A stretch of DNA of 64,000 nt from Leptonema illini DSM 21528 (GTDB lineage: Bacteria > Spirochaetota > Leptospiria > Leptospirales > Leptonemataceae): positions 4,052,115 to 4,116,114 of the forward strand of contig NZ_JH597773.1 in NCBI RefSeq assembly GCF_000243335.1. Reading direction: 5' to 3'. Each line of letters starts with the position of its first letter. Within the stretch, counting starts at the first letter, position 1. This document shows, in pieces, positions 1 through 64,000 of the stretch. The notes under the pieces were generated by a model. That model was not told the origin of the DNA and did no database searches. It worked only from the letters and a program-made list of their open reading frames with translations. Both the position numbers and the translations under genes were made by a program.

Positions 1-1
1 G

Positions 2-1210
2 CTGTATCTTTTCGCCGATTCTGAGAGCATACCGTATTTCGAGGAGCGTTATCCGAATCTGTCGATCTCTGAGCAGCAGGGCCATGATCTTGGCGAGCGC
101 ATGCAGAATGCCTTCGCTCACCTCTTTTCGATCGATGACGCTTCGTCCGTTGTTCTTGCGGGTTCCGATGTGCCGGATTTTACGGCGGAGACGGCACGAC
201 AGATGGCTGAACTCTGTAAAGAGAGCGATGCCGTCCTTCTGCCTTCTCTGGACGGCGGGTACTCGGCCATCTGCCTTAACAGAAGAGTGCTGGCAGATCT
301 GCATCGCCTGTTTCATGACATTGTCTGGTCTACGTCTCTGGTACTCGAAACACAGATGCGACGTCTCGTCGATGCCGGCTTTAAGGCAATTGTGATGTCT
401 GAGGCGATGGACGACATTGACGTTCTTGAAGATCTGCTTGCATATCGAAGGGGAGCAAAGAGGCGACCTCTGCCGAATGCGGACCTGTCTTTTCTGGAAC
501 ATCTTCCGCGTGTGGTGGCGATTCTTCCCGTTCTGAACGAAGCCGAAAGCCTTCCTTTCATTCTGCCTTCGCTTCTTGAATCCATCTGGATCGACGAGGT
601 GATCTGCGTCGATAACGGCAGTACGGACGACTCGTCCGCGATTATTGAGACAAACGGAGCGACTCTTCTTTATTGTAAGGAGCGAGGATACGGGGCGGCG
701 ATGCTGACGGGCATCGAGTATGCGTCGCGAAAAGCGCCCGATGCCATACTGCTTTTTATGGATGCGGACGGCTCTGACGACCGAACCCATCTCGGTGATC
801 TTCTGAGGCCGATTCTGGCGGGCAGGGCGGATTTCGTTCTCGGCGCCCGACAGGGTGGATTGCTTCTTCATCAGAGGGCCGGCAACATCCTAACCGTCTG
901 GCTGATCCGCCTGCTATGGAGACATTCGTTTGCCGATCTCGGCCCGTTTCGAGCCATCCGACTAAAAGCCCTTCAATCGCTCCAAATGGACGATCGCAAC
1001 TTCGGCTGGACGATTCAGATGCAGATCCGCGCTGTGCAGCAAGGACTGGTGACGATGGAGATTCCCGTACCGTCTCTTCGTCGTCTCGGCGGAAAAAGCA
1101 AGGTGAGCGGAACGGTGCGCGGCACGGTGCTTGCGGGAACGATCATCCTGCGCACGGTCTTCAGAGAATGGCAGCGCCAGCGAAAAGGCTTTACATCGCA
1201 TCGCCGATGA
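2..1210 (+). CDS. DUF2064-GT2 fused glycosyltransferase, 5' end outside the window
   Basis: The frame is open to the left edge, so the start lies outside. About 402 residues are visible. The first part (ending near residue 160) resembles DUF2064/TIGR04282 sugar transferases: QQGHDLGERM, LAGSDVPDF, LDGGYSAICL and a WST motif. A family-2 glycosyltransferase follows: ILPVLNEAESLP, VDNGSTDD, GYGAAMLTGIEYA and the metal site MDADGSDD, with a DLGPFRAIR segment near the end. DUF2064 proteins and GT2 enzymes are usually separate neighbouring genes linked to arsenosugar or selenodomain loci; here they form one chain. The acceptor is unknown. The likely site is the cytoplasm or the inner face of the membrane. 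Confidence 0.8.
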   Translation: MYLFADSESIPYFEERYPNLSISEQQGHDLGERMQNAFAHLFSIDDASSVVLAGSDVPDFTAETARQMAELCKESDAVLLPSLDGGYSAICLNRRVLADLHRLFHDIVWSTSLVLETQMRRLVDAGFKAIVMSEAMDDIDVLEDLLAYRRGAKRRPLPNADLSFLEHLPRVVAILPVLNEAESLPFILPSLLESIWIDEVICVDNGSTDDSSAIIETNGATLLYCKERGYGAAMLTGIEYASRKAPDAILLFMDADGSDDRTHLGDLLRPILAGRADFVLGARQGGLLLHQRAGNILTVWLIRLLWRHSFADLGPFRAIRLKALQSLQMDDRNFGWTIQMQIRAVQQGLVTMEIPVPSLRRLGGKSKVSGTVRGTVLAGTIILRTVFREWQRQRKGFTSHRR

Positions 1211-1223
1211 TCCAGTATGGGGC

Positions 1224-1415
1224 ATGGCCGCGGAACAGGATGATCGATCCTCTGAGAAGAAAGCTGAAAAGAAGGCTGCGAACAAAGCTGAGAGCTTGAA
1301 AGGCGAGAAGCCGACCGATCGCCCTTTTGAAGAGCACATCGATATCGACGTTTATGATGAGACTCCTTCGGGCCCGTCCGTGACGGTCCGCAACGCAAAC
1401 CGTGAATCTTCGTGA
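1224..1415 (+). CDS. small Lys/Glu-rich hypothetical protein
   Basis: This frame gives 63 residues from ATG 1224. The product is highly charged, with a Lys/Ala/Glu-rich first half and an acidic centre (HIDIDVYDE), and it should be disordered. It starts 13 nt after the glycosyltransferase stop and overlaps the next gene's GTG start by 14 nt, which suits translational coupling in one operon. No family is recognised. The case rests mainly on position, so an overlapping non-coding frame remains possible. Confidence 0.45.
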   Translation: MAAEQDDRSSEKKAEKKAANKAESLKGEKPTDRPFEEHIDIDVYDETPSGPSVTVRNANRESS

Positions 1416-1758
1416 ATACTACATTACGCCGGAATACCTGAAGCTGATGGCGTCGCGAGCCCGTCAGTGGAGCGAGCGGTTTATTGCAGAACAGATGGAA
1501 CAGTTCCGGCGTACGATTCCCGATTATCCCGAGGTGGTCGATCTTCTTGAAGGCGAGCTGCACAGGCGTCGTCTGAACGCTCTGCGCAAAGAGCTGCGCT
1601 TATTGAATAAAGACGAGCTGCAAGGACGGCTTCAGTTGATGCAGCGGGATTTCGCAGCAAAGGCGATTACACAGGACGAGCTGGAAGTCGCAGAAACGGA
1701 GTGGAGGATTCGCAACAGGAAGCGGTTGCCCGAGGATTACAGGCCAGGCATGAGTTGA
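1402..1758 (+). CDS. small helical protein of unknown function
   Basis: The product is 118 residues from a GTG start, rich in Arg, Glu, Leu and Gln with long predicted helices (EGELHRRRLNALRKELR). It has no signal peptide, membrane segment or recognised domain. It lies directly downstream of the glycosyltransferase and the 63-residue frame, overlapping the latter, so it is probably the last gene of that operon. It is convergent with the thioesterase gene. The 76-nt gap to that gene contains only weak short hairpins and no clear terminator. Confidence 0.65.
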   Translation: MNLREYYITPEYLKLMASRARQWSERFIAEQMEQFRRTIPDYPEVVDLLEGELHRRRLNALRKELRLLNKDELQGRLQLMQRDFAAKAITQDELEVAETEWRIRNRKRLPEDYRPGMS

Positions 1759-1834
1759 GCAGCTTTGCGAGCAGACTCTCGCACTGTGTGCGAACCCGCT
1801 ACTCCTTCATCTGCTCCTCTATTCGCCTGTTCTT

Positions 1835-2260
1835 TTATTCTTCTTCGCGCTCCATGTATTTGCCTTTGCCCCGTGCGACGATCTTGCCGATCTCGTTCTC
1901 GATTTCGGCACGGTTCTCGACGACGCGACGGTTCTTTTTGACGAACCATCCGCGAAGATAAAGGCTTTCACCGGCGCGGGCGGGCATGAGGTAGCGAATC
2001 GTAAGCTCACCGGTAAGCGTATCGAAGTTCATCGCCTGATTGATCTTGATCATCGTTTCATCAAGAAGCGTAGCGAGGATGCCGGGGTGGATCTCACCGG
2101 GCTCGCCGACAAAGCGATCGTCTGCTTTGAACTCGCCGTAGACTGTTTTTGTATCTTCGTCAAAGCTCAGCTTGAGTTGAAGACCGTTTGCGTTTTCGGT
2201 GCCCGAGCCGAAGCTCAAGGTCTCGCTGCGTGCAGACACGCGTGCATGTTTGCCGGACAT
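1835..2260 (-). CDS. PaaI-like hotdog thioesterase
   Basis: The 141-residue length suits single-domain hotdog thioesterases. The signature [16 protein letters not shown] (residues 55-70) matches the family motif HGG..atllDe, with H58 and D67 in the usual catalytic region. The strand pattern that follows ([20 protein letters not shown]) is also typical. These enzymes hydrolyse acyl-CoA thioesters in the cytoplasm; the substrate cannot be told from sequence. It is divergent from the muramidase lipoprotein gene across 45 nt. Confidence 0.8.
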
Positions 2261-2305
2261 TAATTAGTTGTCAAGCGTTATTCGAGCCGGAGAAGTGGAA
2301 TACGA

Positions 2306-3721
2306 ATGGCCATTTTCCCGTCCGACGCCTCTGCCTTTTTCAGCAGGGCGTTCAGAATCTGTTTGCTTGCAATTCTTTACACGCTGATCCATTGTTCGAC
2401 AAGTCCTGAGCAGTTGCGCATGCGTCCACCCGGTGAATGCATGAGCCGCCTCGAAGCGCGGGATTTCAAGGTGGAGCGAAACGAAGAAGAAGGTCGTATC
2501 TGCGTGCTGGCGGCGCGATCGTCGGTTCTGGAGGCCGCTGAAGAAGCTTCGCCGACCATATTCGGGCCGCGAAGGCCCGTGCTTGGCGGACTTGATCTTG
2601 CGGCGGCCACAGGCTTTCGTATACTCGAAGGACGACGTTTTGCGCTGCTGACGAATGCGACAGGACGTGATCGTGAGTTGAACTCCATTCTTGATCTGCT
2701 TGTATCTTCGGGCCATCGTCCCGAACTCATTCTCGAACCGGAGCACGGCCTGTACGGCGCCGACGATACGATTCATACAGGCATCTTTCGCGTCGATGCC
2801 GATACGGGCATTCGCGTGCTCAGCCTGTATTCGCAGATCAAGCGTCCCGGCCCGGCGAATCTTGCGGGGCTTGATACGCTTGTCGTCGATTTGCAGAATC
2901 TGCCCGTGCGATGTTATACATATGCGACGACGCTGACCTACATTCTCGAAGACGCCGAACAGGCGGGCCTTGAGGTGCTCATTCTGGACCGACCTCATCC
3001 CTACGGTATCTGGCCGACGGCAGGCGGCATCGTCGAAGAGGATTACCTGAGCTTCGTCGGAACGGCTCCCGTTCCCTTTCTCTATTCGATGACGCCTGGC
3101 GAATATGCGATCTTTATGGCGCAGCATCGCTTCCCTTCATTACGATTGCGCGTTATACGCGTACATGGATTCGTACCCGCCGAGATGGACTGGGTGCTTG
3201 CCGGCAGCTGGATCAATCCATCGCCTAATATTCCCGATCTGGAATCGGCCCTTGTGTATCCGGGGCTCGTATTTTTTGAGGGCACGAACGTATCGCTCGG
3301 TCGGGGCACGACGCGGCCGTTTGTCTATTCTGGCGCTCCCTGGATGAAAGAAAAGCTCGTGCTCGAAGAGCTGCGCAAGCTCAATCTGAAAGGCGTGCGG
3401 TTCGGCAGCGTCACCTTCACGCCGTCCGCTTCGCTCTATGCAGGCCAGCATGTGCGCGGCATACAGTTTCATCCTTATTCGAAAGAGTTTGATCCTTTAC
3501 GCACAGGATACGAATATATGCGCATTATCCGGCGACTTCATCCGACCTATTTTCGGATCGTGGGCGGACGTTCCTTTTTTATGGACCGGCTCTGGGGATC
3601 GGCCTCTTATCGAGAGGCGATTGAGGCTGATCTGACTTACGATGAATTTCGCGCTCTCTGGCAGGATGATTCTGTCGCCTTTGAAAAACTGACGGCAAGT
3701 GCGCGCATCTACGGGCTGTAA
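2306..3721 (+). CDS. DUF1343/NamZ-type exo-beta-N-acetylmuramidase, probable lipoprotein
   Basis: The product is 471 residues. An N-terminal hydrophobic segment ends in TLIHC, a lipobox-like site with an unusual His at -1. The rest follows DUF1343: LTNATGRD, LEPEHGLYG, VVDLQNLPVRCYTY (about residue 193), NPSPNIP (about 304) and FEGTNVSLGRGTTRPF (about 324). NamZ enzymes release terminal N-acetylmuramic acid from peptidoglycan fragments, so a cell-wall turnover role in the periplasm or on a membrane surface is expected. Spirochete lipoboxes are loose, so anchoring is likely but not certain. Confidence 0.85.
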   Translation: MAIFPSDASAFFSRAFRICLLAILYTLIHCSTSPEQLRMRPPGECMSRLEARDFKVERNEEEGRICVLAARSSVLEAAEEASPTIFGPRRPVLGGLDLAAATGFRILEGRRFALLTNATGRDRELNSILDLLVSSGHRPELILEPEHGLYGADDTIHTGIFRVDADTGIRVLSLYSQIKRPGPANLAGLDTLVVDLQNLPVRCYTYATTLTYILEDAEQAGLEVLILDRPHPYGIWPTAGGIVEEDYLSFVGTAPVPFLYSMTPGEYAIFMAQHRFPSLRLRVIRVHGFVPAEMDWVLAGSWINPSPNIPDLESALVYPGLVFFEGTNVSLGRGTTRPFVYSGAPWMKEKLVLEELRKLNLKGVRFGSVTFTPSASLYAGQHVRGIQFHPYSKEFDPLRTGYEYMRIIRRLHPTYFRIVGGRSFFMDRLWGSASYREAIEADLTYDEFRALWQDDSVAFEKLTASARIYGL

Positions 3722-3768
3722 TGCTGTGCAATGCGTAAGAAACGAGCCCGGCTCAGGAGCCCTGTAGC

Positions 3769-5562
3769 ATGAACTCCGACAACCGGATCTTCGATCGTCT
3801 TCTCACAGTCCTCATAGCGGCGGGAACGCTTTTCAGCGCGCTGTTCGTCGCCTCTGCTCTGCCCGATGCGCTCTTGCATAACTCTGACATCCTGTATGCA
3901 CCGGCATTTTTCGACGATCTGTGGCAGGGCGTCGATATCTCGGGATGGGCACTCACGCCGGCGCCTTATTTCTTTCCAGACCTTGTGGTCTATGGCGGTG
4001 TTGATGCCTTATTGCGCCTGCTCGATGCAAGCACGGCCACTCGCATCGACATGGCGCTCCGTCTGACGGCAGCCGTCTTTTATCTGCTGAATGGAGCGGG
4101 TTTTGTGCTTCTTCTTAAAGAGATGCGACCCGTCTCTTACAGGGGCGGCTTCTTGATCTGGACGACGATCAGTATTTTATTTTTGCAGCTGCCTTTTTTC
4201 TCGGCTCCCTTTCTTGCAGCTCATGTACTGACGCATCATTCGGGGTTGCTTCCGGTCGTGCTTTTCTTCTGGGCGCTGTGGCTGCGCAAAGCCAAGCCGG
4301 TCGATGCGTCCTTTCTTGCACTTCTTCGAGCGAATGCCGTGCGATATCTGGCGGTCTTATTCGTTTTGCCGACATTGATATCAGATGCGCAGCTCCTGCC
4401 GCTGCTCTTTATACCGGCCTTTCTTCTTGCCGGTTACGGGGTCTTCTTTCTCGGGGATAAATTGCGGCATGCCGTTGATGTGTTTCTGCTTTTTCTGGTA
4501 TGGTTGTTAGCCGAACGCCTTATTCCGCGCATCCGCTATACTGTTGTTTTCTTTCCTTCTGTCGAAGGCAGGCCGGCCCTTGAGGCCTTGCTGACAGTTT
4601 CGCCAGACCGAATCCTGAGGATAGCGAGCGATCACGAATTTGTTATTGCGCTATTGCTCTTCCTGATTTCTGCCTTCCTGCTCTGGGTTAACCATCGATT
4701 CTTCAAACGAAGAGATCAAGCTCCAGGCGCAACCAATCTGAGTTTTGAAACCCTGGATACTGACAGACAGAGTTTTAGGGCTGAGGCGGCTCTGCTTCTG
4801 GGAGCCGGCGCAGGTTTGCTGGCCGCACTGGTCTTTCACGTAGGGCTCAGCGCTCATCTTGATGATGTGCCGCCCATTACAGGTCGATACCTGCACTTTC
4901 TTTTTGTTACCGTGTTTCCCTTTGTGCCGGCCCTTTTGGTTTTGAGCCTATCTTCCCGGTTACGGCGTTCTCTGGCACGGCGCAGACAGAGAGAGCAAGA
5001 TGGTCGCCCTGCCGCCCGTCTTCTCCAGCGCTTTCAGTCGGATGGCCTGATCTTACTCTGTTTCTCTCTGGTTCCGTTTGCCATGCCAGCCGTGCGCCCC
5101 GGTTTATTTCCCGTTTCAGGTCTGCTTTCGCGAGGGCAGCGATCGGCTGCCGCAAGAGAAGCCCAATGTCTGCGTGATGTGGCGATTATGCACGGAGTCA
5201 GAGGGCCGCTTTATGGCATCTCGGATTACTGGCATGCGAAGAAGCTCTCGGTATTCGCAGAGCAGGTTCGCCTTCTGCCGGTTGAGCTGGATGAGCCGAC
5301 GAAGCTGTATTTCTGGATTTCTAATCTGAGCTGGTTTGATGACGAGCAGATCGTGTACCGTTTTGTCGTGATCGATGGCCTTGATCGTGAGATGATTGCC
5401 GGCCTCTACGGTGAGCCTGCATCACGTGACCGATGTGCCGGCATGGAAATCTGGTGGTATGGCGATGACAGCCCGATCCGCCATGAACCGGCCCGGCTGC
5501 GTGAGTTTGCCCGCGTCATCGGCATCCCCTACCGAGCAAGCAGAGGGGAGGGGGCGAGATGA
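3769..5562 (+). CDS. multi-pass membrane protein, glycosyltransferase-like, unknown function
   Basis: The product is 597 residues with roughly ten to twelve hydrophobic segments, then a soluble C-terminal part of about 130 residues (from SAAAREAQCL). An acidic segment after the first helix (NSDILYAPAFFDDL) recalls the first loop of GT-C glycosyltransferases, where acidic residues are catalytic. That similarity is only in layout and I cannot name a family. An AGGAG sequence lies 9 nt before ATG. The gene stands between the muramidase and a tRNA gene, in an envelope-related stretch. Confidence 0.7.
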   Translation: MNSDNRIFDRLLTVLIAAGTLFSALFVASALPDALLHNSDILYAPAFFDDLWQGVDISGWALTPAPYFFPDLVVYGGVDALLRLLDASTATRIDMALRLTAAVFYLLNGAGFVLLLKEMRPVSYRGGFLIWTTISILFLQLPFFSAPFLAAHVLTHHSGLLPVVLFFWALWLRKAKPVDASFLALLRANAVRYLAVLFVLPTLISDAQLLPLLFIPAFLLAGYGVFFLGDKLRHAVDVFLLFLVWLLAERLIPRIRYTVVFFPSVEGRPALEALLTVSPDRILRIASDHEFVIALLLFLISAFLLWVNHRFFKRRDQAPGATNLSFETLDTDRQSFRAEAALLLGAGAGLLAALVFHVGLSAHLDDVPPITGRYLHFLFVTVFPFVPALLVLSLSSRLRRSLARRRQREQDGRPAARLLQRFQSDGLILLCFSLVPFAMPAVRPGLFPVSGLLSRGQRSAAAREAQCLRDVAIMHGVRGPLYGISDYWHAKKLSVFAEQVRLLPVELDEPTKLYFWISNLSWFDDEQIVYRFVVIDGLDREMIAGLYGEPASRDRCAGMEIWWYGDDSPIRHEPARLREFARVIGIPYRASRGEGAR

Positions 5563-5610
5563 TTTCTCGATTGACAGAGGAGCGGCCTTCAGTTCTCTAT
5601 CCACAGAAAA

Positions 5611-5684
5611 GCGCCCATAGCTCAGCTGGATAGAGTATTTGACTACGAATCAAAGGGTCGGAGGTTCGAATCCTTCTGGGCGCA
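5611..5684 (+). tRNA. tRNA-Arg (anticodon ACG)
   Basis: A full cloverleaf can be folded. The acceptor stem is GCGCCCA with TGGGCGC and discriminator A. The D arm is GCTC/GAGT. The anticodon stem TTTGA/TCAAA holds loop CTACGAA with ACG at 5645-5647, and the T arm contains GGTTCGAATCC. The length is 74 nt and no CCA is encoded. ACG becomes ICG after A34 deamination and reads CGU, CGC and CGA. A run of T follows the gene but I see no clear terminator hairpin. Confidence 0.95.
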
Positions 5685-5787
5685 TTTTCTTCTCCTCTCT
5701 TCCTCTGGTATCTTCCCATCACCACTTTCGCTTTCACCGGACCGACGTCGGCAGTGCTTTCGTTAGGAGCACGTCCTCAAACCGGCT

Positions 5788-6864
5788 CTAATTCCTGATC
5801 GGTAGAACAAGCAACGAAAGCGGATCGGCAACCACTCCGCGAATCGTAAGCGTGGCGTGCAGATGAGGCCCCGTTGAGAATCCCGTAGACCCGACCTCGC
5901 CGATGAAGTCGCCGGCACGCACGTCCTGACCGGCACGCACGTGAATCTTTGACTGATGCATGTAGCCGGTAAAAACGCCGTTGCCGTGGTCGAGCACGGT
6001 GTAGTTCCCCTCGTAATGCATGCGCTGCGCAAGCACGACACGCCCGTCGAGCATGGCGAAGATCGGAGCTCCGACCTTGCCGCGCAGGTCGACCCCGTTA
6101 TGGATGATGGTGCGCCGGCCAAGCTCCTTGCGCTTCTTCTTCTCAATCGCATACGAAATCTGCATGCGGCGCACGAAGATCGACGAGGTAATGTAGTGCA
6201 TGTCGCGCGGATGCGAAATCGAAAGTCCGATGCGATCCGCAGATCGAGAAGAGAAGGCCGCCGCCTTGATGCGTCGTTCTGCGGCGATCTTGCGTTCAAA
6301 TTCCGCCTGTCTTTCCTGACGACGACGCTCCTCATCGGGCGTAAGCTTCCTGCCCGGGCCGCCATGCACGCGACGGTAGTTTTTTGTAACGGGCCATGTG
6401 ACCGATGTCGGGCGCAATGCCAGATATTTGGTGATTTGCAGCTCAGGAACCGTCCATTGAAGTTCCATATGCTGTGCCATGAAGTTCGAGGGAATGGCAA
6501 AGAGCGTGCGGTAGCCGAACGACGTTTTCGTCAGAGGCAGCGTCACTCCGTCGAGCCGCAGATAGGATGCCCTTGCCTTTTCGGGAAGGCGGATCTCTGC
6601 GTAGACGGCATCGCCGACCTTGAAGCCTCGCGAATAGAGATCAAGACGAGCGCCTTCGGCCTCGGCGTAACGGCGTTCCGGTTGTTGCCATTTAAAGTCG
6701 CGGGGCAGATGGATGCGCGTCGCCGACGAAACGACGTAGATGCGGCGTTCGCTTCGCGCAAGCAAAGGAGAGACGAACACAAACAGAAGTAAAAGCGAGA
6801 CTTGAAGACGCGAAACCACGTTTCTATCATCGGAGGCGGGGCATCGTAGATGCAGCCGTGGCAT
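5788..6864 (-). CDS. M23 family metallopeptidase (LytM-type endopeptidase)
   Basis: The C-terminal third is an M23 peptidase domain. Zinc-site motifs HNGVDLRG and GPHLHA are present, with the usual VLDHGNGVFTGYMH between them. The middle is a charged helix (PDEERRRQERQAEFERK), probably a linker or coiled coil. A hydrophobic segment (VSLLLLFVFVSPLLA) marks a signal peptide. I chose ATG 6864 because a TTGACA box sits 33 nt upstream; GTG 6819 would give a more compact signal peptide. The enzyme should cut peptidoglycan cross-links in the periplasm. Confidence 0.85.
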   Translation of the reverse strand: MPRLHLRCPASDDRNVVSRLQVSLLLLFVFVSPLLARSERRIYVVSSATRIHLPRDFKWQQPERRYAEAEGARLDLYSRGFKVGDAVYAEIRLPEKARASYLRLDGVTLPLTKTSFGYRTLFAIPSNFMAQHMELQWTVPELQITKYLALRPTSVTWPVTKNYRRVHGGPGRKLTPDEERRRQERQAEFERKIAAERRIKAAAFSSRSADRIGLSISHPRDMHYITSSIFVRRMQISYAIEKKKRKELGRRTIIHNGVDLRGKVGAPIFAMLDGRVVLAQRMHYEGNYTVLDHGNGVFTGYMHQSKIHVRAGQDVRAGDFIGEVGSTGFSTGPHLHATLTIRGVVADPLSLLVLPIRN

Positions 6865-6923
6865 TCTGTTTTCTGAACCCGGCCGGGCTGCTGTCAACTA
6901 TCTGCGTCAGATGAGCGGAGTTT

Positions 6924-7265
6924 TCAGCCTTCTTCGCCGGCCGGCGTATAAGGGATTCCCTGATCGCAGGACTGGCGCATGCTATCATACGTATAGATGC
7001 CAAGATCATGCCCGTCAGACCAGAGAAGAGAAAGGGCGTAGCGGCCTACCTTGCGAAACGAACGCAGCTGGATCTCCTGAATACTTCCCGTAACGCGTTT
7101 CGCCGTCGTTTCATGACCTCCGCGGCACTGAGCGCAGGGGCACATCTTGCGCATGCGCAGAAGGTCGTAGGAGCATTCTTTCCCGTCCTTCCAGCGGATG
7201 TGCAGATTTTTCTCATCGAAGGAAATCTGATCAGGAATCGTTTCGAGCATACTGTAAAGACTCAA
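6924..7265 (-). CDS. DUF971 domain protein
   Basis: The 113-residue product matches the DUF971 layout: LHIRWKDGKECSYDLLRMR, a cysteine cluster MCPCAQC (C42, C44, C47), then GRYALSLLWSDGHDLGIYTYD near the end. This domain also forms the N-terminus of gamma-butyrobetaine hydroxylase. Stand-alone copies occur near Fe-S or Mrp-type genes in other bacteria and their role is unsettled; the cysteines suggest metal binding. It lies just upstream of the M23 peptidase on the same strand and is divergent from phoH. Confidence 0.85.
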   Translation of the reverse strand: MSLYSMLETIPDQISFDEKNLHIRWKDGKECSYDLLRMRKMCPCAQCRGGHETTAKRVTGSIQEIQLRSFRKVGRYALSLLWSDGHDLGIYTYDSMRQSCDQGIPYTPAGEEG

Positions 7266-7332
7266 GCCTCCGGCAAGCCGTCCATCCGAAAACGCAGTAC
7301 GAGCGCTTTTTGACGAAATCGCTGCGAAGGGA

Positions 7333-7360
7333 TTGACGGAAAGTACCGATCTGCTATCCT
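7333..7360 (+). promoter_or_regulatory. candidate sigma-70 promoter of phoH, possibly leaderless
   Basis: TTGACG (7333-7338) and TATCCT (7355-7360) are separated by 16 nt. The predicted start site falls at or within a few bases of ATG 7370, and no ribosome binding site precedes that ATG, so the transcript may be leaderless. Confidence 0.5.
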
Positions 7361-7369
7361 CGAAAGCGC

Positions 7370-8812
7370 ATGACTGAAGAAGCCTCTCTCAACGAACGTA
7401 TTACCGAAGAGTACATCCTCATCGACACAAACGTCTTCCTGATCGATCCAAACGCCCCTCTTAAATTTGCCAATCGCAAGCTGATCATTCCTCTGATCGT
7501 CATAGAGGAGCTCGACTCGTTCAAACGAGAGATGTCGAGTATCGGCAAGGCTGCGCGCGAAACGATCCGCAACATCGATCAGCTGCGCATGCAGGGCAAG
7601 ATTACCGAAGGGGTTCCGCTTGAGAACGGCTCCACCGTTCAGGTCTATATCCTCGAAAACTACGAGGATCTGCCCGAGGGTCTCGATCATGCGATCAAGG
7701 ATAACTATATCCTGTCGGCCGCTTTACAGATCCGCAGTCGTAGCGGAAGGCCGACGGCTATCCTTACCAAAGACGCCGATCTGCGCATCAAGGCCGACGT
7801 GCTCGGTATCACGGCGTGGGACTACCATGAAAACGGCGTGCAGGGCGAGCATCTGTATCAAGGAGAGCGCAGTATCGATACTTCCGATGAAATCGTCGAT
7901 CGGTTTTATGGCGGTGAACAGATTCCCTATCTCGATGGATCTCTCATCGCCGAAAACCAGCCACCGCTCATCATCAACGAATATGTGACCCTCAAGTCGC
8001 CTTCTCGCAGCGCCCTTGCTCGCTGCGGCGCCGACGGATTTCTGCGTCCGCTGATGGAGCGGCAGGGTATGGCCATTCACCCGCGTAACCGCGAGCAGCG
8101 CTTTGCCATGGACGCCCTGCTTGATCCCGATATCAAGCTCGTCACGATCGCCGGTAAGGCCGGTACGGGAAAGACGCTGCTTGCCATCGCCGCCGGGCTG
8201 GACATGGTGTTATCCGAACAACTCTATCGTAAACTGCTTGTGGCCCGTCCCGTCGTGCCGATGGGCCGTGATCTGGGATTCTTACCCGGCGAGCTGGAAG
8301 AGAAGCTGCGTCCCTGGATGCAGCCCATCTATGACAACCTTGAGTTTCTACTTGAAGGCCCGACGAAACCGAAAGAAGAACGACGACACGGTAAGAAGCG
8401 CGACGGTGACAAGGACAAAGAGAAAGAAGACGAGAATAAAGAGAAGGAGCTTGCGGCGAAGAAAAGCGAGAGTACGATCCAGTATCTGCATCAGGCAGGA
8501 TTGCTCGACGTCGAGCCGCTGACCTATATTCGAGGGCGCTCGATTCCGCATCAATATGTGATCATCGACGAGGCGCAGAATCTCTCGCCGCATGAGGCGA
8601 AGACGATCATCACGCGGGCGGGCGAAGGCACAAAGGTTATCTTTACCGGCGACTTCTATCAGATCGACCATCCGTATCTGAACCTCTATACGAACGGGCT
8701 AACCTTCACGTTTAATCGTATGAAAGGGCAGCCCATCTTCGCGCATATTACGCTTGAGAAGGGCGAACGGTCCGAACTGGCCGAGCTGGCCTCGCAGTTG
8801 ATGGAGAATTGA
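7370..8812 (+). CDS. phoH: PhoH family ATPase with N-terminal PIN domain
   Basis: The product is 480 residues with an N-terminal PIN nuclease domain (LIDTNVFL near residue 17, EELDSFKR near 47) and a C-terminal PhoH ATPase. Walker A is AGKAGTGKT (about 261-269) and Walker B is VIIDEAQN (about 397). Between them, near 333-367, lies an unusual insert of about 35 almost entirely charged residues. PIN-PhoH proteins are thought to act as coupled RNA helicase and ribonuclease in the cytoplasm. The next frame overlaps the stop codon, so the gene probably heads a phoH-UDG operon. Confidence 0.9.
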   Translation: MTEEASLNERITEEYILIDTNVFLIDPNAPLKFANRKLIIPLIVIEELDSFKREMSSIGKAARETIRNIDQLRMQGKITEGVPLENGSTVQVYILENYEDLPEGLDHAIKDNYILSAALQIRSRSGRPTAILTKDADLRIKADVLGITAWDYHENGVQGEHLYQGERSIDTSDEIVDRFYGGEQIPYLDGSLIAENQPPLIINEYVTLKSPSRSALARCGADGFLRPLMERQGMAIHPRNREQRFAMDALLDPDIKLVTIAGKAGTGKTLLAIAAGLDMVLSEQLYRKLLVARPVVPMGRDLGFLPGELEEKLRPWMQPIYDNLEFLLEGPTKPKEERRHGKKRDGDKDKEKEDENKEKELAAKKSESTIQYLHQAGLLDVEPLTYIRGRSIPHQYVIIDEAQNLSPHEAKTIITRAGEGTKVIFTGDFYQIDHPYLNLYTNGLTFTFNRMKGQPIFAHITLEKGERSELAELASQLMEN

Positions 8813-8829
8813 CGCCGGAGCGCTTGTTA

Positions 8830-9573
8830 ATGTCACAGGATCTTTTCGAATATTCGAAGAAGAAGCCGGTTCTGCCCGGGGCGGCCATATCCAGCGCGCC
8901 GCAACCGGGGCCGGCTGCAGGCGAATCGGGCATGAGCGAAGCGTCTGTGTCGTCAGGGGCCTCGCCCAATCCCTTTGCCGATATTGTGACTCTTGACGAA
9001 TTGAAAGACGTCGCGTCAGAATGCCGCCGCTGCCGGCTCTGTGAAACGCGAAAGACAGTCGTCTTCGGCGAGGGCAATCCGAAGGCCAGACTGATGTTTA
9101 TCGGGGAGGGACCTGGCAAGACTGAGGACGAGACCGGACGTCCCTTTGTCGGCCGGGCCGGTGAGCTGCTCACCCGTATCATCGAGAACGGTATGCATCT
9201 GCGGCGCGAAGACGTCTATATCGCGAACGTCGTTAAGTGCCGGCCCACCGTCGACGGTCTGGGTACGCGAGACCGCCCGCCTGAGGCCGACGAGACGGCG
9301 GCCTGTTCACCTTTTCTTCTGCGACAGATCGAGATCATCAAGCCCGACGCCATCGTCACGCTGGGCAATCCGTCGACGCGGTTTCTTCTGAAAACCACGG
9401 AGGGAATCACGAAGCTGCGCGGCACAGAGGCGTCGTTTGAAGGCATACCGGTATTCCCGACCTATCATCCGAGCTATGTGCTGCGAAACGGCGGTGATTC
9501 GTCTCCGCTGAAAAAAGACGTCTGGGCCGACATCAAGAAGGTGATGGCGAAGCTCGGCCTGCCTCTGAATTGA
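8830..9573 (+). CDS. family 4 uracil-DNA glycosylase (Fe-S type)
   Basis: This is a family-4 UDG, which removes uracil from DNA in base-excision repair. Cysteines C65, C68 and C71 (CRRCRLC) and C137 (VVKCRP) fit the Fe-S cluster. GEGPG is the active-site loop, GRPFVGRAGELL the conserved helix, and HPSYVLRN the C-terminal motif. ATG 8830 was preferred over TTG 8809 because GGAG sits 9 nt before it. Residues 1-50 form a Pro/Ala/Ser-rich leader that is probably disordered. The gene follows phoH by 17 nt. Confidence 0.9.
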   Translation: MSQDLFEYSKKKPVLPGAAISSAPQPGPAAGESGMSEASVSSGASPNPFADIVTLDELKDVASECRRCRLCETRKTVVFGEGNPKARLMFIGEGPGKTEDETGRPFVGRAGELLTRIIENGMHLRREDVYIANVVKCRPTVDGLGTRDRPPEADETAACSPFLLRQIEIIKPDAIVTLGNPSTRFLLKTTEGITKLRGTEASFEGIPVFPTYHPSYVLRNGGDSSPLKKDVWADIKKVMAKLGLPLN

Positions 9574-9608
9574 CTTTACAGGGCGTCTTCTTTTTGCAGC
9601 CTGGAAGA

Positions 9609-10538
9609 ATGGAAGATCAGCTCAACTCCGTCGCCTATCATCTGGGAGAGTTCCGTCCGCTGCGCGAATGCAACATCAACATCATGACGCATGCGCTGCA
9701 GTATGGCACGATGGTCTTCGGCGGCATGCGGGGTTATCATGACGCTGAGACGAACAACGTTTTTCTTTTTCGACCTTATGATCATTTTCGCAGACTGCAT
9801 CGCAGCTCTCGCATCATGCAGATGCAACCGTCTCTCACGCCCGAGCAGATGGCCGACATAGCCCTTGAGCTCGTCAGACGCAACGAGTATCGTTGCAACG
9901 TGTACTTCCGTCCTTTTATCTACAAGTCCGAGCTGAAGCTTTCGCCGCGATTGCACGACGTCGCCGATTCCTTTTCGATTTATACGATGAAGCTCGACGA
10001 TTACATCGATACGAGCCGCGGCCTGAATGTCGCCGTCTCAAGCTGGAGGCGTATCGACGATAACGTCATTCCCACTCGCGCGAAAGTGGCCGGGGGTTAT
10101 GCGAACTCCGCTCTGGCAAAATCCGAAGCGGTGCAGAACGGTTTCGACGAGGCGATCTTCCTCGACTCGCGAGGCTTCATCAGCGAAGGAAGCGCCGAGA
10201 ATCTTTTTGTCGTAAGGGACGGCGTTCTTATCACGCCTCCTAACAGCGCTTCGATCCTTGAAGGCATCACGATGCGTACGATCATCGAACTCGCGAAAGA
10301 CGAGGGCATCGAAGTAATACGACGAGATATCGGTCGTTCCGAGCTGTATATTGCCGACGAGGTTTTTTTCACGGGAACGGGAGCTCAGGTGGCCTGGGTG
10401 GCGCAGATCGATCGACGCCTCATCGCCGACGGAGCGATCGGTCCGATCACGCAGCGTCTGCGCGACCGTTATATGCAGCTTGTGCGCGGGCGTGATACGA
10501 AGTTCAAAGACTGGGCCGTTCCGGTGTACGCTTCGTGA
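9609..10538 (+). CDS. ilvE: branched-chain amino acid aminotransferase
   Basis: This class IV PLP aminotransferase has about 309 residues from ATG 9609. The PLP lysine is K159 in RAKVAGGYANS. GFDEAIFLDSRGFISEGSAENLF and the C-terminal DEVFFTGTGAQV are typical of IlvE. It interconverts branched-chain amino acids and their keto acids in the cytoplasm. The frame also opens at TTG 9570, overlapping the UDG stop, so the true start could be upstream. Its stop overlaps the GTG of the permease gene, suggesting coupling of amino-acid metabolism and transport. Confidence 0.88.
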   Translation: MEDQLNSVAYHLGEFRPLRECNINIMTHALQYGTMVFGGMRGYHDAETNNVFLFRPYDHFRRLHRSSRIMQMQPSLTPEQMADIALELVRRNEYRCNVYFRPFIYKSELKLSPRLHDVADSFSIYTMKLDDYIDTSRGLNVAVSSWRRIDDNVIPTRAKVAGGYANSALAKSEAVQNGFDEAIFLDSRGFISEGSAENLFVVRDGVLITPPNSASILEGITMRTIIELAKDEGIEVIRRDIGRSELYIADEVFFTGTGAQVAWVAQIDRRLIADGAIGPITQRLRDRYMQLVRGRDTKFKDWAVPVYAS

Positions 10539-11944
10539 CGCAGCCCGCCGCTTCTACCTATCAGGCAGGCCTCGGTTGGACCGAGGCCTTTTCCATCATT
10601 ATCGGCCGTATTATCGGTTCGGGTATCTTTCGCACGCCGGCCTCGGTGATGCTTGCCGTCTCGGGCGGCCTCGGGCCTTTCTTTGTCGTCTGGATTCTCG
10701 GAGGTCTGTTAACCTTTCTCTCGGCGTTGCTTTATTCCGAGATGGTGGCCATGCTTCCGAAAAACGGCGGTCCGTACGTCTATCTCAGGGCCGCCTTTCC
10801 GCCTATCATCAGCTTTCTTCGCGGCTGGGCGATGTTCTTCGTTTCAGAGACCGCATCGATCGTCGTCGTCTCTATCGTCTTCGCCGAATACAGCTCTCGC
10901 GTTATCGTAATCGCCGGCCTGTCCGATCCCGGTCTTTTGTTTCGCGGACTTCTTGCCCTGGGTACGATCTGGTCGTTAACAGGCGCCAATATGCTCGGCG
11001 TACGCTTCTCGGGCCTCTTTCAGGACGTTCTTAGCTTCGTAAAGATCGCCTCTCTTGCTGCCGTCATCGTCGTCGGCACCGTCTTTGATCCGCAGCCTTC
11101 GCATTTTGCGGCTTCCTGGTGGCCCGATCAGCCTGTGATCGAAACGATACTGGGTATGGCGATGGCCTTGCGCTATGTGCTTTTCTCATACAGCGGATGG
11201 GAAGGCGCTACCTATGTGGCCGAAGAGGTGAAGAATCCGGCGAAGAATCTGCCTCTTTCTCTTTTCGCGGGTATCGGCATGGTGATGCTGCTTTATATCT
11301 CGGCTAACGTCGCCTATGTGCTGCAGCTGTCGCCGGCCGAATTGATCGAATCGCCGTCCGTCGCCGCCGTCGCCCTTGAACGAGCGGCCGGCAATATCGG
11401 CGGCCTCTTGATCTCGCTGGCCGTCGTCGCCAACACCTTCGGCAACGTGAACTCACAGATCTTCACCAAAAGCCGCACCTGGCAGGCGATGGCCCGCGAT
11501 GGCCTGTTCTTTCGCATTCTTGCTCCGTTATCCAGGGCTGGCGTTCCGACCATGTCGCTGCTTTTTCAGGGGCTCTGGGCGACGGCGCTGCTTCTCCTGG
11601 CCCTTACCGCCGATCATTTCAAGGCTGAGGGCGAGAAATCGGCCTATGACCGCGTCATTGATTTCTTCTCGTTTACGTCGGCCGTGTTCAACTTTCTTAC
11701 GTTCTATGCCGTGTTGCGACTGCGGCAGCTGCTTCCCGATAAGCATCGTCCCTTTCGCACGCCGGCCTTTCCGCTTGTCTTTGGCGCCGTGATGCTGATT
11801 CAAACGGCCTTTGCCGTCTTCACGTTTATTACGTCTCCCTGGGCCTCTCTTGCCGGATTGGCTCTGACGACAACAGGGTTAGTCTACTGGCATTTCGGCG
11901 TCGACCATGAGGCGAAGCAGGATCGCAGAGGCCAGGATGCATGA
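10535..11944 (+). CDS. APC-family amino acid permease
   Basis: The product is 469 residues with about twelve membrane segments. The first contains the APC hallmark AFSIIIGRIIGSGIF. YSGWEGATYVAEEVKNPAKNLP in the middle is typical of LAT- or YfnA-like transporters, and the helix ending in FGNVNSQIF also fits the family. It should sit in the inner membrane and import or exchange amino acids. The GTG start overlaps the ilvE stop and the stop overlaps the msrC ATG, making an ilvE-permease-msrC unit. Confidence 0.88.
   Translation: MTQPAASTYQAGLGWTEAFSIIIGRIIGSGIFRTPASVMLAVSGGLGPFFVVWILGGLLTFLSALLYSEMVAMLPKNGGPYVYLRAAFPPIISFLRGWAMFFVSETASIVVVSIVFAEYSSRVIVIAGLSDPGLLFRGLLALGTIWSLTGANMLGVRFSGLFQDVLSFVKIASLAAVIVVGTVFDPQPSHFAASWWPDQPVIETILGMAMALRYVLFSYSGWEGATYVAEEVKNPAKNLPLSLFAGIGMVMLLYISANVAYVLQLSPAELIESPSVAAVALERAAGNIGGLLISLAVVANTFGNVNSQIFTKSRTWQAMARDGLFFRILAPLSRAGVPTMSLLFQGLWATALLLLALTADHFKAEGEKSAYDRVIDFFSFTSAVFNFLTFYAVLRLRQLLPDKHRPFRTPAFPLVFGAVMLIQTAFAVFTFITSPWASLAGLALTTTGLVYWHFGVDHEAKQDRRGQDA
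10567..10592 (+). terminator. terminator-like hairpin inside the permease gene
   Basis: A perfect 9-bp inverted repeat, AGGCCTCGG (10567-10575) and CCGAGGCCT (10581-10589), with a 5-nt loop and a run of T ending at 10592. It covers codons 11-19 of the permease, just after the ilvE/permease junction. It could attenuate transcription between the two genes or simply reflect codon choice. Confidence 0.45.
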
Positions 11945-12422
11945 CATTCTAATCGAAGGGGCCGACCGCTCTTCTATGTATGAGCAGCTGATCCCGCAGA
12001 TCAGAGCGCTGCTCGAAGGCGAGAAGGATGCCATCGCCAACCTGGCAAATACGGCAGCGGCGTTGAAGCAGGCCTTCGGTTTTCTCTGGGTCGGATTCTA
12101 CCTTGTCAGAGAACAGGAGCTTGTTCTCGGTCCCTTTCAGGGCCCTGTAGCCTGTACGCGTATTGCCTTCGGTCGCGGCGTTTGCGGCTCTGCCTGGCAG
12201 CAGCGGCAGACGATCATCGTTCCCGATGTGAATCAGTTTCCCGGACACATCGCCTGTTCGAGCGCCTCTCGCTCAGAGATTGTTGTACCCCTCTTGCATG
12301 GCGGTGAGGTCGTCGGTGTGCTTGATATCGATAGCGATCGGCTCGATGATTTCTCGAAAGTCGATCAGGAAGCTCTGGAATCCATCGCCTCGTTGTTGAC
12401 GCCTTTTTTAAGAAATCCTTGA
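11937..12422 (+). CDS. msrC: free methionine-R-sulfoxide reductase (GAF domain)
   Basis: This single GAF-domain protein of 161 residues reduces free methionine-(R)-sulfoxide using thioredoxin. Three cysteines, C73, C83 and C107, keep the same spacing (10 and 24) as C84, C94 and C118 of E. coli MsrC. Flanking motifs VGFYLV, GRGVCGSAW, VVPLLHGGEVVGVLDIDS and the final helix also fit. ATG 11937 overlaps the permease stop (ATGCATGA), favouring this start over the upstream in-frame alternative. It acts in cytoplasmic oxidative-stress repair. Confidence 0.92.
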   Translation: MHDILIEGADRSSMYEQLIPQIRALLEGEKDAIANLANTAAALKQAFGFLWVGFYLVREQELVLGPFQGPVACTRIAFGRGVCGSAWQQRQTIIVPDVNQFPGHIACSSASRSEIVVPLLHGGEVVGVLDIDSDRLDDFSKVDQEALESIASLLTPFLRNP

Positions 12423-12489
12423 CGAATCCTGCGCACCCCATCATGATAGGGCGGCATCCCGATGAATCGGGGTATAACAGGAGAGACTC

Positions 12490-12789
12490 ATGAGACGAAC
12501 ACTGCTTCTACTGGCTATTCTCTTTACAGGAACCATAATGTGGACTCCGGCGCTTTCCGCGGATGGCTGCTACATCTGCGGCTCGGGCAGCACCGATGCC
12601 TGCCGTGACTACTGCCGCTACTCGGGATCAGACACCTTCGACAATCGCAAGAAGTGCGAAAAGGCCGGCTGCAAGGTAAGCGGAACTGCTTCCTGCCCGA
12701 CAGCCGTAAACTACAAGGTATGCAACGCCCTTCAGGAGAGATCCATCTCTGAAATGCTGCTTGCTCACTTTCAGGTTCGCGTTCAGTAA
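12490..12789 (+). CDS. small cysteine-rich secreted protein
   Basis: The 99-residue product has a clear signal peptide ending near PALSA (residue 24). The mature part has eight cysteines at 27, 30, 38, 42, 56, 61, 69 and 78, consistent with four disulfides and an extracytoplasmic location. AGGAG precedes the ATG. A short hairpin (CCCGA/TCGGG, 12458-12471) lies just upstream and a terminator follows the gene. No family is recognised. The even cysteine count and small size suggest a compact disulfide-bonded domain. Confidence 0.8.
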   Translation: MRRTLLLLAILFTGTIMWTPALSADGCYICGSGSTDACRDYCRYSGSDTFDNRKKCEKAGCKVSGTASCPTAVNYKVCNALQERSISEMLLAHFQVRVQ

Positions 12790-12813
12790 CGGGTAGATTC
12801 TGTGAATGATAGA

Positions 12814-12837
12814 GGTCGGGCAATAGTCCGGCCTTTT
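12814..12837 (+). terminator. rho-independent terminator after the cysteine-rich gene
   Basis: Stem GGTCGG (12814-12819) pairs with CCGGCC (12828-12833), including one G-T pair, followed by TTTT. It lies 25 nt after the stop codon. Confidence 0.65.
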
Positions 12838-12880
12838 GCTATTTATTGACATGAACCGTGGAATGTGAGACGATTGCCCT

Positions 12881-13435
12881 ATGAAACACGTTCTTGTCCC
12901 TCTGGCCGAAGGCTTTGAAGAAATGGAAGGCATCATCGTCGTCGACGTTCTGCGTCGGGCAGGCTTTGACGTCGTCACTGCCTCGCTGAATGACGGACCC
13001 GTGAAAGCCGCCCGACAGACTGTGCACATCGCCGATATGACGCTCGATCAGGCGATACAAAAAGGACTTTCTTTTGATCTGATCGTGCTGCCCGGTGGTG
13101 GTAAAGGCGCCGAAAATCTCGCCGCAGATGCTCGCATCGCCTCCCTCTTAAAAGAGATGAAGAAAGAGCAGAAATGGATCGCTGCAATCTGCGCTGCGCC
13201 TAACGTTCTCTTAAAGCATGGAATACTCGGCGATCAGGATCGCTTTACGCTGTTTCCGGGGACGATGCCCGGCCGGCATCCTGGTTATGCTCCTGATGAG
13301 CGCGTCGTCGTCTCGGGCAGAGTCGTCACCAGCAAAGGTCCGGGTACGGCATTTGAATTCGCTCTCTCGCTTGTCGAACTACTGGGCGGGGCGCCGCTTC
13401 GAGATAAGGTGGCAGGGCCGCTCTTTGTGAAATGA
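12881..13435 (+). CDS. DJ-1/PfpI family protein
   Basis: The 184-residue length is typical of the DJ-1/YajL branch. The nucleophile is C104 in AAICAAPN and the partner acid is E16 in EGFEEMEG; the spacing of 88 equals that of E18/C106 in human DJ-1. LPGGGKGAENL and TSKGPGTAFEFAL are also conserved. The family is linked to oxidative or glyoxal stress protection in the cytoplasm. A TTGACA box lies 35 nt before ATG with no ribosome binding site, so the mRNA may be leaderless. Confidence 0.9.
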   Translation: MKHVLVPLAEGFEEMEGIIVVDVLRRAGFDVVTASLNDGPVKAARQTVHIADMTLDQAIQKGLSFDLIVLPGGGKGAENLAADARIASLLKEMKKEQKWIAAICAAPNVLLKHGILGDQDRFTLFPGTMPGRHPGYAPDERVVVSGRVVTSKGPGTAFEFALSLVELLGGAPLRDKVAGPLFVK

Positions 13436-13477
13436 GTTTGTCTTGACAGAAGAGCGGGAGTGCAGACAGATCATAGG

Positions 13478-14530
13478 ATGAAGCGTTCCTATCTTCTGTT
13501 CATCTTATTCTCTGTGACGGCACTGCAGGCTCAGACTCCCATCTCGATGGGCCGACCCGACATATATACCAGTGAAAAGGGCGGCTTCACGATTCCCGTA
13601 CCTGTTCTTAAATCGGTGGGTGGCCGCGGCTACGAAGAGGAATCTTCGATAACGTTCCAGGATGACTTCGAGGCCTTTCTTCGAATCGACTTTTCTGATC
13701 TATCACAGGCGATGATCGAACGTCTGGAATCGGGCGAGATTCCCGAGGCGGCCTATCTTGAGTGGATGGGAAAGCAGCAGTTTTTCAGGTCGGTCATCCT
13801 CCCGGCAAAGCCAGGAACAACGATAGCCGGCGAGCAAGCCCTGACGTTGGACGGAAGGCCGGCCTATCTGCTCACGCTCAGTATTCCTGAAGGCTCTACC
13901 GTATTGGTTAACGGCGCACGTGTCGATGCTCGCCGCAGCCTTCTGCTTTTTATACGAAACGAGCGCGTCTATATCATGCATGCACAGGAAAGTATTCTTG
14001 CGCGGATGGTCGGCAATAAGGAGCGCCTTACAGACGAAGAGGCCCATAAGGAAATTCGCGAGGCGCTTCTCGGATATCAGAAGACGATGACCTTTCATCC
14101 TCTGAAAATTCTGCCTGCCGATGAAAAGCTCTGTGGCGGTGTAAAGAAGGGGTCTTTTTATTATGAGCCTGCTATGGGTCTTCTGATACTTGTGGACAGG
14201 AATGGAGCCGCCCAGACTCAAATCCGCTATCTCGATCGTTTTTATAAAAAGGAAAAGATTACCTGGACCTCCAGTTGTTCCTATGAGCTCGAAGCCGTCG
14301 AGCTGCATGATCCCATACTGGAAGAAAAGATAGGGCAGAAGTGGAAGATCACGATCACGGGCTTTACGGATCGCTATTATCTCTGGACGATGGTGCGCGA
14401 GAGCGGCGAGGTCAAGAAAGGCCGCTTCTACTTTGTGAAAGATCGAGATGCCTTCATCGAAGAGCAGAAGAAGAATCCGATGAATTCTTTTGATCCCGCC
14501 GAAGCGAAAGAGCAGAAACCGCAGGAATAA
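13478..14530 (+). CDS. secreted protein of unknown function
   Basis: The product is 350 residues from ATG 13478, chosen because it begins a clear signal peptide (KRSYLLFILFSVTALQA) with cleavage before QTPI. The mature part is mixed alpha/beta without a recognised domain: an N-terminal GGFTIPVP segment, a central basic stretch and a charged C-terminus (SFDPAEAKEQKPQE). Periplasmic or surface location is expected. TTGACA lies 35 nt upstream. It may be co-transcribed with the DUF1569-like gene 43 nt downstream. Confidence 0.7.
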   Translation: MKRSYLLFILFSVTALQAQTPISMGRPDIYTSEKGGFTIPVPVLKSVGGRGYEEESSITFQDDFEAFLRIDFSDLSQAMIERLESGEIPEAAYLEWMGKQQFFRSVILPAKPGTTIAGEQALTLDGRPAYLLTLSIPEGSTVLVNGARVDARRSLLLFIRNERVYIMHAQESILARMVGNKERLTDEEAHKEIREALLGYQKTMTFHPLKILPADEKLCGGVKKGSFYYEPAMGLLILVDRNGAAQTQIRYLDRFYKKEKITWTSSCSYELEAVELHDPILEEKIGQKWKITITGFTDRYYLWTMVRESGEVKKGRFYFVKDRDAFIEEQKKNPMNSFDPAEAKEQKPQE

Positions 14531-14573
14531 GCATGCATCCGATTACGAACATAGAACCGTTCAGGAGACAGGA

Positions 14574-15098
14574 ATGAATCGACGTGCATTTTTATTGCGA
14601 ACTGGCGGCGGTGTTCTTGCTGCCGTTGCAGGCGGACTCTGGCTGCGACGCACAACGATACCGACGCCCGATATTCAGGCCATGCTTGCCGAGCTGAAAG
14701 GCTGGCGAGGGCGGTCCGTTACGACGACGGGCAGCTGGTCGCCGGCGCAGATATTCACACATCTGGCGCAGAGTATCGAGTATTCGATGACGGGTTATCC
14801 AGAGATGAAGCCGGCGCTGTTTCAGAAGACGGCAGGCTCGGCGGCCTTTTTCGTTTTCTCGTCGCTCGGGAAAATGAAGCACAATCTTGCCGATCCCATC
14901 CCCGGAGCTCCGTCTCTTGAAACGAGCGATACGGGCAGCGCCCTCGATCGACTGATCACCGCACTTCAATCGTTCCATGATTTCTCCGGAGAGCTGCGTC
15001 CGCATTTCGCCTATGGCGCATTGAGTAAGGCCGAATACGCTGCCGCACATCTCATGCATATACGGGACCATCAGCGCGAATTCACCGTCGGAGGATGA
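14574..15098 (+). CDS. DUF1569 (DinB-like) protein with an N-terminal export signal
   Basis: The product is 174 residues from ATG 14574, preceded by AGGAGACAGGA. MNRRAFLLRTGGGVLAAVAGG resembles a Tat-type signal with RR. The remainder looks like DUF1569 in the DinB superfamily: SWSPAQIFTHLAQSIEYSM and a final AHLMHIRDHQREF. The histidines are the usual metal-ligand positions of DinB folds. Export of a DinB-like domain is unusual and suggests cofactor loading before transport, or a membrane anchor. Function unknown. Confidence 0.75.
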   Translation: MNRRAFLLRTGGGVLAAVAGGLWLRRTTIPTPDIQAMLAELKGWRGRSVTTTGSWSPAQIFTHLAQSIEYSMTGYPEMKPALFQKTAGSAAFFVFSSLGKMKHNLADPIPGAPSLETSDTGSALDRLITALQSFHDFSGELRPHFAYGALSKAEYAAAHLMHIRDHQREFTVGG

Positions 15099-15099
15099 T

Positions 15100-15852
15100 G
15101 TGTCGGGCGATAGCGTCGAGAGACTGATCGTACTCGGCGCAAGCAATGTCGTTCGCGGATTGCCCGCCCTTGTTTCGTCGATGCGCCGTAGCGAGGGCAA
15201 TGCCGAGTTTCTGGTTGCGGCAGGCCTCGGGCGTTCCTACGGCGTCAGCAGTCGATTCTCTTACAGGATTCTACCGGGCATTCTCACGGGAGGACTGTGG
15301 GCGGCCGTGTCTGATAGAGCGCCCATGCGCACACGTGCGGTTGTGGCCGACGTGGGTAACGATCTACTTTATGGTTTTCCTCCGGAACAGGTTCTGGCAT
15401 GGGTAGAGGACGCTGTCGGGCGTCTTGAGTCCGTCGCTGATGATATCGTTATCGTCGGATTGCCGCTTCACAGTATAGACTCGCTCTCTGAGACGCGCTT
15501 TCGTCTGTTTCGCAGTCTGCTCGTGCCGTCGTGCACACTTTCGCTTTCCGATCTCGCAGTTTCGGCGCGTACAGTTCACGAAGGCCTCATGACGATGGCG
15601 CGAAAGAGAAAGCATCGATTCTTCGAGTTGCGGGCAGGCTGGTACGGGATTGATCCCATTCACATTCGACCGCGCTACTGGAGAGCGGCATGGAGTGAGA
15701 TCGCAGGTCTTCCCGTATCGCAGCCTTTATCGTTAGTCGAGACCATGCGCCTGCGTCTTCTGCGACCGGAGAGGCGCATCCTCTTTTCAAGAGAGCAGAT
15801 TACGGAGCAAACAGGCTCCGGGATTGGAGGTGTGAAGGTATTCCTTTTTTGA
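15100..15852 (+). CDS. probable SGNH-fold hydrolase, degenerate
   Basis: This gene starts at GTG 15100 with GGAGG five bases upstream, directly after the DUF1569 stop. SGNH-like elements are IVLGASNVVRG (block I, Ser retained), VADVGNDLLYG (block III with G-N-D instead of G-x-N-D) and GIDPIHIRP (block V, Asp and His retained). There is no signal peptide. It is probably an esterase or acyltransferase, but the altered block III leaves activity uncertain. The 250-residue length is normal for single-domain SGNH proteins. Confidence 0.6.
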   Translation: MSGDSVERLIVLGASNVVRGLPALVSSMRRSEGNAEFLVAAGLGRSYGVSSRFSYRILPGILTGGLWAAVSDRAPMRTRAVVADVGNDLLYGFPPEQVLAWVEDAVGRLESVADDIVIVGLPLHSIDSLSETRFRLFRSLLVPSCTLSLSDLAVSARTVHEGLMTMARKRKHRFFELRAGWYGIDPIHIRPRYWRAAWSEIAGLPVSQPLSLVETMRLRLLRPERRILFSREQITEQTGSGIGGVKVFLF

Positions 15853-15907
15853 TCGGTTGCAGAAGGTCGATTGACGACATAGGAAGGAGTGCATTCTTTT
15901 ACACGAC

Positions 15908-16888
15908 ATGCCTGTAGTGGATTACTCCGGTATCAGTCTTGCTCCCATGGCCGGATATTCCGATATGCCGTTCCGGCGCATCTGCCGCCGCTTCGGATCA
16001 GCCCTTTCCTACACAGAGTTTGTCAGCACCGATGCCGTGGTTCGCGAGAACGTGCGCACTCTGCAGATGCTTCGCTTTGCCGAAGACGAGCGTCCTGTGA
16101 TCTTCCAGATCTTCGGCTACGATATCGATACGATCGTCGAGGCCGCCTTGCGGCTTGAAGTTCTGCGGCCAGACGGCATCGATCTGAACCTCGGTTGTTC
16201 CGTTCCCAAGGTGGCTCATAAAGGCTCCGGAGCGGCCCTGCTACAGAACCCGGAAAAGATCGGCGTTATCATTGAGGCTATGGTGAAGCGGCTTCGCGTT
16301 CCTGTCAGCGCAAAGATGCGGATCGGCTGGAGCGATACCGACCAGGCCGTCGATATCGCCCGTCGCATTGAGGATGCAGGCGCTTCGATGCTTGCCGTTC
16401 ACGGACGCACGGCAGATCAGCGTTATACGGGCAGGGCCGACTGGAGCGTCATCGGGGCGATGCGAGAGGCTGTTAAGATTCCGCTACTTGGGAATGGAGA
16501 TATCGAATCCCGTGCCGACGCCGAAGAGAAGATGCGTCGCTACGGTGTGGATGGCGTCCTGATCGGTCGCGCAGCACATGGAAACCCCTGGATCTTCCGG
16601 TCCGCTGCAAATCCTGTAACGGCGCAGGAGTTAAGCAGTGTCTTTGCAGAGCACTTGCAGGCCATGCTGGACTTTCACGGAGAGCAGGGGCTCTTTCGTT
16701 TTCGCAAGCATGCGGCGCAATACGGGCGTCACTTCGCCATGACCGACGCACAGAGATCACAGCTTCTTTCTGCCGCTACTACCGAAGAGATGACGCATGT
16801 CTTCGCGCAAGTCGTCAATGACCGAAGGGACAGCGTCTTTCCATCTCTGAAAAGGTCTGTAGCGAATCCGGAGTGTTGCGTTCTTTGA
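15908..16888 (+). CDS. dus: tRNA-dihydrouridine synthase
   Basis: The FMN-dependent enzyme reduces uridine to dihydrouridine in tRNA D-loops. LAPMAGYSDMPFR opens the TIM barrel, the catalytic cysteine is C97 in NLGCSVPK, AVHGRTADQRYTGRADW is the central signature and PLLGNGDI the phosphate-binding loop. The sequence resembles DusB-type enzymes, but the subfamily cannot be fixed by eye. The length of 326 residues is normal. Its 3' end overlaps the convergent PNPOx-like gene by 74 nt. Confidence 0.92.
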   Translation: MPVVDYSGISLAPMAGYSDMPFRRICRRFGSALSYTEFVSTDAVVRENVRTLQMLRFAEDERPVIFQIFGYDIDTIVEAALRLEVLRPDGIDLNLGCSVPKVAHKGSGAALLQNPEKIGVIIEAMVKRLRVPVSAKMRIGWSDTDQAVDIARRIEDAGASMLAVHGRTADQRYTGRADWSVIGAMREAVKIPLLGNGDIESRADAEEKMRRYGVDGVLIGRAAHGNPWIFRSAANPVTAQELSSVFAEHLQAMLDFHGEQGLFRFRKHAAQYGRHFAMTDAQRSQLLSAATTEEMTHVFAQVVNDRRDSVFPSLKRSVANPECCVL

Positions 16889-17438
16889 GGTTCTGCGCGA
16901 TCAACCTCCAGACTCTTTCACCCTGATTCTGTCCGAATTTAAACTTTGCCGTTAACCTCTCGGGTATAATCTGAAGCATCGCAACGCCTTTCAGATTCTT
17001 GCGATATTCGGGATCTTCCGCTGAAAAAGGCCGGTATCCGCCTTCGGGCTGAAGACGTTTCATAAAGAGCGAGAAGGCCTCGCACTTTTGATCGAGGTCC
17101 GTCACCTCTGATATTCTGCCATAAGCGACGACCGATTTGAAGAACGCAGTGGCCGGGCAGGCGATCTCTGCGCCTGAGAAGTAAGATGGAATGATGCTGT
17201 ATTCTTTTGCCACGGCAAAGGTTACGGCCTCTCTTTCGGCGATATCACGCATTTTCTGCCCGATCCGACTGCCGTGCATATAGAACGTGCCTTCGTGATA
17301 CACATAGTTCAGAGGAGTGATATGCGGATGCCCTTCCGCCTGTGTGCCGAGAAAGCCGAAGGTCATCTCGTTCAGGAACGATTCAATCTCGACCCGCCCT
17401 TCGGTCTCATAATCCACGGAAAACTCTTTGCGTCTCAT
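16815..17438 (-). CDS. pyridoxamine 5'-phosphate oxidase-like flavin-binding protein
   Basis: The 207-residue product has the split-barrel FMN-binding fold: FGFLGTQAEGHPHITPLNYVY, TFYMHGSRIGQKMRDI, and VAYGRISEVTD later. This NimA/PNPOx-like group includes flavin reductases and nitroimidazole reductases. It lies back to back with a MocR-type regulator, which in many bacteria controls pyridoxal-phosphate genes, so a link to vitamin B6 is plausible. The C-terminus is coded opposite the dus 3' end. Confidence 0.8.
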   Translation of the reverse strand: MRRKEFSVDYETEGRVEIESFLNEMTFGFLGTQAEGHPHITPLNYVYHEGTFYMHGSRIGQKMRDIAEREAVTFAVAKEYSIIPSYFSGAEIACPATAFFKSVVAYGRISEVTDLDQKCEAFSLFMKRLQPEGGYRPFSAEDPEYRKNLKGVAMLQIIPERLTAKFKFGQNQGERVWRLIAQNLKERNTPDSLQTFSEMERRCPFGH

Positions 17439-17528
17439 GCTTCAAGAATACCGAAATTCTGGTATAATAAAAGGTCCAGATAATGTAAAATTGATTGGTC
17501 CAGTATGCGGCCGCTATTTAAGTAGGGC
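17439..17528. promoter_or_regulatory. divergent promoter with GGTCCAG direct repeats (MocR operator candidate)
   Basis: An extended -10 TGGTATAAT (TATAAT at 17463-17468) points toward the MocR gene. Direct repeats GGTCCAG at 17473-17479 and 17497-17503 are spaced 24 nt start to start. A leftward promoter toward the PNPOx-like gene is possible (TTTACA, 16 nt, TTATAC in reverse). MocR proteins commonly bind direct repeats in such shared regions and control both genes. Confidence 0.55.
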
Positions 17529-18956
17529 ATGAGCTTTCAGATCGACTGGCACCTTCATCGGCGGCAGTATGCAACGAAGCAGCTTGCACTCTTTCATGCC
17601 ATCCGGGAGCGCATCGTCACGGGATCGTCCTCTACCGGTGAGGCTTTGCCGTCGACGCGCGATCTGGCGCGACAGTACGGTCTTTCGCGGGGTACGGTGA
17701 CGCAGGTCTATGAAATGCTCGCAGCGGACGGCTATATCCGTTCAGAGAGCAGACAGAGAACGCTCGTCAGCTATCGGTCGCCGACGACCGAGCCGGTTAA
17801 GGGAGTTGATGTTGTGTTATCCGAATGGGCACGCCGGTGTCGCCCACATCAGCCCGCAGAGCGAGCCGAAGCGAAAGTGCATTTTTATCCGGGCTTTACA
17901 GATCAGCGCATCTTTCCAAACAGAGAGTGGCAACGTTCTATCTCGCGATCGTTGCGCCAGCCGTCACAGCGAGTGCTTCATCCGGCGGGGCATCCTGATC
18001 TGCGAGAGCGGCTTGCGGCGCATCTTCGCTATCACCGGAATATCCAGGCTACGGCTGAGAATACCGTCATTGTGAACGGCTCGACGCAAGCCATCGCGCT
18101 TATAGCGCTGATGCTGCTTGAAAAGGGAGATAGGGCCATCATGGAAGATCCGGGGTTTGGTGGTACGCACAGCGCTATTCTTGCCGCTGGCGGCCGGGCG
18201 GTTCGCGCTCCGGTCGATGAGCACGGCATTGATCTGTCAGCGCTTTCCGGCATAGAACGCCGGGCCCGGCTTGCCTTTGTGACGCCAACGCATCAGTTCC
18301 CCACGGGAGTTGTTCTGAGCTTTGAGCGCCGACGCCAGTTGCTCGATTGGGCGGAACGACAGGCAGCGATTATTATCGAAGATGACTACGATAGCGAATT
18401 CCGCCGTTCGGGTAAGCCGCTTGAGCCTTTACGCTCGCTCAGCCCTGGCCGCGTCGTTTATATGGGAACGTTTTCGCGAACGATGTCGCTCTCCCTGCGT
18501 CTCGGTTACGTCGTACTGCCGGATTCCTTGATAGAGCCTTTTCTTCGGGCAAAGGCCGTGTTTGAAACGTATTCAACGGCATGGATGGAGCAAGCGGCGC
18601 TTGCTGACTTCATGGGCTCCGGTGCGTACGAAAGGCATCTGCGACGCATGACGCGCATCTACAGGCAGAGGCATGATACACTGCTACAGCTTTTCGAAGA
18701 ACATCTGCCTGGCGCCTTCGTCTGGACGGCCTCAGATGCCGGGTTGCATCTTTTCGGTCGATGGCAATACGGGCGACAGAGGTTTAACCGATTCGAGAAG
18801 CAATGCGCGGCTGCCGGCATAGGATTCACGAGTGCCGATCGTTTTTATGAATCGAAGTCGCCGCCGTCAGCGTTATTTGCCTTCGCGCACCTGAATCCCG
18901 AAGAAGCCGCTCCGGCAATAGAGCGTATGGGTAGGATTCTGAAACGATTGCAGTAG
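17529..18956 (+). CDS. MocR/PdxR-type GntR regulator with aminotransferase-like domain
   Basis: The product is 475 residues. Residues 1-75 form a GntR winged helix (GEALPSTRDLARQYGLSRGTVTQVYEMLAADGYI). The rest is a fold-type-I aminotransferase domain: NGSTQAIALIA, EDPGFGG, TPTHQFPTGVV, IIEDDYDSEFR, and FSRTMSLSLRLGYVV in place of the usual PLP-lysine segment (SKTL.P.LRLGY). The lysine position holds Arg or Thr here, so PLP binding may be altered. It probably regulates itself and the divergent flavoprotein gene. Confidence 0.88.
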   Translation: MSFQIDWHLHRRQYATKQLALFHAIRERIVTGSSSTGEALPSTRDLARQYGLSRGTVTQVYEMLAADGYIRSESRQRTLVSYRSPTTEPVKGVDVVLSEWARRCRPHQPAERAEAKVHFYPGFTDQRIFPNREWQRSISRSLRQPSQRVLHPAGHPDLRERLAAHLRYHRNIQATAENTVIVNGSTQAIALIALMLLEKGDRAIMEDPGFGGTHSAILAAGGRAVRAPVDEHGIDLSALSGIERRARLAFVTPTHQFPTGVVLSFERRRQLLDWAERQAAIIIEDDYDSEFRRSGKPLEPLRSLSPGRVVYMGTFSRTMSLSLRLGYVVLPDSLIEPFLRAKAVFETYSTAWMEQAALADFMGSGAYERHLRRMTRIYRQRHDTLLQLFEEHLPGAFVWTASDAGLHLFGRWQYGRQRFNRFEKQCAAAGIGFTSADRFYESKSPPSALFAFAHLNPEEAAPAIERMGRILKRLQ

Positions 18957-19007
18957 CGAGGTTGCTTGACATACGCGTCGCTTACAGTTTTCTGAATCCG
19001 GTATCAG

Positions 19008-20195
19008 ATGAGATCAATTCTCAAAAATGACGCGTCTTGTACGCACTCAACCGCTCCTGTTCTTCAGCTGGAATGGAAAACAACGCTCGTGGCCTTTCTT
19101 CTGGCCGCCGGTGCCGGCATATTCATGCGTTTCGCACTCGTGAGCGGTGATTGGTACGGGCTGCATTTCGCAAACGTACGCCATGCACATTCACATCTCA
19201 TGCTATTCAGCTGGGCCACATCTGCGTGGATGATCCTGCTGGCACGCAGATTCGCAGCGCACGGGCAGGGCATCAAAGGCATGCAGATCTGCATTCGTCT
19301 GTCGATCCTTATCGGATTCCTCACCTTTATTCCATTTCTGTTCTGGGGTTATACGCCTGCCCGTATCGGCGACGTTCGTGTTCCCGTTTCAATCATCCTT
19401 TCGATAGTGATCATCTTCGTCTGGTATGCCTTCGCTGCTTTCTACTTTCGAAATCGCAGGCTACTGGTTGAACGGCTGCATCTCATCGACATTGCCGTGA
19501 TCGGCATGATTGTATGTACGGGAGGGGCCTGGCTTCGTGGCGTCTTCGTCGCATTAAAGCTCGCCGATCCGGTTTTCGCCGACGGAGCGGTCCATGCGTT
19601 TCTCACGATACTCACAGATGGCTGGCTTCTGCTGGGATTGTTCGGCTTGGTCGCCCTTCGTTCCGGTGTTGCGATACCGCGCAGGACCGTTATCGCAGCG
19701 ACAATCGGCCTTGTCCTCTCTTTCCTGGTAAACCTTGAGGCCGCTCCTGATGCGATTCGATGGATCGGCGCCGTCTTTATGTTCGTCTTCGCAGTAGCCG
19801 CTCTTTCCGCTCTGCGTGCGTTATCCGGTCATATTTCTCGTTTCGCTTATGTCGCTCTCGGAGCGGCGCTTCTGCTGAGGCTTCTTTATGTCGTGCCTCC
19901 GATCATGCATACGATCGACGGATTACAGCTTCGCGTCACCTATCTGCACTGGCTGTATCTTCCCGGCATCTCCACTCTGTTTCTTGAGTTGAGCGGTGTG
20001 CGCGGTCGAAGACTGCGGTGGTTTTTCGCAAGCAGCGTGCTGCTCGTCATCGGAACCGTTCCGATGAGCGGGCTCTGGCCTTATCTTGATTCGGGGGCGC
20101 TGCGTCCGGCAGGTTTGACCTTTATGATCGCAAGCAGCTTCGGGCCTCCCATTGTTTTGCTTTCGTTGCTTTTTCAGCGAGGGCGAAAGAAGTGA
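19008..20195 (+). CDS. multi-pass membrane protein with HAHSH motif
   Basis: The product is 395 residues with about eleven or twelve hydrophobic segments. VRHAHSHLMLFSW near residue 63 and MHTIDGLQLRVTYLHWLYL near 310 place several histidines in or beside helices, as in heme- or metal-binding proteins related to the NnrS or haem-copper oxidase type. I cannot assign a family firmly. Electron transport or nitric-oxide-related roles are possible. A TTGACA box lies 42 nt before the ATG. The gene ends at a shared bidirectional terminator facing flaA1. Confidence 0.7.
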   Translation: MRSILKNDASCTHSTAPVLQLEWKTTLVAFLLAAGAGIFMRFALVSGDWYGLHFANVRHAHSHLMLFSWATSAWMILLARRFAAHGQGIKGMQICIRLSILIGFLTFIPFLFWGYTPARIGDVRVPVSIILSIVIIFVWYAFAAFYFRNRRLLVERLHLIDIAVIGMIVCTGGAWLRGVFVALKLADPVFADGAVHAFLTILTDGWLLLGLFGLVALRSGVAIPRRTVIAATIGLVLSFLVNLEAAPDAIRWIGAVFMFVFAVAALSALRALSGHISRFAYVALGAALLLRLLYVVPPIMHTIDGLQLRVTYLHWLYLPGISTLFLELSGVRGRRLRWFFASSVLLVIGTVPMSGLWPYLDSGALRPAGLTFMIASSFGPPIVLLSLLFQRGRKK

Positions 20196-20248
20196 ATACC
20201 GGGAATTCGGTTTCCGATCACTGACGGCTCTTCTGTGAGCAGCCGAGC

Positions 20249-20282
20249 AAAAAAAACCGGACCCTCTTCGAGTCCGGCTTTT
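20249..20282. terminator. bidirectional terminator between the membrane gene and flaA1
   Basis: CCGGAC (20257-20262) and GTCCGG (20272-20277) form the stem. A run of A on the left (20249-20256) gives the U-tract for leftward transcripts, and CTTTTC on the right serves rightward ones. Confidence 0.8.
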
Positions 20283-20291
20283 CATATTGGA

Positions 20292-20313
20292 GATCGTGAC
20301 AGCGGTCACGATC
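20292..20313 (-). other. perfect hairpin in the flaA1 3' untranslated region
   Basis: GATCGTGAC (20292-20300) and GTCACGATC (20305-20313) form a 9-bp stem with a 4-nt loop. It lies 18 nt after the flaA1 stop and before the terminator. With no U-tract of its own, it may protect the transcript from 3' exonucleases. Confidence 0.55.
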
Positions 20314-20331
20314 CGTTTGCAAGGCCGCTGC

Positions 20332-21357
20332 CTATTGTCCGGGCTGGTTGGCAATCGGAGCTGCCGGTCCTGGAGCCGTCGAACAATCTTTAGGCTGATA
20401 GAGATCGGGGCGACGTGCGCTCGATTGAATCAGCTTGATCAGACGGTTCTTCTGCTCGCAATCGGCGCGATCGAAATCCACCTGATTCCCGTCGAAGTTC
20501 ACTTCGAAGATGTTGGTCAGGATGCGCAGCTCGTCAAAGAAGATATACACCGTTTCCAGTGAAGTCTGCGGGTTAGAGCGCAGCTTGAACTGACGGAAGA
20601 CCAGAGTCTTAACCTGCGGATACGAGCTCACATCTTGCGGAACATTCTTAGGAATATCGATCGTCATAGGACGCCATCCGATGAAATCGATGGAACCGAA
20701 CTTATAGATATGCGTGTTGCCTTTCCAGTCTTCCACCCATCCCTCAAGATCGTATTCGTTGCCGCGTCCGAGAACCCAGACCGAGATCTTTGATACGACG
20801 CCCGGGAGGTTAACCCCGACCACGCAGTCGACCATCTGTGCACGCTGCGTCGTTACGGCGCTTGAAAGAGCGGGATTCTGATAGCAGGATCGGGCCTTGT
20901 AGTTTTCGGCCAGAGCAAGCTCGTTCAGATAAGGACGAGGACGCTCGACGATATACTGATCTACTGCGGGCGGACGGATCGTCACAACGTTGTATCCCGA
21001 GAAGGTGAAGGCGAACTTCACTCCGAGGATGCGGGCTCCGTCGAAGCCGAGGTTCTCACGGATGTCGGCCGGAGTACCTTTGATCAGCTTCACCTCACGC
21101 TCTGCCTGGAGGTTTGAGGCCGCCGGCTGATACGCACCCTGTGTGCGGGTGTCCTTATCAGTGAGCAACTCCCATCCGTAGCCGCCGTTCGAGTAATCTC
21201 GATCCCAGCTTTCTACTGTGATGGCGCGCATCTCTGATGCGGTGACGTCGTTTCCGATGGCCGTTTCTACGCCGGCCCGAACCCCGTCGACTAAGAACAT
21301 GCTGGATACGCCTGCCACGGCGGCGACCAGAGTGGGGATTGATACCTTGAATTTCAT
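20332..21357 (-). CDS. flaA1: flagellar filament outer layer protein FlaA1
   Basis: The product is 341 residues with a signal peptide ending near VDGVRA. The FlaA core follows: [60 protein letters not shown] and [15 protein letters not shown]. FlaA forms a sheath or coiling layer on spirochete periplasmic flagella. Four cysteines (two mid-protein, two near the C-terminus) could form disulfides. It is second in a flaA2-flaA1 unit, the same order as in Leptospira. A GAGG sequence precedes the ATG. Confidence 0.93.
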
Positions 21358-21375
21358 GACCGTAACCTCATTCCT

Positions 21376-21403
21376 GTATCGGCATTACTTGAAGAATCCT
21401 GTA
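21376..21403 (-). promoter_or_regulatory. candidate sigma-28-like promoter of flaA1
   Basis: In the flaA1 direction GCCGATAC (21383 down to 21376) matches seven of eight bases of the FliA -10 consensus GCCGATAA, with a weak TACA 16 nt upstream. The predicted start gives a leader of about 12 nt. Confidence 0.4.
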
Positions 21404-21417
21404 TGAGGAGCTGGTTT

Positions 21418-22152
21418 TTACCAGTTGTCTTTGATCTCCGAGCCCGGATATACCTGCTCGGACTGGTCGACGAGAACCTTGAGGCCGTCTACGTAGAAGT
21501 AGAACTCGCCGGGAACCTCGTGAACGTCGCTCGTTACAAAGAAGCTGACGAAGTGAAGGTTCTTATCAAGAAGCGAGAATCGCGTACTCTGCGGCACCCA
21601 TCCCGGAACGGCGACGGTGAACTTCCTCCATCCGAAGAAATCCAGCCGACCGAGTCGGATGTTATGCGTCTTGCCGCGATAGTCGCGAACGCGAACATAC
21701 ATGGTATGACGATAGTTACGACCGAGTACCCAGATCGAGAACTGACGGGCCTTTCCTTTCAGAACGAATTCATGCGGAGGTTTCACCTCGACACGGTCGA
21801 AGCCGCGGTCGTCGAAGTAGGTCTTCACGCCGAGGATGTGGTTCGGAGCGTCGGGGTTTACGTCTACAGAGAGAGCCTCGCCCTGCGGCGGACGCATGTT
21901 CTCGTCGTCGGTCGCGCGGATTTCGCCGCGCTGAACGAGCTTCAGCGTCTTTGTTTCTCCAAGCGGAGAGGTAGAGCGAGCAACCCAGTCCTCGGCCTCT
22001 TCGAAATTCTCCAGATCAATCTGAAGAAGGGGCATCTGCTGCGCCTGATTGGTATCGGCAGGGGCCGGCTGGGGCTGAGCCTGAGCGAACACCATGGTCG
22101 GCGCCGCCAGGACGGAAAAAAGGATCGAAAATTGAAATAACTTGAGATTCAT
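21418..22152 (-). CDS. flaA2: flagellar filament outer layer protein FlaA2
   Basis: This 244-residue FlaA paralogue has the signal peptide MNLKLFQFSILFSVLAAPTM with cleavage near VFA-QAQ. ATG 22152 was chosen for that peptide and for AGGAG upstream. A Pro/Gln-rich segment follows, then the FlaA fold: HILGVKTYF, RQFSIWVLGRNYRHTMYVRV, HNIRLGRLDFFGWRKFTVAVP and EFYFYVDGLKVLVDQ. It is a sheath component of the periplasmic flagellum, first of the pair, 60 nt ahead of flaA1. Confidence 0.92.
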   Translation of the reverse strand: MNLKLFQFSILFSVLAAPTMVFAQAQPQPAPADTNQAQQMPLLQIDLENFEEAEDWVARSTSPLGETKTLKLVQRGEIRATDDENMRPPQGEALSVDVNPDAPNHILGVKTYFDDRGFDRVEVKPPHEFVLKGKARQFSIWVLGRNYRHTMYVRVRDYRGKTHNIRLGRLDFFGWRKFTVAVPGWVPQSTRFSLLDKNLHFVSFFVTSDVHEVPGEFYFYVDGLKVLVDQSEQVYPGSEIKDNW

Positions 22153-22186
22153 AAGAAACTCCTCACAGGATTCACCTTCATATGAG

Positions 22187-22214
22187 GTATCGGTCAAAGC
22201 AGGCCGGAACTTTT
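22187..22214 (-). promoter_or_regulatory. candidate sigma-28-like promoter of flaA2
   Basis: AAAAGTTC (22214 to 22207) and ACCGATAC (22194 to 22187) resemble the FliA elements TAAAGTTT and GCCGATAA, with a spacer of 12 instead of 11. The predicted start near 22180 gives a 28-nt leader containing AGGAG. Confidence 0.45.
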
Positions 22215-22230
22215 CTCTATTGGAAAAGTT
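22208..22230. repeat. 8-bp inverted repeat overlapping the flaA2 -35 region
   Basis: AACTTTTC (22208-22215) and GAAAAGTT (22223-22230) are perfectly paired across a 7-nt loop. The left arm overlaps the candidate -35 of flaA2. It may be an operator; read rightward it is followed by a T-run and could also stop transcription. Confidence 0.4.
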
Positions 22231-22296
22231 TTTTTCCGACGCGGCGCAGCCGGACGTTTTGCGTGACAGTCATCCGTCCTCCGCGTATCAAGGTTC

Positions 22297-23469
22297 ATGC
22301 AATCCGTGTATCTTGTCAACGGCGTACGGTCCGCTTTTGGCCGTTTTGGCGGCTCTTTAAAAGAAGCAAACGAAAGCGAGCTGCTTTCGGCCATCCTCTC
22401 CTCGGCCATCGAGCGTTCCGGTCTCTCTGCAGCCGATATCGAGCAGCATATTCTCGGCAGCGTAGTTCCGACCTCGGGGCAGAGCGCCTATCTGGCCCGA
22501 CATGCGGCCCTCAAGGCGGGCATTTCCCTCCGCGCCGCCGCCCACAGCGTCAACCGCCTCTGCGGATCGGGCATGGAATCCGTCGCACAGGGAGCTTCGG
22601 CGTTGCTTCTCGGCCATGCACAGGCCGTCGTCTGCTCGGGTCTTGAACTCATGTCAAAGATCCCGTATTATTCCAATGGCACCCGCTGGGGCGTACGCAT
22701 GGGCCACGAGCCTCTTGAAGACGCCCTGCAGGCCGCTCTAACAGACACCTATGCGGGCATCAACATGGGCCAGACGGCCGAGAACCTTGCCCGTGACTTC
22801 GAGATCAGTCGTGAAGAACAGGATGCCTGGGCGCTGCGCTCTCAGAGCCGGGCCGAACAGGCGAAGGCCTTCTTATCGGGCGAGATCCTTCCGCTCGGCG
22901 TCATCGTCGACGGAAAGGAAGCGGAATTCAAGGTCGACGAAGGCGTGCGCGGAGCGTCGGTGGAGGCAAAGCTGCCGTCGATGCGCCCGGCCTTTGATCC
23001 CGAAGGCAGCGTAACGGCCGGCAATGCCTCGGGCATCAACGACGGCGCCTCGGCGCTTGTTCTGGCATCCGAAGAATTCGTTCAGAAGAAGGGGATCACG
23101 CCTCTTGCAAAGATTCGCAGCTGGGCCGTCGCCGGATGTCGCCCCGATCGCATGGGCATGGGCCCGTCCTACGCTCTGCCGATCGCCTTACAGCGAGCCG
23201 GGCTCATGCTGGATGATCTGGAAATCGTCGAGATCAACGAAGCCTTCGCAGCGCAGGTGCTTGCCGTGCTGCGAGAGACTCCCGTTCCGCACGAGAAGGT
23301 GAACCTGCGCGGAGGGGCCATCGCACTCGGGCATCCGCTTGGCGCCTCGGGCAATCGCCTCCTGTTAACGCTTGCCCGTCAGCTGCACGAAGACGGCAAA
23401 AAGATCGGAGCCGCCACGCTCTGTATCGGCGGCGGTCAGGGCATAGCGATGATTATCGAACGCGTGTAG
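22297..23469 (+). CDS. thiolase (acetyl-CoA acetyltransferase / 3-ketoacyl-CoA thiolase)
   Basis: The product is 390 residues, typical for thiolases. The acyl-accepting nucleophile is C89 (NRLCGSGMES), and H346 (GHPLGASG) and C376 (LCIGGGQG) complete the active site. NEAFAAQ is the oxyanion-hole segment. It catalyses reversible Claisen condensation or cleavage of acyl-CoAs. Substrate length, and so a role in beta-oxidation or acetoacetyl-CoA synthesis, cannot be told. GTGACA and TATCAA at -34 and -11 from ATG suggest a leaderless transcript. Divergent from flaA2. Confidence 0.92.
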   Translation: MQSVYLVNGVRSAFGRFGGSLKEANESELLSAILSSAIERSGLSAADIEQHILGSVVPTSGQSAYLARHAALKAGISLRAAAHSVNRLCGSGMESVAQGASALLLGHAQAVVCSGLELMSKIPYYSNGTRWGVRMGHEPLEDALQAALTDTYAGINMGQTAENLARDFEISREEQDAWALRSQSRAEQAKAFLSGEILPLGVIVDGKEAEFKVDEGVRGASVEAKLPSMRPAFDPEGSVTAGNASGINDGASALVLASEEFVQKKGITPLAKIRSWAVAGCRPDRMGMGPSYALPIALQRAGLMLDDLEIVEINEAFAAQVLAVLRETPVPHEKVNLRGGAIALGHPLGASGNRLLLTLARQLHEDGKKIGAATLCIGGGQGIAMIIERV

Positions 23470-23558
23470 CGGCTCAGAATACTGAGATCGGGGCCTGGTT
23501 CTCTCACGCCTTTGCTCGATTCTCTGACGAAAATTTTGCGGCGCTATGATTCGAGACG

Positions 23559-24452
23559 TTAGCTTTCGAGGCGATTCATACGCATGATCGCCTCGCTGAC
23601 GAAATCCTGTAGCTCTTCCCGTATGGGCTGCAGACGATGCGTGGTGTCGGCGAAGATATTCTTACGCTGCCCCATGAGCTCTGACACGCCGATACGATCC
23701 TGAATGCAGGCATCAAAGAGCAGATCAGGATACATCTCCCGTATCTGCCGGCTCTGTCGGTCGTGTTCGTTCACAAGCTTTGATCCGCTGCGTCGCACGC
23801 GGTTGCGGATGATGCCGAGGTTGCGGGCGCGCTCCTTTTCGGGCAGCAGGTCGTGCAGAAGCGTTTGAATGTGATTCTCGATGAAGGGGATGCCGTAACA
23901 CGATATGAAATCGGGGATCGTCGGCACAAGGTAGTAGTCGCTTGCGAGCATGGCGCTTCGCGAAACGAAATAGATATTGGGCGGACAATCGCAGATGATA
24001 AAGTCGTAGTCCTTTCTGTAAGGCTCGATGGCATCTCGCAGCAGGCGATGCCGGCTCTTTTCGAACTCAGCGGTATCGGCGGCCTGTGGCGGTCGCTCTG
24101 AAACGAGTCGCATCTCATAATCGGGCAGATCAAGATGGCAGGGAACAAGATCCAGCTGCCCTTCGCCGGCATGCAGGGCCTTCTCGGCGATCCAGTCCTT
24201 TTCGAGACGGACGTTGCCCTCGTAGTAGCTCCACAGTATCGATCGGATTGATCCGCGGTTCTCGATATGATCGATCCAGGCCTCTTCGGGCAGAACAGAT
24301 ACCGACAGCGAGCACTGCGGATCCAGATCGAGCATCAACACACGCTTCTGATGCAGCGAGGCCAGTCCGGCGGCCAGCTGCAGGGCAATCGTCGTCTTAC
24401 CGACGCCGCCCTTGTAGTTGATGATCGAGATTACTTTGCAGGAATCGGCCAT
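23559..24452 (-). CDS. solo ParA-family ATPase
   Basis: The 297-residue product has the deviant Walker A KGGVGKTT (residues 14-21), MLDLDPQCSLS and FIICDCPPN, all typical of ParA/Soj. ParA ATPases position DNA or protein cargo on the nucleoid. No parB-like gene is adjacent: thiolase lies on one side and a secreted beta-rich protein on the other. It may therefore serve a protein cargo or an orphan role. There is no N-terminal helix-turn-helix, unlike plasmid type Ia ParA. Confidence 0.85.
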   Translation of the reverse strand: MADSCKVISIINYKGGVGKTTIALQLAAGLASLHQKRVLMLDLDPQCSLSVSVLPEEAWIDHIENRGSIRSILWSYYEGNVRLEKDWIAEKALHAGEGQLDLVPCHLDLPDYEMRLVSERPPQAADTAEFEKSRHRLLRDAIEPYRKDYDFIICDCPPNIYFVSRSAMLASDYYLVPTIPDFISCYGIPFIENHIQTLLHDLLPEKERARNLGIIRNRVRRSGSKLVNEHDRQSRQIREMYPDLLFDACIQDRIGVSELMGQRKNIFADTTHRLQPIREELQDFVSEAIMRMNRLES

Positions 24453-24581
24453 TCCATTACAGTATCGGCCGCTTCTGTCGAATCGACCGACGATAATTTC
24501 CGGTCTGTCCGGCGGGTTCTTCTGCCATATTTTATGTTGACTTCTGGTTTCATATTCTTGAGATCAACACAGGAGTCTTAA

Positions 24582-25541
24582 ATGAGAAAAATTGCGCTTT
24601 TTATGATTGCAACAGGCACCTGCCTGGGCTCTCTGCATGCAGAAAATTCCATCAGGTTGAATGCCGCCATGCCGGTAACGTCGACGCACTCCGATCTTGA
24701 ATCGAGATTGCGTCTTGAAGAGATGCGATACGGCACCTATACGAAATCGTGGCATAACGAATTCAATCTGGCTCACTTTCGCTTCGGACTTGAGCTTCGC
24801 CTTGATGCAGGGCCCGGTGAGGTCTTTGCCGAATACAGAACTGAGGGCAAAGCAACATCTTTTACTGCGGAACGAATGACCGTAAACGGCGGTGCCGGGT
24901 TCGGGCAGCTGGGCGTGACGCCCTACCGACAGAGTTGGACCGATTTTGAAATCGGCTACAGGCTTCCTGTACATGAGCGCGTCGGCATGTCGGTGCTTGG
25001 CGGGCGACGCAGCTGGTCGCGAGATGTGACGCTTCTGGGCTTTGATCGTCCGGGAAGCAGCATGCTCACGTTCGCCGGCGGTTTTTTGAGCGACTCTTTT
25101 GAAACGACTGTTGCCGGCAATTATCTCGGCGCAGAGGTGGATTTTAAACTCGATAAGAATGTTGACATCTTCACCGGCTATGCGGCATCCATCAGCCCGC
25201 TCAGCGGCGGAGCATCGCGCAGTCAACTGCATGCTTTCTCGGCTGGCGGGAGTTCGACTTCCTCGTTCCTCATCGCCGACTATGGAGCGAAGGCCGATCT
25301 CAGTCGCATCTGGATCGGGGCTCGCATGCGGCCGCATAAGATGGTTTCGCTTGAGGTAGGATACCAGCAGGACATCCTGCGCATGCGATACGACAGCTAC
25401 CTTCCGATCGATCTCCTGTCGATGAGTCTGCCGTCCACTGCGGAGCTGCTTCAGAATCAACTGATTCATGGCAAGACGGCTAACGAAGAAAATGCAGGCC
25501 TCTTCATCGGAGTATCGCTCATCGGCGTCTTCGCTGATTGA
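24582..25541 (+). CDS. probable outer-membrane beta-barrel protein
   Basis: The product is 319 residues. A signal peptide (MRKIALFMIATGTCLGSLHA) precedes AENSIRL. The mature part alternates polar and hydrophobic residues in many short strands (FGLELRLDAGPGEVFAEYRTEG, FEIGYRLPV, ISLVGG-like turns), as in barrels of about ten to fourteen strands. The C-terminus ends in hydrophobic residues (GVSLIGVFAD) without a terminal Phe. No family is recognised. AGGAG precedes the ATG. A role as porin or adhesin is only a possibility. Confidence 0.65.
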   Translation: MRKIALFMIATGTCLGSLHAENSIRLNAAMPVTSTHSDLESRLRLEEMRYGTYTKSWHNEFNLAHFRFGLELRLDAGPGEVFAEYRTEGKATSFTAERMTVNGGAGFGQLGVTPYRQSWTDFEIGYRLPVHERVGMSVLGGRRSWSRDVTLLGFDRPGSSMLTFAGGFLSDSFETTVAGNYLGAEVDFKLDKNVDIFTGYAASISPLSGGASRSQLHAFSAGGSSTSSFLIADYGAKADLSRIWIGARMRPHKMVSLEVGYQQDILRMRYDSYLPIDLLSMSLPSTAELLQNQLIHGKTANEENAGLFIGVSLIGVFAD

Positions 25542-25595
25542 TACTACCAGATCCAATCAGATACGAGCAGGCGCCGGTATTAAGAACGGCCCGGC

Positions 25596-27455
25596 TTATT
25601 CTGTATCGACTTCTGCCGCCCGATCCATGCGATCGGGCGCTTCCATTCCCAGAAGGCCGAGTCCGCGCTTCAGGCAGACGGCCACTCCTTGCAAAACGGC
25701 AAGAAGCGTGGATGCCGTCGATGCATCGAGATCGATGATCTTATTCTCGCGCAGCCCGTAGAATCGAGAGAGCGCGCTGGCCGTCTGATAGAGGAATACG
25801 ATCAGACGATGCGGTTCGAAGCTCAGCGCCGCCTCGCGCACCTCTTCGGGAAAGCGGGCGATTAAAAGGAGCAGGCGACGTCTCTCCTCGCTCCACTCAA
25901 GATCACCAGGCGCCTTTTCGGGAATCGAGCCTGCATAAACCCCTCGCTCGACGGCCTTCTGCACGATAGAGCGGATGCGCGCATGGGCATAGGCGACGTA
26001 GTAATAAGGATTCTTCTCGGACGTATCGCGGGCCTCGGCCAGATCGAAATCCAGATGGGCCTCAAACGAGCGCATGATGAAGAAGTAGCGCACCACATCA
26101 AGCGGAATCTCGTCGATCAGCTCTCGCAGCGTGATGATCTTGCCCGTACGCTTGCTCATCACGACGGGCTGTCCGTTTTCAAGAAGGTTAACCTGCTGCG
26201 CGATCAAGACGCGAAAGCGATCCTCGGGATAACCGAGGGCCTTCACCGCTCCGGCAAGGCGGGCGATGTAGCCGTGATGGTCGGGGCCCCAGATGTCGAA
26301 GATATGTGAGAATCCGCGCTGGATCTTCGTATGATGATAGGCGATGTCGGCGAGCAGATACGTGGGCCGGCCGTCTTCGCGCACGATGACGCGATCCTTG
26401 TCGTCGCCGAAATCCGTGCTGCGAAAGACCTTCTTGCCGCCGTCATCATAGACGTATGCCTTCAGATCCTCGGCCGCTTTTAGAACCGCTCCGCTCTCAT
26501 GCAGAGAACTCTCGCGAAAGAACTGATCGAATCGAACGCGAAAGCTCTCAAGATCGGCCTGCTGCATCGACAGGAATTGATCGACGGCTGCCTTGCCGAA
26601 AAGGGCGGCGATGCCTTCAAGGTCGTCGTTGAAAACCTTCGTCGAAAGATCGCTTTCTTTGAGATTGCCATGGGCGAGATCGCGCAGTCGATCCATCTCT
26701 TTTACGGGAATGACGATACCGCCTTTAATCGTCTCGACGATCTCTTTCAGATACTCGCCATGATAGGCCTCGGCGGGAAAAGGAAGCCCCGGCCCATCCG
26801 GATGCACGGCGCCGCTTTCGCTTTTCACGGCGAACTTTACCGGAATGCCTTCCTGTTCGAGCGTGCGAAAGAGGCAGCTTACGCCAAGAAGCGTTACCTG
26901 ATTGCCGTAGTCGTTCACGTAGTATTCGCGCGATACCTTCTCGCCGACCGCCTCAAGCAGATTGCAGCAGGAGTCGCCGAGTGCAGCCGAGCGCGCCGAG
27001 ACGACGTTCAACGGCCCGGTCGGATTCGCCGAGACGAATTCAAAGACGATGTTGCGAGGCTCTTCGACCTGACTTCTTCCGTAGCTTGCGGCCTCAGCGT
27101 TGGCCGTTACCGTAAAGGCATAGAGAAAGTCGTTCTGAAGCATGACGTTGATAAAACCGGGGCCTGCAATCTCCACTTTAGAGAAGATGTCGTCGATCGT
27201 CGCCGCCCGAACGCCTGCTTTCTTTGCGATGTCGCCGACCGAAAGGGCCTGCAGACGTTCGATGATCTTCGTCGCCATCTCACGCGGATTCTTGACGCCG
27301 CAGAGCTCACGCAGTCGGTTATCCATCGCCGAGGTGCAGGCAAAGTCGCCGAAGCGTTCATCGCGAGCATTCTCGACACGAGCCTGCACGGGTTGTGCGG
27401 CAAGGTCGCTCAGAGCGGCGCTGAAGAGATCACGGATAAGGTCACGCAGAATCAT
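25596..27455 (-). CDS. argS: arginyl-tRNA synthetase
   Basis: The product is 619 residues from ATG 27455. The domains are an N-terminal Add1 domain (FGDFACTSAMDNRL), the class-I catalytic domain with FEFVSANPTGPLNVVSAR near residue 148, YHHTKIQRGF and IWGPDHHGY, a MSKRTG motif near 433, and the DALR anticodon-binding C-terminus. It charges tRNA-Arg with arginine. The HIGH region is altered (NVVS), and the KMSK-like loop reads VMSKRTGK. The remaining motifs and length are normal, so it is likely functional. Confidence 0.93.
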   Translation of the reverse strand: MILRDLIRDLFSAALSDLAAQPVQARVENARDERFGDFACTSAMDNRLRELCGVKNPREMATKIIERLQALSVGDIAKKAGVRAATIDDIFSKVEIAGPGFINVMLQNDFLYAFTVTANAEAASYGRSQVEEPRNIVFEFVSANPTGPLNVVSARSAALGDSCCNLLEAVGEKVSREYYVNDYGNQVTLLGVSCLFRTLEQEGIPVKFAVKSESGAVHPDGPGLPFPAEAYHGEYLKEIVETIKGGIVIPVKEMDRLRDLAHGNLKESDLSTKVFNDDLEGIAALFGKAAVDQFLSMQQADLESFRVRFDQFFRESSLHESGAVLKAAEDLKAYVYDDGGKKVFRSTDFGDDKDRVIVREDGRPTYLLADIAYHHTKIQRGFSHIFDIWGPDHHGYIARLAGAVKALGYPEDRFRVLIAQQVNLLENGQPVVMSKRTGKIITLRELIDEIPLDVVRYFFIMRSFEAHLDFDLAEARDTSEKNPYYYVAYAHARIRSIVQKAVERGVYAGSIPEKAPGDLEWSEERRRLLLLIARFPEEVREAALSFEPHRLIVFLYQTASALSRFYGLRENKIIDLDASTASTLLAVLQGVAVCLKRGLGLLGMEAPDRMDRAAEVDTE

Positions 27456-27538
27456 GGTCGGCCTCAGGGAAAGATCGGGATTGAGGCCATGATTCTGTAA
27501 AGGGCGGTGCGGCCAATTCAAACTCGGGAAGAGAGGAT

Positions 27539-27651
27539 GGTGAACCACGGAGGGCTCTGAGGGCGCGGAGAAAGCAAGGCGGGAGAGGGGAAAGGAGGCC
27601 GGTGAACCGCGGAGGGCTCTGAGGGCGCGGAGAAAGCAAGGAGGGAGAGGG
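27539..27651. repeat. 62-bp tandem repeat in a non-coding gap
   Basis: Two nearly identical units start at 27539 and 27601. Each contains GGTGAACC, CGGAGGGCTCTGAGGGCGCG and GAGAAAGCAAGG; the units differ at only a few bases. The motif resembles the CCACGGAGG-type purine-rich repeats scattered in many genomes. It occupies most of the 325-nt gap (27456-27780) between argS and the toxin gene. The rest of the gap shows no gene or clear terminator. Confidence 0.85.
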
Positions 27652-27780
27652 AGGATGCGGGCGATTTGCGGGTTTTTAGTAAGGGGCGGGCTTACTCCTC
27701 GGTCGGTGGCGGAGTTGTTTGCCTCGTAGGAATGCTGCGTAATGTTGATAAAGCTCCCTATTTCCTTTCCCGCTCAATCA

Positions 27781-28194
27781 TCATTCGTCGATGACCGGCA
27801 CGTCTTTTTGCCGACAGATTTCTTGCAGCTTCCTGTCCAGAGCGAGTAGGCCTGAATTCGTATGAAGCGCAAGTTCGAGATATGTGGCGTCATAAACGCT
27901 TAGGTCGTGATCAAGGGCGAGCTCTAATATACGGGAAGCCCGGGAGGTGTTGTCCAGTGGATCATATTCAATTGGTAGATCGAGAAACAATGGAATGATC
28001 TCCATTGCAACGGCCGATGTTATTCGGCCTCTCCTTACGGCACTTCGTACGGCGTTGGCCACTTCATACTTTAACAGAATCGGTGCCTTAAGTGATGAAT
28101 CGAGGGCATCAGAAAAGATGGCTTCGACACCGGTCGATTTTTCATCGGGCAGGAAGAGGGAGCAAACGAACGAGGAATCTACTACCCAGCTCAC
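27781..28194 (-). CDS. PIN-domain toxin (VapC-like)
   Basis: This 137-residue PIN ribonuclease has the expected acidic residues: D6 (VVDSSF), E44 (KYEVANAV), D102 (VYDATYLELAL) and D120 (LALDRKL). VapC toxins cleave tRNA or rRNA when not bound by antitoxin. The start overlaps the antitoxin stop by four bases, giving the usual antitoxin-first order. The pair sits between the repeat region and recO. Confidence 0.88.
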   Translation of the reverse strand: MSWVVDSSFVCSLFLPDEKSTGVEAIFSDALDSSLKAPILLKYEVANAVRSAVRRGRITSAVAMEIIPLFLDLPIEYDPLDNTSRASRILELALDHDLSVYDATYLELALHTNSGLLALDRKLQEICRQKDVPVIDE

Positions 28195-28445
28195 ACGTCC
28201 CGGCCTTCATTGATGAGATCTTTAACGTGCACCGGCCCGTCCTTCTCGATCTCTTTGCGTATAGCTCGGAACCTGTCGAGGATGCGATGGTATCCTCCCG
28301 GTTTTGCTTCAGGAAAGGACACGATGATGGCGACGGGTTTTCCCCTGCGGGTGATAGTGATCTCTTCTCCTTCTTCAACCTGCCGCAGGATTTCGGAAAG
28401 ATGGACTCTGGCTTCGAGCGATGAGTATTCTGTTCGTCCGGCCAT
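28191..28445 (-). CDS. Phd/YefM-type antitoxin
   Basis: The product is 84 residues from ATG 28445. SSLEARVHLSEILRQVEEGEEITITRRGKPVAIIV is the Phd/YefM DNA-binding fold. The charged C-terminus should wrap and inhibit the PIN toxin. These antitoxins normally repress their own promoter together with the toxin. The next in-frame ATG upstream (28463) would add six residues without a better ribosome binding site. Confidence 0.87.
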   Translation of the reverse strand: MAGRTEYSSLEARVHLSEILRQVEEGEEITITRRGKPVAIIVSFPEAKPGGYHRILDRFRAIRKEIEKDGPVHVKDLINEGRDV

Positions 28446-28494
28446 ACAAAAAATAGAACGCATCAGTGATGTCTGTCAACATGTTTTCATGCCA

Positions 28495-29235
28495 TCACCC
28501 GAACACCTCGGGCGGCTGGGGAACTGAGAAGCGCAGCGCTCGCTGTAATCCGCTTTTCAGCTGTTGAAAGACGGGCGCATCAAGGCCTTCCACATGCAAT
28601 CGTATGTCTCTGTAGCGCCGGGCCTGCATCGTTGCCACCTCAAGCGAGCACTGGAAGCCGGCGGCGTCGGCGAGGGAGTTACAATTCTCACAGATAAAGA
28701 AGGCGCCTTCGCCGAAAAGGGCCCGGCTCTGAAGCGGGCGTTCACACTGTGCGCAATGTGTCGTGTCGCCGAGAAGCCCCATCAGATCAAGGGCTCGCAC
28801 GCAGAGAAACAGTAAGAAGGCCTCAGCCTGATGCGTATCGAGCTCCGCGCCGGCAATCGATGCCTCGGCGAACTCAAGGGCCGAGCGCAGAAGCAGGAAG
28901 GCGGCCGGATCAGGGGCGCCCGAGCCGGCAAGGCTGCCAAGCGTGAGTATCTTCGAGAGCAGATCCTGATTGCGATAGTCCGATTTCAGAGCGTCGTGTC
29001 GCGTGATGACGACGCCTTCGCGCAGCGACAGCTCTTCTTTCTGGCTTTCATAATAATCGACTTCAATGAGAGCGCCCGGCTCGGCGATTAATGGACTTCG
29101 ATTCTTTGAGGCGAGGATGCCATGCAGCCGCAACATGCGCTTCTCGCCGTTTTCAAGAAGCAGATGGGCGATGAGGTCTTTCTCACCCGATCGGGTCTTT
29201 TTCAAGACGATGGCACGGCCTTTTTTCAGGCTCAT
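28495..29235 (-). CDS. recO: DNA repair protein RecO
   Basis: The product is 246 residues. An N-terminal OB fold (KGRAIVLKKTRSGEKDLIAHLLLENGEKRM) is followed by a helical part and a four-cysteine zinc site, C161, C164, C182 and C185 (CAQC, CENC). RecO loads RecA on SSB-coated DNA in the RecFOR pathway. Its ATG is one base after the stop of the NtrC-type regulator, so the two are probably coupled. Confidence 0.88.
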   Translation of the reverse strand: MSLKKGRAIVLKKTRSGEKDLIAHLLLENGEKRMLRLHGILASKNRSPLIAEPGALIEVDYYESQKEELSLREGVVITRHDALKSDYRNQDLLSKILTLGSLAGSGAPDPAAFLLLRSALEFAEASIAGAELDTHQAEAFLLFLCVRALDLMGLLGDTTHCAQCERPLQSRALFGEGAFFICENCNSLADAAGFQCSLEVATMQARRYRDIRLHVEGLDAPVFQQLKSGLQRALRFSVPQPPEVFG

Positions 29236-29236
29236 A

Positions 29237-30610
29237 CTAACCCAGACCGAAGCGTTGCAGCTTGCGATAGAGCGTGCGTTCTGAGATGCCGAGCAGCGAG
29301 GCCGTGCGATCGCGTTTGCCCGATGCAAACGAAAGATTCTTCTCGATGATGGCCTTCTCGTAATCGTCCATGCTGACGCCCGGTATGATCGTCTCGACGA
29401 GGTTGCGATGTCCGGATGGGGCGCGCAATATCTCTTCGGGAAGATCGGCCTTCGTGAGCACGTCGTCGCGGGCGAGGATAACCATCGCCTCGATGACGTT
29501 GCGAAACTGGCGGATGTTGCCCGGCCAGTCATAGTTCTTGAAAAATCCGAGCAGATCGGGAGCAAGCGTCGTCACGCTTTTTCCGTAACGCTCGTTGAAC
29601 TGGATCACGAAATGATTGAAGAGAAGCGGGATGTCGTCGGCCCTTTCGCGCAGAGGCGGCAGCTTGATCTTGATGACGGCGAGGCGATAATAGAGATCTT
29701 CGCGAAAGCGGCCCGAGTCGACCTCTTTCAGAAGATCTCTATTGGTGGCCGTAACGATGCGAACGTCCACCTCGATCGGCCGGGTCGATCCAAGCCTGGT
29801 GACCGTACGATCTTCAAGCACGCGAAGCAGACGCACCTGACTTTCCAGATCCATCTCGCCGATCTCGTCGAGAAAGATCGTTCCGCCCGAGGCGGCCTCG
29901 AACAGGCCCGCTCGATCGCGGTCGGCGCCGGTAAAGGCCCCGCGGGTAACGCCAAAAAGCTCCGATTCAAGGATGGATTTTGTCAGGGCGCCGCAGTTCA
30001 CCTTGATGAAGGGGCGGGCGGCTCGTGCCGAGTTCTCGTGTAAAAAGCCGGCGACGAGTTCCTTGCCGGTGCCCGACTCGCCTTCGACGAGCACGGTGAC
30101 GTCGGTCGGGGCCACCTGTGAGGCGCGCTCCACCATCTGAAGCAGCGCCGGCGAGTTGCCGATGATCTTCTCGCGTCCGGATAACCCCGATAGCTGCATA
30201 CGCAGCGAACGGTTCTCTTTTTCAAGACGGTAGGACTGTAAATAGCTCTCGATCTTCTTCTGAAGATGAAGAAGATCGATCGGCTTTGTCAGGTAATCCG
30301 AGGCGCCTGTCTGTAAAGCCTCGACGGCCGACTCGATTTCGGGCTGGCCTGTAAGAAAGATAAAAGGCAGGTCGGGATTCTGTTCACGCACATAGCGCAG
30401 ATAGTCGATGCCCGTTCCGTCGGGCAGCTTCAGGTCAGAGAGAACGATGGCGATCTCTGGAGACCTCGCCGCATAACTCTGCATCGCCTCTTTTACGCTT
30501 CCGTTTTCGAGTACGCGCACCTTTTCGCGGCCGCTGAGCGTCGTTTCCACGAACTCTTTCAGGGCGTCGCGCTGGACGGGATCATCTTCTATAAGCTGGA
30601 TCAGAATCAT
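29237..30610 (-). CDS. sigma-54-dependent NtrC-type response regulator
   Basis: The product is 457 residues. It has a receiver domain with phospho-acceptor D59 (VLSDLKLPDG), AAA+ domain Walker A GESGTGKE (177-184), the sigma-54-contact loop GAFTGA (224-229), FLDEIGEMDL, and a Fis-type helix-turn-helix (DRTASLLGISERTLYRKLQ) at the C-terminus. It activates sigma-54 promoters after phosphorylation by the upstream kinase. Candidate sigma-54 promoters in this window lie before lpxC and the gene at 43163-44296. All key motifs are intact. Confidence 0.94.
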   Translation of the reverse strand: MILIQLIEDDPVQRDALKEFVETTLSGREKVRVLENGSVKEAMQSYAARSPEIAIVLSDLKLPDGTGIDYLRYVREQNPDLPFIFLTGQPEIESAVEALQTGASDYLTKPIDLLHLQKKIESYLQSYRLEKENRSLRMQLSGLSGREKIIGNSPALLQMVERASQVAPTDVTVLVEGESGTGKELVAGFLHENSARAARPFIKVNCGALTKSILESELFGVTRGAFTGADRDRAGLFEAASGGTIFLDEIGEMDLESQVRLLRVLEDRTVTRLGSTRPIEVDVRIVTATNRDLLKEVDSGRFREDLYYRLAVIKIKLPPLRERADDIPLLFNHFVIQFNERYGKSVTTLAPDLLGFFKNYDWPGNIRQFRNVIEAMVILARDDVLTKADLPEEILRAPSGHRNLVETIIPGVSMDDYEKAIIEKNLSFASGKRDRTASLLGISERTLYRKLQRFGLG

Positions 30611-30657
30611 AGCTGTATCTTTTGGGTATTATTCAGAAGCCATTCTTGAGATGCGTC

Positions 30658-31407
30658 TTAAACGGCCTCATGGCCCTGGATCTCTGCGGGCTCGGGTAAC
30701 GCCTTTACTGCGCCGTCAAAATAAAGCGTGAACCTCGTTCCTTTGCCCGGCGACGAAACAAGATCGACGTGACCGCCCATCTCCATCATCATCTTGCGCA
30801 CAAGAGAAAGACCGAGCCCGCTGCCGTGCACCTTCGTCGTGAAGAAAGGCTCGAAGATCTTCTCGCGATCCTCGGGCAGGATGCCCGCTCCGTTATCTTC
30901 GACTCTCAAGAAGAAGCGTCCGTTCTCTGTGCCCGTCGTGACGACGATGAGTCGGTCGCGATTGTCGTCGACCGTTTCGTAGGCCTGTATCGAATTCAGG
31001 ATCAGGTTCACAAGCGTCTGCTTTAAAAACGAAGCGTCCATCTGCAGATGATCGGGCACGGCGCCCGTATTCGTTTCGAGTCGAATCTGATTTCGCCCGG
31101 CCTGCGGACCGAGCAGCTGTACGACCTGTTCGACGATCTCGTTCAACCCGGCGGCAGCGATGGCGCGGGTCTCGGAGCGAATGAGGCGGATGAACTCCTG
31201 CAACGTCTGATTCAATCCGAGGATCTCACGCTTGATGATCTCGACGCGCCGTTTCATCTGGGCGCGCAGCTCTTCATCCTCCACCTGAAGCACCTGATTC
31301 TCAAGCAGCTGCAGATGCAGATGGATGGCCGACAGCGGATTCTTAACCTCGTGCACCAGGCCGGCGGCGAGGACCGGAAGTGTGAACGGTTCTTGCGAAT
31401 CATTCAT
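30658..31407 (-). CDS. NtrB-like cytosolic histidine kinase
   Basis: The product is 249 residues from ATG 31407. The phosphorylated histidine is H19 in LVHEVKNPLSAI. The HATPase domain has NLILNSIQAYE (N box), VEDNGAGILPED (G1), FEPFFTTKVHGSGLGLSLV (F and G2). There is no sensor or membrane domain, so it must take its signal from a partner. Its gene overlaps the vWA gene by 8 nt and precedes the NtrC-type regulator, which is the natural substrate. Confidence 0.92.
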   Translation of the reverse strand: MNDSQEPFTLPVLAAGLVHEVKNPLSAIHLHLQLLENQVLQVEDEELRAQMKRRVEIIKREILGLNQTLQEFIRLIRSETRAIAAAGLNEIVEQVVQLLGPQAGRNQIRLETNTGAVPDHLQMDASFLKQTLVNLILNSIQAYETVDDNRDRLIVVTTGTENGRFFLRVEDNGAGILPEDREKIFEPFFTTKVHGSGLGLSLVRKMMMEMGGHVDLVSSPGKGTRFTLYFDGAVKALPEPAEIQGHEAV

Positions 31408-33007
31408 GGCGATAATCACGCACCTCCACATGAAAAAACCATGCGTCTCGAACGTTCCAGTAAGATCGATTCAGTTTGAGCAGCCTCTCGTATTCAAGTA
31501 AGAAAAGTCGCGGCACTTCGGCATCGGGCAGCATATAGATACGAGCGGGGATGTTCTCAACGCCGCCCGGCGTCGCCTTTAAGTGCAATCCGACGTAGAG
31601 CTTTTCGCCCTTCTTTCTGCTGAGCGCCTGATAGTCCTCTTTGCTATTCAGACCGATCCAGAAGGCGCGGCTGCCGCTCTGCACAAGTACGCGGTACGGA
31701 GCGCGCGCTCCGGTACGGTCGGTAAGAAAATCGGCGATGCGAAACTCAAGGTCGGAGTACACCGGACTGATCTCGCTGATCTTCAGATTGTTGCGGTCGG
31801 CGTAGGCTTGAACGATGCGATCCAGATCGAGCTCGGTCTTTGAATAACGATGTGCGGGAAAGCTCTGACAGCGAGACGTATCGAGCCGGCCCGAGGCGAT
31901 GTCGTCGCCTGAATTGCCCGGACACAGAAAGAAGGCCGATCCCCGGCGTACAAAGAAGCGAGACTCTCCCGATACAAAGCCGCCGCGACGGGCGAAGACG
32001 GGCGTGTAGACGCGAGCGATGCGATCAAAGCGTCCGGTACGATCAAGGAATGCCGGATCGCTGCCATAGCCCGGAAAGAGCGCCACATCGATACCCGCTC
32101 GTTTATAACTGCGAAAGATCTCCTGTAACTGAAGCAGGCCTTTCTCAGAGAATGTAGCATCCGATAAAAAAAGCATGCGTGTCGTTCCCGGCTTTATATG
32201 ATCCGCAGCGCGACGCAGTCCATCCAGCAAAGAGGCCTCCGTCGTAGCACCCGATCCGTGAAGCGATCGCACGGTTTTCAGATAGGCGGTCTGATCGGCA
32301 AAGGCCTCGGTATGTTCTATGCGCGCCGAGGAACCGATGACGGTGAAGGTAACGGTTTTACCGGGCGAAGGCTCAAGGGCTTCGAGGGCGCGACGGGCAA
32401 AGGGAAGGGTTAACTCCATCGATCCCGACAGATCTACGACAATATGCAGATGGCTATCGCGCATCTCTTCGAAGTTTTGCAAGCGTGCATACGATCGGCT
32501 CTCTGGTAGAAACGGCGTCGCGCGAAAGATGCTTTTGCGCATCAGGCTCTGGATCTCGTTGATATTCCCCGACGAACGATCTTTGTAAAGAATACTGCGG
32601 CGAACACACGATGCGGTGAAGATCTCGACGGTCAGGTCAGATGGCCCGGTGAAAAGAAGCTGTCCGCCAAGCACATGCGAGACGTTTGGATCGCTACAGA
32701 ACGTGCCGAGGCGATTCTCTGCGGCCTGTTCATCAAGCCCCTGCAGGCGATCGGCTCCGGACTCCCTGTAGGGGATGGCCCTGTACTCCCGCAGCAGGCG
32801 ACTCAGAAAAAGGGCGGCCTGCATGGACTGGGCGGGCAGCTCCGACTCGTCGAAGTAGGCGGCCGGCGCCTTGCCCGATACGCGAAACGGCAGAACAAGC
32901 AGGCGATCGGCCCGGGCCGACAGCACGGACGGAACGGTCAAACAGAGCGTCAGAAAGGCCGCCGAAACGGCACGCAGAGACGTGCGCCTGGTCATTGGAG
33001 TTGACAT
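31400..33007 (-). CDS. secreted von Willebrand factor A domain protein
   Basis: The product is 535 residues from ATG 33007. A signal peptide (RAVSAAFLTLCLTVPSVLSARA) starts the chain. The vWA domain holds a metal site: D192-L-S-G-S, a Thr in SGATTEASLLDG and LSDATF. The C-terminal half is beta-rich (KKGEKLYVGLHLKATPGG) without a known family. It is expected in the periplasm or outer membrane. Overlap with the kinase gene suggests it may sense or report an envelope signal. Confidence 0.82.
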   Translation of the reverse strand: MSTPMTRRTSLRAVSAAFLTLCLTVPSVLSARADRLLVLPFRVSGKAPAAYFDESELPAQSMQAALFLSRLLREYRAIPYRESGADRLQGLDEQAAENRLGTFCSDPNVSHVLGGQLLFTGPSDLTVEIFTASCVRRSILYKDRSSGNINEIQSLMRKSIFRATPFLPESRSYARLQNFEEMRDSHLHIVVDLSGSMELTLPFARRALEALEPSPGKTVTFTVIGSSARIEHTEAFADQTAYLKTVRSLHGSGATTEASLLDGLRRAADHIKPGTTRMLFLSDATFSEKGLLQLQEIFRSYKRAGIDVALFPGYGSDPAFLDRTGRFDRIARVYTPVFARRGGFVSGESRFFVRRGSAFFLCPGNSGDDIASGRLDTSRCQSFPAHRYSKTELDLDRIVQAYADRNNLKISEISPVYSDLEFRIADFLTDRTGARAPYRVLVQSGSRAFWIGLNSKEDYQALSRKKGEKLYVGLHLKATPGGVENIPARIYMLPDAEVPRLFLLEYERLLKLNRSYWNVRDAWFFHVEVRDYRHE

Positions 33008-33046
33008 TCCGGCCGCTTGTGGTGTCATCAATCGAAAAACCATCAC

Positions 33047-33499
33047 ATGAGACATAAAAACCAATCCTGTCCTCTGCATTTCACGCTTCATGGCGCTGTG
33101 CATTTTGCGCTGCTGCTCTTTCTATCGGTCCCGCTGGTCCGATGCACAAGCCCTGAAAATCGTCTGACCGACGACGCCATGCGTTATGACTTTTTCAATA
33201 CAGAGGACGGAATCCGCATCGTCGGCAGGGCTACGATGCCCGAGGGAAGCCTGTCAGAAAGCTATGAAGATCGCAAGGCCCGCTGCATCGAGTCCGCCCG
33301 GCAGCATGCGAACAGCAAATGGCTCGGCCTGACCGAGAAGGCGATTGAGCTGCAAACGCTCTGGCATCATCGTTTACAGAAGGGGGCCCGTGGGCCGTGG
33401 CAGCGCTGCTTCGACGAGGCGACGATGCTGCGTTACATCCCCGCCGGCGAATCGTGCAGCGTGGTGATGCTGTATAAGTGTGATCCACGGGACTGGTAA
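33047..33499 (+). CDS. small lipoprotein of unknown function
   Basis: The product is 150 residues from ATG 33047. The signal peptide (FALLLFLSVPLVRC) ends in a lipobox-like LVRC. The mature part has several Cys and Trp residues (KARCIESARQ, WQRCFDEATML, GESCSVVMLYKC). The four cysteines in the mature region after the lipid site may form disulfides. It is divergent from the vWA gene across 39 nt. No family is recognised. Confidence 0.72.
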   Translation: MRHKNQSCPLHFTLHGAVHFALLLFLSVPLVRCTSPENRLTDDAMRYDFFNTEDGIRIVGRATMPEGSLSESYEDRKARCIESARQHANSKWLGLTEKAIELQTLWHHRLQKGARGPWQRCFDEATMLRYIPAGESCSVVMLYKCDPRDW

Positions 33500-33534
33500 T
33501 CGCTAGAGCGGATTACTGGGACGAATTACTTTTA

Positions 33535-34848
33535 TCAGAGGGCGTATTCTTCACGCTTCGCATCGATCTCTGTCTTGAACTGCGTCCACAGCGCCTGCGG
33601 ATCGGAATGAAAACTTGAGAAAACGCCCATGCGAATGAGATCGACAAGCTCCGTAATCGTGAAGTTCAGATGCTTGTAATGGTTATAAAACTCCGTCGTC
33701 AGATCGACGTTAAAGATCTCGGGGTCGTCGGTATTCACCGTGCAGATCAGGCCGTCGTCATAGTAGCGACGTACCGGATGATCTTCAGCACGACGCACAT
33801 ACTTGCCGGTGAAGAGGTTTGACGTGAGGCAGATCTCGACGGGGATCTGCTTTTCTTTCAGATAAAGGAGCAGATCGGGATCTTGAATGGCCGATGTGCC
33901 ATGACCGACGCGCTCGGCCTTGAGAATACGAACCGTATCCCAGATCGACCAGGGGCCGTCGTCTTCGCCGGAGTGCGCCACCGTACGCAGTCCCTCGGCC
34001 CGCGCCTGGGCGAAGACGTCGCGATAATCGCGTGCCGGGCCCATAAGCTCGGCGCCGCCAAGGCCGATGCCGATATGACTGGGCGTCTTACAGGCAAGCA
34101 GGCGTTGCAGATTCTGGCTGGCGTTCTCGGGCCCGAAGGTGCGCGAAACGTCCACAAGATATCGAATATCGGGTCCGCCTGAAAGACGACAGTCGCGCGA
34201 AAGGCCGTCCAGCGTGCGTGCGATGTCTTCGAAGCGAAGGCCGTTCTGTATCAGCTTCGACGGAGCGTAGAAGACCTCGGCGTAACGGATGTTATTCGCC
34301 TCGCAGTAGTCGCGCAGGTTCTTAAAGATGAGAACAAAATCCTCGGGCTTGCGGATCGCATCGAGTATATAGAGAAAGAGCTTGATGAACTCCTGCAGAT
34401 TCTTGAAGTTATACAGCTGGTCGATCTCTTCGGCGTTATACTCTTTGCCGTGGCTGTCGAGGATGCCCATCAGCGTCTGACGCGAGATACACGCTTCCAT
34501 ATGCAGATGCAGCTCGGTCTTCGGAATCTCACGCAGGAACTTCATGATCTGCGCGTCTTTCTCGTCGGGCCGCTCGGGCATCTGCCGGTCGACCTGAATG
34601 CGCGATGCCGTCGCAAGGTCGACGGTAAGGATGCTCTCGACAAGATCGACGGGAGGCGATTCTACCTCGAGCTGCTCGAGCTCAAGCTTCTGATTCAGAA
34701 GATCATTGATAACGCGATCAAACGAGACCTGCAGATCGGCGGAATAGGGACGCCTGTCGGGCACCTTACGGCGAAGCAGATTGAGCTCGTCAACCTCGCG
34801 ATTCAGCGACTGAATGCGTCTGTATATCTCTTCGAATGTGATCTTCAA
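33535..34848 (-). CDS. adenosine deaminase-like enzyme with N-terminal extension
   Basis: The product is 437 residues. The deaminase part begins near residue 105: ELHLHMEA (H114, H116), GGAELMGPA, TVAHSGEDDG, AERVGHG and CTVNTDDPEIF, covering the zinc and catalytic residues. It should convert adenosine (or a related purine nucleoside) to inosine. The first 105 residues form an extra helical region (EEIYRRIQSLNREVDELNLLRR), probably a coiled coil. HLHMEA and HSGE differ from the usual HLDG and HAGE. It is co-oriented 51 nt after the SpoIIE phosphatase gene. Confidence 0.85.
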   Translation of the reverse strand: MKITFEEIYRRIQSLNREVDELNLLRRKVPDRRPYSADLQVSFDRVINDLLNQKLELEQLEVESPPVDLVESILTVDLATASRIQVDRQMPERPDEKDAQIMKFLREIPKTELHLHMEACISRQTLMGILDSHGKEYNAEEIDQLYNFKNLQEFIKLFLYILDAIRKPEDFVLIFKNLRDYCEANNIRYAEVFYAPSKLIQNGLRFEDIARTLDGLSRDCRLSGGPDIRYLVDVSRTFGPENASQNLQRLLACKTPSHIGIGLGGAELMGPARDYRDVFAQARAEGLRTVAHSGEDDGPWSIWDTVRILKAERVGHGTSAIQDPDLLLYLKEKQIPVEICLTSNLFTGKYVRRAEDHPVRRYYDDGLICTVNTDDPEIFNVDLTTEFYNHYKHLNFTITELVDLIRMGVFSSFHSDPQALWTQFKTEIDAKREEYAL

Positions 34849-34899
34849 TGCAATAACCGTACGATGTTCACTCTGACCGCAGATGAATCGAGTTCAATA

Positions 34900-37800
34900 T
34901 CAGTTTGAACGACCCGATTCTGCCGCCAGTCGAGCAATCTTCTCTTCGAGGGTTTTTCCCTGACTGTTATTCGGGTCAATCTGAAAAACCTGCTCTAAAA
35001 AGATCTTTGCCCGGCCTGCATGGCCCATACGGAAGTGCAGATCGGCCAGCTGTAGCAGATTCGGCACCCTCTGGCTGTTGATCTCGAAGACCTTCTCGGC
35101 CGACTCAAGCGAGCGATCCAGATTGCCCATGCGTTTATGCGCGATGGAAAGATAGAGCCAGAAGTCCTCAATATTCGGATCATGACTCAGATAGTTTTCG
35201 AGGATCTCGACGGCCTTCTCGTAATCCTTCTCACGGAAAGTCAGGACGGCGAGGATCTTATTCAGCGCCGGATCATCCTGGCGCATCTCGTAGGCCTTCT
35301 CAAGTTTCGCAAGCGCCTCGGGAGATTTACCGGCCCGAACCAGCCGGCGACCCTCTTCGAGCAGCTCGCTGTATTCCGATGAGACGCCGGCCGGCAACTC
35401 ACTGTGATCGAGATCGTACTCATCGTGATCGTCGATCAGCACGACGGGCTTAACGACGTCTTCGTCGTGGAAAGCGTCTTCGGTCTCTTTCCTCTGACTG
35501 CTCGGCATGAATTCGATTTTAAGAAGCGAAAGGTCGTCGGTAAGTTCACCCTTGCTTTTGATCAGTTCGGCGAGTTTATCGAGATCGCCCCTTGCCTGAT
35601 CGACCAGGCTGAGAACGAGGAACTCGTCTTCGTTGATGGTGCGCACCGGTTCGTCGGGCGTGAGATCGATATCGTCCCGTCCGTCAGAGCCGGCTATGAT
35701 GGCGTCGCCCGGTTCAAGGCGAAAGCGCTTCACCTCGAAAGGAATTTCGGATTCAAGACCGAGCTTGCGAAGCTGCAGATCCTCTTCGATGAAAGAGGCC
35801 TTTCCGTTGCGATAAAGGATCTGGAACGGATGCTCTGCGTTGAAGTAAAACATCTCGCCCGTTTCTTCGTCGATAACGTCGACGACGCATGAGATGACCA
35901 TGCTGCCGTTGAAGGCCTTGAATACGCCGTTAATCTCTTCGTAGACCTCGGTCAGCCATGCCTCAGGAGTCAGATCAAGGATGCGGTCATGGCTTGCAGA
36001 GCGCGCGAGAATGGAGTTCATCACGACGCCCATCACAAGCGCTCCACCGGCGCCCTGCATCGATTTGCCCATGGCGTCGCCGTTCATGGCCACAAGATAT
36101 CGCCGATAGCTTTCACGCGTACCGAGACGCAGGTTACCCGTAACGCAGATATCGCCGCCGAGGTCGGCGCTTTTATTCCGGAATTCAAACTGCTTTTTCT
36201 GTAGAACGAGGAAGTTCGAACGCACGCGCTCCGACTTGTTGGCGTTGAAGTTCAGCGGCTTCATCAGTAGCGACGTCAGGAAGTAGTCTCCATCCTGTTG
36301 AATCTTCAGCTTGCGAACCTCTTCAAGCGTCGAATTCAGTTCGGCCGTGCGCTCTTTCACTTTCTCTTCGAGGTTATTCGCATAATCGCGCAGCTGATCT
36401 CGCGCCTCGCGGATCGAGCTCACCATGCTGTTGAACGATGCGGCGAGAAATCCGATCTCATCCTGCACATGGATGGGAACACGGACGTCGAGATTGCCGC
36501 GGTTCACTTTCGTCACGCCTTCAAGCAGCTCCGTCAGCGGATTCACGAGAGAACCGCGAAAGAAGAGCGGGAAGACGATAAGAACCATGAAAAGAACGGC
36601 GGCCAGAATCGTTACCTGCTTGTAAGCCGTTCGGTGTATGAAAGCTCGATAGTCTCGATAAAAGAAGCCGCCTTCGTATACGGTCTGCGTCTCGGGGCTG
36701 TAAACGGTATAGGCGATCAGATGTTCGAAGCCGTTTCGGCTATGACGGTAGTGACGGCTGTACTGAGGCTTGAAAGGCGCCATATATTCGCCGAGGCGCA
36801 GCTTCAGCGCTTCTCCTTGAAGGGACGAGCGAGCCTTCAGCTCTGCGAGCATCGCATCGCGAAAAGGAGCGAAACTTGCGTTGCCGTCGTTTTCGAGGCG
36901 AGCGGTCACGTCGGCGCGGAAGTTCGCATCAGAGATGTAGCTGATACGATTCTTATTCACGAAGGTAAGCTGGTTGAGGCTGTCGATCTGGGCAAAGACT
37001 GCCTCGATCGTAGGGTTATCCTGAAACTCTTTGCTATCGATAAACCTTTCGAGAGACTGACGGTATCCTATGAACTCCGGGGGCGTCTTTTCCAGAAGCC
37101 TTTTTAAGCCGTCGGCGGCCTGCGAGGGATCCATCTTATGGATCTCTTCGTATAACGCCGTGTTGCGATACTCGATCTCGGCGTGCGAGAAGTCGATGCG
37201 TCGCTCTTCAGGCAGATTGAAATAATTCTCATGCGTGTATTTAAGTTCGCCGCGACCTTTTGTCGTGTCGTAGACGTAGAGATAGCCGAGCTCTGATTCG
37301 ATCGTTCCGCCTTCAACGGCGCGAATCAGATATTGAAGTCGAATCTGATCGTATTCTTTCTCGCGATCTTCCATTGAAACGTAGGCCATTCCCTGAAAGA
37401 GCAGCAGGAAGGTCACCATACAGATGCCGACGATCTTCGCCATAAACGTCGTGCGGTCCGTCGTAGTGTTCAAGAAGAGGATCGTTATCGAGAAAAAGGC
37501 GACGATAGAGAGAAGCACAAGGGCGTTCAGATAAAATCCGCGGTCGACGACGCCGTCGCGACTGAGCGTATTCAAAATGGCGGGTACGGCGGCGCCGGCA
37601 ACCAGGCTTGTCACAAGGCCGATGATCGTATAGCGATCCTTTTTCTCGGGAACGATCGTTGCCTTCCATCCTCCAACAATCGACGCAAGCAGAATATAGA
37701 CCATGATCAGATACGCCCCGTAGCGACTGATCGTTTCAGCGTCAAAGTCCCAGTAATGTCCGTTGAAGTGGAATTTGATCGGCACCGTTTGCGTCTTCCA

Positions 37801-38172
37801 GATGAAAGCGCTGATCATGCCGATTGCCAGCAGATACTGCACGATCAGGAATCCGCGGCGCAGCCTGGGATGCGTATTCTCGGGATAACGCAGAATCCAC
37901 TGCACAAGGTGGATCAGGGCCGGGAAGATGAAGCCCAGGGTCATGTAGCGGTGATACACGGCCAGAGGAGAATAGACGACCGCTGCGACGAAATAGCCGA
38001 GGAAGAAGAGCGCGAACCAGAAATACATCAGACCGAGGTCGATCGTCGGCCTGGACTTCTGTTTGATCGTCAGGGTGAATACGGCAAGGAATCCCGAGAA
38101 CACCGTTACAAGCAGAGTTCCGAAAGAGAAGAAGTTGAAATAAATATCGTAACGATTCAAAAGTTCAATCAT
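34900..38172 (-). CDS. SpoIIE-type phosphatase with 7-TM, HAMP and TPR domains
   Basis: The product is 1090 residues; ATG 38172 is preceded by GGGGAG. About seven membrane helices occupy residues 1-270. A periplasmic part of about 260 residues, another helix and HAMP (VNRGNLDVRVPIHVQDEIGFLAASFN) follow. A coiled coil leads to the PP2C/SpoIIE domain (SADLGGDICVTGN, MNGDAMGKSMQGAGGALVMG, AIIAGSDGRDDIDL). The last 160 residues are TPR repeats. It probably dephosphorylates an anti-sigma-factor antagonist in a partner-switching pathway. Such proteins are numerous in leptospires. Confidence 0.88.
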   Translation of the reverse strand: MIELLNRYDIYFNFFSFGTLLVTVFSGFLAVFTLTIKQKSRPTIDLGLMYFWFALFFLGYFVAAVVYSPLAVYHRYMTLGFIFPALIHLVQWILRYPENTHPRLRRGFLIVQYLLAIGMISAFIWKTQTVPIKFHFNGHYWDFDAETISRYGAYLIMVYILLASIVGGWKATIVPEKKDRYTIIGLVTSLVAGAAVPAILNTLSRDGVVDRGFYLNALVLLSIVAFFSITILFLNTTTDRTTFMAKIVGICMVTFLLLFQGMAYVSMEDREKEYDQIRLQYLIRAVEGGTIESELGYLYVYDTTKGRGELKYTHENYFNLPEERRIDFSHAEIEYRNTALYEEIHKMDPSQAADGLKRLLEKTPPEFIGYRQSLERFIDSKEFQDNPTIEAVFAQIDSLNQLTFVNKNRISYISDANFRADVTARLENDGNASFAPFRDAMLAELKARSSLQGEALKLRLGEYMAPFKPQYSRHYRHSRNGFEHLIAYTVYSPETQTVYEGGFFYRDYRAFIHRTAYKQVTILAAVLFMVLIVFPLFFRGSLVNPLTELLEGVTKVNRGNLDVRVPIHVQDEIGFLAASFNSMVSSIREARDQLRDYANNLEEKVKERTAELNSTLEEVRKLKIQQDGDYFLTSLLMKPLNFNANKSERVRSNFLVLQKKQFEFRNKSADLGGDICVTGNLRLGTRESYRRYLVAMNGDAMGKSMQGAGGALVMGVVMNSILARSASHDRILDLTPEAWLTEVYEEINGVFKAFNGSMVISCVVDVIDEETGEMFYFNAEHPFQILYRNGKASFIEEDLQLRKLGLESEIPFEVKRFRLEPGDAIIAGSDGRDDIDLTPDEPVRTINEDEFLVLSLVDQARGDLDKLAELIKSKGELTDDLSLLKIEFMPSSQRKETEDAFHDEDVVKPVVLIDDHDEYDLDHSELPAGVSSEYSELLEEGRRLVRAGKSPEALAKLEKAYEMRQDDPALNKILAVLTFREKDYEKAVEILENYLSHDPNIEDFWLYLSIAHKRMGNLDRSLESAEKVFEINSQRVPNLLQLADLHFRMGHAGRAKIFLEQVFQIDPNNSQGKTLEEKIARLAAESGRSN

Positions 38173-38593
38173 GATTACTCCCCTCAAATGACCGACCGCT
38201 CAGAGCTTTGCTCGCCTGTTCTGGCGCGCTCATCCCCGGCTTATGAGGACACTCTATCAGTATCGTCTCGCAGAACACCGAGCCATTTTCTTTTTTGAAT
38301 GGTGCACCCGAAAAACCTTTACGATTTCTATGTTGCACCGTAGCTGCATTAACCTGACACCCATCCTGATTCACAATCAAGTCAGGCTGCCGCACTGAAA
38401 TGAGGCTCATTCATTTCTCTGATACTGTGGGTTTTTGCCTTAGAATTGCAATCCATTTTCAGAAAAGGGCCCGTTCCAGAACCGGTTCTTCAAGGTCGCG
38501 CCTCTGAGGCCTCGAAATAAAAACGGCCCCTTGCGGAGCCGTAAAGAGACGTGATACGTCGTAGGAGATTTTCGACAGATGTTTACTGTTTGA
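38173..38593. other. intergenic gap between lpxC and the SpoIIE gene
   Basis: About 420 nt with no convincing gene. The short frames here lack recognisable content or ribosome binding sites. It holds the leader of the SpoIIE gene, a perfect 12-bp palindrome AGAACCGGTTCT (38478-38489), and the lpxC terminator. The palindrome could be a regulator site, but no link is shown. Confidence 0.5.
38515..38542 (-). terminator. terminator of lpxC
   Basis: Read leftward, ACGGC-TCC and GG-GCCGT form a stem with a GCAA loop, followed by a T-rich tail (A-rich on the plus strand at 38515-38523). It lies 52 nt after the lpxC stop. Confidence 0.7.
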
Positions 38594-39541
38594 TCAGTTG
38601 CGGCGGCCTGCGAGCTCATCACCGGAAAGGTTGGCGATGATGTTACGGCCAAGCGCCACATCAAGGGCATGTCCGGCACGGAAGGCGATGATATGAGCCA
38701 TAAGCGGACGACCGAGCAGGTAGAGGTCACCGATCAGATCGAGCACCTTATGGCGCAGACATTCATCGGGATAACGCAGATCGTCGTTCAGGTAACCGGT
38801 ATCCGTGAGCACCACGGCGTTTTCCAGAGAGGCGCCCATGCCCAGACCACGCTTACGAAGCTCTTCAACATCTTTCAGGAATCCGAAGGTGCGGGCTTCG
38901 AGGATTTCCTGCTCCATGATTTCGCTGTTCAGCAGGCCGTGGTAGGTCTTGCCTTTCAGTTCGGGATGCGGGAAGTCGATGGTATAGGTGACACGGAAGT
39001 CGTCGGCGGGGATGGCAACGAGGTATTTGTCGTCTTTAACGACCCAGACCGGTGCGCTGAGGCGGATGGGCTCGACGGCAACATCAGATTCCTGCACGCC
39101 GGCAGCCATGATGCCACGATAGAGCTCGCCGGCAGCGCCGTCGAGGATGGGAATCTCTGTTCCGTCAAGTTCAAGGATGGCGTCGGTGATACCGGCTACG
39201 GCCATGGCGCAGAGAACATGCTCTACGGTATGAACCTTCCAGGAGCCGTTTGAGAGGGTGACGGCCTGTGCCGTTTCTGTTACACTGAGTGGTGAGATGG
39301 GGATGATGCCGAGAGAAGGAGAGGTGCTCTGTAAGATGAGGCCTGTGCCGGGAGCTGCGGGATGAATGCGAAGCGTCGTTGCGCCTGCCGTATGGATGCC
39401 CGTTCCCGTAAAGCTAACCGTTTCGGCCACCGTGCAGCGATTCTGACGACCGATACGGTTCGCAGGCAGTTCAAGTGCCGGCGCCATCAGCGCAGATGAA
39501 GTGGTTGAAACGGACTCATTGCTCAGCGTTTGCATATTCAT
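38594..39541 (-). CDS. lpxC: UDP-3-O-acyl-N-acetylglucosamine deacetylase
   Basis: The zinc enzyme catalyses the committed step of lipid A synthesis. HTVEHVLCAM (H104, H108), CLRHKVLDLIGDL and AGHALDVAL supply the metal ligands and catalytic residues; ILDGAAG and FDFPHPEL-type TIDFPHPELKGKTYH are also conserved. The chain of 315 residues has about 33 extra N-terminal residues before RCTVAETVSFTGTGIHT, so a later start at ATG 39487 is possible. A consensus-like sigma-54 promoter sits directly before the gene and a terminator follows. Confidence 0.94.
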   Translation of the reverse strand: MNMQTLSNESVSTTSSALMAPALELPANRIGRQNRCTVAETVSFTGTGIHTAGATTLRIHPAAPGTGLILQSTSPSLGIIPISPLSVTETAQAVTLSNGSWKVHTVEHVLCAMAVAGITDAILELDGTEIPILDGAAGELYRGIMAAGVQESDVAVEPIRLSAPVWVVKDDKYLVAIPADDFRVTYTIDFPHPELKGKTYHGLLNSEIMEQEILEARTFGFLKDVEELRKRGLGMGASLENAVVLTDTGYLNDDLRYPDECLRHKVLDLIGDLYLLGRPLMAHIIAFRAGHALDVALGRNIIANLSGDELAGRRN

Positions 39542-39559
39542 GGTTCCTGCGAACTATAG

Positions 39560-39575
39560 TGCAAACCCCGTGCCA
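39560..39575 (-). promoter_or_regulatory. consensus sigma-54 (-24/-12) promoter of lpxC
   Basis: Read toward lpxC, TGGCACG (39575-39569), GGGT, TTGCA (39564-39560) match the sigma-54 consensus TGGCACG-N4-TTGCA, with GG and GC exactly ten bases apart. The predicted start near 39549 leaves about 8 nt before ATG 39541, including AGGAA. Confidence 0.65.
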
Positions 39576-39611
39576 GCCCTCGTTAAATGACATAATTCTG
39601 GCGTTCAACAG

Positions 39612-39638
39612 AAAAAGGCCCTGTACAGGGCCTTTTTT
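39612..39638. terminator. bidirectional rho-independent terminator
   Basis: GGCCCTG (39617-39623) and CAGGGCC (39626-39632) form a perfect stem flanked by AAAAA and TTTTTT, so it can act on both strands. It terminates the gene at 39730-40491 and insulates lpxC. Confidence 0.88.
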
Positions 39639-39729
39639 GACGTTTTCATGACTTCTGGCCCAAACAGGCTGCCGGGCCGGTGTGTGAAAAATACCACAGT
39701 TGTCGCTGTACGGCGACGCAGGGCAATTT

Positions 39730-40491
39730 TCAGCGGCGGCGAGCCACCCAGGTGCCCGAGCTATGCGATCCGGAGTAGTTGCCCTTGATTTCTCTCTGCA
39801 TGGGGTTCAGCGTACCCGTGTAATCCTGATGAAAGTCATGCGGTGAGCCGATACGCCGACATTCCGTGCCTGTACAGGCACGCCGGAAGTCGATCCGGTT
39901 TCCAATGACACGCACACCGGTCAGGTATTCCGGCTGCTTTGTGCCCCAGTTCGTGAAACGCACAATGGCTCCGATCGATCCGCTCTGCGAGAGGAAGATC
40001 GAAAGCTCGCCTTTATGCCCGCCAGCCTCGATATCGTACTGGCCGGGGAAGTAGCCGAGGGCGGCCGCCGTGCTCATCACGTCAAAGGAGGCGTTTCGAA
40101 GCTCTGCCTCGTCACGAAAGAAGATAATGCGTGAGATGTTCTCAAAATCATAGCGCTCGGATTCTGCCTCTTTCTGAAAGAAGGCACCTGCTCGATCGAG
40201 GGAGTTGAGGATGCCCGTCCATTGCTGGCCGTCTTTTGTAATAAGAAGGGCCGGTCGGTTTACCTCGCAGGCATTTCCTGTACTGAGGCGTCCGGCAAGG
40301 CCGCCCAGACCACCGGCGACGACGGCAGAGAGTAACATCGCCGTCCACAGCCCCTTTGGTCCCTGAAGGCCTGTCTTCTCAAGCAGAGCGCTCTGTTCGC
40401 CTTCGATCTCTGAGAGCGATGACTCTGATTCGGTCGGATGCTCGGGTTTTTCTTCTTTGCCAAAGAGTTGCAGCAGACGGTTGATAATCAT
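39730..40491 (-). CDS. single-pass membrane protein of unknown function
   Basis: The product is 253 residues. An acidic cytoplasmic head (EEKPEHPTESESSLSEIEGE) precedes one membrane helix (TAMLLSAVVAGGLGGLAG). The extracytoplasmic part of about 180 residues is beta-rich. It contains a paired cysteine segment (RRACTGTECRRIG) and ends in short Ser/Gly strands (NYSGSHSSGTWVARRR) that resemble the last strands of a small barrel or lipocalin-like fold. No family is recognised. Confidence 0.65.
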   Translation of the reverse strand: MIINRLLQLFGKEEKPEHPTESESSLSEIEGEQSALLEKTGLQGPKGLWTAMLLSAVVAGGLGGLAGRLSTGNACEVNRPALLITKDGQQWTGILNSLDRAGAFFQKEAESERYDFENISRIIFFRDEAELRNASFDVMSTAAALGYFPGQYDIEAGGHKGELSIFLSQSGSIGAIVRFTNWGTKQPEYLTGVRVIGNRIDFRRACTGTECRRIGSPHDFHQDYTGTLNPMQREIKGNYSGSHSSGTWVARRR

Positions 40492-40571
40492 ACCCTTTAA
40501 CGATCGGCCAGAATGCTCCGGGCCTCAAGGCATGAGAATCCCTTTCGGGGAAAAGGCAGCAGCTCTGTCTT

Positions 40572-41150
40572 TTAGAGAAGCTCGTGTACCCGATTGCGTA
40601 GATGCGGCACAAGCATCCGCTCAAAGAACGGGTTCTTCTTTAACCAGAGCTGGTTGCGCGGAGACGGATGCACAAGCGGCAGATACAGGGGCCCATAATC
40701 GGCAAAGGCCTGTACCGTTTCGGTCAGATTCGCCCGGCGTCTCTTACCCAGATAGTAGGCGTGTGCATACTGGCCGATGAGCAAAATGAGACGCAGCTCT
40801 TTCAAATGTGCAAGCAGCGGTTCATGCCACTGTGGAGCACATTCTCTGCGTGGAGGCAGATCTCCCGATCTGCCTTTTCCAGGATAACAGAATCCCATGG
40901 GAATGATGGCGATGCGGCTCTCATCGTAGAAGGTGTTGGAATCGACTCCCATCCAGGCGCGCAGGCGTTCTCCGCTTGCATCGTCCCAGGGGATGCCTGA
41001 GGCATGTACCTTTGTTCCGGGCGCCTGTCCGACGATGAGGATGCGCGCCGATTCCTTTGCACGCAAAACAGGTCTGGGCTCATAGGGCAGATGCTCTTTG
41101 CACAGGGTGCAGCTGCGTACCTCTCGTAACAGGTTGTCCAGGCTCATCAT
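40572..41150 (-). CDS. uracil-DNA glycosylase-like superfamily protein
   Basis: The product is 192 residues from ATG 41150. GQAPGTKVHASGIPWDDASG holds the glycosylase active-site loop, IPMGFCYPG is the following strand, and HPSPRNQLWL is the C-terminal motif. CTLC near residue 14 resembles half of a metal site but the remaining cysteines of family-4 UDGs are absent. It probably excises uracil or a related damaged base. It is distinct from the family-4 enzyme at 8830-9573. Confidence 0.8.
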   Translation of the reverse strand: MMSLDNLLREVRSCTLCKEHLPYEPRPVLRAKESARILIVGQAPGTKVHASGIPWDDASGERLRAWMGVDSNTFYDESRIAIIPMGFCYPGKGRSGDLPPRRECAPQWHEPLLAHLKELRLILLIGQYAHAYYLGKRRRANLTETVQAFADYGPLYLPLVHPSPRNQLWLKKNPFFERMLVPHLRNRVHELL

Positions 41151-41250
41151 CGAACACTTTAAGCGCAAAGCATCGGGCAGGCAAAGTCAATCGGAATCGC
41201 GAGACATCTGAAATAAGGGTTGCGTTGTCAGAACCACCAGCAAGGCTCAG

Positions 41251-41278
41251 ACAAAATTGACACGGGAGTCAATTTTGT
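41251..41278. promoter_or_regulatory. perfect 11-bp inverted repeat upstream of the SDR gene
   Basis: ACAAAATTGAC (41251-41261) and GTCAATTTTGT (41268-41278) are perfect complements with a 6-base centre. It lies 80 nt before GTG 41359 and about 100 nt from the divergent glycosylase-like gene. The form suits a dimeric repressor site, for example of TetR type. No U-tract follows, so a terminator is unlikely. Confidence 0.55.
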
Positions 41279-41358
41279 GCCTGCAACGCCTGTGGAAACG
41301 GCACACTGTGTTCAGGTGGCCATAGCGTCGGTAGCAAATTGAGGACCTGGAGGACATC

Positions 41359-42219
41359 GTGTTTCGTGCAGATCAGGTATATAGAAAGAACCTATTCGAA
41401 GGGCAGGCTGTCCTGCTAACAGGGGGTGGAAGCGGCATCGGGCGACGGCTGGCGCACGGCTTTGCCTCGCTGGGCGGCTCGCTGGCTCTGCTCGGGCGAC
41501 GCCGTGAGAAGCTTGAAGAGACGGCCGCCGAACTAAAGGCCGAGGGATACTCGCTGGATGTGCTCTGTCTGGAGTGCGATATCGCCGATCCGGCGCAGGT
41601 GAAGAAGGCTGTGGCGGCGGCCTTTCAATGGAAAGAAATCGATTTACTGATTAATAACGCCGGCGCCAACAGCCTGCGCCCCGCCGAGGCCTTAACTCCA
41701 GTGCGCTGGCAGGCCATCATCGATACGGTGCTGAACGGCACGTTTTACATGTCACGGGAATGCGCCCTGCACTGGATCCGGCGCAAGCGAGCCGGGCATA
41801 TCATCAATATCGCCTCGACGACGGCATGGACCGGCTCGCCTTTTATGGCGCCGTCGGGGGCGGCGAAGGCCGGCATCGTCAATCTCGGCCGCACGCTCGG
41901 ATCGGAATGGGCGAAGTATAAGATCCGCATCAACGACGTAAGCCCGGGCCCGGTTTTCACGAAGGGCAGCTTCGATCGCCTGTGGCTGAACGAAAAGATC
42001 GTCGAAGAGGTCCAGCGCCGCGTTCCGCTCGGACGCTTTCCCGAGCCCGACGACATCGTCGGCCCGGTGATCTTTCTTGCCTCGCCGGCAGCGGCGATGA
42101 TGACCGGCGCCACGATCGCCGTCGACGGAGGTGAGTCCTTGCGACCCGATCTGAGCGCCCTTGTCGATTCGTTTCGTCCGCGCAAGGGGACGGCAGGGGA
42201 CGAGGCGCCCGAGGTTTGA
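41359..42219 (+). CDS. 2,4-dienoyl-CoA reductase-like short-chain dehydrogenase
   Basis: The product is 286 residues from GTG 41359 with GGAGG upstream. TGGGSGIGRR (about 21-30) binds NADP(H) and LLINNAGAN is conserved. The classical catalytic Tyr of YxxxK is replaced: the helix reads FMAPSGAAKAG. The same replacement, with PSxxAKAG and PGPxxTKGxFxRL, marks the 2,4-dienoyl-CoA reductase branch, and VSPGPVFTKGSFDRL is present here. A role in degrading unsaturated fatty acids, with the thiolase and acyl-CoA dehydrogenase of this window, is likely. Confidence 0.82.
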   Translation: MFRADQVYRKNLFEGQAVLLTGGGSGIGRRLAHGFASLGGSLALLGRRREKLEETAAELKAEGYSLDVLCLECDIADPAQVKKAVAAAFQWKEIDLLINNAGANSLRPAEALTPVRWQAIIDTVLNGTFYMSRECALHWIRRKRAGHIINIASTTAWTGSPFMAPSGAAKAGIVNLGRTLGSEWAKYKIRINDVSPGPVFTKGSFDRLWLNEKIVEEVQRRVPLGRFPEPDDIVGPVIFLASPAAAMMTGATIAVDGGESLRPDLSALVDSFRPRKGTAGDEAPEV

Positions 42220-42315
42220 TCGTCGGGCACTGGCCGAAAAGCCGAGGGGAAAGGAACCTGTTTCGAGTCGATTTTTTTGTATAGAGTTTTCTGATCAGCG
42301 TTGTCTTATTGATAT

Positions 42316-43101
42316 ATGCGGGCCGCCCTTCTCATCTTCATTCTTGCCGGATTGATATCCTGTGCCCAACGGCAGGAAGAAAGTGAGATGGTCGGCCTTG
42401 TGGCCAATCTTTACACAGTGGCTGCCGATACGGCCCTGATTGATCGGGCCGAGCAGGGTATGACCGCCTGGCAGATCGGCCTGAATACCGGCTTCCGTGC
42501 CCGGTATCGCAATGCAGGCGGGGCGGCCGGGACCTATGATCCGCCGCACTGGGTCGCCATCGCTCCGCGTGACTGTGCGGTGATGGGCGCTCCGGGAGAT
42601 ATGAGACTCAGCTGTCCGCTTGCGAATACCTCTGTCGTCGGTGTCTGTCAGATCATCAACGATTCGTTCACAGGTGAGATCCTCAATACGACGACGCTCA
42701 TCGCCCGTGATTATCAGCTAAACGAGGCCGAGACGCTTGCAAACCGGCTTTCGATATTCACGCATGAATTCGGGCATTGCCTGGGCCTGCAGCATTCGGC
42801 AAGCACGGGCGATGTGATGTATGCCGATACGTCGGGCGCCGACGTCCCCTCTGCCGGAGAGCTGTCCGTGATTCAATACGCCTACACCGTTTTTCAAGAT
42901 CCGCCCGATACGTCGCGCTTCTTTACGTCGGGCGGCAAGGTGCTGCGGCATTTTAAGGCGCCCGCTTTTTTTCTCTATGACGAGACGAATTATCAGGCCT
43001 CTGCGTTAACCGTTCCGCCCGCTCCGCCTGTGAATCCGGTCGAGGTGCATAACATTCTGATCTTCGCCGATGGAAGCGAGATGTATTACAGGAGTAGGTA
43101 G
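42316..43101 (+). CDS. metzincin-type zinc metalloprotease lipoprotein
   Basis: The product is 261 residues. MRAALLIFILAGLISC gives a lipobox (LISC, C16). The zinc site HEFGHCLGLQH (about residues 150-160) is HExxHxxGxxH, followed by DVMYA, a likely Met-turn. Four further cysteines occur before or in the domain. Matrixin-like proteases cut extracellular matrix or surface proteins; here the enzyme should be displayed on a membrane surface. A strong terminator follows. Confidence 0.8.
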   Translation: MRAALLIFILAGLISCAQRQEESEMVGLVANLYTVAADTALIDRAEQGMTAWQIGLNTGFRARYRNAGGAAGTYDPPHWVAIAPRDCAVMGAPGDMRLSCPLANTSVVGVCQIINDSFTGEILNTTTLIARDYQLNEAETLANRLSIFTHEFGHCLGLQHSASTGDVMYADTSGADVPSAGELSVIQYAYTVFQDPPDTSRFFTSGGKVLRHFKAPAFFLYDETNYQASALTVPPAPPVNPVEVHNILIFADGSEMYYRSR

Positions 43102-43110
43102 GCGCAAAGA

Positions 43111-43136
43111 AAAAGAGGGCCCGCGGGCCCTCTTTT
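43111..43136. terminator. bidirectional terminator
   Basis: AAAAGAGGGCCCG and CGGGCCCTCTTTT form an almost perfect palindrome between the protease gene and the convergent barrel gene. A and T runs flank the stem on both sides. Confidence 0.9.
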
Positions 43137-43162
43137 AAGATGGGAGAGTATTTCCCGTAGAA

Positions 43163-44296
43163 TCAGAAGCTCGTCGAGTAGCCGATCGTGTAGAAATACA
43201 CGAGCTTGGGCAGCTTCTGCGTCGGCGCGTATTCATAGCCATAGCCAGTCGGATTACCGATGGAAGCCGTAACAAGGCTGTTGATATAGGTGTTCGCAAT
43301 GCCGTTGTTCAGCGACGGGTCGACAACAAGGCCGTCACCCAGCGAGGTTTCGCCGAGAAGAGAGACGGCATCACTCTTAGACGAGTCACCTTCGAAGAAT
43401 CTAGTGTCCATACGATAAACGCCTGTCACGCCAATATGGAATCCACCGAGATTCAGAGTGATCGGCAGGTTTGCATTCTTCCATCCTTGAATATTCAGGC
43501 TTGTATCTGTTGCATAGCCAACGCCCGGAACAATGTCCAGAGAGATGTCTTTGCCCATTTCAAGGCTTACCGAATAGGAAAGGTAGTTGTATGTCGATCC
43601 TGAGTATCCTGGAGTTGCAACATCGACGTATGTCGTAAACGACAGGTCGGGTAGAATGGCAGGCGCAAAGCCGGCGAACATTTCGATGTTCGAGGCCGTA
43701 TGCTGCGAGATGTTCGTATAGTTATACGAAACGATGCCGCCCGTTAACGCTCCAAGTTTCGAATCCGTGGAATAGCTGAGCGTAACGTCGATCTCGTCGT
43801 TTCGCTTCAGACCGTTCTGCTCTTTGTAGAAACCGGGAGCAACAGAGGGATCACGAATGATATCCGCCATACCGGCCATGTCGGTTGTGTCAATTGTGGC
43901 CAGGTCAATGTTGCCGGCTGCAAGCTGCGCAAGATAGCTTGTTGCAACGGAAGAGGTTGTATCGCCGGCGCCCAGCTGAAGCAGCCCATCGATATCGACG
44001 TCGTTGCGTCCGGTCAGAGCGAACGAGCCCCAGATGTTCAGAGACCAGCCTTCTGCAAAGTTGAAGGTCAGGCTGGGCTGGAAGGCCGGAGCCGTGTTAA
44101 AGCTGCCGTAGGACTTGCCGTCCTGCTCGAATTTTTTCGAATGCACGTCTACGCCACGGAATACGTAGTTTGAGACCACATCCGCTGTGAAGTCGATGCC
44201 AGGTTCGAAGGTCTGTGCTTGCAGCGAGCCTGCAGCAAAGAGAGCTCCGGTGAGTCCGGCTGTGAGGCCGAGACGTTTTGTGATTATGGATTTCAA
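43163..44296 (-). CDS. outer-membrane beta-barrel protein, Gcw_chp-like
   Basis: The product is 377 residues from TTG 44296. This start was chosen because AGGAGG sits six bases upstream and the chain then begins with a signal peptide (KRLGLTAGLTGALFAAGSLQAQ). FTADVVSNYVFRGVDVHS recalls the TIGR02001 (Gcw_chp) family, followed by many amphipathic strands (LDFTTYVDV-like, LDIVPGVGYATD). The C-terminus YTIGYSTSF ends in Phe, as in outer-membrane barrels. A sigma-54 promoter candidate lies 37 nt upstream. It may be a porin; the substrate is unknown. Confidence 0.75.
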   Translation of the reverse strand: MKSIITKRLGLTAGLTGALFAAGSLQAQTFEPGIDFTADVVSNYVFRGVDVHSKKFEQDGKSYGSFNTAPAFQPSLTFNFAEGWSLNIWGSFALTGRNDVDIDGLLQLGAGDTTSSVATSYLAQLAAGNIDLATIDTTDMAGMADIIRDPSVAPGFYKEQNGLKRNDEIDVTLSYSTDSKLGALTGGIVSYNYTNISQHTASNIEMFAGFAPAILPDLSFTTYVDVATPGYSGSTYNYLSYSVSLEMGKDISLDIVPGVGYATDTSLNIQGWKNANLPITLNLGGFHIGVTGVYRMDTRFFEGDSSKSDAVSLLGETSLGDGLVVDPSLNNGIANTYINSLVTASIGNPTGYGYEYAPTQKLPKLVYFYTIGYSTSF

Positions 44297-44332
44297 AGTT
44301 TGCCTCCTGGAAAATCCTGTTGTAACAGCATA

Positions 44333-44348
44333 TGCATGAGTCGTGCCA
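44333..44348 (-). promoter_or_regulatory. candidate sigma-54 promoter of the Gcw_chp-like barrel gene
   Basis: Read leftward, TGGCACG (44348-44342), ACTC, ATGCA (44337-44333) has one mismatch to TGGCACG-N4-TTGCA and an exact GG-N10-GC spacing. The predicted start near 44322 gives a 26-nt leader with AGGAGG and the TTG start. Confidence 0.55.
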
Positions 44349-44635
44349 GGGCCTTCCCCGGTGCGACGATTGCGAATTGCGTAAAAAATGTGCTTCTTGC
44401 CCTTCTCGGGCCGGCCCCCTTTATTTTCTTGCTTCCTTACTGCCATAGTGCCTAAAATTTAGGCTCAGGTTGTCTTCTGGCAGGATCTCTCGATCTGAAA
44501 ACGGCGACAACCCGAAAGCAAATGCCCTGATGGCATGAGTTGGGACGAGAAAAATACCATGTTCTGTTTGATTTTCCCGGGACGCCGTTCGATCCTGTAA
44601 TGGTAGATAGCGGCACTTGCAGATGAGGCAAATGA
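44349..44635. other. intergenic region before the DUF1577-like gene
   Basis: The gap between the two divergent starts is about 340 nt. A perfect inverted repeat CCTAAA-A-TTTAGG (44451-44463) lies about 100 nt upstream of the sigma-54 box, a common distance for an activator site. A short ATTGCGA/ATTGCG direct repeat is also present. No gene is seen; an open frame running leftward through the gap is only the upstream extension of the barrel gene frame. Confidence 0.5.
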
Positions 44636-45787
44636 ATGAATGATGAGATCCGATCTCTGGAATGGGTTCTGAAGCCGGAGTCGGTAGTCGCACTGGTCGA
44701 CCGGCACCTTATCGGTAAGATCATCTTCTTAAAGGGATACGAACCGCATCCCCGGATTCGCCTGCTTGCACGAAATCCGAACGGAACCGTTGAGATCCAA
44801 TCGCCTATCCCCTTTGAGCTCGAGCATAAGCCTGTCTTCTTTCGTATTCTCGGTCGTTACCTTGAGATGCATGGCACGATCATTCAAAAGAAAGATGCCG
44901 AGCATTTCACGATGCGCATCGACCGACTCGGCGTTTCGGTAAAGGACCGCGGCGATACGCGGATTCCCGTAGAGGGGGATGAGGTCTGCATTACGAATAT
45001 TCAAACGAGCAAGTATCTGATCGACACGGCGAACTCGACGATACCGACGACGGTAAAAGTTAGCTTCGGCGAGTACGAGCGCTTCCTGGCTTCTGAATTC
45101 GACTCGGTGAATATAGACGTCTTCGGACAGCGCGGCACGCTGCTCGACGAGATACGCAAAACGGGTAAGGCGGTTTTTCTTGCTGATGCTACGAACCCCG
45201 ATAGTTATTCGCCGGCCGATGCTCGCTTTATCGACTACGGCCGATTCCTCGGCGCCGGTTTGCAGAAGCAGATCTTTGAATACCGCAATAAGAAGGTGCG
45301 TTCCGAAGCGATCGTGCCCGTAATGTATGTGACGCACGACCGCACCGAGGTGCCGATCGGCTATCTTCAGGTGCAGAGTCGCACGAAAAGCTTCGACGTC
45401 TCGGTCATTGATCGGTTAAAGCAGATCTGCGAAGAGATGATCGAAAAGATCCGCCTTTCCAATACGGTTTATGTGAAAGAACGCGAGAGCATCGTGAACA
45501 TGTCGCTCAGCGGTATGCGCGTGCGTATTCGCAACCGCGAGCTGGCCAGCTATATGATGCGTCAGAGCGGATTCACCTTCGACGTTCTTTTTCGCGGACA
45601 GGCTCCGATTACCGTGTATGGTCTGATTCGATCGGCGGCGAAGACGGCCGAGGGACATCTGATCTGCGGCGTGCAGATCGCCGGTTATACCGACGACACG
45701 GCGGGCAAGGCGCGCTATGAGAGCAATGTGCGCGGCATGGAGCAGAAGTATAAACAGAAGATGCAGATGGAGATGAAGAAGCAGTGA
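44636..45787 (+). CDS. DUF1577-like leptospiral protein with PilZ-like C-terminus
   Basis: The product is 383 residues without signal or membrane segments. Size and content (NPNGTVEIQSPIPFELEHKPVFF, FIDYGRFLGAGLQKQIFEYR) fit what I recall of DUF1577, a family described from Leptospira. Near the C-terminus KERESIVNMSLSGMRVRIRN resembles the PilZ NxSxxG segment, though the upstream RxxxR half is not obvious, so cyclic-di-GMP binding is unproven. Its stop overlaps the GTG of the endonuclease gene. Confidence 0.7.
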   Translation: MNDEIRSLEWVLKPESVVALVDRHLIGKIIFLKGYEPHPRIRLLARNPNGTVEIQSPIPFELEHKPVFFRILGRYLEMHGTIIQKKDAEHFTMRIDRLGVSVKDRGDTRIPVEGDEVCITNIQTSKYLIDTANSTIPTTVKVSFGEYERFLASEFDSVNIDVFGQRGTLLDEIRKTGKAVFLADATNPDSYSPADARFIDYGRFLGAGLQKQIFEYRNKKVRSEAIVPVMYVTHDRTEVPIGYLQVQSRTKSFDVSVIDRLKQICEEMIEKIRLSNTVYVKERESIVNMSLSGMRVRIRNRELASYMMRQSGFTFDVLFRGQAPITVYGLIRSAAKTAEGHLICGVQIAGYTDDTAGKARYESNVRGMEQKYKQKMQMEMKKQ

Positions 45788-46575
45788 GGCGTTCTGCGCT
45801 TTTCTTCGCATCTCTCGTTCTCGCCTCTTCGACTGTGCTTGCTCAGAGCGAGATGCCTTCGTATTTCGAGTCGATTACGTCGCAGCCCGTATCGGAGTTC
45901 GCCGTCGGATGCGAGGCTGCGCGAAACTCTTCGACGCTGAACTTTCAGGATTCGAAGCGCGTTTTACGTACGATGTTTCTTTCGCTTCAGGCGCGCACGC
46001 TCTACTGTCAGTGTCGCCTCGTTCTGAGCGGACGAGAGCTTGGCGTGGACGAGAGCTGCTCGTATCGCCCGCGTCAGAGTCCGGCCGTAAACTGGGAGCA
46101 TGTCGTTCCAGCTTCGCGCTTCGGTCAGTTGCGTCCCTGCTGGAACGGCGAAGGCTGCAAAGGGAAGCGCGGCCGGCGCTGCTGTCAGGTTAGCGATCCC
46201 TGCTTTAACCGTATGGAGGCCGATCTGCATAATCTGCATGCGGCGCTCAATGATCTGAACTATGATCGCAACAACTTCATGTTCGGAGATGTAAGCGGAG
46301 AGGAGCGGCGCTACGGAAGCTGTGACTTCGAGATTGATAGCCGGCGTCGTATCGCCGAGCCGACACCGCAGATCCGCGGCGACATTGCACGCTCGTATCT
46401 TTATATGTCGTGGCGCTATGGCTTTGATCTTACCGACGACGAAAAGATGCTTTTCTTACGCTGGAATATTGAAGATCCGCCTGACGAAGCGGAACGCAAG
46501 CTTGAGGCGGCCCGACGCCGCCTTCAGGGGAACGGCAATCCCTTTGTCAGCGGCTGGAAAAATCCGACTTCTTGA
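45784..46575 (+). CDS. endonuclease I family nuclease, secreted
   Basis: The product is 263 residues from GTG 45784. A signal peptide (ALFFASLVLASSTVLA) leads to the EndA/Dns nuclease: VNWEHVVPASRFG (catalytic His region), EADLHNLHAALNDLNYDRNNFMFG (metal-binding Asn/His), and several cysteines. It degrades DNA in the periplasm or medium, for nutrition or protection. The 3' end overlaps pyrE by 29 nt in convergent orientation. Confidence 0.88.
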   Translation: MRRSALFFASLVLASSTVLAQSEMPSYFESITSQPVSEFAVGCEAARNSSTLNFQDSKRVLRTMFLSLQARTLYCQCRLVLSGRELGVDESCSYRPRQSPAVNWEHVVPASRFGQLRPCWNGEGCKGKRGRRCCQVSDPCFNRMEADLHNLHAALNDLNYDRNNFMFGDVSGEERRYGSCDFEIDSRRRIAEPTPQIRGDIARSYLYMSWRYGFDLTDDEKMLFLRWNIEDPPDEAERKLEAARRRLQGNGNPFVSGWKNPTS

Positions 46576-47119
46576 AAAGAGCGATGAGCTGTACGCCTTC
46601 GGCGCTCAGCGCTTCGCGTCCGCCCTCTTCGCGGTCGACGATGCAGACGGCCGTTGTGACCTGCTTGCCGGCTTCGCGCAGAGCGGCGACGGGCTTAAGA
46701 GTCGATCCGGCCGTCGTGATGACGTCGTCAAAGACAAGAACTTCGTCGATGTCGGTAAGGTCGCCTTCGATCTGCCGGCCTGTGCCGTGACCTTTGGCCT
46801 CTTTGCGAACGACGACGGGCATGCACAGATGGCCTTTCTCATGACATGCGAGAGAGAAGGCGTAGGCGATGGGATCGGCGCCCAGTGTGAGTCCGCCGGC
46901 CGCCTTCGGCAGAGCAAGGCCATGTGCAGGCAGCAGCTCATCACGGATGGCTGCGGCCAGAAGCGAAAGCCGCGCAGGGTGTAAGGTAATCTTCTTGCAA
47001 TTGAAATAGTGATGCGACATCTTGCCCGAGGCCAGCGTGAAGGGCTCTTCTCTATACATGTAGATCAGAGAAGCGGATTCTTGATAGAGACGGGTTGTGA
47101 GCGGAGGAAAAGATGCCAT
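46547..47119 (-). CDS. pyrE: orotate phosphoribosyltransferase
   Basis: The product is 190 residues. The PRPP-binding motif is EVLVFDDVITTAGSTL. FTLASGKMSHHYFNCKKITL is the substrate loop and VVRKEAKGHGTGRQIEGDL is the flexible catalytic loop. It forms orotidine 5'-monophosphate from orotate and PRPP in pyrimidine synthesis. ATG 47119 overlaps the divergent lnt ATG by 7 bases (ATGCCAT). Both 5' regions must therefore lie inside the neighbouring coding sequence. Confidence 0.9.
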   Translation of the reverse strand: MASFPPLTTRLYQESASLIYMYREEPFTLASGKMSHHYFNCKKITLHPARLSLLAAAIRDELLPAHGLALPKAAGGLTLGADPIAYAFSLACHEKGHLCMPVVVRKEAKGHGTGRQIEGDLTDIDEVLVFDDVITTAGSTLKPVAALREAGKQVTTAVCIVDREEGGREALSAEGVQLIALFKKSDFSSR

Positions 47120-48843
47120 ATCTTCTTAAATCAGCGAAGGCTATCGTGCGATCAACGTTTTTTCTGAGCGCACTGGCCGGGCTGCTGGCGACCGTTTCTT
47201 TTGCTCCGTTTAACTGGCCCGTTGTCGGATGGTTTGCTCCCTGGCCGATCTTCATCCTGGCCGACCGATACCGCCATTCTCTCTCGAAGATGATCGGCGC
47301 CGGCATCCTCATCGCCTTCTTTATCTGCACGTTTGCCTTCTACTGGACCGTCTACCTGTTTATCGTTTTCGGCGGGCTTCCGGTGTGGATGTCGCTTTTC
47401 GTTTTTGCGGCGCATACGTTCTTCCTGAATCTCAAGATACCGCTCTTCCTTGTAGCGCTGGGCCTCCTGCGTCGTCGTCGTTTTCGTTCTTTGCGTCTGA
47501 TGCCGCTATTGCTTGTGCCTCTTCTTGGCCTCCTCTTCGATCGTTATACACCGCAGATCTTTAACTGGTACTGGGGTAATGCCGTCGCCGGGAATCCGTA
47601 TCTGGTGCAGGTGGCCGATCTGATCGGCATTCATGGCATCACCTTTCTCTTCTTTGTGATCACCTATTCCGTTTATCGTGCCGTGCCGATGCTGCGTTAC
47701 CTGTGGCGTCGGCGACGATCGGGCATGCGGACGATGACGGCGATGCTCGGTCGTCGGATCGTGCTGCGTCGCTTTGCCGTGCCTGTTTTAATTCTGCCCG
47801 TCTGGTTCTTTTATGGCGTTGCGCAGAAGATGCGCTACGAATCGCTTCAGAGCCAGTTGCCGCATGCGCGAGTGGCCGCCCTGCAACCCAATTCACCTCT
47901 TGAAAAGTACGGTGAGAGCAGGGTGACCGAAGAGGTCGTCAATGATCTATTACGAGAGACCATTCCGGCGCTGGCCGAGCAGGCCTTTCGCGAGGCAGAT
48001 GGACGTCTTGATCTGATCGTGCTGCCCGAATCGGCCGTTCCCTATTACACGACGCAGGACGATCAGCTGACACGTCGGCTGGGCGTGTATAATCCGAATT
48101 TCGAAAGCATGGTCGTTCAATTGAGCAGCGGATACAGGACGCCGGTTTTTTATAACGAGATTGCGATCGGCGTCAGTAAGGACCGTCATACAGGCCGCCC
48201 GAAGATCGATGCGTATAACTCAGCCTCGGTCTATAATGCCGAGGGAGAGCGGGCCGAGACGTATCATAAGCGCATTCTGATCGCCTTTGGAGAGCAGATT
48301 CCTTATGCGAGCTTTCTCGATGAGACGGGCTTGATTCAGCTTGTTCCTGAATCGGTGCGTTACAGTCGTTTTAAACCGGGGGATCGTTTTGTGATGATGC
48401 CGTACGGGCACTCGGGCGAGGGGCGTTTTCTACCGCTGATCTGTTACGAGATCCTCGATCCCGAATACGTGCGCGATTATGTGCGAGCCGACGGCGCTGA
48501 CTTTCTGGTTAACATAACGCAGGACCGCTGGTACGGAAAGACGATCGAGACCTTTCAGCATTACGAACTCGGTCGCATCAGAGCGGTTGAAACGCGTAAG
48601 GCTATCGTTCGCTCGACGAATAGCGGCACAAGCGGAATGGTCGATATTGCAGGCAATTATGCCAGGCCGTTGTATGGGCCGGTCTTTACAGGACAGGAAG
48701 TCGAGGCCGTGCAGATCTTCGAGGTACCCGTTCATCGCAACAGCCCCACTGTATTCGTGCGGTTTGGTAATCATTGGATGTGGATTCCGGTGCTGCTGTT
48801 TGTTCTGGAGTTTGTCGCGCGACGTTTCAGGCGCAAGCGCTAA
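47113..48843 (+). CDS. lnt: apolipoprotein N-acyltransferase
   Basis: The product is 576 residues. About six to eight N-terminal membrane helices (TVSFAPFNWPVVGWFAPWP is a typical opening) precede a nitrilase-type periplasmic domain. The triad is Glu in VLPESAVP (about 306), Lys in YHKRILIAFGE (about 385) and Cys in LICYEILD (about 443). It adds the third acyl chain to lipoproteins, which fits the many lipoprotein genes here. GGAGG precedes the ATG, which overlaps the pyrE start. Confidence 0.92.
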   Translation: MPYLLKSAKAIVRSTFFLSALAGLLATVSFAPFNWPVVGWFAPWPIFILADRYRHSLSKMIGAGILIAFFICTFAFYWTVYLFIVFGGLPVWMSLFVFAAHTFFLNLKIPLFLVALGLLRRRRFRSLRLMPLLLVPLLGLLFDRYTPQIFNWYWGNAVAGNPYLVQVADLIGIHGITFLFFVITYSVYRAVPMLRYLWRRRRSGMRTMTAMLGRRIVLRRFAVPVLILPVWFFYGVAQKMRYESLQSQLPHARVAALQPNSPLEKYGESRVTEEVVNDLLRETIPALAEQAFREADGRLDLIVLPESAVPYYTTQDDQLTRRLGVYNPNFESMVVQLSSGYRTPVFYNEIAIGVSKDRHTGRPKIDAYNSASVYNAEGERAETYHKRILIAFGEQIPYASFLDETGLIQLVPESVRYSRFKPGDRFVMMPYGHSGEGRFLPLICYEILDPEYVRDYVRADGADFLVNITQDRWYGKTIETFQHYELGRIRAVETRKAIVRSTNSGTSGMVDIAGNYARPLYGPVFTGQEVEAVQIFEVPVHRNSPTVFVRFGNHWMWIPVLLFVLEFVARRFRRKR

Positions 48844-48888
48844 ACGATGCGGCGGGGAGCTGGTTCTGTCAGGTTCGGGGGCCAGGAG

Positions 48889-49383
48889 CTACGTTTGCAG
48901 TATTCTTGTGAGGTTTCTCGTGGCCGCGTCGACGGAAACGGAGCAAAAAACGACGGGATTCCAGTGGCCCCTCGTCCCGGATCGCTGAGTTCCTCCACTC
49001 TCCAGTATTATCACTCCCAATGCGATCAACATCAAGTAGACAAAAATATAACAGCGGGAATACCCGGTCGCATTAGCAATGGCAGCCAGCCGCCCCCAGT
49101 CCCTATCGTCCGGATAAAAGTTCACCCGGCACAACTCCTGCCCCTCCTCCTGATACTGCTTCTTCCATTTGCCTGTCTTCTCAAGGAAGCCGAGCTTGTA
49201 GTCCAGTAGCGGATCATCCATAAGCATGCTGAGAAACCCGGCAAGAGCCCACTGATCTACTTTAATGTAGGGACTTCGCCAGAAGAACTCCTTGAAATAC
49301 GATTCCGGAATCAGCAAGGTGGAGCGACTGCGGTAGTAGGGTTCACGATCAACGCGCGTTTGTTCGTTTATCTGTTCGTTCAT
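48889..49383 (-). CDS. DUF1564-like leptospiral protein
   Basis: The product is 164 residues from ATG 49383. STLLIPESYFKEFFWRS, a central KWKKQYQEEGQELCRVNFYPDDRDWGRLA and ATGYSRCYIFVYLMLIALG agree with my memory of DUF1564, a family expanded in Leptospira. The C-terminal hydrophobic stretch could be a membrane helix. The region looks more A+T-rich than its neighbours, hinting at a mobile or recently gained gene. Function unknown. Confidence 0.65.
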   Translation of the reverse strand: MNEQINEQTRVDREPYYRSRSTLLIPESYFKEFFWRSPYIKVDQWALAGFLSMLMDDPLLDYKLGFLEKTGKWKKQYQEEGQELCRVNFYPDDRDWGRLAAIANATGYSRCYIFVYLMLIALGVIILESGGTQRSGTRGHWNPVVFCSVSVDAATRNLTRILQT

Positions 49384-49436
49384 AACCAGAGAAGGTCGAA
49401 CAGTGGCCGAACTGATCGAAAAATTTTCCGGGATTC

Positions 49437-49808
49437 TTACTCTACGTCTTCCCAGTCTTCGCCGTAGTGGAACGTCAGTTCCTCGCCTTCTTCGATTGTG
49501 CGGAGGGCGTAAAGCTTGTTGCCGTCCCATTCAGCGTTTGGTTTAGACGAGTGGTTCAGCCAGCGCAGATCGTTCTTACCGTCGATCAGATGCCAGCCGC
49601 CGTTATCCTTCTGCACCCACAGAACGTAGGTGTCGTCTTCGAGAACGGTCGGGCCTTCATAAGAGCCCAGATAGGCGCCTTTGCGGATCTTCTTTTTCGC
49701 AAAACATCCCTTTCCGTGGATCGGGCTTTTTTTCACGAGTACCTTATCTTCGATGGCTTTGTTTGATTTTGCGGAAAATGTAACGGGAGGAGCGGTTTTC
49801 TTTTTCAT
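49437..49808 (-). CDS. SET-domain protein
   Basis: The product is 123 residues with a SET-type methyltransferase core: SPIHGKGCFAKKKIRKGAYLGSYEG, LRWLNHSSKPNAEWDG and IEEGEELTFHYGEDW. These are the S-adenosylmethionine- and lysine-binding motifs of small bacterial SET proteins, which methylate lysines. The final catalytic Tyr (HYG) is present. Its start overlaps the fliY stop by four bases, so it is co-transcribed with, and possibly acts on, flagellar or nearby proteins. Confidence 0.85.
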   Translation of the reverse strand: MKKKTAPPVTFSAKSNKAIEDKVLVKKSPIHGKGCFAKKKIRKGAYLGSYEGPTVLEDDTYVLWVQKDNGGWHLIDGKNDLRWLNHSSKPNAEWDGNKLYALRTIEEGEELTFHYGEDWEDVE

Positions 49809-50884
49809 CCTTTCTTCTTCACGAGCTTCAGTCGATCTTTTGAGCTCACGATGTCCGTTACACGCACGCCGAAGTTCTCGTCAATCACGACGACCTCTCC
49901 TTTGGCGATAAGCTTTCCGTTTACAAGAAGGTCCACCGGTTCACCGGCAAGTTTGTCGAGTTCGAGGATCGAACCTTCCCCTAACAGAAGGATTTCTTTG
50001 ATGTATTTCTTTGTACGGCCGAGTTCTACCGTCACCGTCATCTGCACGTCAAGCAGCAGATCGAGGTTGGGCGAGGCAAGACCCTGCACCGTCGTCGAAA
50101 TCTGCGGGAACTCCACATCCTGAATGGGCATCTGGCTGGCCGCCATCATGCCTCCGCCGTGATCCATCATATCTATTGACGGGCCATGCGAGGAGGGAGC
50201 GCCCGAGTTGCGGTTCAGGAAATCCCGAGCAAGGGTAACGCCCATCAGAGCGATGATCTTAGAATCGATCAATCCTTCGATGCTGATGCTGTACTGGATG
50301 CGCAGGTAATGGGAGTCCTCAAGCGGAGGTACGCCGTCCGCTCCGTTCTTGACTTCAAGCCCGGCATGGCTGACAGGTTGCCCGACCTTCGCCGAAAACT
50401 GTGACAGCACGGAATAGAGCAGCGGTCCGACAGTATCTTTCACCGTCGCAAGCTGAGCGCTATCAAGAACGGTGCGCGTGGAGGAGTCGCCGTTTGATCC
50501 CATGACGACTGAGGCGATCTTCGCTCCGTCCTGGGCAGGGAAGATAAGATGAAGGGCGCCCTGAAGGCCTCCGCCCATGCGCTGCGTGAAATAGACGGTG
50601 GCGTCGCCAAAATCGCGGCTGATATCCTGCGCCGGACGCAGCTCTGCATACGGATTGGAGATAGAAACGCGGCGATTGTTCAGGATCGTCATCAGGCCCT
50701 GAGCGCCCGAGCGCAGGCCCGAGAGCACGGCGTCGGCGATCGACTCCCGCTCCAGCGGAGACATATCGACTCCGCCGCCGCCGCTGTCGGCGCCAGAAAA
50801 GGCCGTGTCTTCAGAGACGGCATAGGGGTCCGCTCCCCTTAAAAGAGCGTCGATTTCTTCCTGTGTCAGGTTGCCTTCAGTCAT
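49805..50884 (-). CDS. fliY: flagellar motor switch protein FliY/FliN
   Basis: The product is 359 residues. LTQEEIDALLRG at the N-terminus is the switch-protein peptide that may bind CheY-P. The middle (QGALHLIFPAQDGAKIAS) resembles the CheC/FliY domain. The C-terminal 80 residues are FliN: LLLDVQMTVTVELGRTKKYIKEILLLGEGSILELDKLAGEPVDLLVNGKLIAKGEVVVIDENFGVRVTDI, cited here in short blocks only for orientation. It forms part of the C-ring that sets rotation direction. A Gly/Met-rich linker separates the two domains. Confidence 0.9.
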   Translation of the reverse strand: MTEGNLTQEEIDALLRGADPYAVSEDTAFSGADSGGGGVDMSPLERESIADAVLSGLRSGAQGLMTILNNRRVSISNPYAELRPAQDISRDFGDATVYFTQRMGGGLQGALHLIFPAQDGAKIASVVMGSNGDSSTRTVLDSAQLATVKDTVGPLLYSVLSQFSAKVGQPVSHAGLEVKNGADGVPPLEDSHYLRIQYSISIEGLIDSKIIALMGVTLARDFLNRNSGAPSSHGPSIDMMDHGGGMMAASQMPIQDVEFPQISTTVQGLASPNLDLLLDVQMTVTVELGRTKKYIKEILLLGEGSILELDKLAGEPVDLLVNGKLIAKGEVVVIDENFGVRVTDIVSSKDRLKLVKKKG

Positions 50885-50937
50885 AAGTCCGCCTGTGCGA
50901 ATTATCGACAGTTCCAGAATAGTATGCAGAATTTCTC

Positions 50938-50945
50938 AGTATCGG
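50938..50945 (-). promoter_or_regulatory. CCGATAC box upstream of fliY
   Basis: Read toward fliY, CCCGATAC (50945-50938) resembles the FliA -10 element and matches the boxes before flaA1 and flaA2. A -35 match is poor. The predicted leader would be about 47 nt. A sigma-70 promoter (TTCCCG, 18 nt, TACTAT) overlaps it. Confidence 0.35.
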
Positions 50946-50997
50946 GAACAGCTTTTTTACACTTGTTTGCCCGTCCGCCGTGGTGAAAGTCGTCCCG

Positions 50998-52479
50998 ATG
51001 TCCGATATCCATCAGGTTCTGGCCCGCAAGTACCGTCCGCAGCTCTTTTCTGAGGTCGTCGAGCAACATACGGCAGTGCATGCGCTTGAGAATGCCATCC
51101 GCGAGAATCGGGTCGGCTCGGCCTATCTGTTTTTCGGACCGCGAGGCGTGGGCAAAACGACCATCGCCCGCATCCTCGCCAAGCGGATTAACTGTGAGAA
51201 TCCGAAAGATGCCGAGCCCTGCGACGCCTGTGAATCGTGTCTTTCCATTCAAAAAGGCTATTCGATGGACGTCATCGAGATCGATGCGGCTTCCAATCGC
51301 AAGATCGACGACATCCGCGATCTGCGTGAGAAGGTGAAGTTCCGACCGATCCGCGGCACCAAGAAGGTCTACATCATCGATGAAGTTCACATGCTCACGA
51401 CGGAGGCCTTCAACGCCCTTCTGAAAACGCTCGAAGAGCCGCCCGATCATGTCGTCTTCGTTCTGGCGACGACGGAGCTGAACAAGATCCCCGAGACCAT
51501 CCTGTCGCGCTGTCAGGTCTTTACGTTTCGAAAGGTGCCCGTTACCAGGCTGACGCGTCATCTGGCCGAGATCTGTCGTCGGGAGAACATCGCCGCCGAA
51601 GAGGATGCGCTTTTTCTCATCGCCCGCAAAGGGGATGGCTCGGTGCGCGATTCGTTATCCTTTCTCGAGCAGGCCGTTTCTTTCTGCGATCGTAACATCA
51701 CGTCGGAGCGCATCCGCGAACTGACGGGCAGCTTTACGATCGAGACGTTCTTGCAGATCACGTCGTCGCTGCTTGATCCCGCCGTCGGGCCCGATGCTCT
51801 CATCCGTCCCGTCGTACAGATCTTCGACGAAGGCGGCGACCTGGAGCGCTTCGTCTGGGAATACATGGACTTTCTGCGCACGGCGTTATACATCCGTCGC
51901 GGCGTCGCCGATTCCGATTTTCTCGGACTCAGCGGCCATGACGTCATCCGCATACAGGAAGGCATGAAGGACGTTCCGCCCGCCCGTCTGCAACAGCTTT
52001 TCGACGACATGTTCGATTTGAAGGGACGGGCGCATCAGATGCGCATCCGCAATTCCTACGAGGCGCGTATTCTTATCGAGATGACGCTTCTGCGCGTCCA
52101 CGAAAAGATGCATCGTCCGTCGCTCGACGACGTTATCCAGCAGCTCAATCATCTTTCGCGCGTCCTTGAAGGCGAGGATGTTAGTGAGGATCGCATCTTC
52201 GCCGAACGTCCGAAGCAGGAACCATCCGCTCCGCGAAGCGTGCCGCAGCCCTCATCCGTTTCGAATGCGGGGCCTGCAGCGGTCCAACCGCCTATCTCTT
52301 CGCCCATCTCCCCGCCGAAGCCGCAGGAAGAACCCGTGGCCGCTCCTAACGAGTCGGAACGCAAGGTCTTCGGTGATGCCGGTACGAAAGACTTCTCGAT
52401 CGAGAACGAGCTACAGAAGCGTGTGCTTGGAACGCTCGTAGAGCCCGATTCGCTGCCCGATCTGAAGGGCAGCAAGTAG
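50998..52479 (+). CDS. dnaX: DNA polymerase III subunit gamma/tau
   Basis: The clamp-loader ATPase has 493 residues from ATG 50998. LARKYRPQLFSEVV opens the protein. Walker A is FGPRGVGKTT, the zinc site is CENPKDAEPCDACESC, Walker B is YIIDEVHML, and sensor 1 follows in LATTELNKIP. After domain III the tail is a Pro/Ser-rich linker of about 90 residues and ends without a recognisable tau domain V, so the product looks gamma-like. It is divergent from fliY. Confidence 0.92.
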   Translation: MSDIHQVLARKYRPQLFSEVVEQHTAVHALENAIRENRVGSAYLFFGPRGVGKTTIARILAKRINCENPKDAEPCDACESCLSIQKGYSMDVIEIDAASNRKIDDIRDLREKVKFRPIRGTKKVYIIDEVHMLTTEAFNALLKTLEEPPDHVVFVLATTELNKIPETILSRCQVFTFRKVPVTRLTRHLAEICRRENIAAEEDALFLIARKGDGSVRDSLSFLEQAVSFCDRNITSERIRELTGSFTIETFLQITSSLLDPAVGPDALIRPVVQIFDEGGDLERFVWEYMDFLRTALYIRRGVADSDFLGLSGHDVIRIQEGMKDVPPARLQQLFDDMFDLKGRAHQMRIRNSYEARILIEMTLLRVHEKMHRPSLDDVIQQLNHLSRVLEGEDVSEDRIFAERPKQEPSAPRSVPQPSSVSNAGPAAVQPPISSPISPPKPQEEPVAAPNESERKVFGDAGTKDFSIENELQKRVLGTLVEPDSLPDLKGSK

Positions 52480-52557
52480 GGACGGCCCTCCGGCTCCCAT
52501 TAGTTTTACGTCAAATCTTTTGCTTGCCGGATTGACATGCGTCTTCATAGATGCCCA

Positions 52558-54315
52558 ATGATTCAAGGCAATTATTTCGCAGATAACGGCGACCTTCAGC
52601 TTCATTTCGATACGCTTGTGGACTGGGATGAGGTCGTCTCGCTTTATGAGAACGGTTTTACCGACGCCGCCGCCTTTGACGCGGCCGAGCCCGGAGGCAT
52701 GCAGGCGGAGCGTCTTTCCATGGCGCCGCACTCCGTTTCAGAGGCTGTTGAATATTACCGACAGATCCTCGAAGGCTTCGGTGAATTCTGGGGCAACGAG
52801 GCCGCTCCTCTGGCGCAGTCGATGGACCAGCTCGGTCTGAAGTTCGAGAGCGGCAAGGTGACGCATCCGCAGCCTTTTGTCGATGTCGTGAAGAAGTTTC
52901 ATGAAACGGGGCTGCATCCGATCGCCTTTTTGCGTCGTTTCGGAGGCCTGGGCGTTCCGCACGTTCTCAAGGCGATGGCCTTCGAGCTTGCCTACAGAGC
53001 CGATACGTCGATGACGATCGCCGCGGCCAGCGTGAATCTCGCCGGTATCCTTGAGATGTACGCAAGCGAAGAGCTCTGCGAAGAATGGATTCCGAAGCTC
53101 ATCGAAGGCGGCTACGTCGTGACGATGGGGTTAAGCGAACCCGACTTCGGGTCGGATCTGCCCTCCGTGCGCACGAAGGCCGAGTTCGTCGACGGACGTT
53201 GGTTGCTTACGGGAACGAAGCGCTTTCAGACCGTCGCCAGCGGTATTAACGAAATCCCCTCGGTGTTGCTTGCCCTCGCGCGAACGGGCGATGCGGGCGC
53301 TCGTGGGTTATCCTTCTTTCTCGTAGAAGGCAAGGACGTTCAAATCAGCGGCATCGAGAAGAAGCTCGGCCTGAAGGCGTCGGCGACATGCGAGGTCGTG
53401 CTTGAGCAATCACCGGGGATTCTGATCGGCGAGAAGGGCTACGGGCTTTCGCGTTATGTGATCGGCATGTTGAACGGAGCGCGTCTGAGCGTCGCCTCGC
53501 AGGGCACGGGTATCGCCATGGCCGCTTTTAAAGAAGCGCAGAAGTATGCCTCTGAGCGCATCCAGTTCGGTCGTCCGATCGCAGAGCTGCCCGCCGTCGC
53601 CCGTATGCTGCGTCGTATGGACGTTGAGATCAAGGCGATGCGCTGCCTGATGGTCGAGGCGGCGTTAAGCGTCGATCGTTATCACTGGGCGGAACTGCGC
53701 ACACGCTTTGCGACGAAGCCCGGTGATCGGGAGCAGAAGGGCGGACCGGGGGAAACCGACACACGTAAATGGGAGAAGATCGCCTCGATTCTTACTCCGA
53801 TATCGAAATACTATATCTCGGAATCGTGCAACGCCGTCGTCTATGAAGGCCTGCAGGTTCTCGGCGGAGCGGGTTATACAGAGGAATATGATCTTGCCCG
53901 TCTGTACCGGGATGCGCGCATTACGAATATCTATGACGGCACGACGCAGATTCAGGTGAATGCCGCCATCGGAGGCGTCGTCGCCGGCGTTTCGGCAAAA
54001 GGTCATCTGCGCGAGTATATCGATGAACAATTCACCGCCCTGTCTTCTGAGAACGAGCGGCTCACTGCGATGCGTCAGACATTCGAAGATATCGTCGCCC
54101 TCTATAAAGATCTGCCCGACGCCGATACAAAAGGTCGCTATGCATTTGAGGTTGTGCAATCGGCTGCCCGTCTTCTCTGTTCTCTGTTTCTTGAGAAGAC
54201 GGCGGGCAAATTAACAGGAGAGGCTCGCGAAGAACGGCTGCAGATCGCCGGCGAGTATCAGACCGATTCCGAGGCTATCCTTGCCGGCAACCGCATCAAG
54301 CTGGAGCGAGCCTGA
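52558..54315 (+). CDS. acyl-CoA dehydrogenase family protein
   Basis: The product is 585 residues from ATG 52558. An AcdA-type N-terminal segment (IQGNYFADNGDLQLHF) precedes the flavoprotein core: VTMGLSEPDFGSDLPSV, RERIQFGRPI-like SERIQFGRPIAELP and VLGGAGYTEEYDLARLYRDARI. The segment that normally holds the catalytic Glu (YEGT) reads YDGTTQIQ, with Asp in that place near residue 460. About 110 residues follow. It oxidises acyl-CoA with FAD, but substrate and activity are uncertain. The stop overlaps the next ATG. Confidence 0.85.
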   Translation: MIQGNYFADNGDLQLHFDTLVDWDEVVSLYENGFTDAAAFDAAEPGGMQAERLSMAPHSVSEAVEYYRQILEGFGEFWGNEAAPLAQSMDQLGLKFESGKVTHPQPFVDVVKKFHETGLHPIAFLRRFGGLGVPHVLKAMAFELAYRADTSMTIAAASVNLAGILEMYASEELCEEWIPKLIEGGYVVTMGLSEPDFGSDLPSVRTKAEFVDGRWLLTGTKRFQTVASGINEIPSVLLALARTGDAGARGLSFFLVEGKDVQISGIEKKLGLKASATCEVVLEQSPGILIGEKGYGLSRYVIGMLNGARLSVASQGTGIAMAAFKEAQKYASERIQFGRPIAELPAVARMLRRMDVEIKAMRCLMVEAALSVDRYHWAELRTRFATKPGDREQKGGPGETDTRKWEKIASILTPISKYYISESCNAVVYEGLQVLGGAGYTEEYDLARLYRDARITNIYDGTTQIQVNAAIGGVVAGVSAKGHLREYIDEQFTALSSENERLTAMRQTFEDIVALYKDLPDADTKGRYAFEVVQSAARLLCSLFLEKTAGKLTGEAREERLQIAGEYQTDSEAILAGNRIKLERA

Positions 54316-55097
54316 TGCGCCTCATACAGCGAATGATGTTCTGGGCATCGTTACCCTTTGTCGCCTTGCAGGCGGTTAGACTTCGCAAGCGTGCTCCGCG
54401 CTTTCCGGCCGCTGAAGGCGAGCGTGTGGGCGCCGTCGGCAAAGGAAAGCTCGCGAGGTTGCTCTGCGTCGGCGATTCCATTATCGACGGCGTCGGAGCG
54501 CGCACGATCGACAGAGCCCTTGTCGGCGGCATCGCCTCGGCTTGGGCGAATACGGGTCGCAAGGTTCACTATCAGGCTATCGGTCGCACAGGCGCCACAT
54601 CGTCGCAGATGATTGAAGAGATGCTTCCTCTGCTGCGGACGGGGGCGGTACCGCAGGCTGAGCTGATCGTCGTTTCGGCGGGGGTTAACGATATTACCGG
54701 ATTGCAGCGCACGAATCGCTGGCGTCATAACCTCTATCGTATGATAGGGGAGCTTCGCGAGCATTCGCCCGAAGCGACGATCGTTTTCCTGGGAGTGCCT
54801 CCGCTCTGGCGCTTTCCGCTTCTGCCCGAGCCGCTGCGTTCGGTGATCGGACTGCGCGCCCGTATCTTTGACCGCATTCTAAAGAGCGTGACGGAGCGTT
54901 ATCACGGGGTGATGCATCTGCCTCTTGCCTTCGACGCCAGGCCCGAGCAATTCTCGGGCGACGGCTATCATCCGAACGAAGAGAGTTATGCGATGATCGG
55001 CGAGATGGTCGTGCGTCAGATCCAGCCGAGTATGCCGGCAAAAACGATCATGGCAACGATGTCGATGCCGGCAATCGTAGCGATAAAGGCGATCTGA
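54315..55097 (+). CDS. SGNH/GDSL hydrolase
   Basis: The product is 260 residues. Block I is CVGDSIIDGVG (catalytic Ser), then GRTGATSSQM (Gly block), VSAGVNDITG (block III) and GDGYHPNEESY (block V with Asp-His). An N-terminal hydrophobic segment may anchor it. The ATG shares a base with the acyl-CoA dehydrogenase stop, suggesting an ester or thioester substrate in lipid metabolism. The last 27 codons lie antisense to the convergent membrane gene. Confidence 0.85.
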   Translation: MRLIQRMMFWASLPFVALQAVRLRKRAPRFPAAEGERVGAVGKGKLARLLCVGDSIIDGVGARTIDRALVGGIASAWANTGRKVHYQAIGRTGATSSQMIEEMLPLLRTGAVPQAELIVVSAGVNDITGLQRTNRWRHNLYRMIGELREHSPEATIVFLGVPPLWRFPLLPEPLRSVIGLRARIFDRILKSVTERYHGVMHLPLAFDARPEQFSGDGYHPNEESYAMIGEMVVRQIQPSMPAKTIMATMSMPAIVAIKAI

Positions 55098-55645
55098 CGT
55101 TTCGGCTGCCAGTCATAGCAATAGAAGGCGGCCAGGAAGAACGGTATATACACGGTGATGAATACGGGCAGGGCGCCCCACCACTGATAAACCCAGACGA
55201 AGGTCGGCGTCATGGCGAGAAAGATCTCGACGAAAGAGAAGAAGGCGGCGTTTCCTACGGCAAAAAGCAGTCGGTTCGGAACGCCGAAGATACGCAGCTT
55301 CGGATCTTCAGGAAGCGTCTTGCTCAAGACCAGTCCGGCGATCGAAAACATAAAGCTCAGTTCGATACCGACCCCAACAAGAAGCAGCCATGCCGTTCCT
55401 GTCGGCACCGTCCACAGAGCATGGCCACTGAAATGCTGGATCAGCGCATTGCCGATCTCGAAAAACCAGTGCACCGAATAGAGGGCGAGGCCCGCTGCGA
55501 TGCCGCGCCAGTTTTTCTTTGAGTATTCGTTTGTATAAACGTAAACGACGAGAGCAAGCAGTGTGATGACGTACCACTGAAACGTCTCGCCGCTTCGCAG
55601 AATACTCAGTGCAGATGCCGTCGCTTCGGGATTGTTCAGTTGCAT
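55016..55645 (-). CDS. membrane protein of unknown function
   Basis: The product is 209 residues with about six membrane helices, among them WYVITLLALVVYVY, GTAWLLLVGVGIELSFMFSIAGLVL and VFITVYIPFFLAAFYCYDW. Short charged loops (EYSKKNW, DWQPKRQ) separate them. No conserved catalytic motif is recognised. Its 3' end overlaps the SGNH hydrolase gene by 82 nt and its start lies 6 nt from the end of the CsgG-like gene, which is co-oriented upstream. Confidence 0.72.
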   Translation of the reverse strand: MQLNNPEATASALSILRSGETFQWYVITLLALVVYVYTNEYSKKNWRGIAAGLALYSVHWFFEIGNALIQHFSGHALWTVPTGTAWLLLVGVGIELSFMFSIAGLVLSKTLPEDPKLRIFGVPNRLLFAVGNAAFFSFVEIFLAMTPTFVWVYQWWGALPVFITVYIPFFLAAFYCYDWQPKRQIAFIATIAGIDIVAMIVFAGILGWI

Positions 55646-55651
55646 AAAGCC

Positions 55652-56320
55652 TCAACGCAGCTCAGGAACTTCATCAAACCAGTCGTTCACCAGGGTGTCG
55701 AAATCCTCAAGTGAGTGGGAACCCGAGTTCGTTGAGTTCGTACCGGAAAGGATTATCGTTCCCGTTTCGACTGAAGTGAGGTTACCCGAAAAAAGCAGTT
55801 GCGTGTCGCCGCCGCGAACGATGAATAACGGGGGAAAGAGGCAGGCGACGACAAAAGGAACATCCAGACCTGCTTTCTTTCGCGCTACGATCGTTCCCTG
55901 AAAAACGGCGTCGGCCTTCACCAGCTGGCCGATTTTCGTGACATCGTCGGTCAGCCCGGTCTGCTGAAAACGCTGCTCGTTCAGTACGGTCTTGATCTGC
56001 GATCTCTGAACGGGCAGAAATCCGCGCTCCAGAAGGTTACGGTTAATATTACTGATGATATACTCTTCGATCTGCGAGGCCGATTCGGTGCCCGACGACA
56101 TCTTCATCTGGGAACGAGCCATATCCATAGCGTCTTTGAGCAATCCTTCTTCGCGTACGTCGACCTTTACGTTAATAACGGCCACTTTCAAATGCTGGCG
56201 CAGGATGGGCTCAGAGGCATGGTTGAGCCGCACGTTGCCGCCGCATGACGTCAGGGCGATCGTGAGGATCAAGGGGACCGTTCTCAGAGTTGAGATAAAG
56301 GCCGATTTCAGGGAAGGCAT
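55652..56320 (-). CDS. CsgG/FlgO-like lipoprotein
   Basis: The product is 222 residues from ATG 56320. Its signal peptide ends in the lipobox ALTSC. KVAVINVKVDVREEG, LLERGFLPVQRSQIKTVLNEQRF, GKIGQL-like TKIGQLVKADAVFQGTIV and SVETGTIILSG follow the CsgG fold, which in curli systems forms outer-membrane secretion pores. No curli genes are nearby. It may help export a surface protein or assemble an envelope complex. It ends just before the membrane gene, so both are probably one transcript. Confidence 0.78.
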   Translation of the reverse strand: MPSLKSAFISTLRTVPLILTIALTSCGGNVRLNHASEPILRQHLKVAVINVKVDVREEGLLKDAMDMARSQMKMSSGTESASQIEEYIISNINRNLLERGFLPVQRSQIKTVLNEQRFQQTGLTDDVTKIGQLVKADAVFQGTIVARKKAGLDVPFVVACLFPPLFIVRGGDTQLLFSGNLTSVETGTIILSGTNSTNSGSHSLEDFDTLVNDWFDEVPELR

Positions 56321-56407
56321 GAGATCTCCAGGCACAGTCCGTTTAACTGTGGATAGAGACTCAGATATCACCCCGTTGCCAGAAAGCAAGGAAAAAAGGA
56401 GCCGCCT

Positions 56408-57670
56408 CTAAAGCTCTGCGGTGATCTTCTGGAATCGGCCTGCCTTTACGATAGCATCGAACATTGGAGTGGCCTGCATGGCGGTAATCATGTCATCGAA
56501 CTCCGCGTAATCGTGCTCTTTCGCCTTTTCGATGCAATCAAGGGCTCCGTCGACGTCGTGCATCTCTGCATACAGACAGGCAGCATTGAAGTAGATGGCC
56601 GGATTGGACGGAGCATAAGGCAGACATCGCTTCAGAAAACAGTCGTTCAGCTTCGCGTCGACGGGGCGTCCGGTGTTGTCGTTTTGAAGAGGCCAGAGGG
56701 CGTTACAATATACCTCCAGCAGCGTGCATGGCGACGGCGTCTCGATTTCAAGAGCGATTTTGTATAAATAAATGGCCTGCTCGATATTTCCCTTCTGCTG
56801 CTTCTGCAAGGCGAAGACGCCGATGTCGTTCACAATGTCGCACGCCTGCGAGTGACCGTTAACCAGACGAGGGATTCGCTTCAAGAAGGACCGGCGGAAC
56901 TCGGGGATGGCCGCCATCACGCCTCGCAGGATCAGCTCAGCATCCGGTTTCGGGCCTGAATTTCGCTTTTGAATGAATAAGGGCAGCACAAGGCGCAGGA
57001 TCTGCTCGCGGCCTTCTTCTTCATTGGCCGGAAAGCGTCTTATCGCCGCAAGGATGAGATCGGGCGTTACGGTCGAACGGGCGAATCGAATCGATTCCAG
57101 TATCTTTCCCGAAGCGGTCAGATGAGCGAAATGCAGAACAGGCATGACCCTCTGAACTGTGGATGATGGAATCTCTTCTGGGTTAACCTCGCAGAGATCG
57201 AATATTTCACTGAGGGCCTCCTGCAATTCTTCGTCTCCCGTTGAAAGGGATTCCAGTAAAGCAGGCAGTTGATCTTTGCTCCAGAAATGCCACTCCGAAA
57301 ATTCCGTTCCGCCTGCTTCGCCGTCTTCGGGACGTAAGGCAAAGGCAATCGGGCAGATTTCGTGTATCTGGCGAAGCCACTGCTCTATGTGTTCGTTGAA
57401 TCGATCGAAGGCCTGGTCGTCGGTGAGCATCGTATCTTCGTCCAGCTCGCCGTCATAGGCCTCGGCGACGGAGGCATGAATGAACTGATCGCTCATGGCT
57501 TCGAGGAATCGGCCTTTGAAGTCCTCTTCGTTCAGGTCAAAAGGAGGAGGGGCAAGCTCGATGATACGGTCCCTCATTTCGCCGGTCGGCGTATTTTTGA
57601 AATAAACCGTCATCGTGGCCCATTCAAAATAGGCGGCGTCTCCGGCTCCGAAGAAAGGGAAGGGGAACAT
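56408..57670 (-). CDS. TPR-containing cytosolic protein of unknown function
   Basis: The product is 420 residues from ATG 57670; ATG 57613 and the upstream ATG 57757 are alternatives. The first half is acidic (LNEEDFKGRFLEAMSDQF). The C-terminal 160 residues form TPR repeats (QAIYLYKIALEIETPS, NPAIYFNAACLYAEMHDVDGALDCIEKA), a variant often called TPR end-of-group. No enzymatic motif is seen. It is divergent from the MFS gene and upstream of the CsgG-like gene. Confidence 0.72.
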   Translation of the reverse strand: MFPFPFFGAGDAAYFEWATMTVYFKNTPTGEMRDRIIELAPPPFDLNEEDFKGRFLEAMSDQFIHASVAEAYDGELDEDTMLTDDQAFDRFNEHIEQWLRQIHEICPIAFALRPEDGEAGGTEFSEWHFWSKDQLPALLESLSTGDEELQEALSEIFDLCEVNPEEIPSSTVQRVMPVLHFAHLTASGKILESIRFARSTVTPDLILAAIRRFPANEEEGREQILRLVLPLFIQKRNSGPKPDAELILRGVMAAIPEFRRSFLKRIPRLVNGHSQACDIVNDIGVFALQKQQKGNIEQAIYLYKIALEIETPSPCTLLEVYCNALWPLQNDNTGRPVDAKLNDCFLKRCLPYAPSNPAIYFNAACLYAEMHDVDGALDCIEKAKEHDYAEFDDMITAMQATPMFDAIVKAGRFQKITAEL

Positions 57671-57857
57671 GTTTATACAACAGGCTTGAACATCGGGCTT
57701 TTCAAAATCCCGCTTCCTGTCATGTTGACGACTTTTCTTTGCCGCGCTTCTTTTCAACGGTGCGACTTTTCTGTGGAAGTGAAAAGACTCGCCTTCTATA
57801 GGAAGGCGGATTTATTTGCCTTCTGGAAGGTTGATTGAGCAACTTTCCCCCCATCAC

Positions 57858-59069
57858 ATGCAAACACAAAACGTTCCGTTCACCGATAAGCAGGAGAAGC
57901 TGATCGTCGCCTTGCTTACCTTGATGAACTTCGCCCACATCCTTGACTTTGTTATTATGATGCCTCTCGGGCCGAAGCTCATCCATGCCTTTCATATCGA
58001 TGCGCCGAGGTTCGGCATTCTGGTTTCGGCCTATGCCTTTGCCGCAGCGATATCGGGTCTGCTTGGCGCTTTTGTTATCGATCGGTTTGATCGCAAGCAC
58101 GCCCTTATTGTTCTGTTCAGCGGGTTTACGATCGGTACGCTTCTCTGTGCTATCGCATGGAATTACTGGTTCATGCTTTTCGCGCGCATCGTCGCCGGCG
58201 GTTTCGGAGGAATTCTCGGTGGCGTGGTGCTATCGATCATCGGTGATCTCTTTCCTCCTGAGCGTCGCGGAACGCCGACCGGAGTCGTTATGAGCGCCTT
58301 TTCGGTCGCATCCGTGGTCGGTATACCGATCGGATTGAAGGCGGCCGACCTTTTCGGATGGCAGAGCCCTTTTTACATGATAGCGGCGATCTGCGCCGTG
58401 ATTATTCCCTTTGCCGGGCGTATCTTCCCATCTGTAAAAGGCCATCATCAACATGCCTCGCTTCACTGGTTCGCCTTAATGAAGGCCATCTTCGCGAACG
58501 GAAAGCACTGGATCATCTTCTCTTTTCTGTTTATGGTCGTGGTCGGCGGTTTCAGCGTCATCCCGTATCTGCCCATCTATCTCGTCGAGAACGCAGGGTT
58601 AGCCAGCGAGCATCTTTTTCTTGTTTATTTTATAGGCGGATGCTTCACGTTTTTTACCTCTCGCTGGATCGGCCGTCTTTCAGACCGCTACGGAAAGCTT
58701 TTCGTCTTTCGCCTTACGGCGTCGCTGGCGATCCTGCCCATATACGCTCTGACGCATCTTCCGAGGTCGACCGAAGTCGTGATCTTTACGTTAACCACGA
58801 TCTTCATGATCGTCGTTTCGGGTCGTTTTGTTCCCGCTCTTGCCCTTATCACGGGCAACGTCGAAGGCCGGATTCGAGGCAGCTTCATGAGCGTGAATTC
58901 ATCGGTACAGCAGATGTCGTCGGGCGTAGCCACGATGCTCGGCGGCTTTCTTGCCGGCAGCGCGGGCGAGGGGCAGCCGATTCCGCATTACGGCCATGCC
59001 GGGTATCTTGCCATCGGCGCGATTCTGATCAGCCTTTATCTCGTGCGCTTTCTCGCGAAAGAGCAGTAA
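57858..59069 (+). CDS. MFS transporter
   Basis: The product is 403 residues from ATG 57858 with about twelve membrane helices. The A-motif region after helix 2 reads GAFVIDRFDRKHALI, and the loop ERRGTPTGVVMSAFSVASVVGIPIG is typical of drug-efflux MFS proteins (DHA1-like). It probably exports a small molecule with protons. A histidine-rich loop (VKGHHQHASLHW) lies between helices 6 and 7. The substrate cannot be inferred. Confidence 0.85.
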   Translation: MQTQNVPFTDKQEKLIVALLTLMNFAHILDFVIMMPLGPKLIHAFHIDAPRFGILVSAYAFAAAISGLLGAFVIDRFDRKHALIVLFSGFTIGTLLCAIAWNYWFMLFARIVAGGFGGILGGVVLSIIGDLFPPERRGTPTGVVMSAFSVASVVGIPIGLKAADLFGWQSPFYMIAAICAVIIPFAGRIFPSVKGHHQHASLHWFALMKAIFANGKHWIIFSFLFMVVVGGFSVIPYLPIYLVENAGLASEHLFLVYFIGGCFTFFTSRWIGRLSDRYGKLFVFRLTASLAILPIYALTHLPRSTEVVIFTLTTIFMIVVSGRFVPALALITGNVEGRIRGSFMSVNSSVQQMSSGVATMLGGFLAGSAGEGQPIPHYGHAGYLAIGAILISLYLVRFLAKEQ

Positions 59070-59129
59070 AGGCGTACAGAGTTACATGGAATCGGGCCTG
59101 AGACTGCTCATCAGTTGCGGGCAGGGCTT

Positions 59130-59804
59130 TTATTCCTTCAAAGTGAAGGGAGAGAAATTCGTATCTCTGTCGTAGTAGTCCTCGTTCTCTTTGCGCTTCA
59201 GGAAGTTCACGATCATATAGGTGAATGGAGTGATGGCAGCCTCCCAGCCCACTTTAATGAAATAGTTCGAGACCATAACAAGCATGACGTCGTTCGTTGC
59301 CCAGACTCCGTAGAATGCCACCGGATAAAAAATGAGAGAGTCGACAGCCTGGCCGACGATAGTCGAGCCGATCGTGCGCATCCAGAGCGATCGACCGTCC
59401 ATCATGACCTTCATGCGAGCCATGACGAAGGAGTTGGCAAACTCGCCGGCCCAGTAGGCGATTAACGATGCCAGGGCGATCCGGGGCGTTTGACCGAAGA
59501 TCGTCGCATAGGCCTCCTGATTCCCCCAGTCCGGAGCGGGCGGAAGGGCGACGATGGCGATGCTCATAAGAGAAGCAAAGGCAAGGGCGGCGAATCCGGC
59601 CCAGACGACGCGCCGTGTCTTCGCGTAGCCGTAGACCTCGGTTAAGACATCGCCGAAAATATAGCTGAAGGGAAAGAAGAAGACGCCTGCCCCGAAAACA
59701 AAGCCGCCGACGCTGGCCACCTTCGCCGCACCGATGATATTTGAACAGAGCAGGACGGTGACAAAGCCTGCCATGACGAAATCATAGTAACGGTAGGGGC
59801 GCAT
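59130..59804 (-). CDS. yhhQ: queuosine precursor transporter YhhQ (VUT family)
   Basis: The product is 224 residues with about six membrane helices. FPFSYIFGDVLTEVYGYAKTRRVVWAG, cited in part, LIAYWAGEFANSFVMARMK, WMRTIGSTIVGQAVDSLIFYPVAF and the final KVGWEAAITPFTYMIVNFLK-type helix define the VUT family. It imports queuine or preQ bases for tRNA modification. No queuosine synthesis genes are adjacent, which suits a salvage importer. Confidence 0.88.
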   Translation of the reverse strand: MRPYRYYDFVMAGFVTVLLCSNIIGAAKVASVGGFVFGAGVFFFPFSYIFGDVLTEVYGYAKTRRVVWAGFAALAFASLMSIAIVALPPAPDWGNQEAYATIFGQTPRIALASLIAYWAGEFANSFVMARMKVMMDGRSLWMRTIGSTIVGQAVDSLIFYPVAFYGVWATNDVMLVMVSNYFIKVGWEAAITPFTYMIVNFLKRKENEDYYDRDTNFSPFTLKE

Positions 59805-59878
59805 GATCAGTCAGGAAACGGTTCTTTTCGCGAATCGTCTACAAAGAATCGCCGTCATCGGCCGCTGACGCGAAGAAA

Positions 59879-62800
59879 TCACGCCGCCTGTACGTTGCCT
59901 CTGCGCTGTAGCTTGTTCCAGCTCTGTTTCATTCCTGAGAGCGCCTTCCAGAGAGAATGGTAGATGACGAGATAGAGAATCTGCCGGTAGAGGATGCGCT
60001 GCAGAGGCAGAGACCAGAGCGCACGCAGTCTTTCGCGATCCAGCCGGAAGGCGATGACGGCGCCAAGGAGCTCGACCGCAAAAAGTAGCAGATAGAGGAA
60101 TCCGAATTGAAGCAGGTCTGCCGTGGCCGCATGTAGCGGTTGCCAGTCCTGTTGATGAAGCCCGCTGGCTATGTAAGCGTTCAAAAAGCGCGCTGCCAGA
60201 AACAGGATCTGAATGTCCACAAGAGGCGCGATCACCTGAAAGAGGAACTGAAAGATCCAGAGCGACGGTAAGGCGAAACGTCCGAACCATCCGTACCGGA
60301 ACAGGGCGGAGCGATGTTTGTAAAGACACTGCAACGACCCAAACGACCATCGCATGCGCTGCTTGATAAACGAACGGTATGTGTCCGGGACCTCCGTATA
60401 ACCGATGGCGTCGCCTTCGTTAACCATCCGGTATCCGGCCCGTCGCAGACGCCATGTCAGATCCATATCTTCGGCAAGCGTATCGGTAACGAAGCCGCCG
60501 GCCTCGCGAACGGCTGAAGCTCGCCAGGCTCCCAGTGCGCCGGGAATCACGGTTACGGCGTTGACGAGATCGCCGGCGCGACGATCGAGGTTCTGACTCG
60601 TAATATACTCGATGGCCTGCCATTTTGTGAGCAGGTTGCTGCGGTTGCCGACCTTGATATTGCCGGCAACGCCGCCTACTCGTTCATCTGAAAAATGTGC
60701 GACCAGTCTGCCGATAGCATCGGGGGCGGCGATGGTATCGGCATCCAGACAGACAAGAACGTCGCCCGTCGCGTACTCGATACCGTGATTCAGCGCCGCT
60801 GACTTGCCTGCGTTCTCCTGATGTAGAATACGAATGCGCCGCTTCTTTGACTTCGGCCCTTCGATACGGGTAAGCGCCTGTCTTGCGACGCTCAGTGTGT
60901 CGTCGGTGGAACCGTCGTCGATGACGATCAGCTCTTTGATCGCGTACCGGCTTTTCATGATGCTTTCCATCGTCCGGGCGATCACCTTGCCTTCGTTATA
61001 CGCAGCGACAAGCACCGTTACGGTAGGGCCGGTCGCCGCCGTCATAATCGGACTCGGATGACGCAGGTCGCGGATAAGTGCAAGAAGGGCGAGCAGCAGA
61101 ACGATGAGAACGCGCCCGATACCGAGAACGACGGCGAGGATAAAAAGCCCGCCAAGAATCAGTTCACCGAAAAACAACACCTCGAATACGAATCGATCGT
61201 AACCGATGATCATGCGGTCCTGATCTCGCAGCGTCGGCATGAGGTCGTCCCGACGCTGATCGAGCAGATCGGCCACCGTTCCGAACGTATAACCCCGCTC
61301 TTTTAAAAGAGGGATCAGGATGGCAAGCGTTTCTACCGTGATGCGGCGCTCGCCGCCTCCGTCGTGCAGCAGGATCACGTTCCCTTTTTTTCGGCCGAGT
61401 TGATAGAGGATGGATTCAAGAAGGTCGGCCGAAGAGCGCGGCACGGTTTCGCCCGTCTTCAGCTTTCGATAGAGATTCCAATCCTGTGGATCGATCAGTT
61501 CGCCGACCGTTACGTAGCCGAGATCAGAGGCGATGAGAAGCGGATCGACCTCCTCGCTTGTTTCAGGTTCGGCATCGGCATGATACGGCGGTCGAAAGAG
61601 AACGGTAGATCGTTTCAGCAAGCTCTGAATCGACCGCTGTGTCGTGTTCAGTTCGAGGCGGGCCCGCTGCTCGTTCACCCTCGACATATTCGGATGTGTG
61701 AACGTATGATTGCCGATTAAATGCCCTTCTGCATAGGCGCGCTGAATGAGGTCCGGATAACGCTCGGCGTTCTGGCCGATGACAAAGAAAGTTCCTTTAA
61801 CCCCGTAAAACTTGAGAAGATCGAGTATCTTTTTCGTGTACTTCGGATGAGGCCCGTCGTCAAACGTAAGGGCGACGAACTTCTCGCGGTAACCGCTCCG
61901 CTTTATTACATAAGAAGACGGGAATTCTTCATATTTGACGTCGGTAATTAAAGAGGTGTTTGGATCCATCGTAATCGTGCGATGACCGTCCGCCGGCATA
62001 GAAGCGACGTAGAGGATCTCACCGTCGCCTTCGTATTCTACACGATGCGGAAAGCGCACGACGTCGATGCCGTCGGGCGACTCGCTTTCAGGCTTGCGCA
62101 GTACATGCCAGATCGCCGGATCTTCCGCTCCGAGTACCCAGAGCGCCGTTCCGCGAAAGCCGAACTCGCGACCGACGCGCATCTGATTGAAGGCCGTACT
62201 GGCATCGAGAAACCAGACGGTTCGCTCTTTGCCGTCTTCGTCGATATAACGAAAGTAGGGGTTGAGCGCGTCGGGATCGAAACGGATGAAGCTCGATCGG
62301 TTATGCTCGGGAAGATGCTCATGGGCGCGATGAAGCGCCGTTTGAAAGCTCAGGGCTTCGGCCGGGCCATGTTCGGGCCAGTCATAGGCGTAGCAGGCGA
62401 TGCCAAGCACCGTTTTTTCCGGTGGTACGTGCTCTGCAAATTCGCGCAGGGAGTTATACAGCCAGGGAGCGGAGGCGATAGGACCGGGTTCTCCGCCGGA
62501 ATAATGCTCGTCATAGGCCATAGGGATAACGAAATCCGCCTGCTCGGCAAGCTGTCGTATGGGGATCTCGGGACGGTTCAGTTCGACGTCGATCGTTACA
62601 AGCAGATCATGCTTGCGGAACTCCGCTGAGAGCTCCTGCATAAAAAGCACAAGAAGATCATAGTCTTTTCGATACAGATTCTCGAAGTCGATGTTGATAC
62701 CGTGAAACTGCTCTTTCATGACGAAGTCGCGCAGATCGGCGATGAGCTTCGTTCTGTTCTTCGGATTGCGCAATAGACGCGAGACTCGCTCAGGACGGAA

Positions 62801-63370
62801 CTCTCCCCCTTCGGCATTGTTGATAACGGGCAGGATCTTGATCTTCTCTTCGCGACAGATGCGCACGACCTCAAGGTTCTTGATGTTCAGCGTCGGGTCC
62901 CAGTCACGCGTCGTGAACCCCGTTCCCGACGGATTCAGATGCAGCCACTCGGGAAAGAGATGTGTGAGGTCTTCGCGTGCCTCGTTCAACGAGCTCAATC
63001 CGGCCACTCGCCAGACGCTGTAGAAGGCGGCAACGACGGTCTCTCCTCTGTAGCCGACGGATGTCTGATGCTTGCGCTTTGTGATCTCGCGAAAGAGCTG
63101 CTGTTTGGCCTGCTGCAGCAGATAGCGGCTGAGTCGGTCTTCATGATCGGGCAGATCGGGCAGGATAGCCGTGCGAGCTCGCGTCGTCTTCAGATCGCCG
63201 ACGGCGGGCAGAAAGGGCGCGGCCAGCAGGCTCAGAAAGAAGAGAAAGGAAAGAAGCACCAGGGTAAAGGCAAGGGCCGCTCCTATACCCGTTAGCCTTC
63301 GTCCGCGGCGACCACTCGGGTCAAAGAAAACCTGACGTTCCGTTTTCAGGAGTCCAGCAATTCCCCGCAA
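59879..63370 (-). CDS. GH18-polysaccharide deacetylase-GT2 fusion enzyme
   Basis: The product is 1163 residues. A membrane helix is near residue 40. A GH18 chitinase-like domain follows (FHGINIDFENLY, keeping Asp and Glu of DxxDxDxE; VIPMAYDEHY). Next is a NodB deacetylase with LTFDDGPHPKYTKK, HTFTHPN and FRPPY, metal ligands intact. After a helix comes a processive GT2: AAYNEG, VCLDADTI, AEDMDLTWRLRRAGY and KQRMRW, then C-terminal helices. The chain could polymerise, deacetylate and trim a beta-linked N-acetylglucosamine glycan, with hydrolase and deacetylase outside and GT2 inside. Confidence 0.87.
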   Translation of the reverse strand: MRGIAGLLKTERQVFFDPSGRRGRRLTGIGAALAFTLVLLSFLFFLSLLAAPFLPAVGDLKTTRARTAILPDLPDHEDRLSRYLLQQAKQQLFREITKRKHQTSVGYRGETVVAAFYSVWRVAGLSSLNEAREDLTHLFPEWLHLNPSGTGFTTRDWDPTLNIKNLEVVRICREEKIKILPVINNAEGGEFRPERVSRLLRNPKNRTKLIADLRDFVMKEQFHGINIDFENLYRKDYDLLVLFMQELSAEFRKHDLLVTIDVELNRPEIPIRQLAEQADFVIPMAYDEHYSGGEPGPIASAPWLYNSLREFAEHVPPEKTVLGIACYAYDWPEHGPAEALSFQTALHRAHEHLPEHNRSSFIRFDPDALNPYFRYIDEDGKERTVWFLDASTAFNQMRVGREFGFRGTALWVLGAEDPAIWHVLRKPESESPDGIDVVRFPHRVEYEGDGEILYVASMPADGHRTITMDPNTSLITDVKYEEFPSSYVIKRSGYREKFVALTFDDGPHPKYTKKILDLLKFYGVKGTFFVIGQNAERYPDLIQRAYAEGHLIGNHTFTHPNMSRVNEQRARLELNTTQRSIQSLLKRSTVLFRPPYHADAEPETSEEVDPLLIASDLGYVTVGELIDPQDWNLYRKLKTGETVPRSSADLLESILYQLGRKKGNVILLHDGGGERRITVETLAILIPLLKERGYTFGTVADLLDQRRDDLMPTLRDQDRMIIGYDRFVFEVLFFGELILGGLFILAVVLGIGRVLIVLLLALLALIRDLRHPSPIMTAATGPTVTVLVAAYNEGKVIARTMESIMKSRYAIKELIVIDDGSTDDTLSVARQALTRIEGPKSKKRRIRILHQENAGKSAALNHGIEYATGDVLVCLDADTIAAPDAIGRLVAHFSDERVGGVAGNIKVGNRSNLLTKWQAIEYITSQNLDRRAGDLVNAVTVIPGALGAWRASAVREAGGFVTDTLAEDMDLTWRLRRAGYRMVNEGDAIGYTEVPDTYRSFIKQRMRWSFGSLQCLYKHRSALFRYGWFGRFALPSLWIFQFLFQVIAPLVDIQILFLAARFLNAYIASGLHQQDWQPLHAATADLLQFGFLYLLLFAVELLGAVIAFRLDRERLRALWSLPLQRILYRQILYLVIYHSLWKALSGMKQSWNKLQRRGNVQAA

Positions 63371-63556
63371 GAAAGGGGGTCAACCTTGAAGCGGATTCAG
63401 GCGCAGAAAGGAACGACCTCCTTGCAGTTTTTCCTCGACAGTGAGCAAATGCATATTTTATACTCTTTAAAGTAATATTGATCCGCTTTTGTTCGGAATC
63501 TCTACATGATATCGTCCTCTGCAGCGTCTCATTCTTTAATCTATTCGAGGTACACT

Positions 63557-63973
63557 ATGGAGCCCTGGCTGAAGGATTACTACGGACAGCATGCGCGGTT
63601 GGGGGAACTTGCCGTCCGATTACAGAAAGGCCTTGAAGACGGACAGGATGAGGCTGCACTCATTTCTGTGCTTGCCGAGCTGATGGCCGTTTTGCGGCTT
63701 CATCTTGCACTTGAGGATCACGTTCTTTATCCCGTTCTTCGTCAATCGCAAGTGGCCGGAGTGGCGGCGAAGGCGAAGCAGTTTCAGGACGAGATGGGCA
63801 GCCTGCTACCCGTCGTCGTCGGCTTCATCGATCGATGGTACTCGGTCAATGCCGTGCGCGAGAATGCGGCCGTTTTTCAGAAAGAGGCGGCCGGGTTGCT
63901 TGAGGCGCTTTTCACTCGCGTTCGTCGCGAGAATCAGGAGCTGTATCCGATGGCCGAAGGAGCTCGTATCTGA
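63557..63973 (+). CDS. hemerythrin-like (HHE) protein, partly degenerate
   Basis: The product is 138 residues from ATG 63557, with GAGG 9 nt upstream. The first half has HHE ligands H12, H49 and H55 with E53 (LRLHLALEDHVLYPVL). The second half keeps the fold but replaces expected His by Asn or others (RRENQELYPMAEG). A full di-iron site may therefore be lacking. Hemerythrin-like proteins bind O2, NO or iron. Its stop overlaps another ATG at the window edge. Confidence 0.75.
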   Translation: MEPWLKDYYGQHARLGELAVRLQKGLEDGQDEAALISVLAELMAVLRLHLALEDHVLYPVLRQSQVAGVAAKAKQFQDEMGSLLPVVVGFIDRWYSVNAVRENAAVFQKEAAGLLEALFTRVRRENQELYPMAEGARI

Positions 63974-64000
63974 TGAATCCGGTTCTGTTATCGCTTCTTT
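63973..64000 (+). CDS. start of a further gene, cut by the window edge
   Basis: ATG 63973 shares bases with the hemerythrin-like stop (TGATG) and opens a frame beginning MNPVLLSLL, a hydrophobic N-terminus like a signal peptide or membrane helix. Only nine codons are visible, so no product can be named. Confidence 0.4.

Follow-up and report, generated by a model that had tools for sequence, protein, structure and literature searches.

A conserved sigma-54 box and a candidate enhancer palindrome upstream of lpxC in Leptonema illini and its order

We consider it likely that lpxC, whose product catalyses the committed step of lipid A (LPS) production, is controlled in Leptonema illini through a sigma-54 box lying directly before it and an activator bound to a palindrome farther upstream, most likely the NtrX-like response regulator EbpB. 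What is mainly known of LpxC regulation is its proteolysis in E. coli; to our knowledge, little has been mapped of how the gene is controlled at the level of transcription. A conserved sigma-54 promoter that shares its enhancer across genomes would amount to a concrete switch for LPS production in spirochaetes and in several other phyla. On this reading, the orphan regulator EbpB of Leptospira, together with its kinase, would also gain a target. Below, the window means the whole stretch of DNA that was analysed, 64 kb in length.

The lpxC promoter region

The lpxC gene (38594..39541, minus strand), encoding UDP-3-O-acyl-N-acetylglucosamine deacetylase, is assigned by Pfam PF03331 (278 bits, E 9.5e-83) and starts at 39541 or 39535. 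The sigma-54 -24/-12 box TGGCACGGGGTTTGCA (39575-39560, minus strand) reads into lpxC, ends 18 nt before it, and displays the exact GG-N10-GC spacing. It is the single match with zero mismatches to TGGCACN5TTGCW in the 64 kb, and it alone reaches the maximum sigma-54 matrix score in the window, the matrix being written from the published consensus, with a GG-N10-GC core that is invariant regardless. The first-pass annotation had proposed a sigma-54 consensus with this exact spacing before lpxC; the match is perfect, and the case is stronger than first claimed. Taken alone, a perfect match to the box is modest evidence. Matches with two mismatches to the box consensus are no more frequent in the window than chance predicts (24 seen vs 24.2 expected from shuffles), so that such matching was dropped as evidence and the weight falls on the perfect match of TGGCACGGGGTTTGCA and on its conservation. 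The rpoN gene is present in the genome (E 1.4e-55), and a promoter scan found no sigma-70 promoter for lpxC. The second-best sigma-54-like match in the window, TGGCACGACTCATGCA (44333-44348, minus strand), lies within the 43163-44446 ORF near the ORF start, and is therefore a promoter candidate if a downstream start codon is used.

The geometry of the box predicts a transcription start at 39549 (minus strand, uncertain by 1-2 nt), 12 nt past the -12 C, and thus a leader of 8 nt to the ATG at 39541 or of 14 nt to the in-frame ATG at 39535, with a Shine-Dalgarno-like AGGA (39545..39548, minus strand) at the extreme 5' end of the predicted transcript. An 8-nt leader had been described as unusual. 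However, it is ordinary for the group, since the predicted lpxC leaders of most relatives are also short (about 3-16 nt) and most start sites of L. interrogans fall within 0-10 nt of a start codon (PMC5243855). Between the same-strand upstream gene and the lpxC promoter stands a terminator-like hairpin, AAAAAGGCCCTGTACAGGGCCTTTTT (39613..39636, minus strand; -17.7 kcal/mol, z -2.9), which is not listed by a simple terminator scan and is predicted to isolate lpxC from transcription of that gene.

Conservation of the box and of an upstream palindrome

The order sample comprises 30 genomes, 24 of them with lpxC, and no Leptospira proper was recognised among them. A sigma-54 box is found just before lpxC in 23 of these 24 genomes, each at P<0.01 against dinucleotide shuffles, and GG-N10-GC is invariant across the 23 boxes, with variable flanks. 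Conservation of the -24/-12 bases in relatives, named by the first-pass annotation as a test of its proposal, speaks for the box. The single lpxC-bearing genome of the order devoid of it, G010, has also lost the palindrome described below. No convincing box was returned for six lpxC loci belonging to other families of the class, although rpoN was found in nearly all of the genomes concerned.

When the 260 nt preceding each box (23 loci) were searched for palindromic motifs by Gibbs sampling, an 18-bp palindrome emerged, consensus TGTTGYAAAAATRCAACA, which 22 of the 23 lpxC loci carry 80-235 nt upstream of the box; its motif score is 391.6 vs a maximum of 243.9 in shuffled sets. Trained on either of the two families, the motif also recovers the sites in the family left out of training (f2, 8/8 loci at P<0.01; f1, 12/15 at P<0.05); it is weaker at some f1 loci and unrecognisable in L006. 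The only match to this motif in the window is TGTGGTATTTTTCACACA (39681..39698, minus strand; P<1/300 for this site in the cross-validation between families), its centre some 140 nt ahead of the predicted lpxC transcription start. Among the fetched genome-wide pattern hits, those at lpxC are the only ones with a sigma-54 box 80-240 nt downstream of the palindrome. Its distance and symmetry are as in sigma-54 activator sites, and the palindrome is probably the enhancer for the lpxC activator; it was missed in the first-pass annotation, and is, with the order-wide conservation, a new element. A further element, ATTATGTC (39589..39596, minus strand), occurs once in the window and in six of the 23 lpxC loci, against 0.16 in shuffles. 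Usually followed by NCATT, it is present in the window and in L009, L010, L011, L016 and L018, either between the candidate enhancer and the box or near the candidate enhancer. The earlier proposal that lpxC is under sigma-54 is strongly supported by rpoN, the order-wide box, the palindrome, the hairpin predicted to isolate the gene, and the outcome of the sigma-70 promoter scan.

Candidate activators and alternative readings

In the proposed mechanism, sigma-54 RNA polymerase would transcribe lpxC from the box at 39560-39575, while a phosphorylated hexameric activator on the palindrome at 39681-39698 would loop to the promoter and open it. The activator would most likely be EbpB, NtrX-like and paired with a putatively NtrY-like membrane kinase from the rpoN cluster, and LPS output would probably be switched by a two-component signal. 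EbpB is a REC-AAA-HTH response regulator of about 447 aa, in which Pfam identifies REC, sigma-54 AAA+ and Fis-type HTH domains, and the GAFTGA loop is present. Its gene sits elsewhere on the chromosome in an rpoN-hpf-hprK-kinase-ebpB cluster, whose second and third members we take by eye from sequence to be hpf and hprK. The top NCBIfam match of EbpB is NtrX, at 468 bits vs an equivalog cut-off of 600 (NF051870), and the protein is therefore called NtrX-like rather than NtrX; its top PDB match is a nitrogen assimilation regulatory protein (5m7n). The adjoining kinase exhibits a HAMP-HisKA-HATPase organization and belongs to the LIC_11548 family (NCBIfam HK_LIC11548), NtrY not being among its listed matches. 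Every box-bearing genome with fetched activators, in both families, carries an EbpB-type gene, and no such gene was detected in G010 or in the outgroup families. Within the order, covariation between half-site variants and the recognition helix of EbpB was uninformative, the helix being nearly invariant.

EbpB appears to be the best candidate because G022, which keeps box and palindrome, possesses only EbpA- and EbpB-type activators, and because its amtB, an EbpA target in L. interrogans, is devoid of such a palindrome. EbpA, a class-wide protein of about 700 aa with two GAF domains (GAF-GAF-AAA-HTH), would itself activate lpxC via sigma-54 and the palindrome in an alternative that we hold to be unlikely, though it is the strongest of those considered. 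Its genes are found in every family examined, including the two-activator G022, and saprophytic Leptospira are reported to be without EbpB and to carry EbpA only (PMC12655853), which counts against the EbpB reading. However, EbpA is present also in families f3-f5, where box and palindrome are missing; the amtB genes examined in the window's genome (G000) and in G022 each carry a sigma-54 box and no lpxC-type palindrome, amtB being dependent on EbpA in L. interrogans (PMC12655853); and in other phyla the box is accompanied by NtrX-like regulators. The boxes before amtB in these two genomes (L209 and L219) are good, in line with nitrogen control by EbpA, and a search for a separate amtB palindrome for EbpA returned nothing clearly above shuffled sets. 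The NtrC-type response regulator of the window (29237..30610, minus strand; kinase 30658-31431), cited in the first-pass annotation as a possible activator, is a poorer candidate still. Its gene is some 8 kb away from lpxC, and in G001, G006, G011, G013 and G019 a relative is found 9-15 kb from lpxC, but this type occurs in f1 only, is not found in G022, and is the single activator of G010, from which box and palindrome have both been lost; its recognition helix, SERTLYRK, also differs. This phyletic pattern makes it very improbable that it is the lpxC activator. In several genera of the family, the kinase and regulator pair (29237-31431, minus strand) keeps synteny with lpxC, and the regulator is the last activator left in the reduced genome G010.

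Other alternatives bear on the promoter itself. A sigma-70 promoter at TATAGT (39553-39558) could join or bypass the box and express lpxC constitutively. This hexamer fits 5/6 of the -10 consensus, a similar TATAG is seen in several f1 relatives, and viability without rpoN would demand basal lpxC expression. Genetic work on sigma-54 in L. biflexa (PMC12655853) suggests that the factor is dispensable there, so that the essential lpxC cannot depend on sigma-54 alone everywhere. Yet TATAGT has no -35 partner, f2 relatives keep GG-N10-GC and not TATAG, and sigma-54 promoters are expected anyway to be AT-rich where they melt; we give this alternative little credence. Finally, that the lpxC box is a chance match, for which the chance-level two-mismatch matches might speak, is refuted by its conservation across the order together with the paired palindrome, and its probability is negligible. 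Activation through the sigma-54 box by EbpB, bound to the palindrome, would best account for the data.

Other phyla and known systems

In the loci sampled from other phyla (L037-L111), a strong box lies within 260 nt of lpxC for 26 of 73 lpxC genes vs 4 of 594 other genes from the same loci (Fisher P 2e-23, a value that overstates the case as the loci, including several Corallococcus and Nitrospira, are not independent). Box-bearing lpxC genes belong to Myxococcota, Nitrospirota, Desulfobacterota, Bdellovibrionota, Rokubacteria and one Acidobacterium; the sampled Chlamydiae, Omnitrophota, Verrucomicrobia and Aminicenantes are without a strong lpxC box. The palindrome precedes several of these foreign lpxC genes, as TGTTGCAAAAATACAACA in Desulfobacterales L082 and TGTTGTTTAAATACAACA in Nitrospirota L086, and an independent search of Nitrospirota rediscovered it; the box and palindrome pair is thus found before lpxC in Nitrospirota and Desulfobacterota. 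Many box-bearing non-spirochaete genomes encode a kinase-adjoining NtrX-like regulator whose score is well apart from those of their other activators. These regulators exhibit the recognition helix ER[ST]HLHRK, nearly that of EbpB, and group with EbpB at 97/89 support. A motif search within the sampled loci of other phyla returned no regulator genes beside lpxC. It is conceivable, at somewhat less than even chances, that a dedicated lpxC circuit comprising an NtrX-like two-component system, sigma-54 and the 18-bp enhancer is common to Leptospirales, Nitrospirota, Desulfobacterota and perhaps other diderm phyla, and it may be one of the chief transcriptional controls of LPS synthesis outside the best-studied proteobacteria.

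Sigma-54 control of lpxC is not a wholly new idea. Hu et al. 2017 (via PMC12655853) predicted in silico that lpxC of L. interrogans is preceded by a sigma-54 promoter, which concerns the same gene and promoter type as here and probably the same order; as the review recounts it, this prediction is a list entry from a one-species promoter scan, given no enhancer, activator or conservation. On the same theme, Francke et al. 2011 (PMC3162934) described sigma-54 as a controller of the bacterial exterior, with a general link to LPS and the envelope, in a main text that does not include lpxC. What would be new here are the order-wide conservation, the candidate enhancer, the evidence against the window's NtrC-type regulator, and the pattern across phyla, which points to NtrX-like regulators. 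The response regulator DVU2934 of Desulfovibrio vulgaris, whose single target is lpxC (PMC3333781, PMC4641369), is likewise of the sigma-54 type (GAFTGA) and binds upstream of the gene, but its motif is found at lpxC in close relatives only. In Rhodobacter and Caulobacter, NtrYX, also an NtrX-family two-component system that alters the lpxC transcript level, lowers it, apparently indirectly (PMC7240162, PMC12444477), no NtrX site having been found at R. sphaeroides lpxC, whereas direct activation via sigma-54 is proposed for Leptonema.
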